From an uncultured Actinomycetes bacterium (GTDB lineage Bacteria; Actinomycetota; Acidimicrobiia; Acidimicrobiales; RAAP-2): DNA of 64,000 nt. Positions 1 through 64,000 of this stretch are shown piece by piece. The stretch lies in the NCBI GenBank assembly GCA_903828785.1, contig CAIKNP010000016.1:62001-126000 (forward strand), read 5' to 3'. Position 1 is the stretch's first letter; each line of letters starts with the position of its first letter. The translations under genes were made by a program, and so were the position numbers. The notes beneath the pieces are model-generated. The model made no database searches, had not been told where the DNA came from, and saw only the letters and a program-made list of their open reading frames with translations.

Positions 1-138
1 ACGCTCGCCGATATTGATCGCAAGGTCGCCGCGATGGTGGATCTGGCGACCGAGGAAGCGAAAGCCGGCGAAGCGCCCGGTAGGGAGTATTTAATGAAGG
101 ATGTTTGGGCAGACGGAGGCTCCGCATGGCGCAATTAA
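1..138 (+). CDS. 2-oxoacid (pyruvate-type) dehydrogenase E1 alpha, C-terminal end (partial)
   Basis: Only the last 45 codons are present; the gene begins before the window. Frame 1 is open from base 1 to TAA at 136-138 and ends in ...KDVWADGGSAWRN, a tail typical of E1 alpha subunits of pyruvate/acetoin-type dehydrogenases. The E1 beta gene starts 13 nt before this stop, as expected for an E1 alpha/beta operon in which the subunits form an alpha2beta2 thiamine-diphosphate decarboxylase. Identity rests on the short tail plus the downstream partner; the substrate (pyruvate, acetoin or branched-chain oxoacid) cannot be decided here. Confidence 0.75.
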   Translation, partial: TLADIDRKVAAMVDLATEEAKAGEAPGREYLMKDVWADGGSAWRN

Positions 139-1103
139 CGTTTCGCGAAGCAATAGCTCGGGGTATAGCCCAAGAGATGCGACGCGATGAATCAGTGCTG
201 TTGATCGGTGAAGACATCGGCGCCGCTGGTGGGGTCTTCAAGGGAACGGTTGGTCTCTTCGAGGAGTTTGGCGGGGTCCGAGTTCGCGACACCCCTATTT
301 CGGAGCAGGCCATCCTCGGCGCCGCCATGGGAGCTGCGATGACCGGTCTGCGGCCCATCGCCGAGATCATGTTCTCGGACTTCTTCGCCGTCTGCTGGGA
401 CATTGTGGCTAATGAAATTGCCAAGTCTCGCTATATGACGAACGGTCAGATGTCCTTTCCTCTCGTGATTCGTTCGGGGAATGGTGGGGGATTGCGCTTT
501 GGCGCACAGCACTCCCAATCAGTAGAAAACTGGGCAATGATGATCCCGGGTCTCAAGGTGGTAGTGCCCTCGAATGCGGTGGACGTCATTGGTTTGATGG
601 CGGCCGCAGTGCGCGACCCCGACCCCGTGATTTTCCTCGAAGCCAAGTCGCTCTACGCATCAAAAATGGACGTTCCCGATGGGGAGATTGTCGACACTCT
701 CGGCACGGCCAAGGTGCTGCGGCAGGGCTCGAGTGCGACCATTGTCACCCTGGGGGGCATGGTCCCCAAGACCATGGCTGCCGCCGAAGAACTGGCGGCG
801 CAGGGAATTGATTGCACGGTGGTGGACGTCCGCACCCTGGTGCCACTCGACACGCAAACCATATTGCGCGAAGTGTCAGCCACCGGTCGGCTCTTCACCG
901 TTGAAGAGAATCCTCGGGTACTCGGTTGGGGTGCGGAACTTAGTTCCATCGTGGCGGAGGAACTCTTTTACGACCTCGATGGGCCCATCGTTCGCATCAC
1001 CACACCGCACATTCCCCTGCCCGCCGCTGACGCGTTGGAAGACATGGCCATTCCTTCAGTGGAGCGCATTGTGTCAGAGATTTCGCGCTCAATGAACCAA
1101 TAA
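126..1103 (+). CDS. 2-oxoacid dehydrogenase E1 component beta subunit
   Basis: This 325-aa protein has the usual E1 beta length. It shows the N-terminal block with the GED motif (residues about 30-32) whose Glu contacts the ThDP aminopyrimidine ring, the pyrimidine-binding domain, and the C-terminal transketolase_C domain (VVDVRTLVPLD, VEENPRVLGWG). Start ATG 126 is chosen over TTG 105 because GGAGG lies 6 nt upstream. It overlaps the E1 alpha stop by 13 nt, implying coupled translation. No E2 or E3 follows; an M24-like gene is next. A paralogous E1 alpha/beta/E2 operon lies at 20965-24333, so this cell has at least two E1 sets. Substrate unknown. Confidence 0.9.
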   Translation: MAQLTFREAIARGIAQEMRRDESVLLIGEDIGAAGGVFKGTVGLFEEFGGVRVRDTPISEQAILGAAMGAAMTGLRPIAEIMFSDFFAVCWDIVANEIAKSRYMTNGQMSFPLVIRSGNGGGLRFGAQHSQSVENWAMMIPGLKVVVPSNAVDVIGLMAAAVRDPDPVIFLEAKSLYASKMDVPDGEIVDTLGTAKVLRQGSSATIVTLGGMVPKTMAAAEELAAQGIDCTVVDVRTLVPLDTQTILREVSATGRLFTVEENPRVLGWGAELSSIVAEELFYDLDGPIVRITTPHIPLPAADALEDMAIPSVERIVSEISRSMNQ

Positions 1104-2285
1104 ATGCCCGACGCGTTTAGTCCCGCGCACCGAGCACTACTAGAGGCCGAGTACCCACAATTCTCCACGGCGGAGCTCGAACGTCGGCGGAACTTGGTGG
1201 ACGAACTGCTCGTCTCGTCAGGGATTGACCATCTCCTCGTCCATGGCATTGGCACCCGGGGCGGGGCGATTGGTTGGTTGACCCAGTGGGTGGTTACCAA
1301 CGAAGCTCAATTGATTGTGAGCCCGGGCGAGCGCAGCCAACTGTACGTCCAGTACTACAACCACGTGCCACTCGCGAGTCACCTGGCTCGGAATACGGAG
1401 GTGGATTGGGGCGGAACGTCAACCATCGCCTCTTCGATAGCCGAGTTGCGGCGACGCGGCGCCACCGGGGGGCGCATTGGCGTCATGGGACCCTTGCCCT
1501 TATCGATGGTGCGGGCCCTCGAATCGGCCTTCGGTCCGGTGACTGATTTGTCGCCGGCGTACAACCGACTGCGGCTCATTAAATCAGCAGAGGAACTCAC
1601 CTGGTTTTCCCTAGGGGCGACCTTGGGTGATCGAGCCATTGCGGCCTTGACGAATGAAGTGACCATAGGTATGAGTGAGCGCGAGCTGGGGGCCGTGGTC
1701 GAGGCGACCTGGCTACCCCATGGTGGCGTTAACGCGCTGCACTACTTCGCCGTCAACGAGATGGCTAATCCGAACTACTGCGTGCCTCGTCAACACCCGT
1801 CTTCTCGTCGCATCGCTGCGGGAGACGCGATCACCACTGAAATCACGGCAAACTTTTTTGAGTACGGGGGCCAGGTGCTGCGTACCTTCTCAGTGGGCGC
1901 AGAATTGAGTCCGCTCTACCGCGACCTCCACGACGTGGCCGACGCGGCCTTCGCCGCCATCGCAGCTCTCGTCCGACCGGGTGTCACGGCGGCCGAGCTG
2001 GTCGAAGCCAGCGGACTGATTGAGGAGGCGGGGTACACGACCTTTGATGATCTCATTCACGGCTACGGAGGGGGCTACCTGGCGCCCGTCTTGGGGTCGC
2101 GCAGTCGACCCAATGAGCCGGTACCCAACTTTACGCTCGAGGCCAACATGATGCTCGTGGTGCAGCCCAATGTCGTAACACGCGATCATCGTGCGGGAGT
2201 GCAAACGGGCGAGTGCCTCGCAGTCACGCCGACCGGGTACCAATCCTTGCATACCAGTCCCCGAGGAGCTCGGCGAATCGCGTAG
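1104..2285 (+). CDS. M24/creatinase-like (pita-bread fold) protein, possibly not a metallopeptidase
   Basis: The 393-aa protein has the two-domain layout of Xaa-Pro dipeptidase/creatinase proteins: an N-terminal creatinase-like domain (to about residue 160) and a C-terminal pita-bread domain. ATG directly follows the E1 beta stop, so it is probably in that operon. The canonical M24 metal ligands (Asp, Asp, His, Glu, Glu) look largely replaced: the region equivalent to the two Asp reads EITANFFEYGGQ, and the usual Glu-Pro before the loop is VVQPNV. The His in HGYGGG and the final Glu in QTGE are kept. Creatinase also works without metal, so a hydrolase of a small C-N compound is possible. The reaction is not identifiable. 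Confidence 0.7.
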   Translation: MPDAFSPAHRALLEAEYPQFSTAELERRRNLVDELLVSSGIDHLLVHGIGTRGGAIGWLTQWVVTNEAQLIVSPGERSQLYVQYYNHVPLASHLARNTEVDWGGTSTIASSIAELRRRGATGGRIGVMGPLPLSMVRALESAFGPVTDLSPAYNRLRLIKSAEELTWFSLGATLGDRAIAALTNEVTIGMSERELGAVVEATWLPHGGVNALHYFAVNEMANPNYCVPRQHPSSRRIAAGDAITTEITANFFEYGGQVLRTFSVGAELSPLYRDLHDVADAAFAAIAALVRPGVTAAELVEASGLIEEAGYTTFDDLIHGYGGGYLAPVLGSRSRPNEPVPNFTLEANMMLVVQPNVVTRDHRAGVQTGECLAVTPTGYQSLHTSPRGARRIA

Positions 2286-2294
2286 AGGATTGCG

Positions 2295-2804
2295 TTATTT
2301 CGTGCAGCCCAGCGCGCGGTAGTACATCGCGGCGGGCTCACGATAGAGGGCCACCGCTGAGGGATTGGACTTGATCAAACTGAAGCGCCACTGCCCGTCC
2401 ACGTAGTGCCAGTAGTCGGTCAGTTTGACACCGGCTAAGGAACTGTGAACCTCGAAGAAACCGCTGGGACCAGAAGTCACCTTCAAGTCGGTTGCGGCGC
2501 CGGGAGCGTTGTTGCACCGTGCGTGACGATTGATGTAATCGGCACGTGATACCACCGATTGGCTTGTGCGATCCCAGCGATCCCAAACCGCACCGTCTCT
2601 ATTGAGGTGAAAGTCATTGTCGAAGGTTGTGGCGATACGCAGCAGGGCCTTCGTTGTAATGCGCCGTTGTTGGCTCGTTTGTTGATGAGCGGCGACATTA
2701 CCCATGTAAACGAGCAAGCCCACGAGCAGCGCTCCACCCAAAAGCAAGGCCCCGACCATTAGCCACATTCCGCCGCTGCGAGCGGCGCTCTTGGTGGTCG
2801 CCAC
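2295..2804 (-). CDS. membrane-anchored protein of unknown function
   Basis: This 169-aa protein has a short basic N-terminus, one transmembrane helix (about residues 12-35, GGMWLMVGALLLGGALLVGL) and an exported C-terminal domain of about 130 aa with two cysteines (RCNN, ALGCTK). The C-terminal part (DYWHYVDGQWRFSLI) resembles the SnoaL/NTF2-like or Mce-associated style of extracytoplasmic domain, but I cannot assign a family. The GTG start directly abuts the TAG of the upstream gene (TAGGTG), so the pair is probably translated from one message. It lies in a patch of small exported proteins. Confidence 0.7.
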   Translation of the reverse strand: MATTKSAARSGGMWLMVGALLLGGALLVGLLVYMGNVAAHQQTSQQRRITTKALLRIATTFDNDFHLNRDGAVWDRWDRTSQSVVSRADYINRHARCNNAPGAATDLKVTSGPSGFFEVHSSLAGVKLTDYWHYVDGQWRFSLIKSNPSAVALYREPAAMYYRALGCTK

Positions 2805-3284
2805 CTAGGCCACCGGAGTTATAGACGTCATGGTCATGCGAAAGCCCTTGCCATTTACGACGCGGCACGTTACGTCGTTACTTCCTACGGCGCAGGTGAA
2901 GGGTCCGGATTTCACAATGGTGGGGGAGAAGAAGGTCGGCGTGTTGAGTCCGGCGTTTGAGCCACACTGCAAGCCCACGCAGACCTTTAAGGAACCCGAT
3001 GGAGATAGGACAACGTTGGCGGTCCGCGTTGGGGTGGCTTTTTCACAATACGCCCCGGGTCGAATCGACGAGCTCGTGCCCGGATTGTCCAGCTCACAAG
3101 AAAAGGTGTCGGGGGAAGCGTAAAACTCGTAGATGGGCGCGGTGACAGTAATCACTTTCGACGCAGAACGTTGGTGAACTGATCGATAGATGGCGGCGCC
3201 ACCAAAAAGGACAACCATAATTGCGAGGGAACCGCGAACTATCAGGCTGCCGCGTTTACGTAGCCCTACCGTCGGACTGCCCAT
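2805..3284 (-). CDS. exported/membrane-anchored protein of unknown function
   Basis: This is a 159-aa protein. Start ATG 3284 is chosen over ATG 3305 because AAGGAG lies 7 nt upstream of 3284. It has a basic N-terminus (GLRKRGS), one hydrophobic helix (SLAIMVVLFGGAAIY, about residues 18-34) and an exported domain with five or six cysteines (FSCEL, AYCEK, KVCVGLQCG, FTCAV, VTCRV) that probably form disulphides. It belongs to the same operon as the downstream gene, which starts on the base after its stop. No family was recognised. Confidence 0.7.
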   Translation of the reverse strand: MGSPTVGLRKRGSLIVRGSLAIMVVLFGGAAIYRSVHQRSASKVITVTAPIYEFYASPDTFSCELDNPGTSSSIRPGAYCEKATPTRTANVVLSPSGSLKVCVGLQCGSNAGLNTPTFFSPTIVKSGPFTCAVGSNDVTCRVVNGKGFRMTMTSITPVA

Positions 3285-3314
3285 GACCACTCTCCTTAAC
3301 CGCATTCAGTCTAG

Positions 3315-4102
<788 letters not shown>

Positions 4103-4316
4103 CGAGGCATCTCCTAGCTACTCAAGCGGAACCTTACAAGGCTAGGAACCTCTTTCTGAGAGTTCTCATCGAATTTTTACGTAAGAAGAGTGAGCACCAG
4201 GTGCTTAATTCAATCGAAAAATTGACAAAAAGATGAATGAGCGTGGCCTTGGGCGGTCCGGTGATGGAGTGTATCAATCGTGCTAAAGGTTGGAACTAAA
4301 CACTTTTGTAAGAGTG

Positions 4317-4341
4317 GGGACTGCTGTCGGTTTAGTTGACA
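4317..4341. repeat. IS3 terminal inverted repeat (orfB side)
   Basis: 25 bp, identical in reverse complement to 5557-5581. It begins GGGACTGCTGTCGG. Confidence 0.9.
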
Positions 4342-4357
4342 GTTCCTTTCCATAGTT

Positions 4358-5233
4358 TTATGCCACGGATAAGACTCCGTCAAGCGTTGTTGCCAGCGCT
4401 TCAAATTCAATTGGTGTGAGTTTGCCCAGGCTGCGCTTTCGACGGCGTCGGTGATAGGTGCGCTCGATCCATGTGACGATGGCCATGCGAAGTTCGTCCC
4501 TTGTTTCCCACCTCTTGGTGTTGAGGCCGTTCTTTTGCAACAGAGCGTGGAACGACTCCATGGCGGCGTTGCCACCAGCTGATGCAACTCGCCCCATCGA
4601 TCCACGCAGTCCGTTGTTCTTCAACATTCGAACAAAGGCGGTCGAACGAAACTGACTACCTCGGTCCGAATGGACCACTGTGTTGGTGGGGCTGCGCAGC
4701 GAGATGGCGTTTCGCAGTGCCGAAACTGCCAGGTCGCTTGTCATCCGCGAGCCAATGGAGTAGCCAACGATGCGGCCCGAAAACACATCGAGTAGCGAGG
4801 CCATGTAGAGGGTTCCCTCAATGGTCTTGTGTTCAGTGATGTCAGTCAGCCACACCTGGTTCATTTCGGTCGCTCGAAAGTCACGCTTGACGAGGTCGTC
4901 GTGGACCGGTGGCCCCGGTTTCTTGCCGTAACGGGATTTTTTGACGAAACTCGCCCAGATCTGAGCTTCAGAGCACAGTCGCCAAACACGCCGTTCACCA
5001 ATGGTGTGGCCCTTCACCACCAGTTCGTCCGCGAGGAATCGATACCCAAAGGGTGGATCATCACGGTGGGCGGCGACCAACAGATTGGTGAGGTAGGCAT
5101 CGTCGAACTCACGAGGTGAAATCGGTCGCTGCAGCCATTTGTAGTAACCCTGGGCGGAGAATTTGAGGACCCGGCAGGTGAGCCGAACGGGAATGCCGTC
5201 CTCGGCCAATTCACGCACCAGCGGGTAGGTCAT
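4358..5233 (-). CDS. IS3-family transposase OrfB (DDE integrase domain)
   Basis: The 291-aa protein carries an N-terminal HTH_21-type region (residues about 45-100) and an rve integrase core. The catalytic triad is complete: D131 (WLTDITE), D190 (VVHSDRGSQF) and E226 (NAAMESF), with the D-35-E spacing of the family. The C-terminal HRRRRKRSLG..TPIEFE block is also typical. Its ATG overlaps the orfA stop (ATGA), and orfB is in the -1 frame relative to orfA. It can therefore be made alone by coupling or as an OrfAB fusion by frameshifting. No inactivating lesion was seen. Confidence 0.95.
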   Translation of the reverse strand: MTYPLVRELAEDGIPVRLTCRVLKFSAQGYYKWLQRPISPREFDDAYLTNLLVAAHRDDPPFGYRFLADELVVKGHTIGERRVWRLCSEAQIWASFVKKSRYGKKPGPPVHDDLVKRDFRATEMNQVWLTDITEHKTIEGTLYMASLLDVFSGRIVGYSIGSRMTSDLAVSALRNAISLRSPTNTVVHSDRGSQFRSTAFVRMLKNNGLRGSMGRVASAGGNAAMESFHALLQKNGLNTKRWETRDELRMAIVTWIERTYHRRRRKRSLGKLTPIEFEALATTLDGVLSVA

Positions 5234-5523
5234 TTTGGGGCGAGGCCCTTAGCGAAATAGGCCGTTGCGCGCCGCAAAATCTCGACTTCTTGCTCAAGGA
5301 CGCGGTTGCGACGTCGTAGTTCACGCATCTCTGCGGCGTCTGCTTCGCTCACGCCATCTCGAACCCCATCCTCAACGTCTGCTTGACGAAGCCATTGATA
5401 GAGCGTCGGTTCCGATATGCCGAAGTCTCGAGCAATTTGTGATCGAGATGCGTCACCCAGTCGGGCCACGCGGACCACGTCATCTCGAAACTCTCGGGGG
5501 TATCTCTTTGCCATTGTTGCCAT
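5230..5523 (-). CDS. IS3-family OrfA (helix-turn-helix)
   Basis: This 97-aa protein starts at ATG 5523 with GGGGAAAG just upstream; an extended frame to 5562 exists but runs into the terminal repeat. The N-terminal HTH (RYPREFRDDVVRVARLG, then SQIARDFGISEPTLYQWL) binds IS ends. A C-terminal leucine-zipper-like segment (LRRRNRVLEQEVEILRRA) probably mediates OrfA/OrfAB oligomers. The heptamer CCCAAAA (5239-5233), in frame as C CCA AAA directly before TGA, fits the X XXY YYZ rule for -1 slippage. A hairpin lies immediately upstream (5530-5548). Confidence 0.88.
   Translation of the reverse strand: MATMAKRYPREFRDDVVRVARLGDASRSQIARDFGISEPTLYQWLRQADVEDGVRDGVSEADAAEMRELRRRNRVLEQEVEILRRATAYFAKGLAPK
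5233..5239 (-). promoter_or_regulatory. candidate -1 ribosomal slippery heptamer CCCAAAA
   Basis: The in-phase C CCA AAA is followed at once by the orfA TGA stop and overlaps the orfB ATG. Slippage would join orfA to orfB as ...KMTYP. The position and the -1 relation of the frames match the known IS3 fusion mechanism; use of this site is inferred. Confidence 0.55.
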
Positions 5524-5529
5524 CTTTCC

Positions 5530-5548
5530 CCAGAGGATGTTCCTCTGG
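5530..5548 (-). promoter_or_regulatory. hairpin upstream of orfA start
   Basis: An 8-bp perfect stem (CCAGAGGA / TCCTCTGG, 3-nt loop) ends at the GG of the GGGGAAAG ribosome-binding site. Such hairpins in other IS elements hide the start from read-through transcripts. That role here is inferred. Confidence 0.4.
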
Positions 5549-5556
5549 ATGTTAGA

Positions 5557-5581
5557 TGTCAACTAAACCGACAGCAGTCCC
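5557..5581. repeat. IS3 terminal inverted repeat (orfA side)
   Basis: 25 bp, the perfect reverse complement of 4317-4341. Confidence 0.9.
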
Positions 5582-5620
5582 ACACCTAAAAAATCCGTGA
5601 CGTGTTCGCTGGTGACCAAA

Positions 5621-6097
5621 TCAACAAGCGTGGGTTCCTTGTTGGTAGGTGAGATTTAAGGTGGCCGACTGAATAGTGGTGGGCTGCCCGTTGGGCGATC
5701 GCCACTCGACTTGGTACTGATGGTGATCGTTCGCTTCGAAGGCCTGAGCCGTTGTGATGAAAGTGAAGGACGCACTCGCTCCGCTCGCACCGGGCGTAAA
5801 GTTAACTACCCCGGGGTAGGCACTGGCTCCGTAATCGATTACTACTTGCGCCTGCAGCGGGGCCCCAATAGCTTTGATGCTCAAGGTGGCGGCAACTTCT
5901 CCCGCTGGGCAAATTCTTGAGCCAAGTCCACGGAGATGTATGAATGTCTTGCTAGTGGTCGTTGCCGGCACAGTGCGCCATGTTCCAACCTGACGGAGCG
6001 ATTGGGAACTGCTTGTGCCACTGACCGTGACCGCGGTAGCGACAACGGGCACTGCGAGCACCACCAGCCCCAACGCAATGACTAGACGTTTACGCAT
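5621..6097 (-). CDS. small secreted protein, unknown function
   Basis: The 158-aa protein has a textbook signal peptide (MRKRLVIALGLVVLAVPVVATAV, cleavage about residue 23-26). The mature domain is Ser/Thr/Ala-rich, with two cysteines (RICPAG and the C-terminal residue), and looks like an all-beta exported domain (QYQVEWRS, TLNLTYQQ). AGGAGG-like purines precede ATG 6097. It forms part of the small secreted-protein patch around the IS3 copy. No family was recognised. Confidence 0.7.
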   Translation of the reverse strand: MRKRLVIALGLVVLAVPVVATAVTVSGTSSSQSLRQVGTWRTVPATTTSKTFIHLRGLGSRICPAGEVAATLSIKAIGAPLQAQVVIDYGASAYPGVVNFTPGASGASASFTFITTAQAFEANDHHQYQVEWRSPNGQPTTIQSATLNLTYQQGTHAC

Positions 6098-6469
6098 ATT
6101 TCCTCCGTTTTCATTAACGGGGACATTGCAGCCCTTAGAAGGCCGAAACTAGCACCTCCTCCTGTCAACTGCAAGCCCCTTAAGCCTTATCAGCGACCGA
6201 GCCCACCGCTCGCCCAGGGGGCTGATTGACGAAGTGCCTGGACTCCGAGAGAGGGAGTTTTGTGACGACTACCTCAATTTGCGAAAAATTCGTTCCCCTT
6301 GGTGTTGGCGTCTTCGGGTAGTGCTTGACTGACCCCGTCAAAGAAGGTCTCGACACCGGATCGTGGGGTGACTACTGACTTCCAGCAAGGGCGGTGATCG
6401 CCGAAGCAAGCAACATCGTCGACGGTGAACGAGATGATTTCTCGTGGCGAGGAGGTGTTCAGTGAGTCT
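6098..6469. other. 372-bp gap with an open but start-less frame (possible gene remnant)
   Basis: No complete gene was seen. On the minus strand, 6483-6274 is open for 69 codons with normal-looking composition (FTVDDVACFGD, GVETFFDGVSQ) and ends in TGA, but it has no ATG, GTG or TTG start and begins inside the neighbouring peptidase gene. It may be the decayed end of a displaced gene, perhaps linked to the nearby IS activity, or chance. Confidence 0.3.
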
Positions 6470-8413
6470 TTATGCTCTCTTCGCTAAGAGCTCTTCGAAG
6501 GCAATATCTACGGGGGCTATCGCGTCAGCCGGCGTGAAGCCTAAAACCTTGGCGTAAAAGTAGAGTTCAGCTTCGGCGGTGCGCATGATGTTGGCGGCTT
6601 GACGGAATCCGTGCTGCTCACCTTCGTAGGCGACGTAGGCGTGGGGAACTTGCTTGGCCCGAAGCACCTCGACCATTGATTCGGCCTGATCGGGTGGCAC
6701 GACCTTGTCTTCGAGGCCCTGGAAAAGGATCATTGGCGTGTGGAGACGATCACGATGGAAGAAGGCGGAGCGGGCTTCGTAGACCTCACGAGCCTCGGGC
6801 CAGGGACCTACCATCGAGTCGAGGTAGCGAGACTCGAACTTGTGGGTGCCCTCGGTCATGGTGCCGAGGTCGCTGATTCCGAAGTAGCTCGCCCCAGCGG
6901 CGAAAACGTCTCGAAAGGTGAGTGCACAGATGGTGGTGTAGCCGCCGGCACTACCACCGTGGATCAAGAGGGCTCGCCCATTCGCGAGTCCCTGCGCGAC
7001 CAAGAATTTGGCGGCGTTGACGCAATCGTCGAGATCGACAACACCCCACTGACCAATTAATCGATTTCGGTACTCACGTCCGTAACCCGTGGAGCCACCG
7101 TAGTTAACGTCCACCACGGCGATGCCCCGACTCGTCCAGTACTGCACCTCGTAGTCAAAGGCGGTGTCCGTGGCACCAGTGGGGCCGCCGTGGCTCGCCA
7201 CGATGAGAGGTGGTGCTTCGCCGGCTGGCCCCTCGTAGTCCTTATTGGTAGGGGGGTAGTAGTAGGCGTGGGCACTTAACCCGCCCTCGGTGGGGAATTC
7301 AATGGCTTGGGGAACTGACAGATAGCCGGCCTCTACTCGGTTGACGAAACTGCTGCGAAGAGTAGTGCAATCCCCGCTCGTGGTGTCGATTTCCACGATG
7401 GCGTTAGGGGCGGTGGGCGAGTAGACCCCGGCGACGACTCGTTCACCATCACTGCTCACGGCGCTGATGCCGGTCCAGTCGACCGCGAGTCGACGCATAC
7501 CCTCGTCGCTCAAGACACCGATTTCGGTGCGCCCGTCGCCGCCCCAGGTGACGATCAGCGAGCGATCATTGAGTGGCTGGTAGGTCGAGAGGCCAAAGAC
7601 CCAAGCGGGCCCGCCAAACTCAGCGTCGAGCGGGTAGAGGGAGAGCACTTCGCCATCGCTGTCCTGGTAAAGATTCCACCACCCCGAACGATCCGAGACG
7701 AATAGCAGGTGACCATCCCGGTCGTAGCGGGGTTGTTGGACGGACTCGTGATCTCCCGCGACCAAGCGCCGGTCGATTTCGAGACCGCCGGCGTCAAAAA
7801 TGGCCTCGAAGAGAAAGGTGTGATCCCAGGGCATGTTGGGGTGATTCCAGCAGGTCCACGCCAATTTTCGACCATCAGCCGAAAAAGCGGGAGCTTGGTA
7901 AAAATCGTAGCCACCAGCGACAATTTGAGCTTCGCTCGACCCATCTGCCGCGAGAAGGACAACTTCATTGTGGACGACGTCTTCGTGGCGTTCACGGACG
8001 CAAACGAGGTGTTGGCCGTCGGGTGAGACCACGATGTCGGCGTAGCGCAGGCTTAGGGGGCTTGGAGTCTCGGGCGTGATGGCTTCAGGACTGCCACCAG
8101 GGAGAATGCGGTAGAGGCGCTGGTCGGCCATGTTGGAGAAGTACACCGTTCCTTGGTGGACGGTGAAGTTTTTGCCACCGTATTCGTGAACCAAGGTACG
8201 ACAGGAAAATTCGGGGCCGAACACGTCGCGGGTAACACCCTGGCTGTCGCGATGGACGAGAACGTAGCGCCCCCCTTCGGTGGGACGGCCTTCGAGCCAG
8301 TAGACGTCGCCACCCTCCACCAGGGCCCAGCCGAGGCGAACAACGTCCTCAACTAAGAGTGAAGTGCTGATTAGCGATGGCCATGATCCGTAAGGGGCGG
8401 TAATTTTCGTCAT
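6470..8413 (-). CDS. prolyl oligopeptidase family serine peptidase (S9)
   Basis: The 647-aa protein has an N-terminal beta-propeller-like region (residues about 60-370) and a C-terminal alpha/beta-hydrolase domain, the plan of S9 dipeptidyl/acylaminoacyl peptidases. The catalytic triad is readable as S488 (HGGSAGGY), D569 (GLEDKVVPP) and H601 (GEQHGFR). There is no signal peptide, so it is probably a cytosolic peptidase that trims short peptides. A TAGATT hexamer ends 6 nt before ATG 8413 with no Shine-Dalgarno, pointing to a leaderless message. It stands alone on the minus strand. Confidence 0.93.
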   Translation of the reverse strand: MTKITAPYGSWPSLISTSLLVEDVVRLGWALVEGGDVYWLEGRPTEGGRYVLVHRDSQGVTRDVFGPEFSCRTLVHEYGGKNFTVHQGTVYFSNMADQRLYRILPGGSPEAITPETPSPLSLRYADIVVSPDGQHLVCVRERHEDVVHNEVVLLAADGSSEAQIVAGGYDFYQAPAFSADGRKLAWTCWNHPNMPWDHTFLFEAIFDAGGLEIDRRLVAGDHESVQQPRYDRDGHLLFVSDRSGWWNLYQDSDGEVLSLYPLDAEFGGPAWVFGLSTYQPLNDRSLIVTWGGDGRTEIGVLSDEGMRRLAVDWTGISAVSSDGERVVAGVYSPTAPNAIVEIDTTSGDCTTLRSSFVNRVEAGYLSVPQAIEFPTEGGLSAHAYYYPPTNKDYEGPAGEAPPLIVASHGGPTGATDTAFDYEVQYWTSRGIAVVDVNYGGSTGYGREYRNRLIGQWGVVDLDDCVNAAKFLVAQGLANGRALLIHGGSAGGYTTICALTFRDVFAAGASYFGISDLGTMTEGTHKFESRYLDSMVGPWPEAREVYEARSAFFHRDRLHTPMILFQGLEDKVVPPDQAESMVEVLRAKQVPHAYVAYEGEQHGFRQAANIMRTAEAELYFYAKVLGFTPADAIAPVDIAFEELLAKRA

Positions 8414-8419
8414 GGGGTA

Positions 8420-8425
8420 AATCTA
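8420..8425 (-). promoter_or_regulatory. -10 hexamer TAGATT of leaderless S9 peptidase gene
   Basis: The hexamer lies 6 nt upstream of the ATG; transcription would start at or next to the start codon. Confidence 0.5.
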
Positions 8426-8795
8426 CAGCGTGTCCCCCCGAGCAGGGCTGCACCCCTATTCAAAGAAGAGGTGAACTCGAGGGAGCGTTTTACGCCAGTG
8501 GCCCCCTCTCATCCCCACCATTCAACGACAGATCCCGGGGGTCGCAGGTAAAGCACTGAGAGCGAGCCACGACCTTTTTTCATCGCAAGGATTGGTGGCG
8601 TCACCACTACCGCCACCGGGAGACTCGCTATCACTGCGGTTCGTGGGAAGGGTGCAGACGCTCGACACGGTGTAACGAGACCGAAGACGCGGTCAACGCG
8701 AAAGTCGCAGAATGACCCGTGGGTGCCACTTGGCCCAGCGGCACTTTGCTTGAATGGGATGACCACAATGTGCGAAAAAACACCCAGGGGGAACA
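8426..8795. other. 370-bp intergenic region before fhs
   Basis: No credible gene was found. It holds a GGTGGCG-TCACCACTA-CGCCACC inverted repeat (about 8591-8613) and, just before fhs, an AGGGGG ribosome-binding site. I cannot match the region to a known riboswitch by eye; a structured 5' leader for fhs remains possible. Confidence 0.4.
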
Positions 8796-10487
8796 ATGTC
8801 ATCGGATCTCGAACTCGCTCGCGCGGTCACGCTTCGGTCGATGTCCGAGATCGCCGACGCTTTGGGTATCGACCAGGTCTACGTCGAACCCCATGGCCAC
8901 TCGGTCGCCAAAATCTCACTTGATGTGCTGCCCACCTTGGCAGAACGACCCAAGGCGGCCTACGTCGTGGTGACGGCCGTCACGCCTACGCCCCTGGGGG
9001 AAGGCAAGACCACGGTGACCATTGGACTGGGTCAGGCCTTCAAGCATCTCGGCAAGAAATCAGTCATCTCGATCCGCCAACCTTCTATGGGGCCGACTTT
9101 CGGCATCAAGGGTGGAGCCGCCGGGGGAGGGCGGAGCCAAGCCGTGCCCATGGAGGCCTTTAATCTCCACTTGACCGGTGACATGCACGCGGTGACGGCG
9201 GCGCACAATTTGTTGGCTGCGATGATTGACAACCACCTCTACCAGGGCAACGCCTTGTCCATCGATTCGCACAACATCACCTGGCGCCGGGTGATGGACG
9301 TGAACGATCGGGCGCTGCGCCAGATAATTGTGGGTTTGGGAAGTAAGGATGACGGCCGACCTCGTCAGACGGGCTTTGATATCACCGCGGCCTCGGAGGT
9401 GATGGCCATCCTGGCCCTCTCAACCTCGCTGCTGGACCTACGACAACGGCTGGGTCGCATTGTCGTTGGCTACACCAACGAGGGCGAAGCGGTAACCGCC
9501 GAACAACTCAAGGCCGCCGGTGCGATGACGGTGATCCTCTTGGACGCCCTCAAGCCCAACCTCGTACAGACAATGGAGAATACCCCAGTCCTCGTACACG
9601 CAGGTCCTTTTGGTAACATCGCCCACGGCAACTCCTCGATCCTCGCTGATGAGATTGGGATTCGTTGTGGTGAAGTGTTGATCACCGAAGCCGGCTTCGG
9701 TTCCGACATGGGGGCGGAGCGCTTCTTCAACGTCAAGTGCCGGACGTCGGGACTGGTGCCCGACGTAGCGGTCTTAGTGGTAACGGTGCGGGCCCTTAAG
9801 GTCCACTCTGGTCGCTACAAAGTGGTGGCGGGGAAGGATCTGCCGCCCGCCATGATTGAAGAGAACCCTGACGATGTCTGGGCCGGTGGATCGAATTTAC
9901 GAAAACACATCGAGAACATCCGACTCCACGGTGTCGAACCCGTGGTGGCCATTAACGCCTTTCCCACGGATTTCGATTCCGAGCATCAGGTCGTTCGTGA
10001 CATCGCCGCCGAGTTTGGTGTTCGAGTGGCCGTGACCACCTGCCACGCCGACGGGGGAGCGGGAGCAGTTTCATTGGCCGAAGCGGTGTTGGAGGCCACG
10101 GCGAAACCCAGCGCCTTCCACCCCCTCTACGGCGACGAGTTGTCGCTGAAGGAGAAAATCAATGCAGTGGCCACCCAGATATACGGGGCGGATGGAGTGG
10201 ACTACTCGCCGGCCGCCGAACGTCAACTCGCCACCTACGAGAAGAATGGTTTTGGCCACTTCCCAGTCATCATCGCGAAGACCCATCTCTCAATCTCCTC
10301 TGACCCGAAGCTTCGAGGGGCGCCTACTGGGTGGCGACTGCCGGTTCGCGAAGCCCGCGCCTCAGTCGGCGCTGGCTACATCTACTTGATCTCGGGCGAC
10401 ATGCGAACCATGCCAGGACTTGGATTGAGCCCAGCCGCTGAACGGATTGATATTGACGCCGATGGTCGCATTGTTGGACTGAGTTGA
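8796..10487 (+). CDS. fhs: formate--tetrahydrofolate ligase
   Basis: This 563-aa enzyme has the standard family length. It makes 10-formyl-THF from formate, THF and ATP in cytosolic one-carbon metabolism. Family marks include the P-loop TPLGEGKTT (about residues 66-74), the QPSMGPTFGIKGGAAGGG block, FNLHLTGDMHA, and the C-terminal RTMPGLG. AGGGGG precedes ATG 8796 by 4-5 nt. It is single, with a 370-bp upstream gap and no other one-carbon gene beside it, although folC lies elsewhere in the window. Confidence 0.97.
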   Translation: MSSDLELARAVTLRSMSEIADALGIDQVYVEPHGHSVAKISLDVLPTLAERPKAAYVVVTAVTPTPLGEGKTTVTIGLGQAFKHLGKKSVISIRQPSMGPTFGIKGGAAGGGRSQAVPMEAFNLHLTGDMHAVTAAHNLLAAMIDNHLYQGNALSIDSHNITWRRVMDVNDRALRQIIVGLGSKDDGRPRQTGFDITAASEVMAILALSTSLLDLRQRLGRIVVGYTNEGEAVTAEQLKAAGAMTVILLDALKPNLVQTMENTPVLVHAGPFGNIAHGNSSILADEIGIRCGEVLITEAGFGSDMGAERFFNVKCRTSGLVPDVAVLVVTVRALKVHSGRYKVVAGKDLPPAMIEENPDDVWAGGSNLRKHIENIRLHGVEPVVAINAFPTDFDSEHQVVRDIAAEFGVRVAVTTCHADGGAGAVSLAEAVLEATAKPSAFHPLYGDELSLKEKINAVATQIYGADGVDYSPAAERQLATYEKNGFGHFPVIIAKTHLSISSDPKLRGAPTGWRLPVREARASVGAGYIYLISGDMRTMPGLGLSPAAERIDIDADGRIVGLS

Positions 10488-10599
10488 GCCAAACGCTAAG
10501 GGCCCGGCGCCCCGGAGCGAAGGGCGCGAAAGCGTAGGTCTGTCCGAAGTAGGACGGTTGAAGTAGTTACGAATGAAGGAATCTGTTAAAAATTCTGAG

Positions 10600-10671
10600 A
10601 GCGGGTAGCGGGACTCGAACCCGCACTGCCAGCTTGGAAGGCTGGAACTCTGCCAATTGAGTTATACCCGC
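10600..10671 (-). tRNA. tRNA-Gly (TCC)
   Basis: A full cloverleaf is present: a 7-bp acceptor GCGGGTA/TACCCGC, D-arm ACTC/GAGT, anticodon stem CCAGC/GCTGG with loop CTTCCAA (anticodon TCC), and T-arm GCGGG/CCCGC with TTCGAGT. The discriminator is T and no CCA is encoded. Confidence 0.95.
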
Positions 10672-10707
10672 ATGCGTCGTACGACTCTAGCAGTTTACCG
10701 TGCGCCG

Positions 10708-10713
10708 TAGGCT
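10708..10713 (+). promoter_or_regulatory. -10 hexamer TAGGCT of leaderless haemoglobin gene
   Basis: The hexamer is 6 nt upstream of ATG 10720, with no Shine-Dalgarno between. Confidence 0.5.
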
Positions 10714-10719
10714 TAACCT

Positions 10720-11094
10720 ATGTTGATGACGATGTACGAACAGGTGGGCGGCGACCCTTTCTTCTACGCACTCGTCGAAGCGTTCTATTGCGTCGTTGAA
10801 GAGGACGAGACGCTCCGGCCAATGTATCCCGAGGATCTCACCGACGCTAAGCGACATTTAGCGCTTTTTTTAGTCCAGTATTGGGGTGGGCCACAGACCT
10901 ACATGCAGGAGCGAGGTCATCCTCGATTGCGAATGCGCCACGTGCCTTTTGTCATTAACAAGAGGGCGCGAGAAGCCTGGATGGAGGCGATGACCATCGC
11001 CCTAGAGGCCACGCGAGGCTACCTGTCGCCGGCGCAGTATGACGAAATCTACGCCTATTTCGACATGGCTTCACGGCAAATGCGCAACGTGTAG
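10720..11094 (+). CDS. group 2 truncated haemoglobin (trHbO type)
   Basis: The 124-aa protein has the 2-on-2 globin pattern of the O group: FFYALVEAFY with the helix-B Tyr region, LRPMYPEDL, FLVQYWGGP, the proximal haem-ligand His in HPRLRMRHVPF (about residue 74), and the group-specific Trp G8 in REAWMEAM. Members bind O2/NO in the cytosol and are linked to oxidative and nitrosative stress. TAGGCT 6 nt upstream without a Shine-Dalgarno suggests a leaderless message. The next gene starts 26 nt downstream with its own -10. Confidence 0.93.
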   Translation: MLMTMYEQVGGDPFFYALVEAFYCVVEEDETLRPMYPEDLTDAKRHLALFLVQYWGGPQTYMQERGHPRLRMRHVPFVINKRAREAWMEAMTIALEATRGYLSPAQYDEIYAYFDMASRQMRNV

Positions 11095-11107
11095 GTTGCG
11101 AACTTCC

Positions 11108-11113
11108 TACAGT
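11108..11113 (+). promoter_or_regulatory. -10 hexamer TACAGT of leaderless PH-domain gene
   Basis: TACAGT is followed by 6 nt and GTG 11120. Confidence 0.45.
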
Positions 11114-11119
11114 GGAAGC

Positions 11120-11671
11120 GTGAGTCGTCGTTTCGTAGTAGGAGATGGTGAACGAGTGGTCATTTCGGTGACCCCCACGGCCTGGGGAGTGCGCCTGCCC
11201 GCCTTCACGACGCTGATGTCTCTGGTGCTGGTGATTGCGGCGGCGGTCAAAATCGCATTCGTGCATCGTCACGAAGCTCTCGCCCTGCTCGTCCTTTGCC
11301 TCCCTCCCGCTCTATGGTGGGCAACACGCCTCGTCCGCTGGCGATCGCACAAGGTGCACGTGACCACTGAGCAGGTCGCCGTGGTTGGTGGTGTGTTGCG
11401 CCGCGAATCATTCCGGATCGCCATTGACCAGATTTTGACCTTGGAAGTCCGGCAACGACTCCACCAGCGATTGCGTCGCCAGGGAATAATCGAACTCGTT
11501 ACGAAGCACGACACGGTCACCTTGGGTCCCGTCCGACATCCCGACGCCCTGGCTCGAATGATTGAGCAGCAGCGGCGGCGTCAGCACCCACAGAGTGTCT
11601 CCTACGACGCCCTCTTCGAACCGACCATCCCAGAAACAACGTGGGACCGTAATCCCTTCGCGCCACGTTGA
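11120..11671 (+). CDS. bacterial PH-domain (bPH2/YdbS-like) membrane protein
   Basis: The 183-aa protein starts at GTG 11120; a longer frame runs back into the haemoglobin gene without support. Two adjacent hydrophobic helices (about residues 28-46 and 52-70) are followed by a bPH2-type domain: HKVHVTTEQVAVVGGVLRRESFRIAIDQI, then a GIIEL..KHDTVTLGPVRHPD strand and a C-terminal EQQRRR. This is the layout of YdbS/YdbT-like membrane proteins of unknown exact role. TACAGT 6 nt before the GTG suggests a leaderless transcript. Confidence 0.8.
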   Translation: MSRRFVVGDGERVVISVTPTAWGVRLPAFTTLMSLVLVIAAAVKIAFVHRHEALALLVLCLPPALWWATRLVRWRSHKVHVTTEQVAVVGGVLRRESFRIAIDQILTLEVRQRLHQRLRRQGIIELVTKHDTVTLGPVRHPDALARMIEQQRRRQHPQSVSYDALFEPTIPETTWDRNPFAPR

Positions 11672-11685
11672 TGCATTGATTCCAT

Positions 11686-11691
11686 TAACGT
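11686..11691 (+). promoter_or_regulatory. -10 hexamer TAACGT of leaderless zinc-ribbon gene
   Basis: The hexamer is 6 nt before GTG 11698. Confidence 0.4.
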
Positions 11692-11697
11692 GGCGGG

Positions 11698-11916
11698 GTG
11701 AATAGATTTCGTTGCAATGCCTGTGGGAACATCACCCGATTTGATGTCGTGGAGACCACCACGGTGCAATCCTTCCATCACTTCAGCGTTGGCGGGGAAC
11801 TCACGATTGAAGAGCCTCAAGTCATCGCTCGCTCAATTGAGTCGGTTTCATGTCGCTGGTGCGGACACGGTCGCGACGTTGAGCAGATGGCTGGCGAGCC
11901 ATCCAACGCTGAATAA
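11698..11916 (+). CDS. small zinc-ribbon protein
   Basis: The 72-aa protein has two CxxC pairs, CNACGN (residues 6-9) and CRWCGH (about residues 52-55), separated by about 40 aa, a probable structural zinc ribbon. The pattern FRCN.CGN.TRFDV...VESV.CRWCG is one I associate with conserved actinobacterial hypotheticals; the function is unknown. It is leaderless by appearance (TAACGT-N6-GTG) and lies 5 bp upstream of the next gene, so the two are probably co-transcribed. Confidence 0.7.
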   Translation: MNRFRCNACGNITRFDVVETTTVQSFHHFSVGGELTIEEPQVIARSIESVSCRWCGHGRDVEQMAGEPSNAE

Positions 11917-11921
11917 TCCCC

Positions 11922-12329
11922 GTGCGATCCATCGATGGGGGTCGAGAACGTCCCGTTTCGCGGGACTACGAGGGATATCTGCCTAACGGCCAGTTGGTGC
12001 GCCAAGGCTTTGATGTCCGAACCTTGGTTGTGGCAGTTAAAGCCAACTGCCACGGCTGCGCTTCTCTGCTGGGAGCATCCCGGGAGGACTTCGGCGCGGT
12101 CTCGGTACTCGTGATCGCGGCGTCGGCGATAGATGAGCCGCAGTGGCGTCAGAGTTCCCTCGATCGGCTCATCTCTCCTTCGCTCTTCGAAGCACTCGAC
12201 ATTCGTTTCCCACCTCTGTGGGTACTTGTGGATGGTGAGCGGGGTCTGGTTCTGCGCGAAGGAGTGCCCTTTGGGCCCCGTCAGATCGCTGAGGAAATTG
12301 CCGACCTTACTTTGATGTCACAGGCTTGA
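11922..12329 (+). CDS. thioredoxin-fold-like protein of unknown function
   Basis: The 135-aa soluble protein has a central CxxC-type motif (KANCHGCASLL, about residues 42-48) after a beta strand, a second strand (VSVLVIAAS) and a late FPPLWVLVDGER segment resembling the cis-Pro strand of thioredoxin folds. That fold is inference. The GTG start is 5 bp after the zinc-ribbon gene. A redox or metal-handling role is plausible but not shown. Confidence 0.6.
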   Translation: MRSIDGGRERPVSRDYEGYLPNGQLVRQGFDVRTLVVAVKANCHGCASLLGASREDFGAVSVLVIAASAIDEPQWRQSSLDRLISPSLFEALDIRFPPLWVLVDGERGLVLREGVPFGPRQIAEEIADLTLMSQA

Positions 12330-12361
12330 GTGAGGCTGTGAACGTGATGAAGAGGGGTCCA

Positions 12362-12571
12362 ATGAGCGATATCGAACTTTCAATTAGTTGCAACGACTGC
12401 ATCCGGCGTTCGACGCCCGAATGCAGCGACTGTCTGGTGAGTTTCGTCCTCGGGGGCGAGCCAGAAGTACTGGAGTTGTCGAGCACCATGGCTGACGTGG
12501 CCAGTTTGTTGCACGCCGAAGGAATGATTCCTCGGCTGAAGTTTCGCAGCGTGCGCACGAGCGAGGTCTAG
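12362..12571 (+). CDS. small cysteine-rich conserved protein
   Basis: This 69-aa protein starts at ATG 12362 with GAGGGG upstream; an in-frame start at 12326 has no such site. Four N-terminal cysteines (CNDCIRRSTPECSDC, residues 8-22) suggest one metal site. The rest is an alpha/beta segment (DVASLLHAEGMIPRLKF). It is placed between the thioredoxin-like gene and the PimB-like gene. The function is unknown. Confidence 0.65.
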   Translation: MSDIELSISCNDCIRRSTPECSDCLVSFVLGGEPEVLELSSTMADVASLLHAEGMIPRLKFRSVRTSEV

Positions 12572-12583
12572 TTCAATTCTGGC

Positions 12584-12589
12584 TAGCGT
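12584..12589 (+). promoter_or_regulatory. -10-like hexamer TAGCGT before glycosyltransferase gene
   Basis: The hexamer is 6 nt before ATG 12596. The spacer also contains GGAG, so both leaderless and Shine-Dalgarno starts are possible. Confidence 0.35.
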
Positions 12590-12595
12590 GGAGTA

Positions 12596-13753
12596 ATGGC
12601 GCGCCACTTATTGGTGACCAATGACTACCTGCCCAAGACCGGTGGCATTCAGGTCTATCTTCACGAACTCTGGCGGCGACTGGAGCCTGGCCGTGCGGTG
12701 GTCGTCACCGCGGCGTCGGACCCCAAGGCCGCAGCGTTTGACAGTGAGCAGGAGATCCTCATTGAACGCCTTCCTGGCTCGACGCTCTTTCTACCCACCC
12801 GATCAGCGCTGAGGGCCATTGAAGCGGCCATTGAACGCCACCAGCCTGACGTGGTGCTCATTGATCCCGCCTGGCCACTCGGACTCCTCGGTCCGCATCT
12901 TTCGCGTCCCTACGGCGTCATTCTCCACGGGGCCGAAGTCACGATTCCTGGACACCTCCCGCTGGTGGCCTCCTCGATGCGCCGGGTCTTGCGTCACGCC
13001 CAGTTCGTTCTTTGCGCGGGCAGCTATCCCGAAGCGCAGGCTCGCCGAATTGCGGCCGAGTACCTGCCCCCGGTGATTCAATTGCCACCCGGCGTCGATA
13101 CCAAACGATTTGAGCCTCTGGCGATCGAGCAACGTCGTGCGGTGCGCACCGAACTGGGCTTCACCCCGGAGCAATTTGTGGTGACGTCCTATTCTCGACT
13201 GGTACCGAGAAAAGGTATGGACACGCTGATTAAGGCCTCAGCACAATTACGAGACTCCTTCCCACAACTTCGGGTCGAAATTGGGGGGAGTGGTCGCGAC
13301 CGTGAGCGTCTCGAAAAGATTGCGGTCGCCACTGGGGCGCCCGTCATCTTTAAGGGCCGCGTGCCTGATGAGCTGCTGCCGCGTTGGCTCGCTGCGAGTG
13401 ACGTGATGGTCATGGATTGTCGCAGCCGCTGGCTGGGTCTTGAAGAGGAAGGTTTTGGGATGGTTTTTCTGGAAGCGGCCGCCTGCGGTGTTCCCCAAAT
13501 TGCCGGACGGTCGGGTGGTAGCCACGAAGCGGTCCGAGATGAAGTTACGGGCGTGGTCGTGCAAAACTCCCGCAGCGTCGACGACTTGGCCGCGGCCCTC
13601 GCGACGATGATGCGCTATGAGCAGCGCCGAGAAGTTTTGGCGCATCAGGCCCGCGTGGTGGCCGTGCGTGACTTTAACTGGGACGCCTTAGCCCAGCGCT
13701 TGAGTCAAGAACTCGCCCCTTACGACGGCTTCACGACACTGCATTCTTCATGA
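12596..13753 (+). CDS. glycosyltransferase family 4, PimB-like (phosphatidylinositol mannoside mannosyltransferase)
   Basis: The 385-aa protein is a GT-B enzyme. It shows the N-terminal NDYLPKTGGIQVYLHEL glycine-rich loop, HGAEV, QLPPGVD at the domain linker, SRLVPRKGMDTLI, and the retaining GT4 E-x7-E motif in EEGFGMVFLEAAACG (about residues 282-296). It most resembles PimB, which adds the second mannose to PIM from GDP-mannose at the cytosolic membrane face; the exact acceptor is inferred. It overlaps the next gene by 4 nt (ATGA). Two polytopic mannosyltransferases at 27995-30381 could act later in a similar lipoglycan pathway. Confidence 0.85.
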   Translation: MARHLLVTNDYLPKTGGIQVYLHELWRRLEPGRAVVVTAASDPKAAAFDSEQEILIERLPGSTLFLPTRSALRAIEAAIERHQPDVVLIDPAWPLGLLGPHLSRPYGVILHGAEVTIPGHLPLVASSMRRVLRHAQFVLCAGSYPEAQARRIAAEYLPPVIQLPPGVDTKRFEPLAIEQRRAVRTELGFTPEQFVVTSYSRLVPRKGMDTLIKASAQLRDSFPQLRVEIGGSGRDRERLEKIAVATGAPVIFKGRVPDELLPRWLAASDVMVMDCRSRWLGLEEEGFGMVFLEAAACGVPQIAGRSGGSHEAVRDEVTGVVVQNSRSVDDLAAALATMMRYEQRREVLAHQARVVAVRDFNWDALAQRLSQELAPYDGFTTLHSS

Positions 13754-14430
13754 AGGTCGGCGTTATTCTCCCCACCTTCCGCGAGACCACTGCGGACGCC
13801 ATGGGAGTGGCCCGTCAGGTCGCTGAAAGCGGTCTTGATGGTGTTTTCGCTTACGACCACCTGTGGCCCATGGGGAGTCCCCTTCGCCCCTCCTTCGCCC
13901 CTCTGCCAGTGCTCGCTCGCGTGCTGCAGCTCCACTCGTCGCTCATCGTCGGACCGCTCGTCGCTCGAGTGGGCATGGTGTCGAAAGATCATCTCGTACA
14001 GCAGTTTCGAACACTGGCGTCGCTGGGCCCGGGGCGCGTTATCGCGGCCCTGGGCTCTGGTGATTCTCTCTCGCGAGACGAGCTCGATGCCTACGGTGTG
14101 CACTTTGCTTCGGCGGCGCATCGTCGCGAGCTCGTTCGAGAAACGGCCCTGGTCCTTCGTGACGAATTGCCCGTGTGGATTGGTGGCCTGTCACCAGAGA
14201 CGGTGAACCTCGCGCGAGCCCTGGGGGCGGAGGTGAATTGCTGGAACGCCCCAAACGAGGTCATGGGCAGCATTGGGCAGACGGGCCCGTTCAACTGGGT
14301 GGGGCCCAGCGGGCCTGATACGCACCTTCAGCTCGACGACCTGGCGAGCCTGGGGGCGACCTGGGCAATTTTTGCCCCCGGCGTCGACATCGAAGCCTTG
14401 GCGGCGTGGCGGGGGGCGCGAAACGATTAG
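13750..14430 (+). CDS. luciferase-like (LLM) flavin-dependent oxidoreductase, short form
   Basis: This 226-aa protein is shorter than the usual 280-340 aa of the family. It has the TIM-barrel start of LLM proteins (MKVGVILPTFRET, then DGVFAYDHLWPMG), LGPGRVIAALGSGD, and a late strand (GATWAIFAPGVDI). Some insertion regions appear missing but the frame is intact. Whether it binds F420 or FMN cannot be told. ATGA overlap with the PimB-like gene indicates co-translation. Confidence 0.8.
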   Translation: MKVGVILPTFRETTADAMGVARQVAESGLDGVFAYDHLWPMGSPLRPSFAPLPVLARVLQLHSSLIVGPLVARVGMVSKDHLVQQFRTLASLGPGRVIAALGSGDSLSRDELDAYGVHFASAAHRRELVRETALVLRDELPVWIGGLSPETVNLARALGAEVNCWNAPNEVMGSIGQTGPFNWVGPSGPDTHLQLDDLASLGATWAIFAPGVDIEALAAWRGARND

Positions 14431-14433
14431 TTT

Positions 14434-15645
14434 GTGTCAATGGAGTTTCGCCGCATCAACGGATTGCCACCCTACGTCTTCGCGCAGATCAACGGCCTCA
14501 AGGCCCAAGCGCGCGCCGAAGGTCGCGACGTGGTCGACTTCGGCTTCGGTAACCCCGACCTTCCTAGTCCCGAGCTCGCCGTAGAGAAGTTGGCCGAAGC
14601 GGCGCACAATCCAAAGAACCACCGTTACAGCGCCAGTCGAGGACTGCCAAATTTACGCCTGGCAATGGCCACGCGGTACAAGAAGGTTTTTGACGTCGAT
14701 TTAGACCCCGACACCGAAATTGTCACCACTATTGGGGCCAAGGAAGGTCTTACCCACCTCATGTGGGTCTTGCTGGGACCCGGGGACACCGCCATTGTTC
14801 CCACACCGAGCTACCCGATTCACCTGGCTGGGCCAGGTTTTGCCGGTGCCACGGTGATAACGATTCCTATGTCGGATCCGGGAACGAGCGGCCGCGACCC
14901 GGGTGATGACTTTCTCGTGGGACTCCAAGCGGCGTGGGCCAAAGCCGTGGTTAAGCCTCGAGTCATTATCTGCTCCTTCCCACACAACCCAACGAGTGCC
15001 TCGGTTGACCTGGCGTTCATGGAGCGGCTGGTGGCCTTCGCCCTCGAGCATGAGGTCATTGTCTGTCACGACTTCGCCTACGCCGACTTAGGTTTCGACG
15101 GCTATCAGCCACCCTCGATTCTCCAGGTCCCCAGGTCGAAGGAGTGCTGTGTGGAGTTGTATACGTTGACCAAATCGTTCTCGATGGCCGGGTGGCGCGT
15201 TGGCTTCATGGTGGGCAACACCGAAGTAGTGGCCGCGCTCACCAAATTAAAGAGCTACCTCGACTACGGCACCTTCCAACCCGTTCAGATCGCGGCCATC
15301 GTGGCGATGAATGAAGCGTCGACGTATCCCGACGAGTTGCGAACGATCTATCAGTCTCGTCGTGACGTGTTGATTGAGGGACTGGCGCGCATTGGTTGGC
15401 CGGTAGTGGCACCGAAGGGATCGATGTTTATCTGGGCGCCGATACCCGAGCCCTACGCCGCCCGCGGTTTGCGTTCGCTCGATTTCTCCACGCATCTCAT
15501 AAACGTCGCCTCCGTGGCGACCTCGCCGGGGGTTGGATTCGGCGATGGCGGCGATGGGCACGTGCGTTTTGCCCTCATAGAAAATGAATTGCGAACGCAC
15601 CAGGCGATTCGCAATCTCCGCCGCGCCTTGCCGGAGCTCAGTTAG
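14434..15645 (+). CDS. class I/II aminotransferase (alanine/aspartate type)
   Basis: The 403-aa PLP fold-type I enzyme shows DFGFGNPDLPSPE, HRYSASRGLPNLR, the PLP-stacking region TIGAKEGLTHL, the SFPHNPTS motif, CHDFAYADLGFDG with the pyridine-nitrogen Asp, and the Schiff-base Lys in TLTKSFSMAGWRVGF. The sequence resembles AlaC/AlaT-like pyruvate-glutamate transaminases. GTG 14434 or ATG 14440 may be the start. It sits 3 bp after the LLM gene in the same operon. Confidence 0.92.
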   Translation: MSMEFRRINGLPPYVFAQINGLKAQARAEGRDVVDFGFGNPDLPSPELAVEKLAEAAHNPKNHRYSASRGLPNLRLAMATRYKKVFDVDLDPDTEIVTTIGAKEGLTHLMWVLLGPGDTAIVPTPSYPIHLAGPGFAGATVITIPMSDPGTSGRDPGDDFLVGLQAAWAKAVVKPRVIICSFPHNPTSASVDLAFMERLVAFALEHEVIVCHDFAYADLGFDGYQPPSILQVPRSKECCVELYTLTKSFSMAGWRVGFMVGNTEVVAALTKLKSYLDYGTFQPVQIAAIVAMNEASTYPDELRTIYQSRRDVLIEGLARIGWPVVAPKGSMFIWAPIPEPYAARGLRSLDFSTHLINVASVATSPGVGFGDGGDGHVRFALIENELRTHQAIRNLRRALPELS

Positions 15646-15787
15646 GGGAGCGGATCCTCGGGGCAAAAAGTGCCAATGGGCTGCCCCACGTTCCTCGAGG
15701 ACGTTCGTCCGGTGAGATCATTTCCTTGCCGTTATTGAGCTTTGCTCGCGACCTTTCGAAATGCATAAAAATTCACAAAAGAATTAG

Positions 15788-15816
15788 TTGACACGGTGTA
15801 ATTACAGTGCTGTAAT
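15788..15816 (+). promoter_or_regulatory. nrdJ promoter, TTGACA-N17-TGTAAT
   Basis: A perfect -35 TTGACA (15788-15793), a 17-bp spacer and TGTAAT (15811-15816) make this the best consensus promoter in the window. The predicted start, near 15823, falls inside the first NrdR-like box. Confidence 0.75.
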
Positions 15817-15817
15817 A

Positions 15818-15833
15818 ACACAGCATCTTGCGA
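15818..15833 (+). promoter_or_regulatory. NrdR-like box 1 (11/16 to consensus)
   Basis: ACACAGCATCTTGCGA is compared with the NrdR box acaCwAtATaTwGtgt. Its centre is 31 bp from that of box 2, the three-helical-turn phasing known for NrdR box pairs. Confidence 0.55.
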
Positions 15834-15848
15834 CGCGTAGTGGTCTCA

Positions 15849-15864
15849 CCACTACATGTAGTGG
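15849..15864 (+). promoter_or_regulatory. NrdR-like box 2 (perfect palindrome)
   Basis: CCACTACATGTAGTGG is a perfect 16-bp palindrome (18 bp with flanking A/T) and matches the NrdR consensus at 12 of 16 positions. It is downstream of the predicted start, consistent with repression. Confidence 0.65.
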
Positions 15865-15962
15865 TTGAGGGCGAAAAGGTACTAACCTCTTCTTCCCAGC
15901 CCTTGAGCACCGTGAGCGGCGCACAGAGTTGACATTTACGTACCCAGAAAAGAGTGATTGAA

Positions 15963-18800
15963 ATGGCCATCGCACCACAGCGACTCGGAATCGGACTTCG
16001 TCGGTTTTTCACGACGGAGGACCGCCACCCCTACGACGAGATTGTGTGGGATCGTCGCGACGCGCGCATCACGAATTTCCGCGACGGATCCGTGGCCTTC
16101 GAGCAACTGGACGTAGAGGTTCCCGCAAGTTGGTCGGTGAACGCCACGAACATCCTGTCGCAGAAGTACTTCCGTGGCACCCTGGGCACCGCCGAGCGCG
16201 AGACCAGCTTGAAGCAGGTGGTCGACCGCATTGTTGACACTATTGCCGCGTGGGGTGTCGAGCGTGACTACTTCAGCGACGCCGAAGAGGCCGAGACCTT
16301 TACGGCCGAACTGAAGCACCTGCTCATCACCCAAAAAGCTGCGTTTAACTCGCCGGTGTGGTTCAACATTGGTGTCAAGGGCGTGCCCCAGCAGGGGAGT
16401 GCCTGCTTCATCCTGGCGGTGAATGACTCCATGCGCTCCATCCTCAACTGGTACACCGAGGAAGGCATTATCTTCAAGGGCGGTTCGGGGGCTGGCGTAA
16501 ACCTTTCGAAGATTCGTTCCAGCGCGGAACTGCTCGAAGGTGGCGGCACCGCTTCGGGTCCGGTGTCCTTCATGCGAGGCGCCGACGCCTCGGCCGGCAC
16601 CATCAAGTCCGGTGGTAAGACCCGTCGGGCAGCCAAAATGGTCATCCTCGACGTGGATCACCCCGACGTCGAAGAATTCATTTGGTGCAAGGCAAACGAG
16701 GAGAAGAAGGCGCGCGTCCTGCGCGATGCCGGTTTCGATATGGACCTCGACGGCAAGGACATCACCTCGATTCAGTACCAGAACGCCAACAACTCCGTGC
16801 GTATCTCGGATGACTTTATGCACGCCGTGATCAATGACGCGGACTGGAACCTGATGAGCCGTGACGGGGCAAGCGTGATTCGCACGGTGAAGGCCAAGGA
16901 ACTGTGGCGTCAGATTGCCCGCGCCGCTTGGGAGTGTGCCGACCCGGGCTTGCAGTTCGACACCACCATTAACGCCTGGCACACGAGTTCGAACACGGAC
17001 CGTATTAACGGGTCCAACCCCTGCTCGGAGTACATGCACATTGACAACTCGGCGTGCAACCTGGCGAGCTTGAACTTGATGAAGTTCCTGCTCTCCGACG
17101 GACGTTTTGACGTCGAGGCCTTCAAGGCCGGCGTCGAAGTGTTATTCACCGCTCAGGAGATCATCGTGGGAGCTGCCGACTATCCCACCGAGAAGATTGG
17201 TGAGAATAGCCGTAAGTTCCGTCAGCTCGGCATTGGCTACGCCAACTTGGGTGCTTTGCTGATGGCCTCAGGCATGGCCTACGACTCTGACCAGGGTCGA
17301 GCTTTGGCGGCGTCCATTTCGGCCCTGATGACCGGTCACGCTTACGCCACGTCGGCGCGCACCGCTGGACGCATGGGCCCCCACGAGGGCTTCGCCGAGA
17401 ACGCCGAGCCGATGCTGAATGTTTTGCGCAAGCACCGAGCCGCTTCGTACGAAATAGCCAACGTCGAAGACAAATTCTTTGACGTTCTCTTCGCCGCCCA
17501 GAGTGCGTGGGACGAAGCCGTCGAGCTCGGAGAGAAGTACGGGGTCCGCAACGCCCAAGCCTCCGTGTTGGCCCCTACGGGCACCATTGGACTACTGATG
17601 GACTGCGACACGACTGGTGTGGAGCCCGACCTCGGATTGGTGAAATTCAAGAAGTTGGTGGGTGGTGGAAATATGTCCATCGTCAACCAGACGGTGCCTC
17701 GCGCCTTGCGCAAGCTCGGCTACTCCGACACGGAAGTTGAGGCCATAGTCGCTTACATCGACGTGAACAAGTCAATCGTTGGCGCCCCCGAGCTTCGTCC
17801 CGAGCACCTGCCCGTATTCGCCTGTTCCATGGGTGATAACACGATTCACTACCTTGGCCACGTGAAAATGATGGGCGCAATTCAGCCCTTCATTTCTGGC
17901 GCTATCTCGAAGACGGTCAACATGCCCGAGGACGCCACCATTGAAGACGTCGCCAACCTGCACATGGACGCGTGGAAGCTCGGCATTAAGGCCGTAGCGA
18001 TTTACCGCGACAACTGCAAGGTGGGACAGCCGCTGTCAACCGCCAAAAAGGATGGCGAGTCCACGAATTCGATGATCGCCACAGATTCGGTAGCCGAGGA
18101 GTTGAAGACGAAGATTGCCGAATTGGAGTTGGCCTTGTCAACGGCGGTGACGCCCGTGACCTACCAGGAGTCAGTCGTCGTTGGGGCCGTGCGTGAGCGC
18201 TTGCCTCGTCGTCGCGTTTCCACGACCTTCTCCTTCCGCGTGGCCGACTGCGAGGGCTACGTGACGGTGGGTGAGTACGAGGATGGCCGTCCGGGTGAGG
18301 TGTTCATCAAGGTTTCCAAGCAGGGCTCAACCCTGGCGGGCATCATGGACGCTTTCTCCATCTCCATCAGCCTCGGCCTCCAGCACGGTGTGCCGCTGGC
18401 AACCTACGTCCGCAAGTACGTCAACATGAAGTTCGAACCATCGGGCATGACTGATGACGCGGACCTGCGTATCGCGACGTCGATTGTGGACTACATCTTC
18501 CGTCGTTTGGCTCTGGACTACCTCAACCCAACAGAGCGCGAAGACCTGGGCGTGCTTTCGACCTCAGAGCGGATTCAGCCAACGTTGCCCGAAGTTGTCG
18601 AGCAGGCGACGCCTAGCGTAGGCATGAACATCCAGCCAACGTTGATTGATCTGGGTGCGAAGCCCACGACGGAAGCACCCCTATTGCCACGGGTAGAGCA
18701 GCGTGACGCACCTATGTGCTACCAGTGTGGCAACTCCATGCAACGAGCCGGTTCGTGCTACGTCTGCTCGAGCTGCGGAGCCACCAGCGGCTGCAGTTGA
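15963..18800 (+). CDS. nrdJ: vitamin B12-dependent (class II) ribonucleoside-diphosphate reductase
   Basis: This 945-aa enzyme starts at ATG 15963 with an AAAAGAG site; GTG 15954 lacks spacing. It makes dNDPs using an adenosylcobalamin-generated thiyl radical and needs no oxygen-sensitive partner subunit. The core residues match the Thermotoga NrdJ pattern: redox Cys148 (GSACFI) and Cys365 (NSACNLA), radical Cys354 in NPCSE with N352 and E356. After about residue 720 a linker leads to a C-terminal region and a Cys-rich zinc-ribbon/redox tail (CYQCG..CYVCSSC) that could re-reduce the site. The promoter carries paired NrdR-like boxes; nrdR itself is not in the window. Confidence 0.97.
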   Translation: MAIAPQRLGIGLRRFFTTEDRHPYDEIVWDRRDARITNFRDGSVAFEQLDVEVPASWSVNATNILSQKYFRGTLGTAERETSLKQVVDRIVDTIAAWGVERDYFSDAEEAETFTAELKHLLITQKAAFNSPVWFNIGVKGVPQQGSACFILAVNDSMRSILNWYTEEGIIFKGGSGAGVNLSKIRSSAELLEGGGTASGPVSFMRGADASAGTIKSGGKTRRAAKMVILDVDHPDVEEFIWCKANEEKKARVLRDAGFDMDLDGKDITSIQYQNANNSVRISDDFMHAVINDADWNLMSRDGASVIRTVKAKELWRQIARAAWECADPGLQFDTTINAWHTSSNTDRINGSNPCSEYMHIDNSACNLASLNLMKFLLSDGRFDVEAFKAGVEVLFTAQEIIVGAADYPTEKIGENSRKFRQLGIGYANLGALLMASGMAYDSDQGRALAASISALMTGHAYATSARTAGRMGPHEGFAENAEPMLNVLRKHRAASYEIANVEDKFFDVLFAAQSAWDEAVELGEKYGVRNAQASVLAPTGTIGLLMDCDTTGVEPDLGLVKFKKLVGGGNMSIVNQTVPRALRKLGYSDTEVEAIVAYIDVNKSIVGAPELRPEHLPVFACSMGDNTIHYLGHVKMMGAIQPFISGAISKTVNMPEDATIEDVANLHMDAWKLGIKAVAIYRDNCKVGQPLSTAKKDGESTNSMIATDSVAEELKTKIAELELALSTAVTPVTYQESVVVGAVRERLPRRRVSTTFSFRVADCEGYVTVGEYEDGRPGEVFIKVSKQGSTLAGIMDAFSISISLGLQHGVPLATYVRKYVNMKFEPSGMTDDADLRIATSIVDYIFRRLALDYLNPTEREDLGVLSTSERIQPTLPEVVEQATPSVGMNIQPTLIDLGAKPTTEAPLLPRVEQRDAPMCYQCGNSMQRAGSCYVCSSCGATSGCS

Positions 18801-18832
18801 TGCCGCACAACATGCTCGTCGACCCAACGACG

Positions 18833-18869
18833 CAGAATGCCGGTGACCACCTTGGTCACCGGCATTCTG
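18833..18869 (+). terminator. large perfect hairpin after nrdJ
   Basis: A 17-bp perfect stem with a 3-nt loop (arms CAGAATGCCGGTGACCA and its complement) starts 33 bp after the stop. No U-tract follows, so it may be an intrinsic terminator of the U-less type or an mRNA 3'-end stabiliser. Confidence 0.65.
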
Positions 18870-18930
18870 CACCACTCGCAGGCGCATGAATAAGGGCGCT
18901 CACCAGCCCACTCGTGAGCCAATCACTTGC

Positions 18931-18936
18931 TACACT
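18931..18936 (+). promoter_or_regulatory. extended -10 TTGC-TACACT
   Basis: TACACT is preceded by TGC (an extended -10) and followed 6 nt later by GTG 18943, the start of a nine-codon leader ORF. Confidence 0.5.
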
Positions 18937-18942
18937 CACAAC

Positions 18943-18972
18943 GTGCACTCACAGAACTCCTCTGAACGTTGA
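18943..18972 (+). CDS. possible nine-codon leader peptide
   Basis: GTG CAC TCA CAG AAC TCC TCT GAA CGT TGA encodes MHSQNSSER. It lies where a leaderless message from TACACT would begin. Its TGA overlaps the TTG start of the receiver gene (TTGA), so it may only feed ribosomes to that weak start. No attenuator hairpin or codon bias was seen. Confidence 0.35.
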   Translation: MHSQNSSER

Positions 18973-19367
18973 GCGGCGAGGTTCCGCGCCTACTCCTCAT
19001 TGAGGATGACTCGTTTACGGTTGAACTCGTTATGTCCTTGGTGGAAGAATTGCTGGTGGAGGTGGTCGCCGCCTCGACGCCGGACACCCTTAAGAATTCC
19101 CTGGAGAGTTCCTGGTCCATTATTCTCCTGGATCTGACGATGCCTGAATTGGCCCCCATTTCGACGATCTGGCAAATCGCCGAGGCGCAACCGGGCTCCG
19201 ACATCATGATCTACAGCGGGGGTCCACCCGAGCGCATTCACGCCATGGCGGAGATTGCGAATGAAAATGGGCTGAATGTCCGCGCGACAATTTCGAAGCG
19301 ACAAGGCTTTGGAGAGTTGCAGAGGCATCTCGAGGAACTCTTTGATGCGAAGCCGCTGGGCGACTAA
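18969..19367 (+). CDS. single-domain response-regulator receiver protein
   Basis: The 132-aa protein is a CheY-like receiver without an output domain: acidic pair IEDD (residues 12-13), phospho-acceptor in IILLDLTMPE (about Asp 56), a Ser in IYSGGP at the Thr/Ser switch, and a Lys in ISKRQGF. The start is uncertain: TTG 18969 has no Shine-Dalgarno but overlaps a short upstream ORF. It resembles the receiver of the REC-EAL protein at 32834 (same LL.EDD/NDSFT start) and could accept phosphate from the same type of kinase; the partner is unknown. Confidence 0.85.
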   Translation: MSGEVPRLLLIEDDSFTVELVMSLVEELLVEVVAASTPDTLKNSLESSWSIILLDLTMPELAPISTIWQIAEAQPGSDIMIYSGGPPERIHAMAEIANENGLNVRATISKRQGFGELQRHLEELFDAKPLGD

Positions 19368-19383
19368 CTAGTCGGAGGTGTCT

Positions 19384-20070
19384 ATGGTTCGTGAGCAACG
19401 AGTGTTTTCTGCTCTGGCGGTCGTGGCGTGGTCGGGAACCCTCCTTCGAGTGGTCCACGACCTCTACGTCACACCCGGGACGCTGGGCTACCAGCACGGG
19501 CTATTTGGCCCCTATCAGCACGGTGTGGTGGGTGGCCTGCAGCAAGTGAGCGACGACCTGAGCTACTTCACGCATTGGTCGAATCTCGCGCTGGCCATCG
19601 TTATGACGATGCTCGCGCGCAATCCCCAACGAGACACGCCACTCTTTCGCGCGGCGCGCAATACGGCACTGTTGATGATCACTATGACCGGCATCCTGTA
19701 CGCGGCCTTGATTGCCCCAACTGATCACGTGGTCGGCTGGTTCAACATCTTGACGAACACGATCATTCACTACGTGAACCCGCCACTCGCGGTGGTGGCG
19801 TGGCTCACGCTTGGTCCTCGGGGATGGATGCGTTGGCGCACGATGGGACAAATGTATGTCGTGCCCAGTATCTACCTGCTGTTCACGCTGCTTCGCGGCG
19901 CCTGGACGCATACCTACCCCTACGCCTTCTTCAACATCGTCAAACTGGGTTACCGTAGTGTCGTGGTCGAAATGCTGGTCATCGTCGCCGCTTCGACGTT
20001 GGTTATTGCCTTCTTCATCATCATCGACCAGTGGCTCACTCGTCGACAAGTAGGGTCGACCCTAGACTGA
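19384..20070 (+). CDS. Pr6Pr family integral membrane protein
   Basis: The 228-aa protein has about six transmembrane helices. The arrangement fits Pr6Pr/FAR-17a-like proteins: FTHWSNLALAIVMTM, TGILYAALIAP, NTIIHYVNPPLAVVAWL, PYAFFNIVKLGYRSV. ATG 19384 is preceded by GGAGG at a 5-nt spacing, which rules out GTG 19378. The function of bacterial members is unknown; a related eukaryotic family contains hydrolases of lipid esters, but no activity can be claimed here. Confidence 0.8.
   Translation: MVREQRVFSALAVVAWSGTLLRVVHDLYVTPGTLGYQHGLFGPYQHGVVGGLQQVSDDLSYFTHWSNLALAIVMTMLARNPQRDTPLFRAARNTALLMITMTGILYAALIAPTDHVVGWFNILTNTIIHYVNPPLAVVAWLTLGPRGWMRWRTMGQMYVVPSIYLLFTLLRGAWTHTYPYAFFNIVKLGYRSVVVEMLVIVAASTLVIAFFIIIDQWLTRRQVGSTLD
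20063..20068 (+). promoter_or_regulatory. -10 hexamer TAGACT of leaderless budA
   Basis: TAGACT is 6 nt before ATG 20075, overlapping the end of the upstream gene. Confidence 0.45.
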
Positions 20071-20074
20071 CACG

Positions 20075-20872
20075 ATGTCTGGACACATTGTCGATGATCG
20101 TCTTCTCGGGGCCCTACACGTCCAAGCCCTTCGCGCCGCGGGCGTCGACCACGACCCGGTGGCGGAGCACGGCGCCTTCCAGGTGGGCACCATTGAGTCA
20201 CTAATGGGTGGAGCCTTTGACGGCCAGAGCACAATCGCCCAGGTCTTGGCGCACGGACCCTTGGGCGTGGGAACACTCAATCATCTGGCGGGGGAGATGA
20301 CCATCATTGACGGGGTGGCCTACCTCTGCGATACCACGGGTACGGCTCGAGTGGTGGGCCTCGAAGAGTTAACGCCCTTCGCCGTCGTCTCACCCTTTGC
20401 CGCACCGCGCTCCACCGCCATCGGAGCCTGCGCGGATCTGGGAACATTGCAAGCAGTGATCGCCCGTTTGGCGCAGCGTGCGTCAGACCTGCTGGCCTTT
20501 CGCGTGGATGGACATTTCGCCGAGTTGCATCTGCGCAGTGTGCACGCCCAAGAGCCGCCCTACGTATCACTGGCGAAGGCCAGCGAGGATCAGTCGGAAT
20601 TCGACTTCTACGACGTCGAAGGCACGCTGGTGGGATTCGTCTTTCCGGATCTCGCGGCTGGCATCGAGGTTCCCGGGTTTCACGTCCACTTTCTCACCAG
20701 CGACCGGACGCGGGGTGGTCACGTGCTGTCCATGACGCTGATCGCCGGCACCCTGCAACTTGACGAGACCGCCGAATTGCGCCTCGAGTTACCCGAGGGG
20801 GTCGACCTCGGACGAGTCGGAGCAATGGACCGAGCCGTGTTGAACGCTATAGAGAACGAGCGTCACCACTAG
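20075..20872 (+). CDS. budA: alpha-acetolactate decarboxylase
   Basis: This 265-aa enzyme converts acetolactate to acetoin. Family hallmarks are GTLNHLAGEMTIIDG (E74) and GFHVHFLTSDRTRGGHVL. The metal-binding His are H203, H205 and H216, with the 2- and 11-residue spacing of the known enzyme, and a conserved Glu lies near the C-terminus (E262). It is cytosolic. Acetolactate synthase is not in the window. It converges with an E2-E1beta-E1alpha operon, which raises the option that this dehydrogenase acts on acetoin. Confidence 0.93.
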   Translation: MSGHIVDDRLLGALHVQALRAAGVDHDPVAEHGAFQVGTIESLMGGAFDGQSTIAQVLAHGPLGVGTLNHLAGEMTIIDGVAYLCDTTGTARVVGLEELTPFAVVSPFAAPRSTAIGACADLGTLQAVIARLAQRASDLLAFRVDGHFAELHLRSVHAQEPPYVSLAKASEDQSEFDFYDVEGTLVGFVFPDLAAGIEVPGFHVHFLTSDRTRGGHVLSMTLIAGTLQLDETAELRLELPEGVDLGRVGAMDRAVLNAIENERHH

Positions 20873-20964
20873 CGAGCCGCCACGTCCAGTCCGCCTCCTC
20901 GAAGGTCCGCGCTGGGGAACACCAGCACGCGATCTCTGCCCCAAGGCGGGCGACGCGCGCGAGG

Positions 20965-22197
20965 CTAGACGATCAGCGAGAGTGGATGTTCGATCAGCTG
21001 GGTGAGGGTCTGAAGGAATTGGGCCGCTAGGGCTCCGTCGATGATGCGGTGGTCCGCTGAAAGGGTGTAACGCATCACGTGCTGAGCGAGAATCTCGTCA
21101 CCGAGCACGACTGCTTCCTTCTTGGTACCACCGACGGCGAGAATCGCCCCTTCGGGTGGGTTGATGATGGCGGTGAATTCTTCGACCTCGAACATGCCCA
21201 GATTGGAAATGGTGAAGGTGCCGCCACTCATTTGATCAATTGACAAGCCCTTGGTGCTCGCCAGCGTCACTAAACGCTTGGCCTCGACCCCAATTTCGCT
21301 GACCGACTTGGCATCGGCGTCGACGATAACGGGAACGACGAGGCCGTTGTTGGACGCCACCGCAACGCCGATGTTCACTCGCTGATGCAATTGCATGACG
21401 GGGGAAGTGTCCGAGACGTAGGAGGCATTTACGAGTGGATGTTGACGCAGCGCTAGGGCGCAGGCCCTGATAAGGAGATCATTGATGGTCACCTTGGCCC
21501 GACCAGTCGCGACCAGTTGCGAATTGAGGTCTTGCCGCAGGGTCACGAAAGACTCGGCGTTGGCGGACGCGGTGACGTAGAAGTGGGGCGTAGATCGTGT
21601 GCTCTCGCCCAGTCGACGAGCGATAACCCGTCGAACTGGCGTTATGGGCACTTCCTGCGTACCGCGCTTCTCGTCGGCCATGGGACCAAAGGCCATGGGC
21701 AGCGGCGTTCCCTGTGGCGCTTCGGCCGCGTGGGCGGGCAGGGCGTCAAGGTCGGCTCGAATTATTCGCCCGCCGGGCCCGGATCCGGTGACCTGGCTGA
21801 GGTCGAGGTTGAGTTCGCGCGCGAGTCGCCGAACCAGCGGGGAGGCAATGATGCCCGAGCGCTCGTCGTTACCCGCGAAGGGCAGCACCACCGGGGCCGC
21901 AACTTCGGCGGACGGCGCGGTGACCTCACTAATCGCCGTGCTTGCGGCACTGGCGGTTTCGCCCTCGCCACCGACGCGGGCGATGAGGGCACCAATGGCG
22001 ACGGCCTGACCGGCGTCGACCACAATCTCACTCAAGACGCCGGCTTCGTATACCTCGAACTCCATCGTGGCCTTATCCGATTCGATGTCGCAGAGCACTT
22101 CGCCGACGCGCAGGGTGTCACCAACCTGTTTGCGCCAGGCGACGATGGTGCCCTCCTCCATGGTGTCCGAGAGCCGGGGCATAGTGATGTCAGTCAT
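20965..22197 (-). CDS. 2-oxoacid dehydrogenase E2 (dihydrolipoyl acyltransferase)
   Basis: The 410-aa protein starts at ATG 22197, inside the end of E1 beta (8-nt overlap). It has one lipoyl domain at residues 4-78 with lipoyl-Lys in IESDKATM (K42), an Ala/Val-rich linker, an E1/E3-binding domain (SPLVRRLARELNLDL...GRIIRADL, about residues 135-170), and a catalytic domain ending in the HRIIDG motif (H383, D387). It transfers the acyl group to CoA. Pyruvate or acetoin dehydrogenase are the likely options; budA next door hints at acetoin. No E3 gene is present. Confidence 0.92.
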   Translation of the reverse strand: MTDITMPRLSDTMEEGTIVAWRKQVGDTLRVGEVLCDIESDKATMEFEVYEAGVLSEIVVDAGQAVAIGALIARVGGEGETASAASTAISEVTAPSAEVAAPVVLPFAGNDERSGIIASPLVRRLARELNLDLSQVTGSGPGGRIIRADLDALPAHAAEAPQGTPLPMAFGPMADEKRGTQEVPITPVRRVIARRLGESTRSTPHFYVTASANAESFVTLRQDLNSQLVATGRAKVTINDLLIRACALALRQHPLVNASYVSDTSPVMQLHQRVNIGVAVASNNGLVVPVIVDADAKSVSEIGVEAKRLVTLASTKGLSIDQMSGGTFTISNLGMFEVEEFTAIINPPEGAILAVGGTKKEAVVLGDEILAQHVMRYTLSADHRIIDGALAAQFLQTLTQLIEHPLSLIV

Positions 22198-23206
22198 GGG
22201 GACTCGTCTTTGAACGGCGGTGGCCAATAGCGTCCAAGGTTTGGTAAATCGCCTGGATAACGTCGTGCTCACTGGGCATGGCGGCACTTTCGAGCGACTT
22301 GGCGTAGGGCATGGGGACCTCGGCCATCGCGACGCGACGAACGGGCGCGTCGAGGTAGTCGAAGGCCCCGTCAGAGATTGTGGCCGCGATTTCGGCGCCG
22401 ATGCCGTAGGTCAGCCAATCGTCCTCGAGCATGACGGCCGCGTGGGTCTTCTTCACCGAGTTGACGATGGTTTCGCGGTCCAGGGGGCGCAGTGAGCACA
22501 AATCGATCACTTCAATGTCGAGGTGCTCGCTGTCGGCAAGCTGGTCGGCAATCTTCTTGGCGACGTAGGCCATGCGAGAGTAGCCAATCAGAGTCAGGTG
22601 GCTGCCCTCCCGGGTGATCTTGGCCTTGCCAATGACCGCCGGCTCGTCGTGTGCGGGCACTTCACCCTTGGTGTTATACAGGGCTAAGTTCTCGAGAAAG
22701 AGTACGGGGTCGTCATCGCGAATCGCGGCCAGCATGAGCGCCTTAGCGTCAGCGGGTGTTGACGGGGCCACCACTTTGAGACCAGGCACGAAGGCGTAGT
22801 AGAGCTCTATGTTCTGCGAGTGCGTCGCCCCGAGCTGCTGCCCGCCACCACCGGGGGTGCGAATAACGAGGGGCACTTTGGCCTGGCCGCCGAACATGCC
22901 GTAGATCTTGGCGGCGTGGTTCACAATCTGGTCAATGGCAATGAGCGAGAAGTTAATCGTCATGATTTCCACTACGGGCCGCAGGCCTAACATGGCCGCC
23001 CCAATAGCGACGCCGGTAAATCCTTCTTCGGCGATGGGGGTGTCTCGCACGCGCTTATCCCCGAATTCGGCCAAGAGGCCGGCGGTGATTTTGTACGAGC
23101 CCTCGAAGACTCCAATTTCTTCACCCAGCAACATCACGTTTTCGTCACGCAACATTTCCGAACGCAGGGTGTCGTGAATCGCTTGGCGGTAGGACATCAA
23201 GGTCAT
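22190..23206 (-). CDS. 2-oxoacid dehydrogenase E1 beta (second set)
   Basis: The 338-aa subunit has the GEEIGVFEG ThDP-Glu block, VRDTPIAEEGFTGVAIGAAM, RTPGGGGQQLGATHSQN, and C-terminal VIDLCSLRPLDRETI / LEDDWLTYGIGAE. It shares the whole family architecture with the E1 beta at 126-1103 but is clearly divergent (for example FEGSYKITAGL versus GGVFKGTVGL). It overlaps E1 alpha by 4 nt and E2 by 8 nt, so the three subunits are translationally coupled. Confidence 0.93.
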   Translation of the reverse strand: MTLMSYRQAIHDTLRSEMLRDENVMLLGEEIGVFEGSYKITAGLLAEFGDKRVRDTPIAEEGFTGVAIGAAMLGLRPVVEIMTINFSLIAIDQIVNHAAKIYGMFGGQAKVPLVIRTPGGGGQQLGATHSQNIELYYAFVPGLKVVAPSTPADAKALMLAAIRDDDPVLFLENLALYNTKGEVPAHDEPAVIGKAKITREGSHLTLIGYSRMAYVAKKIADQLADSEHLDIEVIDLCSLRPLDRETIVNSVKKTHAAVMLEDDWLTYGIGAEIAATISDGAFDYLDAPVRRVAMAEVPMPYAKSLESAAMPSEHDVIQAIYQTLDAIGHRRSKTSPHD

Positions 23207-24333
23207 CGAGCGGCTCCGGTTTCGTCGAAGAGGGCCTGACCGGGGAGGCGACGCGAGTCGTTGACCACGGGAGAGGCGTAGGTGTAATCGAAGAGTGTCG
23301 AAACATCGGGGTGCGCGCTCGCTTCCGCGAAGGCGGCGATCTCCTCAATCCGAGCGAGCACGGCGGTGTTGAGTGCCTCGAGGCTGGCGGCGTCACTCAA
23401 TTGGCGGCTAATGAGTTGATCAGCGAGAAGCTGGATGGGATCGAAGTGGGTCAACTCCTCCACCTCTTGCGCTGAACGGTACTTCGCCGGGTCCACGACG
23501 GAGTGACCGCGAAGTCGGTGACAGGTCACTTCGAGAAGGTAGGGCTGTCCACTACGAGCGGAAGCGACGGCGACGCGCGCCGCTTCGAGCACCGCGACTG
23601 CGTCGGTGCCGTCAACCACGGCCGAAGGCATTTGGTAGGCCGCCGCGCGCTTGTAGAGGTGGGGTTCTGCACTGGAGCGCTCGACGGTGGTGCCCATCCC
23701 GAGGAAGTTGTTGATGATGACGTACACAATGGGCAATTTCCACAGTTGGGCGATGTTGAGTGATTCGTGAAAAGCACCAATATTGGTCGTTCCGTCGCCC
23801 ATCGTGCACATCACCACTTCGGACTGACGATGGTAATCAATGGCCAAGGCGGCCCCCGTCGCCAGGGGCAATTGACCGCCGACGATGCCGTAGCCACCGA
23901 GCAGGCGGTGGTCGAGGTCGAAGAGGTGCATTGAGCCACCCCAGCCCTTGGAAACGCCATCAACCCGCCCGTACAGTTCGGCCATTATGGCCTTCGGATC
24001 GATGTTTCGAGCAATCGCGTAGCCGTGTTCGCGATAGTTGGTGAAGAGGTAGTCCGTAGGCTCCAGGGCCGACATCAATCCCACGACGGCGGCCTCTTCG
24101 CCCAGGTTCAAGTGACAATATCCACCGATGAGTGCTTGGGTGTAGGAGCGCGCGCAACGCTCTTCGAAGCGACGAATGAAGAGCATCTCGCGATAGAAGT
24201 CGAGCAACTGACTATCGAGCTGGGTAGTGGCTTCGGCACCCTTCGTCTTCTTGGGCGTGGACTTAGACCGAGTCGTGGTGGACTTCGTTGTTGAAGCCAC
24301 CGAGGAAGTCGTCGTCCGCTTGGCGGTAGTCAA
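23203..24333 (-). CDS. 2-oxoacid dehydrogenase E1 alpha (second set)
   Basis: This subunit carries the ThDP motif GDGTTNIGAFHESLN...IINN (about residues 180-212) and phosphorylation-loop-like RLRGHSVVDPAKYR. A Thr/Ser/Lys-rich N-terminal tail of about 35 residues (TKSTTTRSKSTPKKTK) precedes the catalytic part and may bind the E2 core electrostatically. Start TTG 24333 is chosen because GAGAGG lies 8 nt upstream; GTG 24366 lacks one and would add 11 aa. It is the first gene of the E1alpha-E1beta-E2 operon, with TACGAT near 24393 as a possible -10. Confidence 0.92.
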   Translation of the reverse strand: MTTAKRTTTSSVASTTKSTTTRSKSTPKKTKGAEATTQLDSQLLDFYREMLFIRRFEERCARSYTQALIGGYCHLNLGEEAAVVGLMSALEPTDYLFTNYREHGYAIARNIDPKAIMAELYGRVDGVSKGWGGSMHLFDLDHRLLGGYGIVGGQLPLATGAALAIDYHRQSEVVMCTMGDGTTNIGAFHESLNIAQLWKLPIVYVIINNFLGMGTTVERSSAEPHLYKRAAAYQMPSAVVDGTDAVAVLEAARVAVASARSGQPYLLEVTCHRLRGHSVVDPAKYRSAQEVEELTHFDPIQLLADQLISRQLSDAASLEALNTAVLARIEEIAAFAEASAHPDVSTLFDYTYASPVVNDSRRLPGQALFDETGAAR

Positions 24334-24479
24334 ATCAGCGTCCTCTCGGTGCGACGCGGCGGGCACGCCGGCGTAGGTGGTGGTAGCAATCGTAGGCTAC
24401 GGCTCCTCGGCAAGGAAAGTCCCGAGACCTCATTTCGGCCATTTATCGGTTGATACCGCACATCAATCTTCGTGCTGAA

Positions 24480-24914
24480 CTACCAACCAATGGGACTGCA
24501 ACCGTACTGGTCAGGCACATACCCACCAGTAATGCGCATGCCCACGAGAATCTGCTCGTCCCTCGTTGCCTGTCCGGCCACCGGTGCGAAGGCGAGGCCT
24601 CCGTACTGCACCCACGAGGAATTTAGAAAGCCAATGCCGCTGTAGAAGGGGCCTTGCATATGCCAGTTACCGGCGACTTCGCAAATTGCGACACGTTGCC
24701 ACTGCTGACGAAGGACGGGAGCGCTGAGGTGTGAGATACGGGCCAGGTGGGCGAGTGAGGCGGAGGCGTGCTGCGCCACCACCAGTGAGTGCCACTGGGC
24801 AAGTTTGATGACGGACGGCGTGCGGTGCACTACGGGGGTCACAGCCGCGTGCGCAGTTGTGGGTACCACCAGGGTTCCGACAGGGGCTAGTAGCGCCAAC
24901 AAAAGTCGTCGCAT
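24480..24914 (-). CDS. secreted Rpf-like transglycosylase-domain protein
   Basis: The 144-aa protein starts at ATG 24914 with AAGGAG upstream. A signal peptide (residues 1-22, ending TTAHA) is followed by about 50 aa of Ala/His-rich sequence. The C-terminal 75-aa domain has the Rpf/transglycosylase-like pattern WQRVAICEVAGNW, YSGIGFLNSSW, YGGLAF and ATRDEQILVGMRI. The Glu of ICEVAGNW is the predicted catalytic acid. Such enzymes cleave peptidoglycan in growth or resuscitation. The spacing is a variant of the canonical domain, and a terminal Cys may pair with ICE. Confidence 0.8.
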   Translation of the reverse strand: MRRLLLALLAPVGTLVVPTTAHAAVTPVVHRTPSVIKLAQWHSLVVAQHASASLAHLARISHLSAPVLRQQWQRVAICEVAGNWHMQGPFYSGIGFLNSSWVQYGGLAFAPVAGQATRDEQILVGMRITGGYVPDQYGCSPIGW

Positions 24915-25234
24915 ATGTTTGGTCTCCTTGTACGTGCGCCCCATCCACGCCACGCGATCGATTCCTTGGAACTCGACGCGTGCATTTCAGTTTTGGTTGG
25001 CTACACCCGAATCCTCGGGGCACACTGGTTTGATTGCCGTTTCCACAAGGTTGTGGGGCAACTACAGGGCAGTTATGACTGCGTATTAAATCCTAAGGGA
25101 TGTAGGTGCCCCACATCGCACTATTTTCTGAGAAAAGGGAATGATAGGAGCCTTTATCAGGGAGTATACGAAGAACAAATACTTGAACCAAGGCTCTTCG
25201 CTTGGAACCTCCGCGCCCCGAAAGGTCAATCATA
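24915..25234. other. 320-bp gap, AT-richer than surroundings
   Basis: No convincing gene was found. The first 20 bp hold the ribosome-binding site of the Rpf-like gene. The right half (25080-25200) is AT-rich with stop codons in all frames, and ends at the large inverted repeat listed separately. Confidence 0.4.
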
Positions 25235-25290
25235 CTAAGGAAAAATGCTCCAAATCGAATAAATATTCATTGTCGAGCATTTTTCCTTAG
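25235..25290. terminator. bidirectional terminator-like hairpin
   Basis: Perfect 16-bp arms, CTAAGGAAAAATGCTC (25235-25250) and its complement (25275-25290), flank a 24-nt loop. It lies 3 bp after the stop of the duplicated exported-protein gene on the minus strand. The internal T-runs would serve either direction. Confidence 0.65.
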
Positions 25291-25292
25291 GC

Positions 25293-26240
25293 TCAGGAAT
25301 TCTGGGTCCCGGCCACCACACTTTGCACGTGCACCGACACGAGCGCGGTGCAGACCGTCATTTTGCTGAGGGGCACGAAACGATTTGTCACGTTGGCGAC
25401 GGTGGCGAGCACTCCCGTGATCGCGGCCGGCTTACACGTCGAGCTCGAGTAGTTGCCCGTGCCGGTGAAGCCGACGAGCGAACTCAAGGATTGGCCGTGG
25501 CCGAGCCGACGCAGTATGGCCATGTACGTGATCACTCCGTTCGACGTGGGTCCGCCAACGGGCGTATTCCCCTTAACCGGCTGAAGGATTGGGGGATAGA
25601 GCGAGAGAGTGCACGCCGCGCCGGTATTGGTAATGATGAGCGGGTAGAAGAATCCGGCGGTGCCATTCATCCTTCCAAGGCTGACGTTCAATTGTGTAGC
25701 GGTACAGGTCTGCGCCGGGGGAGCCCCGAGCACCGCCTTCTGCACGTGCACCGACACGAGCGCGGTGCAGACCGTCATTTTGTTGAGGGGCACGAAACGA
25801 TTCGTCACGTTGGCGAAGGTGGCGAGTACCCCCGTGATTACGGCCGGCTGACACGTCGAGCTCGAGTAATTGCCCGTGTCGGTGAAGCCGACGGGCGAAC
25901 TCAAGGATTGGCCGTGGCTCAAGTGACTGAGTGGCGCCATGTAATTGATGACGCCGTTCGAGGTGGGGTCACCTACCGCGCTGGTCCCCTTGACTGGCTG
26001 AAGGATTGGGGGATAGAGGGTCAGGGTGCACGCCGCGCCGGTATTGGTGATGATGAGTGGGTACACGAAGGTTCCGGCGGTGCCATTCATTCGGCCAAAC
26101 GCCACCTGGAGTTGGGTGGGCGCACAGGTACTCACCGCGCTGACTTGCGCCACCGAACCCTTGGGCAGAAGTACCGCGCTGAGGGCGATCGCTAAAGCCA
26201 CGATCACGACTGCCAACTTAAGTGGTACGTACTTGGTCAT
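25293..26240 (-). CDS. secreted protein with two tandem DUF4232-like domains
   Basis: The 315-aa protein has a signal peptide or anchor (residues 1-31). Two domains of about 129 aa (residues 39-167 and 179-306) are about 80% identical to each other. Each has four Cys and the pattern GRMNGTAG..YPLIITNTGAACTL.LYPPILQPVKG...HGQSLSS..GF...GNYSSSTC. This resembles the DUF4232 type of exported domain in actinobacteria, which is related to beta-sandwich folds; the assignment is by pattern only. AGGAGG precedes ATG 26240. A one-domain paralogue follows upstream at 26313-26822. Confidence 0.8.
   Translation of the reverse strand: MTKYVPLKLAVVIVALAIALSAVLLPKGSVAQVSAVSTCAPTQLQVAFGRMNGTAGTFVYPLIITNTGAACTLTLYPPILQPVKGTSAVGDPTSNGVINYMAPLSHLSHGQSLSSPVGFTDTGNYSSSTCQPAVITGVLATFANVTNRFVPLNKMTVCTALVSVHVQKAVLGAPPAQTCTATQLNVSLGRMNGTAGFFYPLIITNTGAACTLSLYPPILQPVKGNTPVGGPTSNGVITYMAILRRLGHGQSLSSLVGFTGTGNYSSSTCKPAAITGVLATVANVTNRFVPLSKMTVCTALVSVHVQSVVAGTQNS
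25323..25706 (-). repeat. internal coding duplication, copy 2
   Basis: It is nearly identical in DNA to 25740-26126 at an offset of 417 bp. Long identical runs (for example around 25324-25365 versus 25741-25782) show a recent in-frame tandem duplication. Confidence 0.9.
25740..26126 (-). repeat. internal coding duplication, copy 1
   Basis: Partner of 25323-25706. It has one extra codon (TFVYP versus FFYP), so later drift has begun. Confidence 0.9.
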
Positions 26241-26312
26241 ACCAGCCTCCTCTTGCCCTACCTACTACAACAGTGTCGCCAAGCCGTCCGTACTTACCGA
26301 GCGGGCTGAGAA

Positions 26313-26822
26313 TTATGCGCCGGACGCTCCAAAAACGAGCGGCCTGGTGGTAACGGAAAGCAATTTGGTGCACACGCTCTGAGGAAGCGGGAGGAATTGT
26401 CGGGTCACCCGAGCCAAGGTGAACATCACGCCGCTGGTCGATACAGGCCCGCAACGACTCGTGGGGTAGTTTTTCGTAATCACGAATCCAATCAGGGCGG
26501 TGACGGATTGCCCCTTCATTATGGTGAGGACCAGGGGCCGAGCGCTCACGTCCGCGGCAGCGCGGTGCCCGACGCTGCGGTGGGTTTTTCCGCGAACGGG
26601 CTGGATCTGGGGAGTGCCACTGATGGCGCACGTGCCGGCGTCATTGGTGAAGATCAAGGGGTAGACAATGGTGCTAGGGGTACCCATGCTGTGCCCGAAG
26701 CGCATGCTGAGCTGACTCGCGTAGCAGGGGTGGACAGCCGTCATGGCCGGGGCGCGACCGGCCATGGACGTGACCGTTCCGATCACGAGAAAAATAGCCA
26801 GGAGCGCCGTTCGCAACTTCAT
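26313..26822 (-). CDS. secreted single DUF4232-like domain protein
   Basis: The 169-aa protein starts at ATG 26822 with GGAGG 5 nt upstream; GTG 26828 lies inside that site. After the signal peptide (residues 1-26, ending GRAPAM) a single domain follows with the same landmarks as the neighbour: CYASQLSMRFGHSMGT, VYPLIFTNDAGTCAISGTPQIQPVRG, GQSVTALIGF, a late ARVTRQFLPLPQSVCT and conserved Cys. It is probably the ancestral type from which the duplicated gene arose, and is in the same orientation 72 bp away. Confidence 0.78.
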   Translation of the reverse strand: MKLRTALLAIFLVIGTVTSMAGRAPAMTAVHPCYASQLSMRFGHSMGTPSTIVYPLIFTNDAGTCAISGTPQIQPVRGKTHRSVGHRAAADVSARPLVLTIMKGQSVTALIGFVITKNYPTSRCGPVSTSGVMFTLARVTRQFLPLPQSVCTKLLSVTTRPLVFGASGA

Positions 26823-26950
26823 GGTCACCTCCGCTTCAGGTCCGAGGTCACTTTAGCGGGGCTGAGCGCAAAGAGACCAGCGTCGTTCCGAGTATTTTCT
26901 AAGGTAGAAGGTGGTATCGACTAAACGGTCGAGCACCGTAAGGGGTCCCC

Positions 26951-27901
26951 GTGGTTGATTACCAACGTTATTTTGATAACAGTTCAAATCCTGACGCTTG
27001 GGCGGGCGGCGAGCGTCGAATTCCTATCAATACGCCAAAGGGGCCGTTCAGCGTTTGGGTGAAGCGCACCGGAAATAATCCTGACTGCGCGTTGCTGTTC
27101 TTGCACGGAGGCCCGGGAGGCACGCACGATTTTTTCATCGGTGCCGACTCCTTCCTTCCAGCGGCCGGTATTCAGTACTACTACTACGACCAACTCGGGG
27201 CTGGTCGCAGTGACGCTCCCGACGAGCCGGAACTCTGGACTATCCCTCGTTTCGTCGACGAAGTCGAACAGGTGCGAGTACATCTGGGTCTCGACGCCAC
27301 TAATTTCTTCATTCTCGGCCAGTCCTGGGGCGGCATCTTGGCAATTGAGTACGCCCTCGCTCACCAGGAGCACCTCAAGGGTCTGATTATCTCCAACATG
27401 ATGAGCTCCATTCCGGCCTACAACGCGTACGCACGTGACGTCATCATGCCGACCATGGACCAAGACGTGCTGGCCGAAATTAAGGCTTTCGAGGCCAATG
27501 ACCAGACCGATGATCCTCGTTACGAAGCGCTGCTGCTCGAGCATCACTACGTGCTGCACGTGTTGCGCCGTCCGCTCGATCAGTGGCCCGAACCTGTTTT
27601 GCGAGGTTTTGGACTCATTAACAAGAAAATCTACGTCCCCATGCAGGGCCCGAGCGAGCTCGGCGCCGGCGGTTCGCTGATTGATTGGGACCGCACCGAT
27701 GACTTGTCGCAGATTACAGTGCCCACCCTCGTCATGGGGGCGGAGTACGACACGATGAGTCCTGACTACTTGCGCATGATGGCTGATCGCCTGCCCAAGG
27801 GGCGCTATCACCACAGTCCCCATGGTTCACACTGTGCCCTGTTCGATGATCAGGAGAACTATTTTGCTGGGCTCATTGCCTTCTTAAACGAAGTTGCGTA
27901 G
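26951..27901 (+). CDS. proline iminopeptidase-family alpha/beta hydrolase (S33)
   Basis: The 316-aa protein has the oxyanion motif HGGPGG (about residues 52-57), DQLGAGRSD, nucleophile GQSWGG (Ser about 118), a cap domain, catalytic Asp in MGAEYDT and His in HGSHCALFDD near the end. The HGGPGG and DQ.G.GRS signatures point to proline iminopeptidase/prolinase-type aminopeptidases that release N-terminal residues in the cytosol. GTG 26951 follows AAGGGG. Confidence 0.9.
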   Translation: MVDYQRYFDNSSNPDAWAGGERRIPINTPKGPFSVWVKRTGNNPDCALLFLHGGPGGTHDFFIGADSFLPAAGIQYYYYDQLGAGRSDAPDEPELWTIPRFVDEVEQVRVHLGLDATNFFILGQSWGGILAIEYALAHQEHLKGLIISNMMSSIPAYNAYARDVIMPTMDQDVLAEIKAFEANDQTDDPRYEALLLEHHYVLHVLRRPLDQWPEPVLRGFGLINKKIYVPMQGPSELGAGGSLIDWDRTDDLSQITVPTLVMGAEYDTMSPDYLRMMADRLPKGRYHHSPHGSHCALFDDQENYFAGLIAFLNEVA

Positions 27902-27935
27902 GCACTTTGGTAGGGGCCAGCGGGATGCTGCTCGG

Positions 27936-27941
27936 TACACT
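27936..27941 (+). promoter_or_regulatory. -10-like TACACT before PIG-V-like gene
   Basis: The predicted transcript start, near 27948, lies after TTG 27941, which supports GTG 27995 as the true start. Confidence 0.4.
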
Positions 27942-27994
27942 TGAAGGGTATTGAGGCACTCCTGCGTCGCCCGATCAAGCGAGGACAGCCAACA

Positions 27995-29131
27995 GTGGAA
28001 AAGCAATCGGAGCCAGCGCAGCCCACGGTCGCACCATCGCCACGGCGTCTCTTCGTCGACCTTCTCCCCGTCTTCGCTGTGGTGGTGGCTTCTCGTCTCG
28101 TCGTCCTCGCCGTCTTAGGGTCGGTGGCGAGGGCCCGCGGAGCGTCGATCACGAGTTATCTAAAGAACTGGGACTCGAAGTGGTACTTGCATATCGCCCA
28201 CTACGGCTACGTCACCGTCATTCCACCCGGACACGGGAATTCGGCGCAGTGCGATCTGGGCTTCTTTCCCCTGGTGCCCCTTATCGTTCGCGGAACCCAC
28301 TTCGTCACCGGCCTCGGTTGGACCGTGGCCGGCCTGGTGAGCAGCGGCATATTTTCGCTCGCCGCGGGGGTGGTGCTCTGGCTGCTACTGCGCGATGTCG
28401 CGCCGGCCGACGCCGCCACTCGTGGGGTGGCCCTGGTGTACTTTTCGCCGGCGGCCGTGGTGCTCTCCATGGTCTACGCCGAAAGCTACCTCGTCTTCTT
28501 CGTATCGCTTTCGCTGTGGGCCCTGAGGCGTCAACGTTGGGTACTGGGCGGACTAGCCGCCGCGTGCGCTACGGCGCTCGATCCGCTCGGCGTAGCGGCG
28601 TGCGTGCCCTGCGCGTGGGCGGCCTTTGAGGCGATACGCCACCATAGGAATTGGCGCTCACTGATTGCCCCCGCACTGTCGCCACTGGGTATCGTGATCT
28701 TCTTTGCCTACCTGTGGCGACACACTGGGAACTTTTTTGAATGGTTTGCCGCGCAACGTCGGGGCTGGCAGCAGGGACCCTTGGGGACGGGCGTGCCCTA
28801 CGACTTGTACAAATTCGCGACGAACTTCTTTCGCGACATTAACCCCGCCGTTAAGAGTCTTGGCTTGGGACTAGTCATTCTCGCCATCTGGTACTTGTGG
28901 CAGAATCGTCCGCCGCGCCTGTGGGTTTCTTATATCGCTGGCGTCCTCGCTATGGCGGCCTTGTCACCAATTATTGGTTTTTCGCCTCGCGTGTTGTTGC
29001 GGGCCTTTCCCTTGATTGCTTTCGTGGGGGCCACGCTGCAGCGCCGCTGGTACCTGTACGTGTTGGCCGGGTCGGCCGTGGCGATGTCGTGCCTAGCGAT
29101 TATTTCAAGCAGTGCGCACTGGACACCATGA
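27995..29131 (+). CDS. polytopic PIG-V-like mannosyltransferase
   Basis: The 378-aa membrane protein has about nine to ten helices. Its first external loop carries NWDSKWYLHIAHYGY and later CDLGFFPLVPL, the pattern of the GPI mannosyltransferase PIG-V/GT76 family, whose Asp binds the polyprenyl-phosphate sugar donor. The start is set at GTG 27995 (GAGGA upstream and promoter position); TTG 27941 would add 18 aa. It overlaps the next mannosyltransferase by 4 nt (ATGA), so the two are co-translated and probably act in one envelope-glycan pathway. Confidence 0.82.
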   Translation: MEKQSEPAQPTVAPSPRRLFVDLLPVFAVVVASRLVVLAVLGSVARARGASITSYLKNWDSKWYLHIAHYGYVTVIPPGHGNSAQCDLGFFPLVPLIVRGTHFVTGLGWTVAGLVSSGIFSLAAGVVLWLLLRDVAPADAATRGVALVYFSPAAVVLSMVYAESYLVFFVSLSLWALRRQRWVLGGLAAACATALDPLGVAACVPCAWAAFEAIRHHRNWRSLIAPALSPLGIVIFFAYLWRHTGNFFEWFAAQRRGWQQGPLGTGVPYDLYKFATNFFRDINPAVKSLGLGLVILAIWYLWQNRPPRLWVSYIAGVLAMAALSPIIGFSPRVLLRAFPLIAFVGATLQRRWYLYVLAGSAVAMSCLAIISSSAHWTP

Positions 29132-30381
29132 CGCCTTCGTCCCTACTCTCTTTCGCGCCAGACCAGCCCCAGCCGGCCCGCTCGTCCACGTGGCTGGACA
29201 GTTCCTTCGCGGCGTGGCTTGGAGCGATGTCGGCCCTCTTTGGACTCGCGAACGCCCTCGGGTGGTCGATTGGGCGTGAGCAAGTGGACTTTCGCGTCTA
29301 TCTCATGGGTGCTCGCCATCTGGCGTCTCCTTCTCTCTACGACACGGTGTTGACCGGCTGGCCCTACCTGCCCTTCACCTATCCACCCTTTGCCACGCTG
29401 GGCTTCTGGCCACTTTGCCACTTACCTATTCTGGCGGCCGAACTCATTTGGGATGTTTTGAACTGGCTAATGATTGTCTCCATCGTGGCGGTCGCGCTTC
29501 GGAGCTTGCGCCCGCGCACCGCGAGTGATGGTGCACAAACTCCCTGGGTACTGGTGGGTTTGCTGGTCGGCCCGGCAGTCTTACTGGAACCGGTCATGCT
29601 CAATCTCAGTTTTGGGCAAGTGAACCTGCTCCTGGTCGCCATGGTCCTGACTGATCTCACCGGCACCATCACGCTGCGGGGCCACCGTCTACCCCGAGGC
29701 ATCCTGGTGGGGACCGCGGCGGCCATCAAACTGGTGCCGCTCATCTTTATTCCCTTCCTACTCATAACGCGCCAATGGCGCGGTGCCCGCAACGCCACCC
29801 TTACTTTTTTGGTCTGCGCCGCGGTACCCGCGCTGATTAATCCGCGAGCCAGCTGGCAGTACTGGACCTTTTACATCAATGATCAGAAACGCATCGGTCG
29901 CCTGAGCTACATCTCCAATCAGAGTGTGCTTGGCGCTCTCGACCGATGGAGTCACCACGAACTGAGTGGCCTTGGGGTGACCGTACTTGAGTTGCTCGTA
30001 GTAGCCCTCGGAATCGTGGTCGCGTGGCGGCTGGTCGGCAGTGGTCGAACCTTTGCCGCAGTGCTGGTGGTGGCCGATACCGGAATGCTTGCGTCGCCAG
30101 TCACCTGGTGCCACCACATGGTCTACGTGATCCCCATCATCCTCTGGTTGTGGTGGTGCCCCGACGCACTCCCCTTCGCCCGGGTGTGGGCCGTCGTCGC
30201 CAGCGCCTTGTTTTTCTGGGCCCCCATGTGGCACATTCCCCATGACGGCACTTTTGATCTGCGCGAGCGTGGATGGCACATTGTCATCGGCAGTGCCTTC
30301 GCGGGGGGCGCCATGGTTTTTCTCCTGGGAATAGCGGCGTGGTCCTGGCGGATTCGTCCGACCCGTAGAAACCCTTCGTGA
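29128..30381 (+). CDS. GT87-type polyprenol-phosphate-mannose alpha-mannosyltransferase
   Basis: This 417-aa protein with 9-10 transmembrane segments belongs to the GT87 (DUF2029) type: REQVDFRVYLMGARHL and YLPFTYPPFATLGFWPL in the first outer loop with the catalytic-type Asp, LNLSFGQVNLLLV, GTAAAIKLVPLIFIPFLL, YISNQSVLG and SPVTWCHHMVYVI. Relatives (PimE, MptC-like) add alpha-1,2 mannoses to PIM or lipomannan on the outer membrane face. The acceptor is unknown. Its ATG overlaps the PIG-V-like stop. Confidence 0.88.
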   Translation: MTPSSLLSFAPDQPQPARSSTWLDSSFAAWLGAMSALFGLANALGWSIGREQVDFRVYLMGARHLASPSLYDTVLTGWPYLPFTYPPFATLGFWPLCHLPILAAELIWDVLNWLMIVSIVAVALRSLRPRTASDGAQTPWVLVGLLVGPAVLLEPVMLNLSFGQVNLLLVAMVLTDLTGTITLRGHRLPRGILVGTAAAIKLVPLIFIPFLLITRQWRGARNATLTFLVCAAVPALINPRASWQYWTFYINDQKRIGRLSYISNQSVLGALDRWSHHELSGLGVTVLELLVVALGIVVAWRLVGSGRTFAAVLVVADTGMLASPVTWCHHMVYVIPIILWLWWCPDALPFARVWAVVASALFFWAPMWHIPHDGTFDLRERGWHIVIGSAFAGGAMVFLLGIAAWSWRIRPTRRNPS

Positions 30382-30490
30382 CGTGACGACGCTCCGCGGC
30401 TACCCACTAAGAATCCAGGGGCACGCGACGCAATCGCTGTGCGCCTGCCATGAAGGGACTCGAGAGGCAAAAGGGGGCCTTGGCAGGGTG

Positions 30491-30496
30491 TACCGT
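30491..30496 (+). promoter_or_regulatory. -10 hexamer TACCGT of leaderless sensor gene
   Basis: TACCGT (with TG one base before it) is 7 nt upstream of ATG 30504, which supports that start. Confidence 0.45.
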
Positions 30497-30503
30497 GAGA
30501 ACT

Positions 30504-30797
30504 ATGGAATTCCAGGCTGACGACGTGAATCCTCCACCCATCGCCTACGAAGAAATTCTTGGTCATTTGGATACGGCCGTTCTGTTCGTCGACCCCTCGG
30601 GAGCCGTCAGCTACCGAAACGATGAAGCCGTGGCTATGTTTTCGATGATTGACGCAGATGTTCCTAAGAATTTCAGTGACTATTTTGCGTCCGAGTACCG
30701 CAGTGACATTGAACGGTTGTTGCGTGCCGCCGATGGTGAAACGAGAGAAACCGAGGCCCTTCTCCAGTCGACGGACACTCCGGCCACCCTCGTTTAA
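30504..30797 (+). pseudogene. N-terminal PAS fragment of hybrid histidine kinase, cut by in-frame TAA
   Basis: These 97 codons (MEFQADDVNPPP...) encode the first two thirds of a PAS domain (AYEEILGHLDTAVLFVDPSGAVSYRN). The frame ends at TAA 30795-30797, and the next codon, GTG 30798, continues in the same frame with the missing last strands of the PAS fold (VLARGHRLGVVVSVHHS). A single base change would restore one kinase of 776 aa. It is a nonsense mutation, a sequencing error, or a stop that is read through or restarted at the adjacent GTG. Confidence 0.75.
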
Positions 30798-32834
30798 GTG
30801 CTCGCCCGCGGCCACCGCCTCGGGGTCGTCGTGAGCGTTCACCACAGTGGGCAGGACCTGCTGCGAGCCCAGGGACTTTCGGTGGCAACCGCGGTACTGG
30901 AGGTCTCCGATGAAATGGTGATAATTTCCGACGCTCGAGGCGCCATCGAATGGGTGAATGCCGCTTTTGAACGTCGTACCGGTTGGCAACTCAATGAAGT
31001 CAAGGGTCGAGTGCCCGCGTCGTTTCTGAACGGACCTCGATCCGACAGCGAGTTAGCCCAGGGCATTACGAATGGCTTGAACCAGGGGCATTCGTACGCT
31101 GGCGAAATGTGGCGCTATACGAAATCGGGTGAAGCATTTCGGGTGGGTCTGCGTCTGCAGCCGGTGTTCGGTCGTAATGGACGAATCGAGCACTTTATCT
31201 CCCTGTCCGTGGACGTCACGGACCAGGACGAAAAGATGGTTTCGGCCGGACTTCCGGCACTCTTGGAAGAACGAGTCCTCGCGCGGACCTTCGAATTGGA
31301 GCGAGAGCTGGAAGTAGCCGAAGCGGCGAACGAAGCGAAGAGTTCCTTCGTCTCAACGATGAGTCACGAGATTCGCACGCCACTGAACGCCATTGTCGGC
31401 TTCACGCACCTCCTACGGGATACTCCGCTGTCGGTGGAGCAACGCAATTATGTCGAAAAGCTTCAACGATCCGCTACCATGCTCATGGAGCTGGTCAACG
31501 ACATTTTGGACTTTTCGAAGATCGAGGCCGGGGCTATGTCAATCGACAGCGAACCTTTCGACCTCCGTGACGCTTTCGACACCATTGAAACCGTCACTGG
31601 TTCGCTCGCTCGCGAGAAAGGCTTAGCCTTATCCTTCGATGTTGACACGGATGTACCAGATGGGGTGGCGGGCGACCGCTACCGATTCACTGAGGTCTTG
31701 CTCAATCTGGTTGGCAACGCCGTGAAGTTCACACAAGAAGGTTCGGTGAAAGTTCGCGTCACCCTCGTGACGGCGGATGTCGATAGTGTGACCGTCCGTT
31801 GCGACGTAGCCGACACCGGTATTGGTATGTCGCGCGAGGTGGTGGGGCGCATTTTCGACAACTTCGTGCAAGCTGATTCCAGCACCACGCGCAACTACGG
31901 TGGTAGCGGGCTGGGACTCGTCATTTCGAAGGCCCTGGTTGAGATGATGGGGGGCACTATCTCGGTGGAGAGCGAGCCCGGCGTGGGCTCACGCTTCTCG
32001 TTCACCGTGCGCTTCGCGAAGACGGATCTCGACGTTGCTAAACAGTCGCGTCGACCCCTCGTTTCCGCCTCGTATGAGCGTTTGGCGGGGGCCTGCGTGA
32101 TGGTCGTCGAAGACAATCCCTTCAATCAAGATGTCGTCACTGACTTACTTGAACGCATGGGCGTTCGAGTGGTGCTCGCGAGCAATGGCGAACAGGCACT
32201 CGAAGTTCTTCGCGAACAAGGAGAAACTTCGCTGGTCTTGATGGACGTGCAAATGCCGGTGATGGACGGGATCGAAGCCACCCGACGCATTCGCCTGGAG
32301 ACCAAGTGGGATCGATTGGTAATTATTGGCCTGACCGCCAACGCCACGTCCGAAGATGGCCTCCAGTGTCTGCGTGCGGGTATGAATGAGGTCCTCGCCA
32401 AGCCCATTGCCCCCGAATTGCTCTACCGGACTCTCGAACGATGGTTGCCATCACGACGCGAACAAGTGGCGATTCAAGCGGAGTCGGGCAATCAAGTCGA
32501 CCCCGCCGCTTTGTCGGAACTTCTGCGAGGTGACTCGGCCAAGATCGTGAGGTTTGCGGGAAAATTCATCGAGGTGATGTCCGCCACCATGCTCGAAATG
32601 CGCGCGGCCCTAGAGCTTCAAGATTTTGCCGCTCTCGCTCGCCACGCCCACACCCTCAAGTCCTCAGCGCAGACGGTGGGCGCGCGTCAATTTGGAAATC
32701 TCTGCGCGGAGCTCGAAGCGGTGGCCAGCGATTTTCAAACTGACCAGGTGACGGCCTGCGTCAGCGAGCTCAGCCTGCTCGAGGCGGGGGTGGCGAAAGA
32801 GTTGGCCGACATGATCGCCGACCTGGCTTCGTAA
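30798..32834 (+). CDS. hybrid sensor histidine kinase (PAS-HisKA-HATPase-REC-Hpt)
   Basis: This 678-aa part starts at the codon after the TAA. Domain order: end of PAS1 (1-25), PAS2/PAC (26-150), HisKA with phospho-His H190 (FVSTMSHEIRTPLN), HATPase_c (N-box LLNLVGNAVKF, DTGIGM, GGSGLGL), REC with D483 (LVLMDVQMPVMDG) and K for the switch (LAKPIAPE), and Hpt with H618 (HAHTLKSSA). No transmembrane helix is present, so it senses a cytosolic signal. The phosphate path H190-D483-H618 most likely ends on the REC-EAL protein encoded next, whose ATG overlaps this stop by one base. There is no Shine-Dalgarno at GTG 30798. Confidence 0.88.
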   Translation: MLARGHRLGVVVSVHHSGQDLLRAQGLSVATAVLEVSDEMVIISDARGAIEWVNAAFERRTGWQLNEVKGRVPASFLNGPRSDSELAQGITNGLNQGHSYAGEMWRYTKSGEAFRVGLRLQPVFGRNGRIEHFISLSVDVTDQDEKMVSAGLPALLEERVLARTFELERELEVAEAANEAKSSFVSTMSHEIRTPLNAIVGFTHLLRDTPLSVEQRNYVEKLQRSATMLMELVNDILDFSKIEAGAMSIDSEPFDLRDAFDTIETVTGSLAREKGLALSFDVDTDVPDGVAGDRYRFTEVLLNLVGNAVKFTQEGSVKVRVTLVTADVDSVTVRCDVADTGIGMSREVVGRIFDNFVQADSSTTRNYGGSGLGLVISKALVEMMGGTISVESEPGVGSRFSFTVRFAKTDLDVAKQSRRPLVSASYERLAGACVMVVEDNPFNQDVVTDLLERMGVRVVLASNGEQALEVLREQGETSLVLMDVQMPVMDGIEATRRIRLETKWDRLVIIGLTANATSEDGLQCLRAGMNEVLAKPIAPELLYRTLERWLPSRREQVAIQAESGNQVDPAALSELLRGDSAKIVRFAGKFIEVMSATMLEMRAALELQDFAALARHAHTLKSSAQTVGARQFGNLCAELEAVASDFQTDQVTACVSELSLLEAGVAKELADMIADLAS

Positions 32835-34081
32835 TGGTTTTGGATTCGAAGGACTCTCTGGCCCAACCGCGGGTGCTCGTCGTGGACAATGACTCCTTCA
32901 CCCTGGACTTGGCCGAAATTCTTCTCAACGATTTGGGCGTCGACGATGTCCTTTTGGCGAGTAGCGGCGAGGCGGCCCTGGCCGCAGTGGATGACGCTCA
33001 TCGCTCGCCTTCGATAATTTTTTGTGATTTGGCCATGGAGGGCATGGACGGCATTGAAGTCATTCGCCACTTGGCCGGCCGCCGATACGCTGGGCACCTC
33101 GTCCTGCTCTCGGGTTCAAATCACCAGTTAATGAATGCCGTATCGCGAATGGCCCGCGCCAATCGTCTCAATCTCCTTGGCACCATGCCCAAACCGTTGA
33201 GTGGCGAGAAGTTTGCCACGATGCTCGCGCGGTCGAACGCCGCGCGCCTTAACGATTCCGGCAGCGCCCGGATGGAGTTGACCTCCGAAATGATTCGCGC
33301 CGGCCTCGATCGGGGGGCCATTGAAGCCTACGTGCAGCCCAAAGTTCGGACGGCGACGAAAGAAATCAAGGGTGGCGAGGTGCTCTTACGGTGGCGACAC
33401 AGCGACAATTCGATGGTGTCGCCTTTGGCGGTAATTCCGGTGGCGGAAAGCAGTGGACTCATTGACGAGATCACCAAGGAGATTTACCTTCAGGCCACCG
33501 CCGCAATGAGCACGTGGCGACAGGCGGGGTGGAACACCGTACTTTCGGTGAACGTTTCGGCCCGCAATCTCCTCGATCTCCCCTTTCCGGAATGGCTGAA
33601 CGAGCAGGCCGCCCTGCGCGGCGTCGACGTGCAGGCCATCATGCTCGAGGTGACGGAGAGTCAACTCGTCGAGAATTTGGGCAGCAGTCTTGACGTAATC
33701 AGTCGACTCTACTTAATGGGTTTTCGCCTCTCCATTGACGATTTTGGTACCGGGTACTCAAATTTCGATCAAATTAAGCAACTACCGATTCGTGAAATCA
33801 AGATTGATCGCTCCCTGGTGCTGGGTGCGTCTGAAGACGAAAGCGGACGAGCCATTCTCCAGGCCGCCGTCGAGTTGGGACGCGCACTGGGCGTTAGCGT
33901 CACCGCCGAAGGCGTCGAAACGGCCGACGAGTGGGCCATGCTCGAGCGTATGGGCTGCGACGTCATTCAAGGTTTCTACGTCTCGCGCCCCATGCCTATC
34001 GGGGACTTCTTGGCGTGGCGTGACGAATGGAACGCGGCGCTGGGAATGTCAGGGCTGCCGAGCTCGAAGGTCAAGGCGTAG
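32834..34081 (+). CDS. response regulator with EAL c-di-GMP phosphodiesterase domain
   Basis: The 415-aa protein has an N-terminal REC domain (VVDNDSFTLD, phospho-Asp in IIFCDLAMEGMDG, Lys in MPKPLS; residues 12-130) and a C-terminal EAL domain (150-400). The catalytic set is complete: E in GGEVLLRW (an EVL variant of EAL), NVSARNL, EVTES, DDFGTGYS, EIKIDRS, AEGVET and QGFYVSRPM. It should hydrolyse c-di-GMP to pGpG when phosphorylated. The overlap with the kinase (TAATG) makes them a cognate pair. Its 3' end overlaps the convergent MFS gene by 11 nt. Confidence 0.92.
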   Translation: MVLDSKDSLAQPRVLVVDNDSFTLDLAEILLNDLGVDDVLLASSGEAALAAVDDAHRSPSIIFCDLAMEGMDGIEVIRHLAGRRYAGHLVLLSGSNHQLMNAVSRMARANRLNLLGTMPKPLSGEKFATMLARSNAARLNDSGSARMELTSEMIRAGLDRGAIEAYVQPKVRTATKEIKGGEVLLRWRHSDNSMVSPLAVIPVAESSGLIDEITKEIYLQATAAMSTWRQAGWNTVLSVNVSARNLLDLPFPEWLNEQAALRGVDVQAIMLEVTESQLVENLGSSLDVISRLYLMGFRLSIDDFGTGYSNFDQIKQLPIREIKIDRSLVLGASEDESGRAILQAAVELGRALGVSVTAEGVETADEWAMLERMGCDVIQGFYVSRPMPIGDFLAWRDEWNAALGMSGLPSSKVKA

Positions 34082-35345
34082 CACTCGGCTCGAAGCGGCC
34101 GTCGTCTTTCGCACTTATGTGCCGACGCAGACGCCAGAGCAGTAGACCTCCAGCGATGGCCGCGCACCCGGTAGCGAAGGGCCACCAATTGCCCAGACCA
34201 TGTTGGAAATACAGGCTGGTGAGTAAGGGGGAAACGGCAGTGGACATTGTCCAAATGAGGCCACCGACTGTGTTGTAACGCCCCCGCAGATGCTCGGGGG
34301 CAATGTCGTTGATAAACGCTGAGCTGGTCGGAGCCATCAAGGTTTCACCCAGCGAGAAAACAATCATGCCGGCGCACATGACGAGGACGCCAATGGCGCG
34401 GGGCAGCGCGATACACGCAGCCACGGCGAACCAGAACAAGCCCCAGGAAAAGCCCGTTGTCGCGAGGATCTTCATTCGACTGCGGCCCGATAAACGATTC
34501 GAAACGAAAACCTGCGCTAGCACGATGGTGGTGGCGTTAAAGAGGGTGATCACTCCGATCAGGTGCACGGAGTAGTGGAGGTTGTTAACGACAAAAAAGC
34601 TGAAGCCCGCTTCCATGGAGCCCCAGCCCCCAATCATCATTATCAAGAAAGCCAACATGAAACGAATGAGCCGACCGTCGCGGGCCACCACGCCCCAACC
34701 TTTCGGTGTGGGTGCTTTGCTGATAGGCGCCGTTGCTTCGTAGTGACCCTGTCCCCACAGAGGAAGAACCAAGAGTGCTGCGATGAGGGTGACAATGGCG
34801 TTAAAGAGGTAGAGGTACTCGAAAGTGATGGGGTGGCGCAGGCTGACAATCAGCGTGGAGATCAGGGCACCGAGACCGATGCCCAGGTTGATCAAAATGA
34901 AATTGAGACCGTAGACCCGGCTGCGGTCGTCCAGGTCGGACTGTCGGGTTAGCAAGGTGGTGCTGGGTCCCGCCGATCCGCCCGCGAAGAAGGCCATCAG
35001 AATTGAGGCTACGATGGCCTGGCTCGGGTGGTGAATGAAGGCCCAAAGCACGAGTGAGGCGGCCGAGCCGACGCGAGAGACGAGCAGCACGGGGACTGGA
35101 CCGAAACGGTCGGTCAAGGTACCCCAAAGGGGCGAGGTAGCGAGCGCGACGACGGCACCCGCACTCAGCAAAAGTGACGCAAACGCCAATGAGAAGTGGT
35201 GAACATTGTGCAAATAGACCACGTACAACGAGAGGGTGAGACCCATGGCGAAGAAGGAAACGAAGACGTAAACGAACATCTTCCTCATGGGCGGGGTCAT
35301 TCGGGAACGGAATTCAGCGGGGGCGAGCAAGTCAAGCGGGGTCAC
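34071..35345 (-). CDS. major facilitator superfamily transporter
   Basis: This 424-aa protein has 12 predicted helices. The MFS motif-A-like loop between helices 2 and 3 reads GTLTDRFGPVPVLL, and RGRYNTVGG is its counterpart in the second half. The closest general type is the drug/metabolite efflux MFS-1 group; the substrate is unknown. The GTG start is preceded by TAGCGT and 9 nt, suggesting a leaderless message. It converges with the REC-EAL gene (11-nt overlap). Confidence 0.88.
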   Translation of the reverse strand: MTPLDLLAPAEFRSRMTPPMRKMFVYVFVSFFAMGLTLSLYVVYLHNVHHFSLAFASLLLSAGAVVALATSPLWGTLTDRFGPVPVLLVSRVGSAASLVLWAFIHHPSQAIVASILMAFFAGGSAGPSTTLLTRQSDLDDRSRVYGLNFILINLGIGLGALISTLIVSLRHPITFEYLYLFNAIVTLIAALLVLPLWGQGHYEATAPISKAPTPKGWGVVARDGRLIRFMLAFLIMMIGGWGSMEAGFSFFVVNNLHYSVHLIGVITLFNATTIVLAQVFVSNRLSGRSRMKILATTGFSWGLFWFAVAACIALPRAIGVLVMCAGMIVFSLGETLMAPTSSAFINDIAPEHLRGRYNTVGGLIWTMSTAVSPLLTSLYFQHGLGNWWPFATGCAAIAGGLLLWRLRRHISAKDDGRFEPSATP

Positions 35346-35354
35346 GGTAGGGCA

Positions 35355-35360
35355 ACGCTA
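35355..35360 (-). promoter_or_regulatory. -10 hexamer TAGCGT before MFS gene
   Basis: The hexamer is 9 nt upstream of GTG 35345, without a Shine-Dalgarno. Confidence 0.4.
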
Positions 35361-35463
35361 GTACGGAAAAAGGGTAAAAAGCGGCTGGCCGGGCGTCCTT
35401 AGCTTCGGCGTGCGACTACGCTTATTTCAGCGACACTGGGTCGCCTTTGTCGAAAGTACTTTC

Positions 35464-36384
35464 TTGTCTCTCGTGCGCCTACCGAAGAGTAATACAGATT
35501 TGTTGGAGGAGATCGCCCCCGACGTCGAACGACTCTACAACCGGCACCTCGATGCGCCCCGCTTGTGGTACCCGCACGAGCAAATCGACTGGGGGAGTGG
35601 CCAGGACTTTGGCACCCACCCCTGGTCGGCCAGCGACTACCCGCTCGCCGATGGTGTGCGCTCGGCGATTTACGTCAATCTGCTGACCGAGGACAACCTG
35701 CCCTACTACACGAGCACTCTCCTTTCCAACGCCCCGGCGAATCACCCCATTCGCGAATGGAATCTCCAGTGGACCATGGAAGAGAACCGCCACTCCATGG
35801 TGATGCGTGATTGGGTCCACATCACTCGTTGCATTGACCCCACTTTGCTCGAAGATGGGCGTCGCGTCCAGATGTCGACGGGGGAAGTTCCTCAGCCCGA
35901 CACCTTCGCCGATCTGATTTGCTACGTGGCCTTTCAAGAACGCGCCACCCAAATTGCGCACCGTAATACCGGAGCCCACTTGCCTAAGGACGACAAGATG
36001 GGGCGCAACGTGTTGGCGCTCATTGCGGGTGACGAGACCAAGCACTATCTCTTCTACCGAGACCTCGCCGCGGCGGGCTTCGCTATCGACCCATCATCAA
36101 TGATGATGGCGGCGGCGCGCCAGGTCGTAAACTTCGCGATGCCCGGTACCGGCATCCCCGCCTTCACGCGCCACGCAGTGCGTATCGCTCGCGAGGGTAT
36201 TTATGGACTGACACAGTTCGTCAAGGACGTCTTGTCACCGGTGCTCGAGCTCTGGGACGTGGACCACCTGGCTGGCTTGACCGCAGAAGCCGAGAAGGCT
36301 CGTGAGGAACTCGACCGCACCATCGCCAAATTGGTCCAGATGGTTGAGCGGATGGCGCAAAAGGCCGCCGCCGAAACCGCTTAG
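35464..36384 (+). CDS. acyl-ACP desaturase (DesA-type, soluble di-iron)
   Basis: The protein (306 aa from TTG 35464) carries the di-iron ligand motifs of soluble acyl-ACP desaturases: Glu in LLTEDNLPYY, MEENRHSMVM, Glu in FQERATQIAH and GDETKHYLFYRD. It should introduce a double bond into acyl-ACP for membrane or mycolate-like lipids. The start is uncertain: the frame is open to GTG 35410, but TACGCT (35417-35422) inside that stretch looks like the -10, so translation probably starts later; TTG 35464 has GAAAG 7 nt upstream. Its end overlaps the convergent Nudix gene by 4 nt. Confidence 0.92.
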   Translation: MSLVRLPKSNTDLLEEIAPDVERLYNRHLDAPRLWYPHEQIDWGSGQDFGTHPWSASDYPLADGVRSAIYVNLLTEDNLPYYTSTLLSNAPANHPIREWNLQWTMEENRHSMVMRDWVHITRCIDPTLLEDGRRVQMSTGEVPQPDTFADLICYVAFQERATQIAHRNTGAHLPKDDKMGRNVLALIAGDETKHYLFYRDLAAAGFAIDPSSMMMAAARQVVNFAMPGTGIPAFTRHAVRIAREGIYGLTQFVKDVLSPVLELWDVDHLAGLTAEAEKAREELDRTIAKLVQMVERMAQKAAAETA

Positions 36385-36809
36385 CTGCTGCTTCGCGACT
36401 GGAACTGGGCGAGCGCCCACGTGGCGTAGTCCGCCAGATTGACGTCGCCGAGCGCTTCCAAGTCAAACCACGCGGCGTGATCCGTCGTGCCGTGCACCTC
36501 GTGGGTAAGTTCGCCAGCCACGAGATCTACCGTGTAGATGATGCGTACCGTGTGTATGCGGTCACCATTCTTGCGGCGCCGCAGATCAGAAGTAACTCCG
36601 AGGAGCTGGGGGTTGCCAATCGTGAGACCCGTCTCCTCGGCAAACTCGCGCGCCAGCGTCTCTTCGGGAGACTCTCCGAAGTCGATGCCGCCACCGGGCA
36701 GCCACCACAGGGGTGGCTGGTGTTCGGGGTTGGACGAGCGCACCAGGGCAATTTCACCGTGGTTGATGAGCAGGCCGTAGGCCCGAACGCTGCTGTGTTG
36801 CTTACTCAT
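36381..36809 (-). CDS. Nudix hydrolase
   Basis: The 142-aa protein has a perfect Nudix box, GGIDFGESPEETLAREFAEETGL (written in short: G-x5-E-x7-REFAEETGL), about residues 40-62, which coordinates the metal for pyrophosphate hydrolysis of an NDP-X compound. The substrate is unknown; the fold and WLPGGG suit nucleotide-sugar or mutagenic-nucleotide hydrolases. AAAGGA lies before ATG 36809. Confidence 0.93.
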   Translation of the reverse strand: MSKQHSSVRAYGLLINHGEIALVRSSNPEHQPPLWWLPGGGIDFGESPEETLAREFAEETGLTIGNPQLLGVTSDLRRRKNGDRIHTVRIIYTVDLVAGELTHEVHGTTDHAAWFDLEALGDVNLADYATWALAQFQSRSSS

Positions 36810-36848
36810 GGAGTCCTTTCGGGCGCGACGCCTTGACGTCCGCGAAAC

Positions 36849-38327
36849 CTACCGCGTACGCGGGAAGCCTAGATCTATTTGTGAATCAGAAGCCTGGGGC
36901 CACCGCGAGGTGACGACTTTGGCCCGGGAAAAGAAGCTCATCCCCTCGGGACCGTACATGTGGGCGTGTCCGAACATGGAACTCTTCCAGCCACCGAAGG
37001 AGTAACTCGAAACCGGCACCGGGATGGGCACGTTGATGCCAATCATCCCGACGCTCACCTGGCGACTGAAGAGTCGTGCGGCATTACCGTCGCGGGTGAA
37101 AATGGCCGTGCCATTGCCGTAGGGGTTGGCGTTAATCAGGGCAACCGCTTCGGCGAAGTCGGCGACGCGGGCTACTCCGAGGACGGGGCCAAAAATCTCA
37201 TCGTCGTAGGCCTTCATGCCCGGAGCGACGCGGTCAAGAAGGCAGGGGCCAATGAAGAAACCTGGCCGGCCCAGTTCACTCGAGCCATCGCGGACAACCA
37301 CCGCGCCTTCGGCCGCCGCCCCCTGTACGTACGAGAGCACCCGGTCGCGGTGCTGCAAGGTGATGACGGGCCCAAAGTCCATTCCGGCTTCGTCACCGGG
37401 ACCGACCTTAAGACGATCGAGACGTTCGGTGATTTTGGCGATGAGCTCGTCAGCGATATCACCCACCGCCACCACTACCGAAATTGCCATGCAACGCTCA
37501 CCGGCGGCTCCGTAGCCGGCGTTGATGGCGGCGTCGGCCGCTACGTTGAGGTCGGCGTCGGGCAAAACCACCATGTGGTTCTTGGCGCCACCGAGCGCCT
37601 GGGCGCGCTTGCCGTTGCGCGTCGCGGTCTCGTACACGTGCTGGGCGACGGGAGTCGAGCCGACGAAACTCACGGCGTCGATGTCGGGGTGGTTGAGTAA
37701 CTGATTGACCGTGTCCGCGTTGCCTTGCAGGACGTTGAACACACCGGCGGGGAGCCCCGCCTTCGTGAGCAACTCCGCCAGAAAAACCGAGGCCGAAGGG
37801 TCACGCTCGGATGGCTTCAAGATAACGACGTTACCGGTGGCCAGCGCGTTGGCGGTCATCCACAGCGGCACCATAATTGGAAAGTTGAAGGGCGTGATTG
37901 CCGCAACGACACCCAGCGACTCTCGAAAAGAGTGCACGTCGACCCCGTCGGCGACCTGACTGGAGAATCCGCCCTTAAGGTGCTCGGTCAGTCCGCAGGC
38001 GTACTCGACATTTTCGAGGCCACGCGCAATTTCACCCTTGGCATCGGGCAGGGTCTTGCCGTGCTCACGGGTAATAATTTCGGCTAATTCGTCCGTGTGG
38101 GCGACGATAAGTTGGCGCAGGGCGAAGAGAATGCCGGTGCGCTGGGACAGGGTGGAACTACTCCAGGTGAGCGCCGCCTCGCGAGCGATGGTGAGTACTT
38201 CGTCGACGTAGGAAGCGGAAGGGGCGGGAACAGTGGCGATTACCTCGCCGGTGGCGGGATTGAAGACGGGGCTCGCCCCCTCCTGAAACACCAGACTTCC
38301 GTTTACGTAGTGGGGAATTGTGTTCAT
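36849..38327 (-). CDS. mmsA: methylmalonate-semialdehyde dehydrogenase (CoA-acylating)
   Basis: The 492-aa aldehyde dehydrogenase starts at ATG 38327; TTG 38360 has no site. It oxidises methylmalonate or malonate semialdehyde to propionyl- or acetyl-CoA in valine, myo-inositol or beta-alanine breakdown. MMSDH-specific features are the ITPFNFPIMVPLWM opening, GGAKNHMVV in place of the general-base Glu loop, catalytic Cys279 in GYGAAGERCMAIS, and PVPVSSYSFGGWKSSMFGH. It is a single gene; no other valine-pathway gene is adjacent. Confidence 0.95.
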   Translation of the reverse strand: MNTIPHYVNGSLVFQEGASPVFNPATGEVIATVPAPSASYVDEVLTIAREAALTWSSSTLSQRTGILFALRQLIVAHTDELAEIITREHGKTLPDAKGEIARGLENVEYACGLTEHLKGGFSSQVADGVDVHSFRESLGVVAAITPFNFPIMVPLWMTANALATGNVVILKPSERDPSASVFLAELLTKAGLPAGVFNVLQGNADTVNQLLNHPDIDAVSFVGSTPVAQHVYETATRNGKRAQALGGAKNHMVVLPDADLNVAADAAINAGYGAAGERCMAISVVVAVGDIADELIAKITERLDRLKVGPGDEAGMDFGPVITLQHRDRVLSYVQGAAAEGAVVVRDGSSELGRPGFFIGPCLLDRVAPGMKAYDDEIFGPVLGVARVADFAEAVALINANPYGNGTAIFTRDGNAARLFSRQVSVGMIGINVPIPVPVSSYSFGGWKSSMFGHAHMYGPEGMSFFSRAKVVTSRWPQASDSQIDLGFPRTR

Positions 38328-38398
38328 TATTTTCGCTTTCTTTCTACCCAATCTAGTCAAGGGAGATCTGTAAACACGGCGCGAGCTACGAAGCCCGT

Positions 38399-38404
38399 TA
38401 GGGT
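38399..38404 (+). promoter_or_regulatory. -10 hexamer TAGGGT before thioesterase-like gene
   Basis: The hexamer is 6 nt before GTG 38411, the spacing of the other leaderless starts. Confidence 0.4.
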
Positions 38405-38410
38405 TACGAG

Positions 38411-39226
38411 GTGCCTTCTATGCCACTCTTTGACGCGGCGGCGGTGGAGCCAGCCGGCGAAAACCGCTTCCGCTGCGAATTAGTCGACGACTACACCGTT
38501 TTTGGCTACCCCAACGGGGGTTACCTCCAGTGCGTTATGGCCAACGCCGCCGTGGCCGCCGCGAGCGACGAGGGTGCACCGCATCTTTTCGCCATCGCTC
38601 TGTCGACGAATTTCATAAAGGCCCCCACGGTGGGACCAGCCATGCTCTCGACCAAGGTTCGTCGAATTGGACGTGGCGCTTCCTTCGTCACGGTGGCACT
38701 TTCCCAGGGCGAGGACGTGCTCACCGAGGCACTGGTGACGGTAGGAACCCTGTCGGAGCGATCGGCCACCCGCCACCAGTCGGCCTCCATCGACATCGCC
38801 CCACTCGCGGAATGCGTCGAGTTGCCAATCAGCGAAGGCATGACCATTCACCACGCGTTGGAAATGCGATTCGATACGCGGGGTCCTCGTTGGTGGGAGG
38901 GCGAGGTGGGTGACGCTGGTGATCTTCGGGCGTGGATTCGCCTCAATGATGGCTCATCAGTCTGGGACGCGTGGAACGTTCTGTTCGCCACCGACGCCCT
39001 ACCGCCCGCGACCTTGCCCCTGGGTTCAACCGGTTGGGTGCCTTCTCTGCAACTCACCAGTTACGTTCGTCGCATTCCCTCGAGTGAGTGGTTGCACGTT
39101 CGTCAGTGGATCGTCAGCGTCGCTGATGGCTTCTCCGAAGAACGATGCGAGATCTACGACGACCGTGGCGAACTCATTGCTTCCGCCAGTCAGTTGGCGA
39201 TGGTGCGATTCACGACGGGCCACTAG
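38411..39226 (+). CDS. double-hotdog acyl-CoA thioesterase-like protein
   Basis: The 271-aa protein has two hotdog halves, as in TesB-like/4HBT_3 acyl-CoA thioesterases: first half with FGYPNGGYLQCVMANAAV and ALSTNFIKAPTVGPAMLSTKVRRIGRGASFVTVAL, second half with LPLGSTGWVPSLQLTSYVRR and CEIYDDRGELIASASQLAMVR. It probably hydrolyses acyl-CoA in the cytosol; chain length is unknown. GTG 38411 (TAGGGT-N6-GTG) is used; ATG 38420 with GAGG upstream is an alternative. Its stop shares a G with the next start (TAGTG). Confidence 0.82.
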   Translation: MPSMPLFDAAAVEPAGENRFRCELVDDYTVFGYPNGGYLQCVMANAAVAAASDEGAPHLFAIALSTNFIKAPTVGPAMLSTKVRRIGRGASFVTVALSQGEDVLTEALVTVGTLSERSATRHQSASIDIAPLAECVELPISEGMTIHHALEMRFDTRGPRWWEGEVGDAGDLRAWIRLNDGSSVWDAWNVLFATDALPPATLPLGSTGWVPSLQLTSYVRRIPSSEWLHVRQWIVSVADGFSEERCEIYDDRGELIASASQLAMVRFTTGH

Positions 39227-39654
39227 TGTCCTCCCCCTTCATTAGTCCCGAAGGCGATCTCGTCATCACCAGCCGCTGCCATGTTCCCGTGGGCGACATT
39301 GACATTCGCGTCACGACCTCAGGGGGGCCGGGTGGACAACACGCCAACCGTTCTCTAACGGCGGTGGTCGCCACCCTACGCTTGGCCGACAGCGCAGCCC
39401 TCAGTGAGCATCAACGCAGCCTGCTCATTGAATCCCTCGGTCCCGTGGTACGCAGCACCGCTACGAGATTTCGCTCGCAAGCGCAGAATCGATCGGCGGC
39501 CTTGGAGCAGTTAGCGCAAAAACTGGCGGCCGGATTGCACCGCGACGCCCCACGACGGGCTTCGAGGCCAACCAGGGCTTCGAAAATTCGGCGGGTTGAT
39601 GAAAAGAAGGCGCGAGGGAGGACCAAGCAACTTCGCCGGTCCACCGACGATTAA
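39226..39654 (+). CDS. arfB: alternative ribosome-rescue factor / peptidyl-tRNA hydrolase ArfB
   Basis: The 142-aa protein starts at GTG 39226. It has the release-factor catalytic domain with the GGQ motif (TSGGPGGQHANRS, G36-G37-Q38), which enters the peptidyl-transferase centre. A basic C-terminal tail (RRASRPTRASKIRR..KKARGRTK) fits the mRNA entry channel of stalled ribosomes. This GGQ-plus-basic-tail plan without codon-recognition domains is that of ArfB/YaeJ. It is translationally coupled to the thioesterase gene and overlaps convergent surE by 4 nt. Confidence 0.92.
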   Translation: MSSPFISPEGDLVITSRCHVPVGDIDIRVTTSGGPGGQHANRSLTAVVATLRLADSAALSEHQRSLLIESLGPVVRSTATRFRSQAQNRSAALEQLAQKLAAGLHRDAPRRASRPTRASKIRRVDEKKARGRTKQLRRSTDD

Positions 39655-40499
39655 TCCGCTCGAAGGTGGTGGTCGATGCGCGTCAGGGAAGCGCGCAGTA
39701 ATCCGTCGAGACCCAGATCGGTATTTTCGCGCGGTCCCTGCAAGGCGGTAACGCAGGCGTAGCCCGATTCCACGAGCACCAAGTCGTCATCGGGTTCCTC
39801 ACCGCTGGCGTCGCCGAGCTGAGGGGAGGCCTCGCCGTAGACGAGGTTGAAGATTCCTCGATCGGGCAGATCGCCACCACCTTCGACTGGCGCAACCGCC
39901 TCAACTAACACCGCGTCGGAAATGCGACCTCGACGGACACCCTTGATGGCGGACAAGGGGAGATTAGGTACGTTCAAGCTGATGGTCACCACCCCACGAG
40001 CTTGCAGCACTTCCTCAAGCACCTCGAGGGCCAGCGTGCCTGCCGACTGATAATGAATAAACTCGCCCCACTGGGCCGAGACGGCGACGCCGGGAATGCC
40101 CAGCTGGGCGGCGGTGAGCACGGCGCCAATGGTGCCCGAGTGCAGCACGCTGTGGCCCACGTTGGAGCCCGGGTTGATGCCCGAAAGCACGGCATCGGGA
40201 ATACCGCCGAAGGCCCCCAGGCAGCCAATGGTGGCGCACAGGGAAGGAGGGGCGACGATGCAGTAAGCGGGTATGCCCTCCGCCCCAGGGATGACGCGCC
40301 GTTCGTAGGAGACGGCCCCGTCTTCGAAGACGTTGCCCACGGCCGCCGCCGCCCCTGAGAAGTTTTGGTGAGGAGCGGCGATGACGGCTTCGCGTACCTC
40401 TCCTTCGGGGGCGTCAGCAATCCAGCGGGCGACGGTTTGGGCCATGACAACGAGTCCTTCGGCGTCGATACCATCATCATTTGTCAACAGAATCTTCAT
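39651..40499 (-). CDS. surE: 5'/3'-nucleotidase SurE
   Basis: The 282-aa protein has the SurE metal site LLTNDDGID (N7, D8, D9), HQNFSG, LSGINPGSNVGHSVLHSGTIGA, and SLNVPN. It is a cytosolic survival-type nucleotidase of the surE/tig/clp stress context. TAGGGT ends 6 nt before ATG 40499 with no Shine-Dalgarno, so it is probably leaderless. It is transcribed divergently from the epimerase gene. Confidence 0.95.
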   Translation of the reverse strand: MKILLTNDDGIDAEGLVVMAQTVARWIADAPEGEVREAVIAAPHQNFSGAAAAVGNVFEDGAVSYERRVIPGAEGIPAYCIVAPPSLCATIGCLGAFGGIPDAVLSGINPGSNVGHSVLHSGTIGAVLTAAQLGIPGVAVSAQWGEFIHYQSAGTLALEVLEEVLQARGVVTISLNVPNLPLSAIKGVRRGRISDAVLVEAVAPVEGGGDLPDRGIFNLVYGEASPQLGDASGEEPDDDLVLVESGYACVTALQGPRENTDLGLDGLLRASLTRIDHHLRAD

Positions 40500-40505
40500 A
40501 CCTTG

Positions 40506-40511
40506 ACCCTA
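40506..40511 (-). promoter_or_regulatory. -10 hexamer TAGGGT of leaderless surE
   Basis: TAGGGT-N6-ATG on the minus strand. Confidence 0.45.
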
Positions 40512-40552
40512 ATTGCCCTAAGTTAGAGATACGTGAACTAAAGGAACGAATC

Positions 40553-41473
40553 GTGTTACCTACTGGGGAACAAATCGCTATCGCCCACGGAGACCAGCGG
40601 GCCGTAATCACCGAAGTTGGAGCGACCTTGCGTACCTACGTCAAGGGTGGTGTTCCCGTGGTCGAGGGATTTGCCGCCGACGAGTTACCAACGGGCGCCC
40701 GGGGGCAGGTGCTGTATCCCTGGCCTAACCGCTTGGCCCCGACACCTTGGACCTTCTCGGATCGAACCGGTAACGGAAGCATTGATGATTTGGCCACCCA
40801 GACGCAGGAACACGGCATCGCGAAGTGGCGTCCTTTTCGGGTCGAAGCGGTTAATCAAAATCGGGTGCTGCTCACCCTGCTGCTTCACGCCACGCCCGAA
40901 TATCCCTTTGTCTCGGAAATTTCGGTGGCCTACCACCTCGGACCCATGGGCCTCACCGTAACGACGACCGTGGTCAATCGTGACTCGGTGCCTATTCCTT
41001 TTGGCGTGGGTTTCCACCCCTACGCCGCGGTGACTACCCCCACCATCGAGGGTGCCACCTTGCACGTGCCAGCGAAGTCCTACGTGGAGGTTGACGCGCG
41101 ACTCTTGCCCACCGGACTCATCCTTCCACTCGCCGCGAACGATCTCGACTTTTCTTTCCCTAAATCGGTCAACGGTCACGAACTTGACGTCACCTACACC
41201 GACCTACTGCGCGACGACTCGGGACTCTTTTCGGCGACGTTGACGGACCGCAGCGGGGGTAACGTTGAAATCCAGATGGACCGTAACTTCCCCTACCTGC
41301 AGGTCTACACCGGTGACACCCTCGAAAAGGGGCGACGCCGTACGGCGGTAGCGATCGAACCAATGACCTGCCCACCCGAAGCCCTGCGTTCGGGCAAGGA
41401 CCTACTCATTCTCGAACCAGATCAGCACTGGGCCGGTTCGTGGCGAATTCGTCGCAGCGACGCAATCGGCTAG
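40553..41473 (+). CDS. aldose 1-epimerase family protein
   Basis: The 306-aa protein starts at GTG 40553 with AAAGGA upstream; the frame extends back into surE without support. It is an all-beta mutarotase fold: YPWPNRLAP (substrate Arg), QEHGIAKW (first His), GVGFHPYA (catalytic His) and IEPMTCPPEALRSG (catalytic Glu). It interconverts alpha and beta anomers of hexoses in the cytosol; the specific sugar is unknown. It lies immediately upstream of clpS. Confidence 0.9.
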   Translation: MLPTGEQIAIAHGDQRAVITEVGATLRTYVKGGVPVVEGFAADELPTGARGQVLYPWPNRLAPTPWTFSDRTGNGSIDDLATQTQEHGIAKWRPFRVEAVNQNRVLLTLLLHATPEYPFVSEISVAYHLGPMGLTVTTTVVNRDSVPIPFGVGFHPYAAVTTPTIEGATLHVPAKSYVEVDARLLPTGLILPLAANDLDFSFPKSVNGHELDVTYTDLLRDDSGLFSATLTDRSGGNVEIQMDRNFPYLQVYTGDTLEKGRRRTAVAIEPMTCPPEALRSGKDLLILEPDQHWAGSWRIRRSDAIG

Positions 41474-41475
41474 CG

Positions 41476-41784
41476 ATGCCTTCACTTAAGCCTCTACGCG
41501 CGCCCGATCTCACCACGACGACAACGACGTCGACTATTGACGAGGTGGAGCGACCCTGGAACGTAGTGGTGTGGAATGACCCCGTCACACCTATGCAGGT
41601 CGTGGTGGTCGTGTTTAAAAAGATCTTTGGTTACGCCGACAACAAGGCAACGGCCCTCATGCTTACCGTGCATCACGAGGGACGCGCCATCGTGTGGTCG
41701 GGTGCGGCCGATAAGGCGCAGTCGTACTGCGTGAAACTCCAGGTGGCGGGATTGATGGCCACGATAGAGCAGGACGCCAGCTAG
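41476..41784 (+). CDS. clpS: ATP-dependent Clp protease adaptor ClpS
   Basis: The 102-aa protein contains the ClpS signature WNVVVWNDPVTPMQVVVVVFKKIFG, whose N-D-x-V and Met residues form the N-degron pocket, and HHEGRAIVWSGAADKAQ for ClpA/C N-domain docking. The N-terminal extension is Thr-rich. ATG 41476 lies 3 bp after the epimerase stop. It delivers N-end-rule substrates to ClpAP/ClpCP and is coupled by TAGTG overlap to the DUF2017 gene. Confidence 0.95.
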   Translation: MPSLKPLRAPDLTTTTTTSTIDEVERPWNVVVWNDPVTPMQVVVVVFKKIFGYADNKATALMLTVHHEGRAIVWSGAADKAQSYCVKLQVAGLMATIEQDAS

Positions 41785-42212
41785 TGGCCAAACTCTTCGC
41801 GCGCCGACGTGATGGTCGAATTGAGGTCAAGCTCAATGACGAGGGACGCGCGGTTGCTCGTGAGGCTTTTGGCCGGGTGTACGTGGCCGAGCATGACAGT
41901 GAGCACGAGTGGCACAAGACGCTCAACAGCCCCATCGATCCCAGCCGGGACCTTGACGATCCAATGCTGGTTCTGGCGCGTCAGAGTCAAACAGGCAGCA
42001 ACGCCGAATTAGCGATTGCGACCCTACACGAACAGTTTCTCACGCCCCAAGAAGCGTGGGCGTGGCTGACTACCTTGCAGGTGGCCCTTCGGGCAACCGC
42101 CGTGGTGAACAACATCTACGACGAGGACCATCTCGCCGCGGCCGATCCAGTCTTACTCGACTACGTTCGCACCCTGCAGATTTTCCTCTTTGCCCTCGCT
42201 GAGTTGCTCTAG
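41784..42212 (+). CDS. DUF2017 family protein
   Basis: The 142-aa acidic, helical protein shares its first base with the clpS stop. The position after clpS and the pattern LNSPIDPSRDLDDPM, LLDYVRTLQIFLFALAELL match the DUF2017 family of actinobacteria, whose genes regularly follow clpS. The function is unknown; a helper role in N-degron proteolysis is a guess from context. Confidence 0.82.
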   Translation: MAKLFARRRDGRIEVKLNDEGRAVAREAFGRVYVAEHDSEHEWHKTLNSPIDPSRDLDDPMLVLARQSQTGSNAELAIATLHEQFLTPQEAWAWLTTLQVALRATAVVNNIYDEDHLAAADPVLLDYVRTLQIFLFALAELL

Positions 42213-42386
42213 TTACATTGTCCGGCGGGCCTTAGTGACGCACTGGATAAGGGGGAGTTGGTTGCTCGGCCGCCAAGACGAACTTGCTTGCACTCATCGG
42301 GCTCGCGTTCCTCACCCCAGGGTTGGCCTTCGGGCGACGGAGTTCAAGAAATCCCCATTCGCCATCGGGTAAACAGGATCGTAAAA

Positions 42387-42422
42387 AAATCCCCACAGAC
42401 CCGCAGGGGCCCATGGGGATTT
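42387..42422 (-). terminator. terminator downstream of tRNA-Lys
   Basis: A 9-bp outer stem AAATCCCCA/TGGGGATTT with a further inner fold is followed on the minus strand by a T-run. Confidence 0.65.
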
Positions 42423-42424
42423 CT

Positions 42425-42500
42425 TGGTGCGCCGACCGGGACTTGAACCCGGAACCTGTTGATTAAGAGTCAAATGCTCTGCCAATTGAGCTATCGGCGC
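42425..42500 (-). tRNA. tRNA-Lys (CTT)
   Basis: Acceptor GCGCCGA/TCGGCGC, anticodon loop ACTCTTAAT with anticodon CTT, standard D- and T-arms (GTTCAAGTC). Discriminator A is followed by an encoded CCA (42427-42425). Confidence 0.95.
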
Positions 42501-42552
42501 GAACAGAGTCTACACGTCCTCGCACCTAGCCACCAGCAAGTGGGCAAAAACA

Positions 42553-42584
42553 AAACGCCGGACTTCGCGAGAAGTCCGGCGTTT
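42553..42584 (-). terminator. intrinsic terminator of tRNA-His
   Basis: A 14-bp perfect stem (AAACGCCGGACTTC) with a 4-nt loop; minus-strand continuation TGTTTTTG gives the U-tract. Confidence 0.85.
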
Positions 42585-42587
42585 ACT

Positions 42588-42665
42588 TGGGGTGAGTGAC
42601 GGGTCTCGAACCCGCGGCCTCCAGGACCACAACCTGGCGCTCTAACCAGCTGAGCTACACCCACC
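42588..42665 (-). tRNA. tRNA-His (GTG)
   Basis: Acceptor GTGGGTG/CACTCAC, anticodon loop TTGTGGT with anticodon GTG. G-1 (42665) faces discriminator C73, as tRNA-His requires, and CCA is encoded (42590-42588). Confidence 0.95.
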
Positions 42666-42737
42666 AAGGACTTCTAGCCTACATCGAAAACCCGAAGCCA
42701 CCCTCATCTGGTTTCGAATGACCACTGACGTGATTTG

Positions 42738-44466
42738 TTATGCCTTGAACGATACCGACGCCGGCGCCGACGGGTAGAAGAATTTCTGCGGTGAAAATTC
42801 GGCGGCACCTCCGTTGTAGACGCCGTGCAGGACAAAGGTTCCGTGGCTGGACGGCGCTGGTAGCGAGCAAGACGCCGTGCTCACAGTGTTGAAAAACTTG
42901 TAGGGGCCCACCTTTTGACTGGACTTCGAGACGGCGATTGATGCCGTACACGAGTGACCATTGGCGCTGAACGTTACGGTTCCCTGTGGTGTGGGTGGAG
43001 TGCCCGGACCCCCGTGCTGGACGTTCCAATACACGGTGCCGACGGCCAAGAAATGGGCTCCAACGCTTACCGATTTTGGTGGCGAAATGGAGAGAGCCGA
43101 CGGATCGCCAACGGGAGTTGCTACCGAGAGAGATGCCGCTCCAGATCCCAGTGGGGTGTAGGGGAACACCGCCAGCGTGATACTGCGTCCTACGTTGAAG
43201 AGGTAGGCAAGGTTCACCGTCGCCATTGTGCGGGTGGTCGCAATCGGTCCGAAGAGGCCATCCTTGCCATTGATGAGCACGTGGTAGTTCGTTACTGATG
43301 ACGGATTCACCGCTGGTGCGCGCCACGAGACGGTGGCGATTCCGAATCGTGAAACGCGCACTCGCACGTCGCGAGGCGCCGACGAAGGGGCAAGGTTTAG
43401 TGGAAATTCGATCCCGGTGTTTACCCAAAGTTGACCCGCGTGGGCGGCAATGACGGGCGGTGAGTAGCAATTATTAACGCAGACGGTCGGTTCTAGGGAG
43501 GTGGTATCAATGCAACCAACCGAGACGACGGAAGACCTTGCTGTGAGGACCACCTTTTTGAGTGGCGCACAGGTTCCGTCACCACTCTTGACGGGAACGC
43601 TCGCAATCCACACCGTTCCATTGTCAAACGTGACCGAAGCTGGATTCACGTTGGCGATAATTGCAGCGACCGTGCCGTCACCATTAAGAGCAAGAAGCCG
43701 CTTTCCCTGGGTCGCCCAAAGGGTGGTCCCGTCCGTGGTGAATGGGGTCGCGGAGGTGAAGGTGCTCGTACACGTTCCGCCATCGAACCTATTCAAATTA
43801 ATCGTGGAATTGAGGGAATAGGAGACAAGGCTGACTTCTTCGATGGTGCATCCCTCGCTGGGGGCAAACCAGAGATTGCTGCCAACCTCAAGTAACTGCC
43901 CGTGCTGGCCGTCCGAGGACGTGCTGTCCAATCCAATCGACTGGGTCTGCACCCCACTGCTTTTGTCAAATCCAAAGAGGCTTTCATTGAAGCCATCCGA
44001 GGACGCAACCCACAATGTGTTGTTGTCAACGACGAAGGCGTCGATACTCGCCGACTGTCCGGGCAGTGCGAAGGAGGTGGTCGAAATTGGCGTACACGAG
44101 GTGGGACCGTATTGGTTTACCTGGACTGAGGTCTGGGTGACGGACGATGACGTTACCCCGATAGTCCAAAGGTGGCCGCCAAAGTACGCGGTTGACGAGC
44201 CCGACAGTGAGCAGTGCAAGAGTCTCGCGCCAGAGTTATTCGAATAGAGGTCCGCCGTCACTTCACCGATATACCAGGTCGACGTCGGCCCTGGAAATAT
44301 CTCGGAAGCAACGCCAGCCAACACGTGCACCAACGAAGGCGGGGGGGGCCGCATTCGCCGTTGCTCCCCATGGGCGTGCGCCGGGGAGCGCGAACACGGC
44401 CATTGCAATGACGAGTCCAGCGAGTGCTTGCTTGGCATCGAGTTCGCTGAAGGGCCGGCTCTTCAT
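42738..44466 (-). pseudogene. secreted propeller-FN3-Ig-like protein gene, frameshifted in poly-C
   Basis: Two frames must be joined to give a sensible product. ATG 44466 (GAGAGG 8 nt upstream) encodes a signal peptide MKSRPFSELDAKQALAGLVI... ending ATANA. At a run of eight C (44348-44341) the frame must shift by one base to enter the long frame, which has no good start of its own. The mature part (about 535 aa) has repeated LWVAS/LWFAP/LWATQ strands of a beta-propeller (to about 350), a fibronectin type III domain (APRDVRVRVSRFGIATVSWRAP) and a C-terminal Ig-like domain (GTVTFSANGHSCTASI). It is an exported surface protein. Phase variation, a true mutation or a homopolymer sequencing error are the alternatives. 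Confidence 0.78.
44341..44348 (-). repeat. C8 homopolymer at signal-peptide junction
   Basis: Eight consecutive C on the coding strand. With seven, the signal peptide is in frame with the mature protein (ANA-APPPSLVHVL). Confidence 0.8.
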
Positions 44467-44609
44467 TTTCGTTCACCTCTCGTCTTGGCTTAAGTTGACA
44501 ATCGTAATATCGCGACGACCTCCCCGAGTGATTTTGGGAGATAGCTCGAATGGCAACGGAGGCACCAGCTCAACGCATTTTGCCCTCTCGGTGAGTACGA
44601 TGGGTGCAC

Positions 44610-44682
44610 GCCCCAGTAGCTCAATGGATAGAGCAACGGAGTTCTAACCCGCAGGTTGCAAGTTCGACTCTTGCCTGGGGCA
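44610..44682 (+). tRNA. tRNA-Arg (TCT), atypical anticodon stem
   Basis: Perfect acceptor GCCCCAG/CTGGGGC, D-arm GCTC/GAGC, T-arm GCAAG/CTTGC with TTCGACT, anticodon TCT in loop GTTCTAA. The anticodon stem ACGGA/CCCGC has only three pairs: A27-C43 and A31-C39 do not match. CCA is not encoded. It is probably functional in overall shape, but the stem is odd. Confidence 0.8.
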
Positions 44683-44827
44683 CGAGTACATCGGCAAAGT
44701 GATCGTCCCAGCTTGAGACTTCGCTAGTTCGTGAAGTGGAACATCGAGCTGCTGCCTGGTCCTGGGCCGAGCCCTAGCGAAGCGCCGGCATCGCCGGTTG
44801 AGGGAGCAGTCCCCATCGCCTGCCCCG

Positions 44828-44833
44828 TACGCT
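44828..44833 (+). promoter_or_regulatory. -10-like TACGCT before LLM oxidoreductase
   Basis: The predicted transcript start, near 44840, leaves a short leader that contains GAGGAG before ATG 44855. Confidence 0.4.
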
Positions 44834-44854
44834 GGAGACTGAAGAGGAGTAATC

Positions 44855-45889
44855 ATGACGACCACACTGCAGCTCGGCCTCGACACCTTTGGCGATGTCA
44901 CCGAAGGTCTCGATGGTCGACGACTTTCTGATGGGCAGGTCTTACGAAACGTCGTCGACGAAGCCGTTTTGGCTGATGAGCTCGGCATTGATTTCATCGG
45001 AATCGGAGAACATCACCGGGTGGACTTCGCCGTTTCGGCGCCCGACGTGGTACTGGCCGCAATCGCTGCTCGCACGAAACGCATCCGCCTCGGTTCCGCG
45101 GTCACGGTGATGAGCAGCGACGACCCCGTTCGAGTGTTTCAGCGTTTCGCCACGTTGGACGGTCTTTCGAATGGTCGTGCCGAGGTCATACTCGGGCGAG
45201 GTTCCTTCACTGAGTCCTTCCCCCTTTTCGGCTTTGACCTCGAGGACTACGAGGTGCTCTTCGAAGAGAAGGTGCAACTCTTCGCCGAGCTGCGAAAGGA
45301 GACTCCCGTCAGCTGGGAAGGCAGTGTCCGCAGTGCTCTAACGGCGCAGGAGGTGTATCCCAAGACGGAAAAGGCTGGATTGGTCACGTGGCTTGGGGTA
45401 GGGGGCAGCCCGGAATCAGTGGTGCGAGCCGCTCGTTACGGCTTTCCTCTCATGATGGCGATTATCGGCGGACGTCCCGATCGCTTCAAACAGTACGTTG
45501 ATCTCTACGAGCGTGCCCAGGAGCACTACGGATTTAGTGGTTTGCCCGTTGGCGTGCACTCGCCGGGTTACGTCGCCGATAGTGACGAACAGGCTCTCGA
45601 GGAGCTTTGGCCGCACTATCGCGCCATGCACGCCCGCATTGGGGCCGAACGAGGGTGGGCACCGATGACCTATGAGCAATTCGCCGCCAGCGCCGGATCG
45701 CACGGTTCGCTCTACGCCGGTTCACCCGAAACAGTGGCCGCGAAAATTGCGCGGGTCGCGAAGGTTCTGCGTCTCAATCGCTTTGATCTGAAGTATTCCG
45801 CGGGGACCTTGCCCCACGAGAAGTTGATGCGCAGCATTGAGCTCTACGGTCGTGAAGTCATTCCCCGTGTTCGCGAACTTCTGGCCTAA
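44855..45889 (+). CDS. LLM class flavin-dependent oxidoreductase
   Basis: The 344-aa luciferase-like TIM-barrel protein shows GIDFIGIGEHHRVDFAVSAPDVVLAAIAARTKRIRLGSAV, VFQRFATLDGLSNGRAEVILGRGSF, LGVGGSPESVVRAARYGFPLM and LYAGSPETVAAKI. This is the group that includes alkanal/alkane monooxygenase-like proteins. Cofactor (FMN or F420) and substrate are unknown. GAGGAG is 6 nt before ATG. It follows tRNA-Arg and stands alone. Confidence 0.9.
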   Translation: MTTTLQLGLDTFGDVTEGLDGRRLSDGQVLRNVVDEAVLADELGIDFIGIGEHHRVDFAVSAPDVVLAAIAARTKRIRLGSAVTVMSSDDPVRVFQRFATLDGLSNGRAEVILGRGSFTESFPLFGFDLEDYEVLFEEKVQLFAELRKETPVSWEGSVRSALTAQEVYPKTEKAGLVTWLGVGGSPESVVRAARYGFPLMMAIIGGRPDRFKQYVDLYERAQEHYGFSGLPVGVHSPGYVADSDEQALEELWPHYRAMHARIGAERGWAPMTYEQFAASAGSHGSLYAGSPETVAAKIARVAKVLRLNRFDLKYSAGTLPHEKLMRSIELYGREVIPRVRELLA

Positions 45890-45922
45890 GGAGAGAGCGG
45901 CGGGGCGCCCGGTGCAAGGATG

Positions 45923-45928
45923 TACCAT
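45923..45928 (+). promoter_or_regulatory. -10 hexamer TACCAT of leaderless secreted-protein gene
   Basis: TACCAT-N6-ATG 45935. Confidence 0.45.
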
Positions 45929-45934
45929 CGCTGG

Positions 45935-46531
45935 ATGAAACGAAGTCGCGCACGACGAGTCCTTCTCGCCGTGGTGGTCCTTAGCTGTTTCGACCTCGCG
46001 GCAGTCGCCTCGGCCCAAGTTCCACAAACGACCGCCCCCGCCCCTTCCTCTCTGGCGGTGCTGGGCCAAAGCCTGTTTAACGACATTGTTCAAAATGAGC
46101 GCGGGGCCGCTCGGAACCTGTTCTTCCCCCGAGCGGCCTACGTGGCGATGAAGACCAAGATGATTGCCTACCCGGCGAGCGACTACGACGGGCGTCTGCT
46201 GGCGTTCTTTAATCTCGACCTTGACGCGTACCACCGGTTTCTCGGTGCGGTGCCCGTGCGTTACGTGCGCAGCACATTTTTGGCTGGTGGCGCGACGTGG
46301 ATTGCGCCCGGCGTCTGCGAGAACGCTATTGGTTACTGGCACGAGCCGGCCATTCGATTGGTCTACTCCCAGGGGGGAGTTACCAAGTCCTTCGCGGTGG
46401 ACTCACTCATTTCGTGGCGGGGGCGCTACTACGTCATTCACCTTGGTCCCAATCCCCGTCCCTACAACGTCGGGACGGTTGATTCACCCACTCGAGGTGC
46501 TGGCGTTCCGGGCCCCGCGGGAGGGTGCTGA
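45935..46531 (+). CDS. secreted protein of unknown function
   Basis: The 198-aa protein has a signal peptide (KRSRARRVLLAVVVLSC, cleavage about residue 27 after AQ/VASA). The mature domain carries SLFNDIVQNERGAARNLFFPRAAYVAMK, a Cys in GVCENAIGYW and DSLISWRGRYYVIHLGPNPRP, then a Gly/Pro-rich tail ending in Cys. ATG 45935 is preferred to 45920 because TACCAT lies 6 nt upstream. It ends 2 bp before the convergent CapA gene. The family is not known to me. Confidence 0.72.
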   Translation: MKRSRARRVLLAVVVLSCFDLAAVASAQVPQTTAPAPSSLAVLGQSLFNDIVQNERGAARNLFFPRAAYVAMKTKMIAYPASDYDGRLLAFFNLDLDAYHRFLGAVPVRYVRSTFLAGGATWIAPGVCENAIGYWHEPAIRLVYSQGGVTKSFAVDSLISWRGRYYVIHLGPNPRPYNVGTVDSPTRGAGVPGPAGGC

Positions 46532-46532
46532 G

Positions 46533-47666
46533 CTAGCGCTCGATGACACCCTCGGGTGAGACCAGAGCCGCGCTGGCGCCAAAGTCTGCCCTCGAGAGCT
46601 GGTTCACGAAGGACCAGAGTCGGTGCGTGTGATCGGGCACCGCGAGACCACCCGATTGGAGTGTGGCCGGATCAAGCGAACCCGACACGAAGGAGCCCGA
46701 ACTGCTGAGGGTGACGTGGACGACACCGGTAATAGCCAGGTTGCCCCACGTGGAGAAAGACTGGTAGTTGGTGAAGTCGCCCATGGAGTACACAATGAGG
46801 TGACCGCGGTACCACTGCATGCCCCGCCACACGTGGGGGCCACTACCGAGTACCAGGTCAGCACCGTCATCGATAGCCGCGTGGGCGAAGGCGTAAGCGT
46901 TGCCACGGTTCTCTCCGTAGAAGTACTCACTTTGGCGCGTGACGTGTACCGCAGCCGTGCCTTCAGCGCCGGCGTGCATGTAGACGACCACAATACGGGC
47001 GTGCTTTTTGGCTTGGGCGATCAGCAGCGGTAATTGACTGGGCACGAGCATGTTGTTCGTGAGGTAGTAGGGAGCGAAGTCGACGAAGGCCACTCGCACT
47101 CCCTTCACGCTGACGTAGCCAATTTGTCCCGGTAAGCCGGCCTGGGCGATACCGGCACTTCGCAGAGCGGCCGACGTCTGGGCAACGCCCTCGGCCCCGA
47201 AATCGTACGAGTGGTTGTTCGCACTATTGACGACGGTGAACCCAGCGTGTCGGTAGACCGTGGCGTAACTAGTGGGTACTCGAAAGGAATAGCACTGCGT
47301 CGAGTGCGATCCACACTTATTGTTCGCGTAGGAGTTAGTCATCGTGCCTTCAAGATTTGCGAAGACCACGTCGGCGTGAAGAAAAGCTTCGACGGGCCGA
47401 AACTCATTACTGGGTGCGGCCGGGAGCAAGGGGGTGTCACCCAGATCGGTATCACCCACGGCGGCCAGTGTTATGAGCTGGGGTTTAAGCGCCAGGGTGG
47501 TGGGGGCGGTGCTTGTCGTGCTACTCGTTGTCGTGGTGCTGGGCGTAAACGGGCGATGTCCTTGCAGAAACATGGCCACCCCCGTACCCGCCGCGAAGAG
47601 ACTGACCAGTACCAGAGTTGAAGAAAAACGACGAGTTCTCCGAGCAGCGGCGTGCTTACCTACCAC
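46533..47666 (-). CDS. CapA/PgsA-like metallophosphoesterase-fold protein
   Basis: The 377-aa protein has an N-terminal membrane anchor (about residues 13-34) and a Thr/Ser-rich spacer (TTTTSSTTSTAPTT). The CapA domain follows: VGDTDLGDTPLL, ANLEGTMT, NSANNHSYDFGAEG, MHAGAEGTAAV and GSGPHVWRGMQWYRGHLIVYSMGDF, with the metal-site Asp/Asn/His pattern of the family. Members are linked to poly-gamma-glutamate or capsule assembly outside the membrane; no pgsBC-like genes are nearby. Its start overlaps the stop of the phosphodiester-glycosidase gene. Confidence 0.9.
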   Translation of the reverse strand: MVGKHAAARRTRRFSSTLVLVSLFAAGTGVAMFLQGHRPFTPSTTTTSSTTSTAPTTLALKPQLITLAAVGDTDLGDTPLLPAAPSNEFRPVEAFLHADVVFANLEGTMTNSYANNKCGSHSTQCYSFRVPTSYATVYRHAGFTVVNSANNHSYDFGAEGVAQTSAALRSAGIAQAGLPGQIGYVSVKGVRVAFVDFAPYYLTNNMLVPSQLPLLIAQAKKHARIVVVYMHAGAEGTAAVHVTRQSEYFYGENRGNAYAFAHAAIDDGADLVLGSGPHVWRGMQWYRGHLIVYSMGDFTNYQSFSTWGNLAITGVVHVTLSSSGSFVSGSLDPATLQSGGLAVPDHTHRLWSFVNQLSRADFGASAALVSPEGVIER

Positions 47667-48673
47667 GGCACCGCCTCGCCAGGATGGCGCGTCGCGAAGA
47701 CGGCGAAGAAGTCTTTCGTGCTGGTGTAGAGAAAGCGACCGGGAATTTGGTTGGGATTCGGGTTATCAAGGGTGGCGCCCACGGCACCGGGACCGGCGTA
47801 GGTGATGATGGCGGGCCACTCCGGATTGATGTCGAGCTGCATGGCGACCGTGGCGTGCAGCTCGACCATCAGCGACGCCATAGTGGCTGACGTTTCGTAG
47901 GGGGCTGCAGCGTAGATCAAGTTTCCATTCTTGTCGAGGCCCACTGCCGAACGCCACACGTTGGGAACGCCGTGCAAGGTCGAACCCCAGAGGGAGTTGT
48001 TAGCGCTGGTCGGGGTGGGGTGGTGCCCACTCACGAGCAAGGAGAGGTTCTGTCGCGCCATGACCACGTCCTTCGGTAGGGCGCCCCCCGGCCAGGTTTC
48101 AATGGCCAAGCGCCCATTGGCGTATCGCAATAGTGTCGCCTCGCCTTTGACCATGGGGAAGTAGAGAGTGTGGTTGGTGAAGAATCCGGCGGCCTCATCG
48201 TTTTCGTAAAATCCGGAGTTGAAAGTGGCGAGCAATCTCGATCGTCCACTCAGGGGAACCTCTTCGGGCCCGCGACTCAGATTGGTCACCCCGGGGCCCT
48301 TGTAGCCCAAGTAGAGCCCCAGATCAATGGACGAGGTCCGAAACCACGCGGCGTAGGCCATATTGCCCGCGGGGGTCCCGTCGGCGTGCACCGTCATTAG
48401 ATAGACGGGCGTTTGGTGAGCCCAGGTGTCTACCGGTCGCCAAGCGTGACAGTGACCGGCGGCGCAAACGGCGAGGGGCACTGAGAGGGAGTGCCCTCGA
48501 GCGGTCGTGGTCGTTACCGGAAGACTGGTAGTTGAACTTGAACTCGTCGTAGCGTGAGCGTGCGATGTTGACCGTTGCCAAGCGACGGTGGCGACCAGGA
48601 CCAGAGCCGCCACGATGAACATGGCCAGTCGTTTTGGCCTTGGCGAATTTTTAGCGTGTCGACCTCTACTCAT
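47660..48673 (-). CDS. phosphodiester glycosidase (NAGPA-like) domain membrane protein
   Basis: The 337-aa protein starts at ATG 48673 with AGGGGA upstream. A Lys/Arg-rich N-terminus, one transmembrane helix (LAMFIVAALVLVATVAW) and a Ser/Thr linker precede the exported domain. Typical NAGPA/phosphodiester glycosidase landmarks are LLATFNSGFYEND, WRSAVGLDKNGNLIYAAA and VAMQLDINPEWPAI. The family removes sugar-phosphodiester caps in the envelope. It overlaps capA by 7 nt; both share the anchor-plus-Ser/Thr-linker design, suggesting joint work on a surface polymer. Confidence 0.87.
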   Translation of the reverse strand: MSRGRHAKNSPRPKRLAMFIVAALVLVATVAWQRSTSHAHATTSSSSTTSLPVTTTTARGHSLSVPLAVCAAGHCHAWRPVDTWAHQTPVYLMTVHADGTPAGNMAYAAWFRTSSIDLGLYLGYKGPGVTNLSRGPEEVPLSGRSRLLATFNSGFYENDEAAGFFTNHTLYFPMVKGEATLLRYANGRLAIETWPGGALPKDVVMARQNLSLLVSGHHPTPTSANNSLWGSTLHGVPNVWRSAVGLDKNGNLIYAAAPYETSATMASLMVELHATVAMQLDINPEWPAIITYAGPGAVGATLDNPNPNQIPGRFLYTSTKDFFAVFATRHPGEAVPW

Positions 48674-48809
48674 TTTTCCCCTGCTTGGTGAACGAGGGGT
48701 GGGGAGCAAGAGGGAAACGCAAGGGGCAAGGTCATAGCCTTCTCAGTTTCCCAGCAGTGGCGGTACCTGCGGTGGATGGGGTGGAGGGACCGCTGCCCTC
48801 GAGCGCCCG

Positions 48810-48886
48810 TGGTCGGGAAGGCGGGATTCGAACCCGCGGCCCCCTGGTCCCAAACCAGGTGCGCTACCAAGCTGCGCCACTTCCCG
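48810..48886 (-). tRNA. tRNA-Pro (TGG)
   Basis: Acceptor CGGGAAG/CTTCCCG, anticodon stem CCTGG/CCAGG with loop TTTGGGA (anticodon TGG), T-arm GCGGG/CCCGC with TTCGAAT. Discriminator A and encoded CCA (48812-48810). Confidence 0.95.
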
Positions 48887-48925
48887 TGCGTTCTATTCTC
48901 ACACACTTTACGAGGTGCCAACTTC

Positions 48926-48931
48926 TACACT
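48926..48931 (+). promoter_or_regulatory. -10 hexamer TACACT of leaderless MDMPI-family gene
   Basis: TACACT-N8-GTG 48940. Confidence 0.45.
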
Positions 48932-48939
48932 GTCTTCTC

Positions 48940-49749
48940 GTGCCCTACGAGTGGATAATCGATGCCCTCGATCAGACGTGGTCGGCCATCGATGTGACGC
49001 TGAGTGATCGCGCCGAATGGGTCTTTGACGCAGCCACACCATGTCCGGGTTGGACCGTGCGCGACGTCGTGAGTCACATCATTGGTGTCGAGATACTGGT
49101 GCAGGGGGCCGACGTTCCGAAGGCCGAGGCTCCCGCCCCACACGTGCGTAACGCTATTGGGGCCATAAACGAAGTCTTCGTTGCCCAGCGCCGCCACCTC
49201 AGCGGCAGCGACGTGATGCGGGAATTTCGTGACCGAACCCAGGACTCACTGCAACGACTTCGTTCGTTGAGCGAAGAAGAGTGGGCGCAGGTGGGTTGGA
49301 GCCCACAGGGTCAGCGGCCTCACCACCGTTTCCAAGAATGGCGGGTGTTCGACAGCTGGGTCCACCTGCAAGACATCAGAGATGCGTTGTTGGAACCAGC
49401 CGATGACCATGGTTTGGGTGAAGAAATCACCTTGAATCTGTGCGAAGCCGCTCTACCGTACCTCTGGGCAAAAAAAGTCGACGCCCCCGAAGCATCCCTG
49501 CTTCGAGTGAATCTGACCGGACGTTTGGCCCGCAGCATTGACATTCGGGTCTGCGACGGTCGGGGTGTGGCGGGGGAGCCGTCGGGGGATTCGCCCCTCC
49601 TGGAGATAACCACGCCCGTGGCCTTGTTCTGGCGACGTTGCGCCGGACGAATCAATACGGAGGCCTTTTTGGCCGCATCCGCCACGGATTGCCGAGGTGA
49701 CCTCGCCCTCGCCCTCGAACTCGTACGCGAAATGGTGATAGCGCCGTAG
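48940..49749 (+). CDS. maleylpyruvate isomerase (MDMPI/DinB-like) family protein
   Basis: The 269-aa protein has an N-terminal DinB-like four-helix domain typical of mycothiol-dependent maleylpyruvate isomerase family members (PCPGWTVRDVVSHIIGVEILVQG, with His at the metal position; EWRVFDSWVHLQDIRDAL with the second and third ligand region) and a C-terminal MDMPI_C-like domain (FWRRCAGRINTEAF). Most members have unknown substrates and may handle mycothiol conjugates. GTG 48940 is chosen from TACACT-N8-GTG. The frame is open far upstream across the tRNA-Pro region, which is not coding. Confidence 0.82.
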   Translation: MPYEWIIDALDQTWSAIDVTLSDRAEWVFDAATPCPGWTVRDVVSHIIGVEILVQGADVPKAEAPAPHVRNAIGAINEVFVAQRRHLSGSDVMREFRDRTQDSLQRLRSLSEEEWAQVGWSPQGQRPHHRFQEWRVFDSWVHLQDIRDALLEPADDHGLGEEITLNLCEAALPYLWAKKVDAPEASLLRVNLTGRLARSIDIRVCDGRGVAGEPSGDSPLLEITTPVALFWRRCAGRINTEAFLAASATDCRGDLALALELVREMVIAP

Positions 49750-49778
49750 GGTCGTACCGAGGACGGGTCTAGGGCAGG

Positions 49779-49784
49779 TAGGCT
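49779..49784 (+). promoter_or_regulatory. -10 hexamer TAGGCT of leaderless tig
   Basis: TAGGCT-N9-ATG 49794; no Shine-Dalgarno present. Confidence 0.5.
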
Positions 49785-49793
49785 GTCAGCCTT

Positions 49794-51128
49794 ATGCGCG
49801 CTACGTCTACTGCCCTTGATGCCAACCGAATAAAGCTCACCGTGGAGATTGATGAGCAGGAGATGGAGGTCGCTATGGATGCGGCAGCCAAGACCCTGGC
49901 TCAGCAAGTCACCATCAAGGGTTTCCGTAAGGGCAAGGTGCCCAAGCAGGTCTTGCTGGCCAACATCGGCGGTGTCGCCGTCTTGCGGGCCGAGGCGCTT
50001 CGTGAATCGATTCCCAATTTCTACGCCCTGGCGGTCTCGGAAACGATGGTCGACCCCATCAATCAGCCCGAGATCAACATCACGGCTGGTGAAGAAGAAG
50101 GACCCCTCACCTTCGAGGCCGATGTCGACGTGCGACCCATTATGGATCTCGCTGGTTACCACGGTCTGCAGGTAACCGTCCCCTCGCCCTTCGTTGCCGA
50201 TGACGAACTCGAGGCCCAGGTGAATCGCTTCCGCGACACCGACGCGGTACTGAATAATGTCGACCGCCCAATTATTGGCAACGACTTGGTGGTCATGGAC
50301 ATCAAGGTCGAACAAGTGGATTCGGAGTCCGAGCCCTTCGAAACGAGTGACTTCATGTACACCGTTGGTTCAGCGGCCATCGCGCCCGAAGTGGACGACC
50401 TCATCCTCGGGCTTCGGGCCGGGGAAGTCTTGACCCTTGACTCCGGTCCCTCTTCGGGGATGGAGGCTCGCTACACCTTGACGCTTAAGCAGGTCAAGGA
50501 GCGTGTTTTGCCCGATCTCAGCGACGAGTGGGTTGGTGAGAATACGGAATGGACATCGGTCCAAGAGATGCGTGACGAAATCCTGGCGCAAATGAGCAAG
50601 ATGAAAATTGCTCAAGCCCAAATGTCCCGACGCGACGCCGCGCTCATGACGCTGGCTGCTTTGCTGGGTGAGACGGACGTCGCGGAGTCGCTCGTCGATG
50701 CCGAAGCCAACGAACGCCTTCACGACCTAGGACATCGACTTTCTCAGCAAAACATGAACCTGGAACAGTTCTTGCAGGCGACCCAGCGCACGCCCGAATC
50801 GCTGCTAAGCGAGTTACGTGAGGAGTCCGCTCGCGCCGTGCGAGTGGACCTCGCCTTGCGGGCCTTGGCCCACGCCGAGGGTCTCGAGCCCTCCGACGAA
50901 GAGCTCGACCAAGAGTTGGCGACCACGGCAATTGAAATGGACACTTCGGCCGAAGTCCTGAAGAAGAACTTGGTCACCAATGGTCGCCTACCTTCCTTCT
51001 ACGGCGAGGTTTCCAAAATGAAGGCCAGTAAGTGGCTGATGGAGTCGGTCGTCTTCGTCGACCCCCTAGGGAACGTGATTGATCGCGGGCTTTTCGAAGT
51101 TGACCAGTCGGCCGACGAAGGCGAATAA
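49794..51128 (+). CDS. tig: trigger factor (ribosome-associated chaperone/PPIase)
   Basis: The 444-aa protein has an N-terminal ribosome-binding domain with signature GFRKGKVP (about residues 43-50), a central FKBP-like domain (about 150-240: GNDLVVMDIKV, ALNLGLRAGE-type strand LILGLRAGEVLTLD), and a helical C-terminal chaperone arm. The PPIase domain looks degenerate in places (GEPFE/YTVGSAAIAPEVDD). It meets nascent chains at the ribosome exit. It leads the classic tig-clpP-clpX order, 9 bp before clpP. Confidence 0.96.
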   Translation: MRATSTALDANRIKLTVEIDEQEMEVAMDAAAKTLAQQVTIKGFRKGKVPKQVLLANIGGVAVLRAEALRESIPNFYALAVSETMVDPINQPEINITAGEEEGPLTFEADVDVRPIMDLAGYHGLQVTVPSPFVADDELEAQVNRFRDTDAVLNNVDRPIIGNDLVVMDIKVEQVDSESEPFETSDFMYTVGSAAIAPEVDDLILGLRAGEVLTLDSGPSSGMEARYTLTLKQVKERVLPDLSDEWVGENTEWTSVQEMRDEILAQMSKMKIAQAQMSRRDAALMTLAALLGETDVAESLVDAEANERLHDLGHRLSQQNMNLEQFLQATQRTPESLLSELREESARAVRVDLALRALAHAEGLEPSDEELDQELATTAIEMDTSAEVLKKNLVTNGRLPSFYGEVSKMKASKWLMESVVFVDPLGNVIDRGLFEVDQSADEGE

Positions 51129-51137
51129 GGTACACAC

Positions 51138-51746
51138 GTGAACGATAACTACCGCCCTCAGAATTACCTAGTGCCCACCGTCGTGGAGAATTCGACGCGT
51201 GGCGAGCGAGCCTACGACCTCTACAGTCGACTGCTGAAGGAGCGCATCATTTTCCTCGGCACGCCCATCGACGACACCATTGCAAATTTGATCTGTGCGC
51301 AAATGTTGTTCCTCGAGTCCGAAGACCCTGACAAGGACATCAACCTGTACATCAACTCACCGGGCGGAGACATTACGGGCCTCCTGGCGATTTACGACAC
51401 CATGAAGTACATCAAGCCCGACGTGTCGACTTTCTGTTTCGGTCAGGCCGCCTCGGCGGCGGCCGTCTTGTTGGGTGCGGGAACCAAGGGCAAGCGTTTC
51501 GCGTTGCCCCACGCTCGCGTGCTCTTGCACCAGCCTTGGGGTGGCGTGGGCGGACAGGCCTCCGACATCGAGATTCAGGCCCGAGAGATGCTGCGAATGA
51601 AGGACATGCTGAACGGTTTGCTGGCCCACGATACTGGTCAATCGGTGGAGAAGATCACCAAGGACACGGACCGCGACTACATCATCAGCGCCGCCGAAGC
51701 CGTGCAATACGGCTTGATTGACGAAGTTATTACTGCTCGCCCCTAG
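51138..51746 (+). CDS. clpP: ATP-dependent Clp protease proteolytic subunit
   Basis: The 202-aa serine protease has triad S106 ([12 protein letters not shown]), H131 ([11 protein letters not shown]) and D180 (DTDRD), with the 25- and 49-residue spacing of E. coli ClpP. It forms the double heptamer fed by ClpX, encoded 57 bp downstream. Actinobacteria often have tandem clpP1-clpP2; only one copy is here, so a second would be elsewhere. GTG start. Confidence 0.97.
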
Positions 51747-51773
51747 GTGCCGGTTTTTGCGAGGCCCAACTCC

Positions 51774-51779
51774 TAGGAT
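51774..51779 (+). promoter_or_regulatory. -10-like TAGGAT before clpX
   Basis: It lies in the 57-bp clpP-clpX gap. A short leader with GGAGG before GTG 51804 follows, so clpX may have its own promoter. Confidence 0.35.
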
Positions 51780-51803
51780 GGAGGTCGGGGTCGGAGGTAC
51801 ACC

Positions 51804-53056
<1,253 letters not shown>

Positions 53057-53057
<1 letters not shown>

Positions 53058-54397
53058 TGCGACGCCCCAGCACCTATGTCGAGGCCCTAACCTGGCTCGA
53101 GTCGCACATTGATTTTGAACGTCTGGCGCCGAACCGTTCAGCGACACCTTCACTTGACCAGGTGCGACTAACCCTGGCGACGCTGGCTGACCCCCATCAC
53201 GATTACCCGGTGATTCATATCACGGGAACCAACGGCAAGGGTACGACCACCACCTTGGCCAGCGCCTTGCTGGACGCCACTGGTCTGCGCGTCGGGACCT
53301 TTACCAGTCCGGACCTGCACGCCATAAACGAGCGCATTGCCCTCAACGGAGTCGCTATTGATGATGAAGACTTCGTTGCTGTGCTGGCGCGGCTCTACGA
53401 CGTCGAGTCAGTGACGGGTATTGCACTCACGCGTTTCGAAATCTTGACGGTGGCGGCCCTGCTCTACTTCTCCGACGAAGGGGTCAACGTGGCGGTGATC
53501 GAGGTGGGCCTTGGTGGTACCTGGGACTCGACCAACGTCATTGACGGCAGCGTCACGGTGTTGACCAACGTTGATTTGGACCACACGGCGGTGCTGGGAC
53601 CCACGATTGGTCACATCGCGCGGGACAAAGTTGGTATTTTCCGCAGCGACGCCATCGCTATCGTCGCGACGACCAACGCCATTGTTATCTCGATTGCCCA
53701 GGAGCGCGCCCAATCACTAGGAGCCACCCTCTGGACACTAGGTGGCGAGTTTGTGCTTGAAGAAAACGACCTCGCCGTTGGCGGTCGTTCCCTCACCATA
53801 CGCACGCCCTACGCCACCTACGACGAAGTGCTACTCACTCTCCACGGCATCCACCAGGGTGTCAACGCGCTCACCGCGGTCACCGCGGTTGAGGCGTTTT
53901 TGGGCCGGGACCTGGGCGAAGAAGTGGTGCGCAGCACGCTGGGTCAGGCCCGCATGCCGGGTCGACTCGAACTCATCGCGCATCACCCCATGATCGTCGT
54001 TGATGGTGCCCATAATCCCGCGGGGGTGGCCGCGCTCTGCGCCACGCTCGAAGGCGCGTTCTACGTCACCGGTGAACGTCGTTGTGTCCTCGGCATGTTG
54101 AATGGCCGCGAGGTCGATGACATGGTCGAGCCACTGGTGGCTTTGGGCTTTACGGAGTTCCACTGCGCTGCGCCCGATTCTCCTCGCTCTATGCCCGTGG
54201 CCGAAGTGACCGCGGCGGTACGTCGGCACGGGGGAGTGGCGATCGAACACGCCAGCGTCGCGCGGGCTCTGGCGCACGCCCGCGAAGCAAGTACTGACGA
54301 GGACCTCATTTTGGCCTGTGGCAGCTTGTACTTGGTCGCGGAAGTCCGCAGTGAGGTACTCCACATCCCCTCCAGACACCTCGAACGCCACGAGTAG
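53057..54397 (+). CDS. folC: bifunctional folylpolyglutamate synthase/dihydrofolate synthase
   Basis: The 446-aa Mur-ligase-fold enzyme has the P-loop ITGTNGKGTTTT (about residues 55-66), TSPDLHAINERI, VIEVGLGGTWDSTN, NVDLDHTAVLG, and C-terminal VVDGAHNPAGVAAL. It adds glutamates to (dihydro)folate, retaining cofactors such as those used by Fhs. It is translationally coupled to clpX; ndk begins 11 bp after its stop. Confidence 0.95.
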
Positions 54398-54400
54398 AGT
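54395..54400 (+). promoter_or_regulatory. -10 hexamer TAGAGT of leaderless ndk
   Basis: TAGAGT-N8-ATG 54409; the TAG of the hexamer is the folC stop codon. Confidence 0.45.
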
Positions 54401-54408
54401 GTGTAGCG

Positions 54409-54819
54409 ATGAATAGAACGCTGGTCCTGATTAAGCCCGATGCCGTTGCCCGAGGGCTTATCGGCGAAATTATCGCTCGTTTTGAGCGCCGGCAGTTGAC
54501 CGTAGTGGCGGCCGAATTGAGACAGCTTGACCGCGCCACTGCCGAGGACCACTACGCCGAGCACCTTGGAAAGCCCTTCTACGAGCCCACGATTGCTTTC
54601 ATGACCAGTGGTCCGGTGATGGCCATGGTGCTCGAGGGACCCGAGAATACCTGGGAGATTGTTCGCAGCATGATGGGAGTCACCAACTCCGCTGCTGCGG
54701 CCCCCGGAACGATCCGTGGAGACTTCGCCACCCTGATGAACCGTAACTTGATACACGGCTCGGATTCGGCCGAATCGGCCCAGCACGAGATCGACCGCTT
54801 CTTCCCTCACTTGGCCTAG
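54409..54819 (+). CDS. ndk: nucleoside diphosphate kinase
   Basis: The 136-aa enzyme has RTLVLIKPDAVARGLIGEI, the Kpn-loop region, and phospho-His H116 in NRNLIHGSDS. It transfers phosphate from ATP to NDPs in the cytosol. The typical length is complete. Confidence 0.97.
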   Translation: MNRTLVLIKPDAVARGLIGEIIARFERRQLTVVAAELRQLDRATAEDHYAEHLGKPFYEPTIAFMTSGPVMAMVLEGPENTWEIVRSMMGVTNSAAAAPGTIRGDFATLMNRNLIHGSDSAESAQHEIDRFFPHLA

Positions 54820-54841
54820 CCGACACTACGGTGGTAGTGAG

Positions 54842-54847
54842 TAGAAT
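54842..54847 (+). promoter_or_regulatory. -10-like TAGAAT of mre operon
   Basis: TAGAAT is 53 bp before mreB; the predicted leader of about 45 nt contains AGGGG before ATG 54901. Confidence 0.4.
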
Positions 54848-54900
54848 TGTGACCTAGCCTTCATCGTGGCGGAGGGCAGTCGTTCTCAGTAGGGGTCTCA

Positions 54901-55935
54901 ATGGTTGAAAAAAATCGTTTCTCATTTCTCGGTCGTGACATGGCAGTCGACCTCGGAACCGCTAACACCCTGGTCTACGTTCGTGGACGGGGCATCGTAT
55001 TGAACGAGCCCTCGGTCGTCGCCGTCGACGTTAACGACGGCAAGCCCTTGGCGGTTGGTGCGCAAGCGAAGCAGATGATCGGTCGAACGCCCAGCAACAT
55101 TCGAGCGATTCGACCACTAAAGGATGGCGTGATCGCCGACTTTGAAGTGTGTGAAGCGATGTTGCGTTACTTCATTCACCGAGTACACCAGCGTCGCTTC
55201 GCGAAGCCACGCATGGTCATCTGTGTTCCCTCGGGCATCACCGGCGTCGAACAGCGCGCCGTTATGGAAGCCGCGGAGTTCGCTGGCGCGCGCAAGGCGT
55301 ACATCATCGAAGAGCCCATGGCCGCGGCCATCGGGGCCGGTCTGCCCATTCACGAGCCCACGGGAAACATGGTGGTTGACATTGGCGGAGGCACGACCGA
55401 AGTTGCCGTTATCTCCCTCGGAGGCATCGTGACGTCGCAGTCCATTCGTGTTGGTGGCGATGAGTTGGATGAAGCGATCATTGCCTACGTGAAGAAGGAA
55501 TTCCAGTTGGCCCTCGGTGAGCGCACCGCGGAAGAGATCAAGATTCAAATGGGTTCGGCCTACCAACTCCACGAGGAAGTGAAGGCCCAAATTCGTGGTC
55601 GTGACTTGGTCACGGGACTTCCGAAGACGGTCGTCATCTCCACCGAGCAGATTCGCGAAGCCATCGAAGAGCCCGTTCAGTCCATCGTGGATGCGGTCAA
55701 GACCACCCTGGACAAGACGCCGCCGGAACTCTCCTCAGACTTGATGGAGCAGGGCATAGTTTTGACGGGAGGCGGCGCTTTGCTCAATGGCTTGGCCACC
55801 CGCTTGCAAGTCGAAACAAACATGCCCATCATCGTCGCGAACGACCCACTGAACTGTGTGGCGCTGGGTTCAGGAATGTGCCTGGAGGAGCTCGAAATCT
55901 TCTCGCGCATGCTCAAAACGTCGCCGTCGCGCTAA
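54901..55935 (+). CDS. mreB: rod shape-determining actin homologue MreB
   Basis: The 344-aa protein is the actin-fold cytoskeletal element: phosphate-1 loop VDLGTANTLVY, DGVIADFEV, phosphate-2 VVDIGGGTTEVAVISLGG, adenosine loop GIVLTGGGALLNGL. It moves with the elongation machinery under the membrane. It opens the mreB-mreC-mreD-mrdA operon (gaps 3, -4, -4 nt). Confidence 0.97.
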   Translation: MVEKNRFSFLGRDMAVDLGTANTLVYVRGRGIVLNEPSVVAVDVNDGKPLAVGAQAKQMIGRTPSNIRAIRPLKDGVIADFEVCEAMLRYFIHRVHQRRFAKPRMVICVPSGITGVEQRAVMEAAEFAGARKAYIIEEPMAAAIGAGLPIHEPTGNMVVDIGGGTTEVAVISLGGIVTSQSIRVGGDELDEAIIAYVKKEFQLALGERTAEEIKIQMGSAYQLHEEVKAQIRGRDLVTGLPKTVVISTEQIREAIEEPVQSIVDAVKTTLDKTPPELSSDLMEQGIVLTGGGALLNGLATRLQVETNMPIIVANDPLNCVALGSGMCLEELEIFSRMLKTSPSR

Positions 55936-55938
55936 ATC

Positions 55939-56757
55939 GTGGCCTCGAGTCGTTCCCGTCGACGGGCCGTGACCCTCACGCTTGTGGCCCTTGTCGTCAG
56001 CTTGGGTTTCTACCAAGCGGGGGGAGTAGCCAAGGGTTTGCGTGGCGCGGCCGGAGGGATTTTGAGCCCCTTTACGTGGACCGTTAACGAAATTGCTCGC
56101 CCCATTGGCCATCTCTTCGCGGGAGCCGCTAACTACTCCAACATGTTGGCGCAGAATCAGACGCTACGTGCCGAACTAGGGCGGGCCCAAATGGCCGCGA
56201 GCGAGAACACGGCGGCCCTGGCCAGTCTGGCTCAACTCGAAGCCCAACTCCACATCCCCTTCGTGGGAAGCACCCCAACGGTGGTGGCGCCAGTGAACGG
56301 CCTTTCGCCGACGAATTTCGCGGCGACGATTTCTATCGCTAAGGGTAGTAACGACGGAATCTTGCCCGGTATGCCCGTCGTGGCCAACGGGGGTCTAGTG
56401 GGCACAGTCTTGTCAACCACCAAGCACGGTTCCATCGTGCGTCTACTCACTGACCCAAATTCAACAATCAGCGTGACCTTCGGCGCTCAGTCGGTCAACG
56501 CACTCGCCACGGGACGAGGCGTGAACAACGGCCTCGCCTTGAGCGCCATCGCCGTTTCCAACCCGCTGCGGGTTGGTGAAACGCTCTTCACGAGCGCCCT
56601 CTCGGGTGGCACCATGCCCAGCGGTCTTCCAGTGGCTCGGGTGACCAAGTTGTCCATCACCCCAGGTTCGTCGGTCTATACCGCCACAGTCACCCCCTTG
56701 GCGGCCGTCAATCAGCTGGCGTACGTGGATGTCGTCTTGTGGGAGCCTTCGGCGTGA
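55939..56757 (+). CDS. mreC: rod shape-determining protein MreC
   Basis: The 272-aa protein has an N-terminal transmembrane helix (VTLTLVALVVSLGFY), a coiled-coil stretch (NYSNMLAQNQTLRAELGRAQMA) and the double beta-barrel periplasmic-type domain with GSNDGILPGMPVV, GGLVGTVLSTTKHGSIVRLLTDPN. It scaffolds PBP2 and MreD. The GTG start is 3 bp after mreB. Confidence 0.95.
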   Translation: MASSRSRRRAVTLTLVALVVSLGFYQAGGVAKGLRGAAGGILSPFTWTVNEIARPIGHLFAGAANYSNMLAQNQTLRAELGRAQMAASENTAALASLAQLEAQLHIPFVGSTPTVVAPVNGLSPTNFAATISIAKGSNDGILPGMPVVANGGLVGTVLSTTKHGSIVRLLTDPNSTISVTFGAQSVNALATGRGVNNGLALSAIAVSNPLRVGETLFTSALSGGTMPSGLPVARVTKLSITPGSSVYTATVTPLAAVNQLAYVDVVLWEPSA

Positions 56758-57260
56758 GTCGGTTGGTCACCGCCCTTACCCTCAGCTCACTGTTTTTGGT
56801 AGCACTACAACTCGACGTGTTCTCGGGACTTCGCTTCTTTGGGGCAGTGATCATGCTGGTGTGCTTGTGGCCCTTTTGTATTGCGGTGGTCGGATTACCG
56901 GGGCCCGCCCTCATCTTCGGGGCGGTGGTGGGCTTCCTCTTCGACTCCCGCGCGGCCACCCCCTTCGGACTGACCGTCGTCGTTAATCTCATTATCGCCT
57001 TCGGGGTCTCGCGCTTGGCCGCCGAGGGGGTGGGCGATCTCGACTCGTCAGCGTGGTGGATGACCCCGGTAATGGCTTCGTTGACGGGACTGGCGACGCC
57101 GCTGCTCATGGCGCTGCTGGCTTCGGTGACCCTGAACACCACTTTCTGGCACGGTTCTTTGCCGGCCAGCATGCTGGTGAACGCGGTCGCTTTTGGTCTT
57201 CTTGTGCGGCCCGTCTCTCGATTTGTGCAGTGGGCGACCAATGAAGGTCGGCGCCGATGA
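56754..57260 (+). CDS. mreD: rod shape-determining protein MreD
   Basis: The 168-aa integral membrane protein has about five to six helices (VTALTLSSLFLVALQLDVF; FGAVIMLVCLWPFCIAVV; GALIFGAVVGFLFD-type D motif), fitting MreD. GTG 56754 overlaps the mreC stop (GTGA); an upstream GTG is in the mreC body and unsupported. Confidence 0.9.
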   Translation: MSRLVTALTLSSLFLVALQLDVFSGLRFFGAVIMLVCLWPFCIAVVGLPGPALIFGAVVGFLFDSRAATPFGLTVVVNLIIAFGVSRLAAEGVGDLDSSAWWMTPVMASLTGLATPLLMALLASVTLNTTFWHGSLPASMLVNAVAFGLLVRPVSRFVQWATNEGRRR

Positions 57261-59365
57261 ATAGTTCGTGGCGACAGCGTCCCACGGGTTCGTGGTTCCA
57301 TCGCCTGTGGCGACCCTGGAACTCACTTAATCCATTCCGCCGGCCCGGCCAAGCGATTAACGAGGGCAAGCAGGTCGGCATCAAGGACCTGGTGGCGTCG
57401 CCCGAAGAAGTGGGTCATCGTCCGGTGGTTCGCTGGCGCATCATCGGTGGATTTTTCGTGCTCTTGTTCTTGGTATTGGTGATTCGACTCTTCATGTTGC
57501 AAGTTTTGGAGCACAAATCTTCCCAGGCCACGGCGAACAACAATGCCTTGCGGGTCAGCACAATACCCGCCAACCGGGGCTATGTTCTGGACCGCCAGGG
57601 TAACGCCCTGGTGACGAACGTGGACACGACGCAGATTCAGCTGTCGCAAGTCGCTGCTAAGCAATACCCTCAAGACATCGGCGCCCTGGCGCTCCTTACC
57701 CACCAATCGGTGGCGGCGATAAGGCTGAAGTTGAAAAACCCTCAATACAACGCTTACCAGCCGGCGCCAATTTTGAGCAACGCTCCCTCGACCATGAGTA
57801 ATTTCATTAAATTGCACGCCAGCGAGTTCCCCGGCGTCCAGGTGGTTCCGATTTCGCAGCGTTCCTACCCCTTCGGCGGTGTGACCGGATCGCAGGTTCT
57901 CGGTTACGTGGGGCCCATCACCGGCGCAGAAATTGCCGCTAATCCCGGCTACGGGTATCAGACCAACTCAGTCATCGGCAAGACCGGCGTCGAATCGTTC
58001 TACGAGAAATTTCTGCGAGGGCGCGACGGCACGAGTACCGCGCAGGTTAACGCGGCCGGCACCATTGTGGGTACCGTCAAGACGTTGGCACCGCGTATTG
58101 GCGACACGCTGGTTCTTAACATTGACGCCGGTCTCCAGCGAGCGCTCGACCGCGCGTTGGCGCAAGACATTTTTCGGGTTCGCCGCAATGTGGATCCCGT
58201 TTCGGGGGTGCACCCCAAAGCCCTGAATGGCTCGGCCATAGTGATGGATCCCAATACGGGTGCGGTGCTGGCGATGTCGTCCTACCCGTCGTATAACCTC
58301 AATTCATTCACGAATGGGCTTTCGCAGAAGACCTTTGACGGTCTCTTGAGCAGTGGCGCTTTTACGAACTATCCGCTGCAGGGGCTCTTCACGCCGGGTT
58401 CGACCTTCAAAATGATTACCGCCACCGCCATGATGCAGACCGGTATCCTGTCCCCGAACGCCCTGATAAACGACTCGGGCAAATTCACGGTTCCTGGTTG
58501 CACGGGAGCCACCCACGGCTGCGTCTTCCACGACGACCAGGGGCGGGCGCTGGGTGTCGTTAACTTGCCCAGCGCGATTACCCAGTCCTCTGACTACTAC
58601 TTTTACAATCTGGGCTATCTCTTCTGGTCACACCAACGGCAGTATGGTCAAACCCCTATTCAAAACGTGGCCGCCGAATACGGGCTGGGGCAGTACTCAA
58701 ACGTCGACCTGCCGAACGAAGTGCAGGGCCGCGTCGACTCGCCGACGGTGCGCCAACAGTTGCACGCCGCGGCGCCATTAGCCTTTTCCAACGTTTCCTG
58801 GTACACCGGTGACAACATTGAAATGGCTTTCGGCCAGGGGATGACGGCCCTCACCCCGATCGAGATGGCCAACGCCTACGCCACTTTCGCCAATGGCGGG
58901 ACGCGCTTCCAGCCCGAAGTCGCCGCGGCGGTACTCTCACCCAACGGACACGTGGTTCAGCGCTACGGATCACGGGTGCTCGGCCACATCACCCTTACTC
59001 CAAGCGTTCGAAATCCGATTTTGCAGGGCTTGATTGGCGTGGTGAATAATCAGGCGGGTACCGCCTACGCGCCATTCCACCAGTACGCCACCTTTAATCT
59101 CAATAACTTCTTGGTGGCCGGAAAGACCGGAACGGCGTCGAACCAGGCGGGGCAGGAGCCCAACTCGTGGTTCATTTCCTTCGCCCCGGCGCTTCATCCG
59201 AAGTATCTCGTGATGTGCGTGGTCGGTCAGGGTGGCTACGGCGCCGACGCCGCCGCGCCGGTGGTGGCGGAGGCCTATAACTACCTGGTCGCGCACCCCG
59301 CCGGCCCCATCGATCTTCGTTCGGCCCTGCCCCACGGGGCCGTGGTGGCCAGCCCTAAAAAATGA
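57257..59365 (+). CDS. mrdA: penicillin-binding protein 2 (class B transpeptidase)
   Basis: The 702-aa protein has a cytosolic N-tail, one transmembrane helix (IIGGFFVLLFLVLVIRLFML, about 62-81), pedestal/dimerisation domain with RGYVLDRQGN, and transpeptidase domain with S382 (PGSTFKM, K385), S444-S-D446 and KTGTAS. It crosslinks peptidoglycan during elongation. ATGA overlap with mreD. RodA, the usual next gene, is absent; a 313-bp gap follows. Confidence 0.95.
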   Translation: MNSSWRQRPTGSWFHRLWRPWNSLNPFRRPGQAINEGKQVGIKDLVASPEEVGHRPVVRWRIIGGFFVLLFLVLVIRLFMLQVLEHKSSQATANNNALRVSTIPANRGYVLDRQGNALVTNVDTTQIQLSQVAAKQYPQDIGALALLTHQSVAAIRLKLKNPQYNAYQPAPILSNAPSTMSNFIKLHASEFPGVQVVPISQRSYPFGGVTGSQVLGYVGPITGAEIAANPGYGYQTNSVIGKTGVESFYEKFLRGRDGTSTAQVNAAGTIVGTVKTLAPRIGDTLVLNIDAGLQRALDRALAQDIFRVRRNVDPVSGVHPKALNGSAIVMDPNTGAVLAMSSYPSYNLNSFTNGLSQKTFDGLLSSGAFTNYPLQGLFTPGSTFKMITATAMMQTGILSPNALINDSGKFTVPGCTGATHGCVFHDDQGRALGVVNLPSAITQSSDYYFYNLGYLFWSHQRQYGQTPIQNVAAEYGLGQYSNVDLPNEVQGRVDSPTVRQQLHAAAPLAFSNVSWYTGDNIEMAFGQGMTALTPIEMANAYATFANGGTRFQPEVAAAVLSPNGHVVQRYGSRVLGHITLTPSVRNPILQGLIGVVNNQAGTAYAPFHQYATFNLNNFLVAGKTGTASNQAGQEPNSWFISFAPALHPKYLVMCVVGQGGYGADAAAPVVAEAYNYLVAHPAGPIDLRSALPHGAVVASPKK

Positions 59366-59678
59366 GCTGCTGTGAGCAAGAACGGTTCCCGACCAGCTTC
59401 GACGAGTAGCCTTGAGGGTGTTGGGCGCAGCGCGAAGCTTCGCGAGCGCAACGAGAACGCTACGGAAATGCGAAGTACTTGTTATTTCTGGTCGCATGAA
59501 GGACGCAACGTGGTACAGGCGAAGACACAGCCCGCAGAGCACGAACGTGAATTCACGCCGTACCGTACCCAACACCTCGCCAACGTTTTTCTGACTGCCA
59601 ACGTCCAAACGTTCAGTCCCAAACGCCGACACGCCACCTCTGGCGTGCCGTCGCCTCTAGCCCTAAGGAGTTCCCGTC
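59366..59678 (+). other. 313-bp leader region before RNase E/G
   Basis: No credible gene; a possible 120-codon frame (from 59372) runs into rne out of frame and looks like noise. A CACGCCA-CCTC-TGGCGTG hairpin (about 59630-59647) and AAGGAG (59668) precede the GTG. RNase E mRNAs in other bacteria have long self-regulatory leaders; the same here is conjecture. Confidence 0.4.
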
Positions 59679-61334
59679 GTGAGCGACGAAACCAATTCTC
59701 AATCCCCACCCGCCCCCAGCCCGCGCATTGGTGACACTCGTCCCGCCCCGCAAATAGGCGATACGCGACCGGGGTCTAGTTCGACGCCGTCGCGTGAATC
59801 GGCGGAAAGCGCCAAGTCCGGTGCCGCCGGCCCCCGTCGCCGCCGTGGCGGCCGTGGTCGCGGTGGGCAAGGCGGACAGGGTGGTCAAGGTGGGCAAGGC
59901 GGACAGGGTGGTCAAGGTGGGCAGGGCGGTCAAGGCGGAAGTCCTCGCCGGAACACTCCTCGACCCGCTTCAACGCCGATTGAGGCCTCCGCGCCCGAGG
60001 TCGATGATGACGCACGCTCGAAGCGTGGCGGTCGACGTCGGGGGGCTGACCGTGGAGGTCGCCAACAAGGTCGCTACCTCATGTGCGTGCACAGCACGAA
60101 GGACGCCACGCACATCGCTACTCTCGAGGGCCGCACCCTAGTGGAATACACGGTCGCCAAGGCGGCTGACGAAACGAGCCAGATCGACGGAAATATCTAC
60201 GTTGGTCGCATTCAGAACGTGTTGCCGGGTATGGAGTTAGCCTTCGTCGACATTGGCATTCCTAAGAATGCCGTTCTCTACCGTGCGGACATTTCGTTGA
60301 ACGATGACGACGTTGAAACGACCGGAAGGAACAATGATCGTCGTATCGAACAGATGATTCGTTCGGGTCAGACCATCATCTGCCAAGTCACCAAGAACGC
60401 CATTGGCGCGAAGGGTGCCCGATTGACCCAAGAAGTGTCCCTACCCGGACGTTTCGCCGTGCTGGTGCCTAACTCCAACACCATCGGCATCTCCAAGCGC
60501 CTGCCCGATGGGGAGCGTCGACGACTGCGTCGTATCATTGACGAAGTCAAACCCGAGCGGCACGGCATCATTATTCGGACTGCCGCCGAGGGGGTATCGG
60601 AGGCCGATCTGGCGCGCGACGTGACCTCGCTGTGCGCCAAGTGGGACGCCATCGAGGCCGAGGTGGCCAAGGCGAGCCACCCACGGCTCATCTATCGTGA
60701 CCTCGATTTGGCGGTTCGCGTCCTGCGCGAGGAACTCAACGAGGACTATCGCGGTGTGCTCATCGACGATCCCGAGCTCTTCGACAAGGTTCGCGAGTAC
60801 GTCACCGCCGTCAATCCCGAGCTCGCGGACCGTATTGAGTTCTACGATCGCAAAACCGAAGACCTGCCCCTCTTCGAGCGCCACTTCGTTCACGAGCAGC
60901 TGCACCGAGCGCTGGACCGCAAGGTGTTCTTACCCTCGGGGGGATCGCTCATCATCGAACGCACCGAAGCCCTGACCGTCATTGACGTCAATACCGGCAA
61001 GAACGTGGGAACGACGAACCTTGAGGAGACGGTGTTCCGTAATAATCTCGAGGCCGCGGAGGAGGTCGCGCGACAGTTACGACTGCGCGACATTGGTGGC
61101 ATTATCGTCATTGACTTCATCGACATGGAGCCCAAAGCCAATCGTGAAGCCGTCGCTGGCGCCTTGCGCAACGCCCTCAGTCGGGATAAGACCCGCACCC
61201 AGGTTTTTGATATTTCTGAGCTGGGACTGATTGAAATGACCCGAAAGCGGGTCAATGAGGGTCTGCTCGAGTCCGTTTCATCGCTTTGTGCCGTCTGCGA
61301 CGGCCGTGGCTTCGTTATTGACGCGAAACTGTAG
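59679..61334 (+). CDS. ribonuclease E/G family endoribonuclease
   Basis: The 551-aa protein has an N-terminal disordered, basic, repeat-rich tail (1-130, with GGQ x 8), then the catalytic region: S1 domain (EYTVAKAADETSQIDGNIYVGRIQNVLPGMELAFVDIG in parts), RNase H-like/5' sensor (RLTQEVSLPGR), DNase I-like domain with metal Asp in VIDVNTGKN and IIVIDFIDM, and a zinc-link CxxC (SLCAVCDGRG). There is no long C-terminal scaffold. It begins mRNA decay and rRNA/tRNA processing. GTG start after AAGGAG. rplU follows, a common order. Confidence 0.95.
   Translation: MSDETNSQSPPAPSPRIGDTRPAPQIGDTRPGSSSTPSRESAESAKSGAAGPRRRRGGRGRGGQGGQGGQGGQGGQGGQGGQGGQGGSPRRNTPRPASTPIEASAPEVDDDARSKRGGRRRGADRGGRQQGRYLMCVHSTKDATHIATLEGRTLVEYTVAKAADETSQIDGNIYVGRIQNVLPGMELAFVDIGIPKNAVLYRADISLNDDDVETTGRNNDRRIEQMIRSGQTIICQVTKNAIGAKGARLTQEVSLPGRFAVLVPNSNTIGISKRLPDGERRRLRRIIDEVKPERHGIIIRTAAEGVSEADLARDVTSLCAKWDAIEAEVAKASHPRLIYRDLDLAVRVLREELNEDYRGVLIDDPELFDKVREYVTAVNPELADRIEFYDRKTEDLPLFERHFVHEQLHRALDRKVFLPSGGSLIIERTEALTVIDVNTGKNVGTTNLEETVFRNNLEAAEEVARQLRLRDIGGIIVIDFIDMEPKANREAVAGALRNALSRDKTRTQVFDISELGLIEMTRKRVNEGLLESVSSLCAVCDGRGFVIDAKL
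59862..59933 (+). repeat. 27-bp tandem repeat encoding (Gly-Gly-Gln)8
   Basis: Two identical 27-bp copies (59862-59888, 59889-59915) and a partial, diverged third encode eight GGQ triplets. The identity marks recent slippage. Confidence 0.9.
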
Positions 61335-61359
61335 TTCGCCATGACGCACATTTATCGGC

Positions 61360-61365
61360 TAGGAT
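61360..61365 (+). promoter_or_regulatory. -10 hexamer TAGGAT of leaderless rplU
   Basis: TAGGAT-N9-ATG 61375, the same layout as tig. Confidence 0.5.
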
Positions 61366-61374
61366 GGTAACCCT

Positions 61375-61683
61375 ATGTACGCCGTCATTCGAGTAGGTAC
61401 TTCCCAGGAGCGCGTCATCGAGGGCCAGTTGGTCCGCGTTGACAAGCGTTCTGAGGAGCAAGGTACCGTAATTTCTTTCAAGCCCGTCCTGGTGGTCGAT
61501 GGTGACTCTGTCATCGCCGGTCCCGCCCTCGCGAGCGCCACCGTCACCGGAGAGATCGTGGGTGTCGAAACAGGCCCCAAGATTCGCGGTTTGACCTACA
61601 AAGCCAAGGCCATCCAACGTCGCCGTTGGGGTCACCGTCAGCATTACACGACCGTCAAGATCAATTCGATCTCGACCAAGTAA
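61375..61683 (+). CDS. rplU: 50S ribosomal protein L21
   Basis: The 102-aa protein is complete: MYAVIRVGTSQERV, SFKPVLVVDGD, IRGLTYKAKAIQRRRWGHRQHYTTVKI. It binds 23S rRNA. Followed 9 bp later by rpmA. Confidence 0.97.
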   Translation: MYAVIRVGTSQERVIEGQLVRVDKRSEEQGTVISFKPVLVVDGDSVIAGPALASATVTGEIVGVETGPKIRGLTYKAKAIQRRRWGHRQHYTTVKINSISTK

Positions 61684-61692
61684 GGAGCAACT

Positions 61693-61959
61693 ATGTCAAA
61701 GACAAAAGGTGGCGGTTCTACCCGTAACGGTCGCGACTCGAACGCCCAACGACTGGGAGTCAAGGCTTTCGACGGTACGCAGGTGACCACCGGGAGCATT
61801 ATCATTCGCCAACGCGGCACCAAGTTTCACCCAGGTCGCAACGTCGGCATCGGCCGCGACGACACTCTCTTCGCCCTCGCCCCCGGCAAGGTCAAGTTTG
61901 GTTTCCGTGGCGGACGTCGCTTGGTCGATATTTTGACCGAGGAGATGGCGAACGCCTAG
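61693..61959 (+). CDS. rpmA: 50S ribosomal protein L27
   Basis: The 88-aa protein has the N-terminal [23 protein letters not shown] tail that reaches the peptidyl-transferase centre (written in part: [12 protein letters not shown]), [12 protein letters not shown] and [13 protein letters not shown] before ATG. A terminator follows. Confidence 0.97.
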
Positions 61960-61982
61960 TTTCTCGCAGTAGTGGTAGTGAT

Positions 61983-62008
61983 AATCCCCGGGCTTTCGCC
62001 CGGGGATT
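61983..62008 (+). terminator. terminator after rpmA
   Basis: An 11-bp perfect stem AATCCCCGGGC with TTTC loop, followed by TGATCGTTTT. Confidence 0.85.
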
Positions 62009-62111
62009 GATCGTTTTCGCGGCGCCAAACGGCCACGGACCAATAGTCGATACTTAAGCAGGTCCCAGCAGCGCGATCGATGATCGCCGAAGCCTGAACG
62101 TCAGTGCTCGA

Positions 62112-62546
62112 CTAGAGCCCCGACGGTGGTGTCATCACCGTCACCATCCAGCGGATGCCGAATTTGTCGAGCGTGCATCCCCAGTAGGCGCCCCAGGGCA
62201 TGTCGGCCATGCCCGTCGACTCGGAGCCACCGGCCGCCAGTTGCTCGTAGTGCTCGAGAGCGTCTTCGCGGGAATCGAATTCCAAACTCACCGTGGTGTT
62301 GTTGCCAATGCGTACTTCGTGGCCGGAAGATTTGAGAACGTCCGTGCCCATGAGGACGTGACCATTCATGATTGGGAGCTCGATGTGCAAAATCTTTGAC
62401 TTGTCTTCTTCGCTGAGCGGCGTCCCTTCGAGATCGCCGAATCGCATGACCGGACAGTCGTAGCCCGGGTTAAAGATGTCGCAGTAGAAGGCAAAGGCTT
62501 CTTCGCTTTGCTCCAGGAAATTCAAATAGGTATTGACGCAAGGCAC
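62112..62546 (-). CDS. VOC (PhnB-like) family protein
   Basis: The 144-aa protein has the glyoxalase/PhnB-like fold: NTYLNFLEQSEEAFAFYCDIF, HIELPIMNGHVLMGTDV, VSLEFDSREDALEHYEQLAAGG, WGAYWGCTLDKFGIRWMV. Activity is unknown for most members. TAGAGT ends 6 nt before GTG 62546; leaderless. Confidence 0.9.
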   Translation of the reverse strand: MPCVNTYLNFLEQSEEAFAFYCDIFNPGYDCPVMRFGDLEGTPLSEEDKSKILHIELPIMNGHVLMGTDVLKSSGHEVRIGNNTTVSLEFDSREDALEHYEQLAAGGSESTGMADMPWGAYWGCTLDKFGIRWMVTVMTPPSGL

Positions 62547-62552
62547 CCACTC

Positions 62553-62558
62553 ACTCTA
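62553..62558 (-). promoter_or_regulatory. -10 hexamer TAGAGT of leaderless VOC gene
   Basis: TAGAGT-N6-GTG on the minus strand. Confidence 0.45.
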
Positions 62559-62640
62559 CGTCAGACTCTTCTGAATATTTGGTCGCTGTCGTTCACGGCA
62601 GGGGCCCTTTGAACCTAGGTGAAATGTATTTTGGCAAGCA

Positions 62641-62670
62641 AAAACCCCCGGGACGAATCCCGGGGGTTTT
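62641..62670 (-). terminator. terminator of HU gene
   Basis: A 13-bp perfect stem AAAACCCCCGGGA with loop CGAA, T-runs on both ends; works for the minus-strand HU gene and possibly both directions. Confidence 0.88.
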
Positions 62671-62689
62671 CTCGAAGCGAAAAGGGAAA

Positions 62690-62965
62690 TTAACCCTTGA
62701 CGGCCTTCTTGAAGGTCGAGCCAATGGAGACCTTGGGGGCGCGCGACGCGGCGACCTGAATGGCCGCACCCGTCTGCGGGTTGCGGGCGGTGCGAGCCTT
62801 ACGCTCGACACGCTCGAAGGAGAGGAAGCCCGAGAGGACGATCTTCTCGCCGCCGGCGACGCCGTCCACGACTACTTCTTCGAACGCACGCAGAACGTCG
62901 GTCACCGAACTCTTGGTGGCCCCACTCTTGGCGACAATTGCATCAATCAAATCGGCCTTGTTCAT
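62690..62965 (-). CDS. hup: HU-family nucleoid DNA-binding protein
   Basis: The 91-aa protein is a plain HU without the Lys-rich tail of mycobacterial/streptomycete HupB: MNKADLIDAIVAKSGATKSSV, LSGFLSFERVERKARTARNPQTGAAI beta-arm with the Pro-containing tip, FKKAVKG end. AAGGAG before ATG 62965. Abundant chromosome-bending protein. Confidence 0.96.
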   Translation of the reverse strand: MNKADLIDAIVAKSGATKSSVTDVLRAFEEVVVDGVAGGEKIVLSGFLSFERVERKARTARNPQTGAAIQVAASRAPKVSIGSTFKKAVKG

Positions 62966-63168
62966 CGGTCGACTCCTTTTTCTAGTTGGAACGGACTGGG
63001 GGAGTTCCCAATAACCGGTGCTATCTTTGCCGACTCTGAAGGGATTTTCGGGTATTTACAAGGGTTTTTTTCCAATACTGGGCCCATTGTTTGCCATTAT
63101 TCCTGATGAAAGGGTATTTCAGAAGAGATGTCACTACTATTTCCTTGCAATTCTGCCAGTATTGAGGA

Positions 63169-64000
63169 ATGGAACCCTTTTCACGACGGCACTTGAGCGA
63201 ACTTATTGATCGGGAGCGAGACCAGTATCGGCGGGCCAACCCCCGCTCCCTGGCCCTCTACGAAGGCGCGAATAACCTCTTTGCCCGCGTTCCCATGACG
63301 TGGATGAATAAGTGGGCGGGTGGTTTCCCCCTGGGCTTTGCGGAGGCTCACGGGGCCACCGTCGTGGACCTCGACGGACACGAGCTCGTCGACTTCTCGC
63401 TCGGGGACACGGGCGCCATGGCCGGTCACTCGCCAGAGCCACTGGTGCGCGCGATGGCGCAGCGACTCGGGACGCTCGGCGGGGTAACAACCATGTTGCC
63501 CACGGAAGACGCCCAGTGGGTTGCCGCGGAAATGGCGCGGCGATTCGGGCTGCCCCAGTGGTCCTTCAGCCTCTCGGCCACCGACGCCAATCGTTGGTTG
63601 CTGCGGCTGGTTCGCCTGGTCACCAAACGACCAAAAATTTTGGTTTTTTCCTACTCCTACCACGGCTCGGTTGACGAAACCTTCGTGGTCGTCGGTCCGG
63701 GTGGTGAGGCCGTCATGCGTCCGGGCGGTGTCGCGCCGGCGGTTGATCCCAGTGAGACCAGCCGAGTGGTTGAATTCAATGACCTCGAGGCCCTGGCTCG
63801 CGAACTCGCCCACGGCGACGTGGCGGCGGTCCTCACCGAACCCGCCATGACCAACATTGGTATCGTCCTTCCCGAACCCGGCTTCCTAGCGGGCGTTCGC
63901 GAGCTCTGCGACCGAACGGGGACGCTCCTGATTTTGGACGAAACCCACACCTTCTCGGCTGGCCCCGGTGGTGCGACCCAGCGTTTCGATCTGCGTCCCG
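63169..64000 (+). CDS. class III aminotransferase (glutamate-1-semialdehyde aminomutase-like), partial
   Basis: 277 codons are in the window and the frame runs off the end. It shows fold-type I PLP features: VVDLDGHELVDFSLGDTGAMAGH, SATDANRWLLRLVR, FSYSYHGSVDE and the pyridine Asp in LLILDETHTF. The Schiff-base Lys would lie beyond the edge. The opening and HGSVDE resemble HemL-like aminomutases and related aspartate/omega-transaminases rather than HemL itself. ATG 63169 has only a tight GAGG; TTG 63193 is an alternative. Confidence 0.85.
   Translation, partial: MEPFSRRHLSELIDRERDQYRRANPRSLALYEGANNLFARVPMTWMNKWAGGFPLGFAEAHGATVVDLDGHELVDFSLGDTGAMAGHSPEPLVRAMAQRLGTLGGVTTMLPTEDAQWVAAEMARRFGLPQWSFSLSATDANRWLLRLVRLVTKRPKILVFSYSYHGSVDETFVVVGPGGEAVMRPGGVAPAVDPSETSRVVEFNDLEALARELAHGDVAAVLTEPAMTNIGIVLPEPGFLAGVRELCDRTGTLLILDETHTFSAGPGGATQRFDLRP

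Follow-up and report, generated by a model that had tools for sequence, protein, structure and literature searches.

An eight-cytosine run between a signal-peptide-like reading frame and its putative mature body in an actinobacterial draft genome: a possible slipped OFF allele of an exported protein

Does a frame break between an export signal and the body of a putative surface protein represent the OFF state of a switchable gene, or does it come from the draft assembly, from events at the RNA level or from ordinary decay? The question is raised by one gene on the minus strand of the window, as we call the whole 64-kb stretch of DNA that was analysed, lying between a tRNA-His gene downstream (42588..42664, minus strand) and a divergent tRNA-Arg gene upstream (44610..44683, plus strand). 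A run of eight cytosines at 44341..44348 (minus strand; G8 on the plus strand), exactly where the preliminary description had placed it, is the likeliest meeting point of the two reading frames; no other G/C run in the window exceeds a length of 6. The first frame opens at ATG 44466 and forms an ORF of 67 aa (44263..44466, minus strand). Its Shine-Dalgarno (SD) site, GAGAGGTG, is located at 44474..44481 (minus strand), and the anti-SD energy of the upstream region, -7.5 kcal/mol, is equalled by 4.2% of the ATGs in the window (n = 1565), in agreement with the good ribosome-binding site noted before. The anti-SD letters behind this and the following SD energies are presumed. The encoded N-terminus resembles a signal peptide, as had also been proposed, with a charged start, then a hydrophobic core and an AxA-type site just 5' of the run, at which the peptide reads ...GATANAAPP. 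With a home-made signal-peptide and SD filter, a rough one that retained 18 of 748 open ATGs, several of them plainly spurious, ATG 44466 obtained the fifth-best score.

The second frame, on the same strand, covers 42738..44438 and would encode 566 aa from ATG 44438, with 533 residues past the run, so that a body of about 530 aa off the signal-peptide frame is indeed present. No signal peptide was seen in this frame from ATG 44438, whose SD energy of -1.1 makes it a start without SD. A further body-frame ATG at 44354 (44352..44354, minus strand), three bases 5' of the run, is a candidate leaderless start; GGGGAG, an SD-like site (-7.0 kcal/mol), precedes it by 9 nt. The preliminary description had overlooked this second possible start as well as a predicted hairpin at 44348-44400, within which the ATG and its SD-like site lie. 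In a codon likelihood scan, the signal-peptide frame, followed from 44438 to the run, was ahead of a start at 44438 by about 9 nats; between 44349 and 44270 the curve hardly varied, and it peaked numerically at 44272. The codon statistics are compatible with the C8 run as the junction, as had been claimed, but they do not pin the junction to it, and the exact placement is argued from the cleavage-type site together with the run rather than from codon usage. The G+C content of the gene is slightly below that of the neighbouring genes, and a promoter scan of 42600-44700 returned no sigma-70-like site.

The body itself is best described as beta-rich, perhaps with one fibronectin type III (FN3) domain. 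Against the profile libraries, the FN3 domain named earlier was recovered as a single sub-threshold match (E 0.011, 16.4 bits for a cut-off of 25), the Ig-like match was at chance level (E 0.11) and nothing in these libraries supported the propeller. The single NCBIfam match (E 0.065) was far under its cut-off, the PHROG search gave no match, and the best PDB match was a receptor tyrosine phosphatase at E 0.12. The AlphaFold model of the body as a single sequence was mostly beta, but its pLDDT of 42.7 renders it unusable.

Relatives of the gene were sought at several levels. No orthologue was found in 98 genus-mates, where the only matches were two weak and partial ones (24% identity; G010 L003 and G063 L069), nor in a draw of 397 genomes from the order (396 others, some genus-mates repeated) at E 1e-4, nor among viral contigs and plasmids. 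A wide scan of genome contigs returned none as well; this negative is weak, since the same insensitive tool missed known relatives of a neighbour gene that are present in 20 genus-mates at 43-68% identity. In the 20 relatives' loci of that neighbour gene none had the tRNA-Lys/tRNA-His pair; tRNA-Lys alone was present in two (L022 and L034), and the ORF that comes after it in L022 resembles, by eye, an aldehyde dehydrogenase and is not a relative of the gene. tRNA-Arg was found in 0 of 9 relatives' loci of another neighbour gene. These synteny results are a weak negative because the loci extend at most about 1.5 kb per side. With no orthologue found and the tRNA setting not shared in the relatives' loci, no comparison by sequence or synteny was obtained; the copy in this genome is the only one found, and a single tract length has been seen.

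Long G/C runs are purged from this genome. Its 1.56 Mb contain three G/C runs of at least 8, whereas about 42-47 would be expected under a second-order Markov model (scaled from about 10 in 358 kb or 2 in 64 kb); first-order and third-order models scale to about 83 and about 54. In the coding sequence of the window (50 kb, with the body and without the run), runs of at least 7 number 0, vs 7.7 expected from synonymous reshuffling. A general underrepresentation of poly(C) and poly(G) in prokaryotes has been reported (PMC2831843). As the frame break falls at one of so few runs, a coincidence is unlikely, and the run and the break are probably linked. The second G8 of the genome is read in-frame within an uninterrupted ORF, by eye that of a PASTA-type kinase, and the third run of at least 8 is apparently intergenic. 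On the other hand, the run is ordinary for the peptide it encodes, which detracts from the earlier view of the homopolymer as a switch site: 826 of 3000 synonymous recodings of the Ala/Pro stretch (28%) contained a C run of at least 7; its presence does not call for selection for slippage and is not evidence of such selection.

We favour, with a probability of roughly 0.4, the reading that the assembly has captured an OFF allele that is real, arose by slippage and could in principle revert. The gene would encode a Sec-exported protein whose frame is set by the length of the C run that separates the signal peptide from the mature body. In the assembled C8 genotype the gene would be OFF, with translation from ATG 44466 yielding an export tag and stopping after 67 codons. 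A one-base slippage during replication, aided by the adjoining hairpin and the apparent absence of MutS and NucS, would then produce a tag-body fusion that is secreted. The indel would accordingly be presumed biological, both states would be presumed to occur in the population, and the switching would be presumed to have a use and not to be an accident. This reading fits the two frames, the run and the start signals, homopolymer length does set the frame at the coding region, as in phase-variable genes, and the 533 codons of the body are open with no stop, indicating that it is not long decayed. In its favour are also the purging of G/C runs, the in-frame reading of the other G8, and the mismatch repair background and actinobacterial precedent described below. 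Against it, the allele is single and no orthologue was found that could show the run or the fusion to be kept, plain pseudogenes also occur in the genome, and more than a quarter of the synonymous recodings carry a comparable run.

Profiles of both mismatch repair proteins gave no match in this genome, a 28-contig draft that is 96.5% complete: MutS_V, searched in this genome, was found by the control in 11 of 14 genomes, and NucS_C in 7 of 14. Across the genus, NucS_C was recovered in 4 of 99 genomes, as partial matches above the cut-off (27.6-34 bits). With MutS and NucS both undetected, slipped intermediates might go unrepaired. As an observation in its own right, the joint lack of detection points to a possible lineage without known mismatch repair; species without both MutS and NucS are known, and NucS has been reported from one Acidimicrobiia species (PMC5290159). 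The phylum of the present genome was judged from its gene content.

Homopolymer switches of surface proteins have precedents. In Neisseria, poly-G/poly-C phase variation of the pilC/opc type involves long tracts, many loci per genome and proven switching; like it, the present case has its homopolymer close to the 5' end of the gene for a surface protein, here a putative one, but it is one locus of length 8. The closest layout has been published in another actinobacterium, B. breve UCC2003, where slippage at the G-tracts of the sortase-pilus switches bbr_0113 and bbr_1889 restores the fusion in part of the population (PMC9187656). There too, the Sec signal and the body lie in separate ORFs that are joined when the homopolymer changes length, by single-base slippage, and the anatomy of our locus may, by analogy, work like this pilin switch. 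The second ORFs of B. breve start without SD, as does ATG 44438 here, whereas ATG 44354 has an SD-like site within the hairpin. Moreover, B. breve and B. longum present G-tracts of about 9-12, a sortase-pilin operon, measured length variants and electron microscopy of pili, while here a C8 in a single gene is seen at one length, and eight is short for a fast switch by comparison with these bifidobacterial tracts (PMC9187656). The frame split at a secretion junction that had been noted before is real in the assembly, and its layout matches that of a known switch. In M. tuberculosis, likewise an actinobacterium, phase variation by indels in homopolymeric tracts has been reported for ESX-1 (PMC11898584) and also glpK, and frameshift-and-restore indels have been proposed as reversible gene silencing (PMC8339072), in a study of scars that omitted indels in homopolymers of at least 5; signal-peptide junctions are not a described feature of these cases in the parts of the reports drawn upon here. 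Among the papers found on phase variation in acidimicrobial bacteria, none was, to judge by title and opening abstract lines, about such a gene. If the switch is real, control of secretion by a homopolymer would reach into a lineage with small genomes, in a genome where neither MutS nor NucS was detected, and the locus would be a simple test case for an abutting RNA hairpin making a short C run a slippage site.

The tracts of the genus were inspected for a wider family of such switches. The sample comprised 110 tracts of G8 or C8 and longer, which are the first-listed places and a minor part of those counted; 96 had a length of 8, nine of 9, four of 10 and one of 15. An automatic codon test classified 68 as in frame, 10 as candidate breaks and left 32 unclassified (with the three runs of our own genome, 113 tracts: 69 in frame, 10 breaks and 34 other). 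By eye, two of the ten candidates were in frame (L035, L039), five were gene junctions (L048, L104, L123, L131, L134), one adjoined an N gap (L052) and two were in-gene breaks with no nearby assembly gap. In the first of these (L146:460-1480, G017:C79), a G8 splits an alpha/beta-hydrolase after its GHS motif and divides the Pfam profile between two frames; in the second (L128, about 1001-1008, G009:C33), a C8 splits a membrane protein, cytochrome b-like by eye, of which Pfam matched neither frame. Neither break is located at a signal peptide. A rough filter for a signal peptide or membrane segment before the run was passed by 4 of the 110 tracts (L060, L081, L097, L149), all of them best continued in the same frame, which again speaks against the homopolymer as a habitual switch site. 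One of these genus-mate loci, L060, has a C8 near 1501 right behind an N-terminal membrane-like segment, with the best continuation in-frame. In our own genome and the 110 sampled tracts, with their 32 unclassified members, no other frame break was found at a signal-peptide junction. The present case is rare and outside any visible switch family, and it is of a kind that biology or draft assembly can produce; the scarcity of gene breaks in the sample, two besides the one by an N gap, counts to this extent against a slipped OFF allele.

Those two in-gene breaks at G8/C8 in genus-mate drafts also lend weight to the alternative that survives best, a slip of sequencing or assembly, which we hold to be unlikely but serious. 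In this case the gene would be intact, and the reads or the consensus would have gained a base where the region has its longest G/C run, beside a hairpin. The draft consists of 28 contigs, the break falls at a homopolymer, the body and the start signals look healthy, and Illumina reads have been reported to suffer at G-tracts (PMC9187656). Against this stand the in-frame reading of another G8 in the same genome and ten window ORFs tested with Pfam, which showed no split domain (three had no match). Moreover, a hidden Markov model (HMM) with frameshift states was run over 358 kb of the genome, a selection that takes in the three contigs bearing runs of at least 8. It made 111 raw frame-break calls, most of which we took as gene overlaps, and within 40 nt of 110 G/C runs of 6-7 there were 0 of the 12 strictest calls and 1 of the 111 raw ones. 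Depending on the threshold, the model recovered 51-71 of 88 simulated one-base insertions (51 at the strictest) and retained 12-97 of the 111 native calls; a first filter, which retained 6 of 59 simulated insertions, was discarded. The result argues against an assembly that is generally prone to indels, and thereby favours a slipped OFF allele, yet it is of little informative value for runs of 8, of which the genome has just three. The model misses the break studied here, probably because the signal peptide is short, and one call, at window position 59965, was false by eye, falling in a repetitive stretch inside an open ORF. If an assembly slip is nevertheless the cause, calls of phase-variable genes in draft genomes need read support.

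The hairpin beside the run brings in transcription. The predicted structure (44348..44400, minus strand, 53 nt) is a single closed hairpin with an energy of -35.4 kcal/mol (z -3.80; none of 200 shuffles was as stable), and its last pair involves the first C of the run. Allowing any length, an abutting hairpin of equal strength was found at 3 of 1500 random coding positions and at one other of 499 sampled G/C runs; 24 of 3000 synonymous variants were equally stable, as were 9 of the 3000 codon shuffles, and it ranks second among the 223 flanks of the 113 G8 or C8 and longer tracts. It is conceivable, though improbable, that the C8 is true and that RNA polymerase, owing to the nascent hairpin, omits one C in some transcripts, which would encode the secreted fusion, the rest giving the short tag. 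A strong predicted hairpin directly 5' of the run is the arrangement of stem-loop-mediated transcriptional slippage, and losing one C is what would bring tag and body into one frame. In the IS630 of Roseiflexus, RNA polymerase skips a C because of a stem-loop adjoining U5C5 on its 5' side, as reviewed in PMC5009743; there, as here, the stem-loop lies directly 5' of the motif, and the frame becomes productive when one C is left out. That case was shown experimentally, with U5C5 in a transposase gene; ours has a pure C8 run, a putative surface-protein gene for which no orthologue was found, and a predicted hairpin. The bacterial cases described in the sources used are IS elements, type III secretion genes, dnaX and endosymbiont poly(A) genes.

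The hairpin is in fact suggestive and no proof, since it was spotted post hoc after folding and the fold over a wider 111 nt is ordinary (z -0.92) in a region of 75% G+C. An earlier control restricted to even lengths, and hence unfair to the target, had 10 of 400 random positions matching the weaker hairpin then found. A hairpin may also pause DNA polymerases and hinder sequencing, and so replication slippage, transcriptional slippage and an assembly slip are raised by it together. More doubtful still is the specific claim that hairpin and C8 at the signal-peptide junction constitute a programmed, stem-loop-stimulated transcriptional slippage (possibly of DNA polymerase too), by which part of the transcripts of one genotype would encode an exported protein, outside IS elements.

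Just as improbable as slippage by RNA polymerase is a fixed frameshift, at which an accessory gene of a small genome would be starting ordinary decay. Decay elsewhere in the genome makes this a fair rival. Among the 12 strictest HMM calls three were confirmed, and all of them concern one response regulator and sensor kinase (L164:149-2186, i.e. G000:C22 at about 40149-42186), where the regulator is frame-broken near C22:40695 and the adjacent kinase has an in-frame TGA near C22:41644, so that this two-component system is, to judge by its sequence, in decay. Furthermore, the genome is smaller than those of most genus-mates listed, and the finding of no more than the two weak partial matches in 98 genus-mates suggests a gene that is dispensable at the genus level. 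Decay, however, has to account for a single lesion located at the most mutable site, followed by 533 stop-free codons.

It is very unlikely that there is no break at all and that the body starts at ATG 44354, leaderless, as a cytosolic or non-classically exported protein, with the upstream ORF as a separate leader. The SD-like GGGGAG would serve such a start, yet site and ATG would be buried in a predicted hairpin of about -35 kcal/mol, the N-terminus would read MRPPPPSL with no signal, and the upstream ORF is signal-peptide-like, with its cleavage-type site just 5' of the run. Ribosomal +1 frameshifting is not known to be stimulated by a hairpin located upstream. Such frameshifting on CCC-C by tRNA-Pro, which has been described (PMC8324841), is possible in principle and is placed below all the foregoing explanations. 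Elsewhere in the window, at 4358-5562 (minus strand), two overlapping IS3-type transposase-like ORFs, recognized by eye, display an ordinary programmed-frameshift arrangement.
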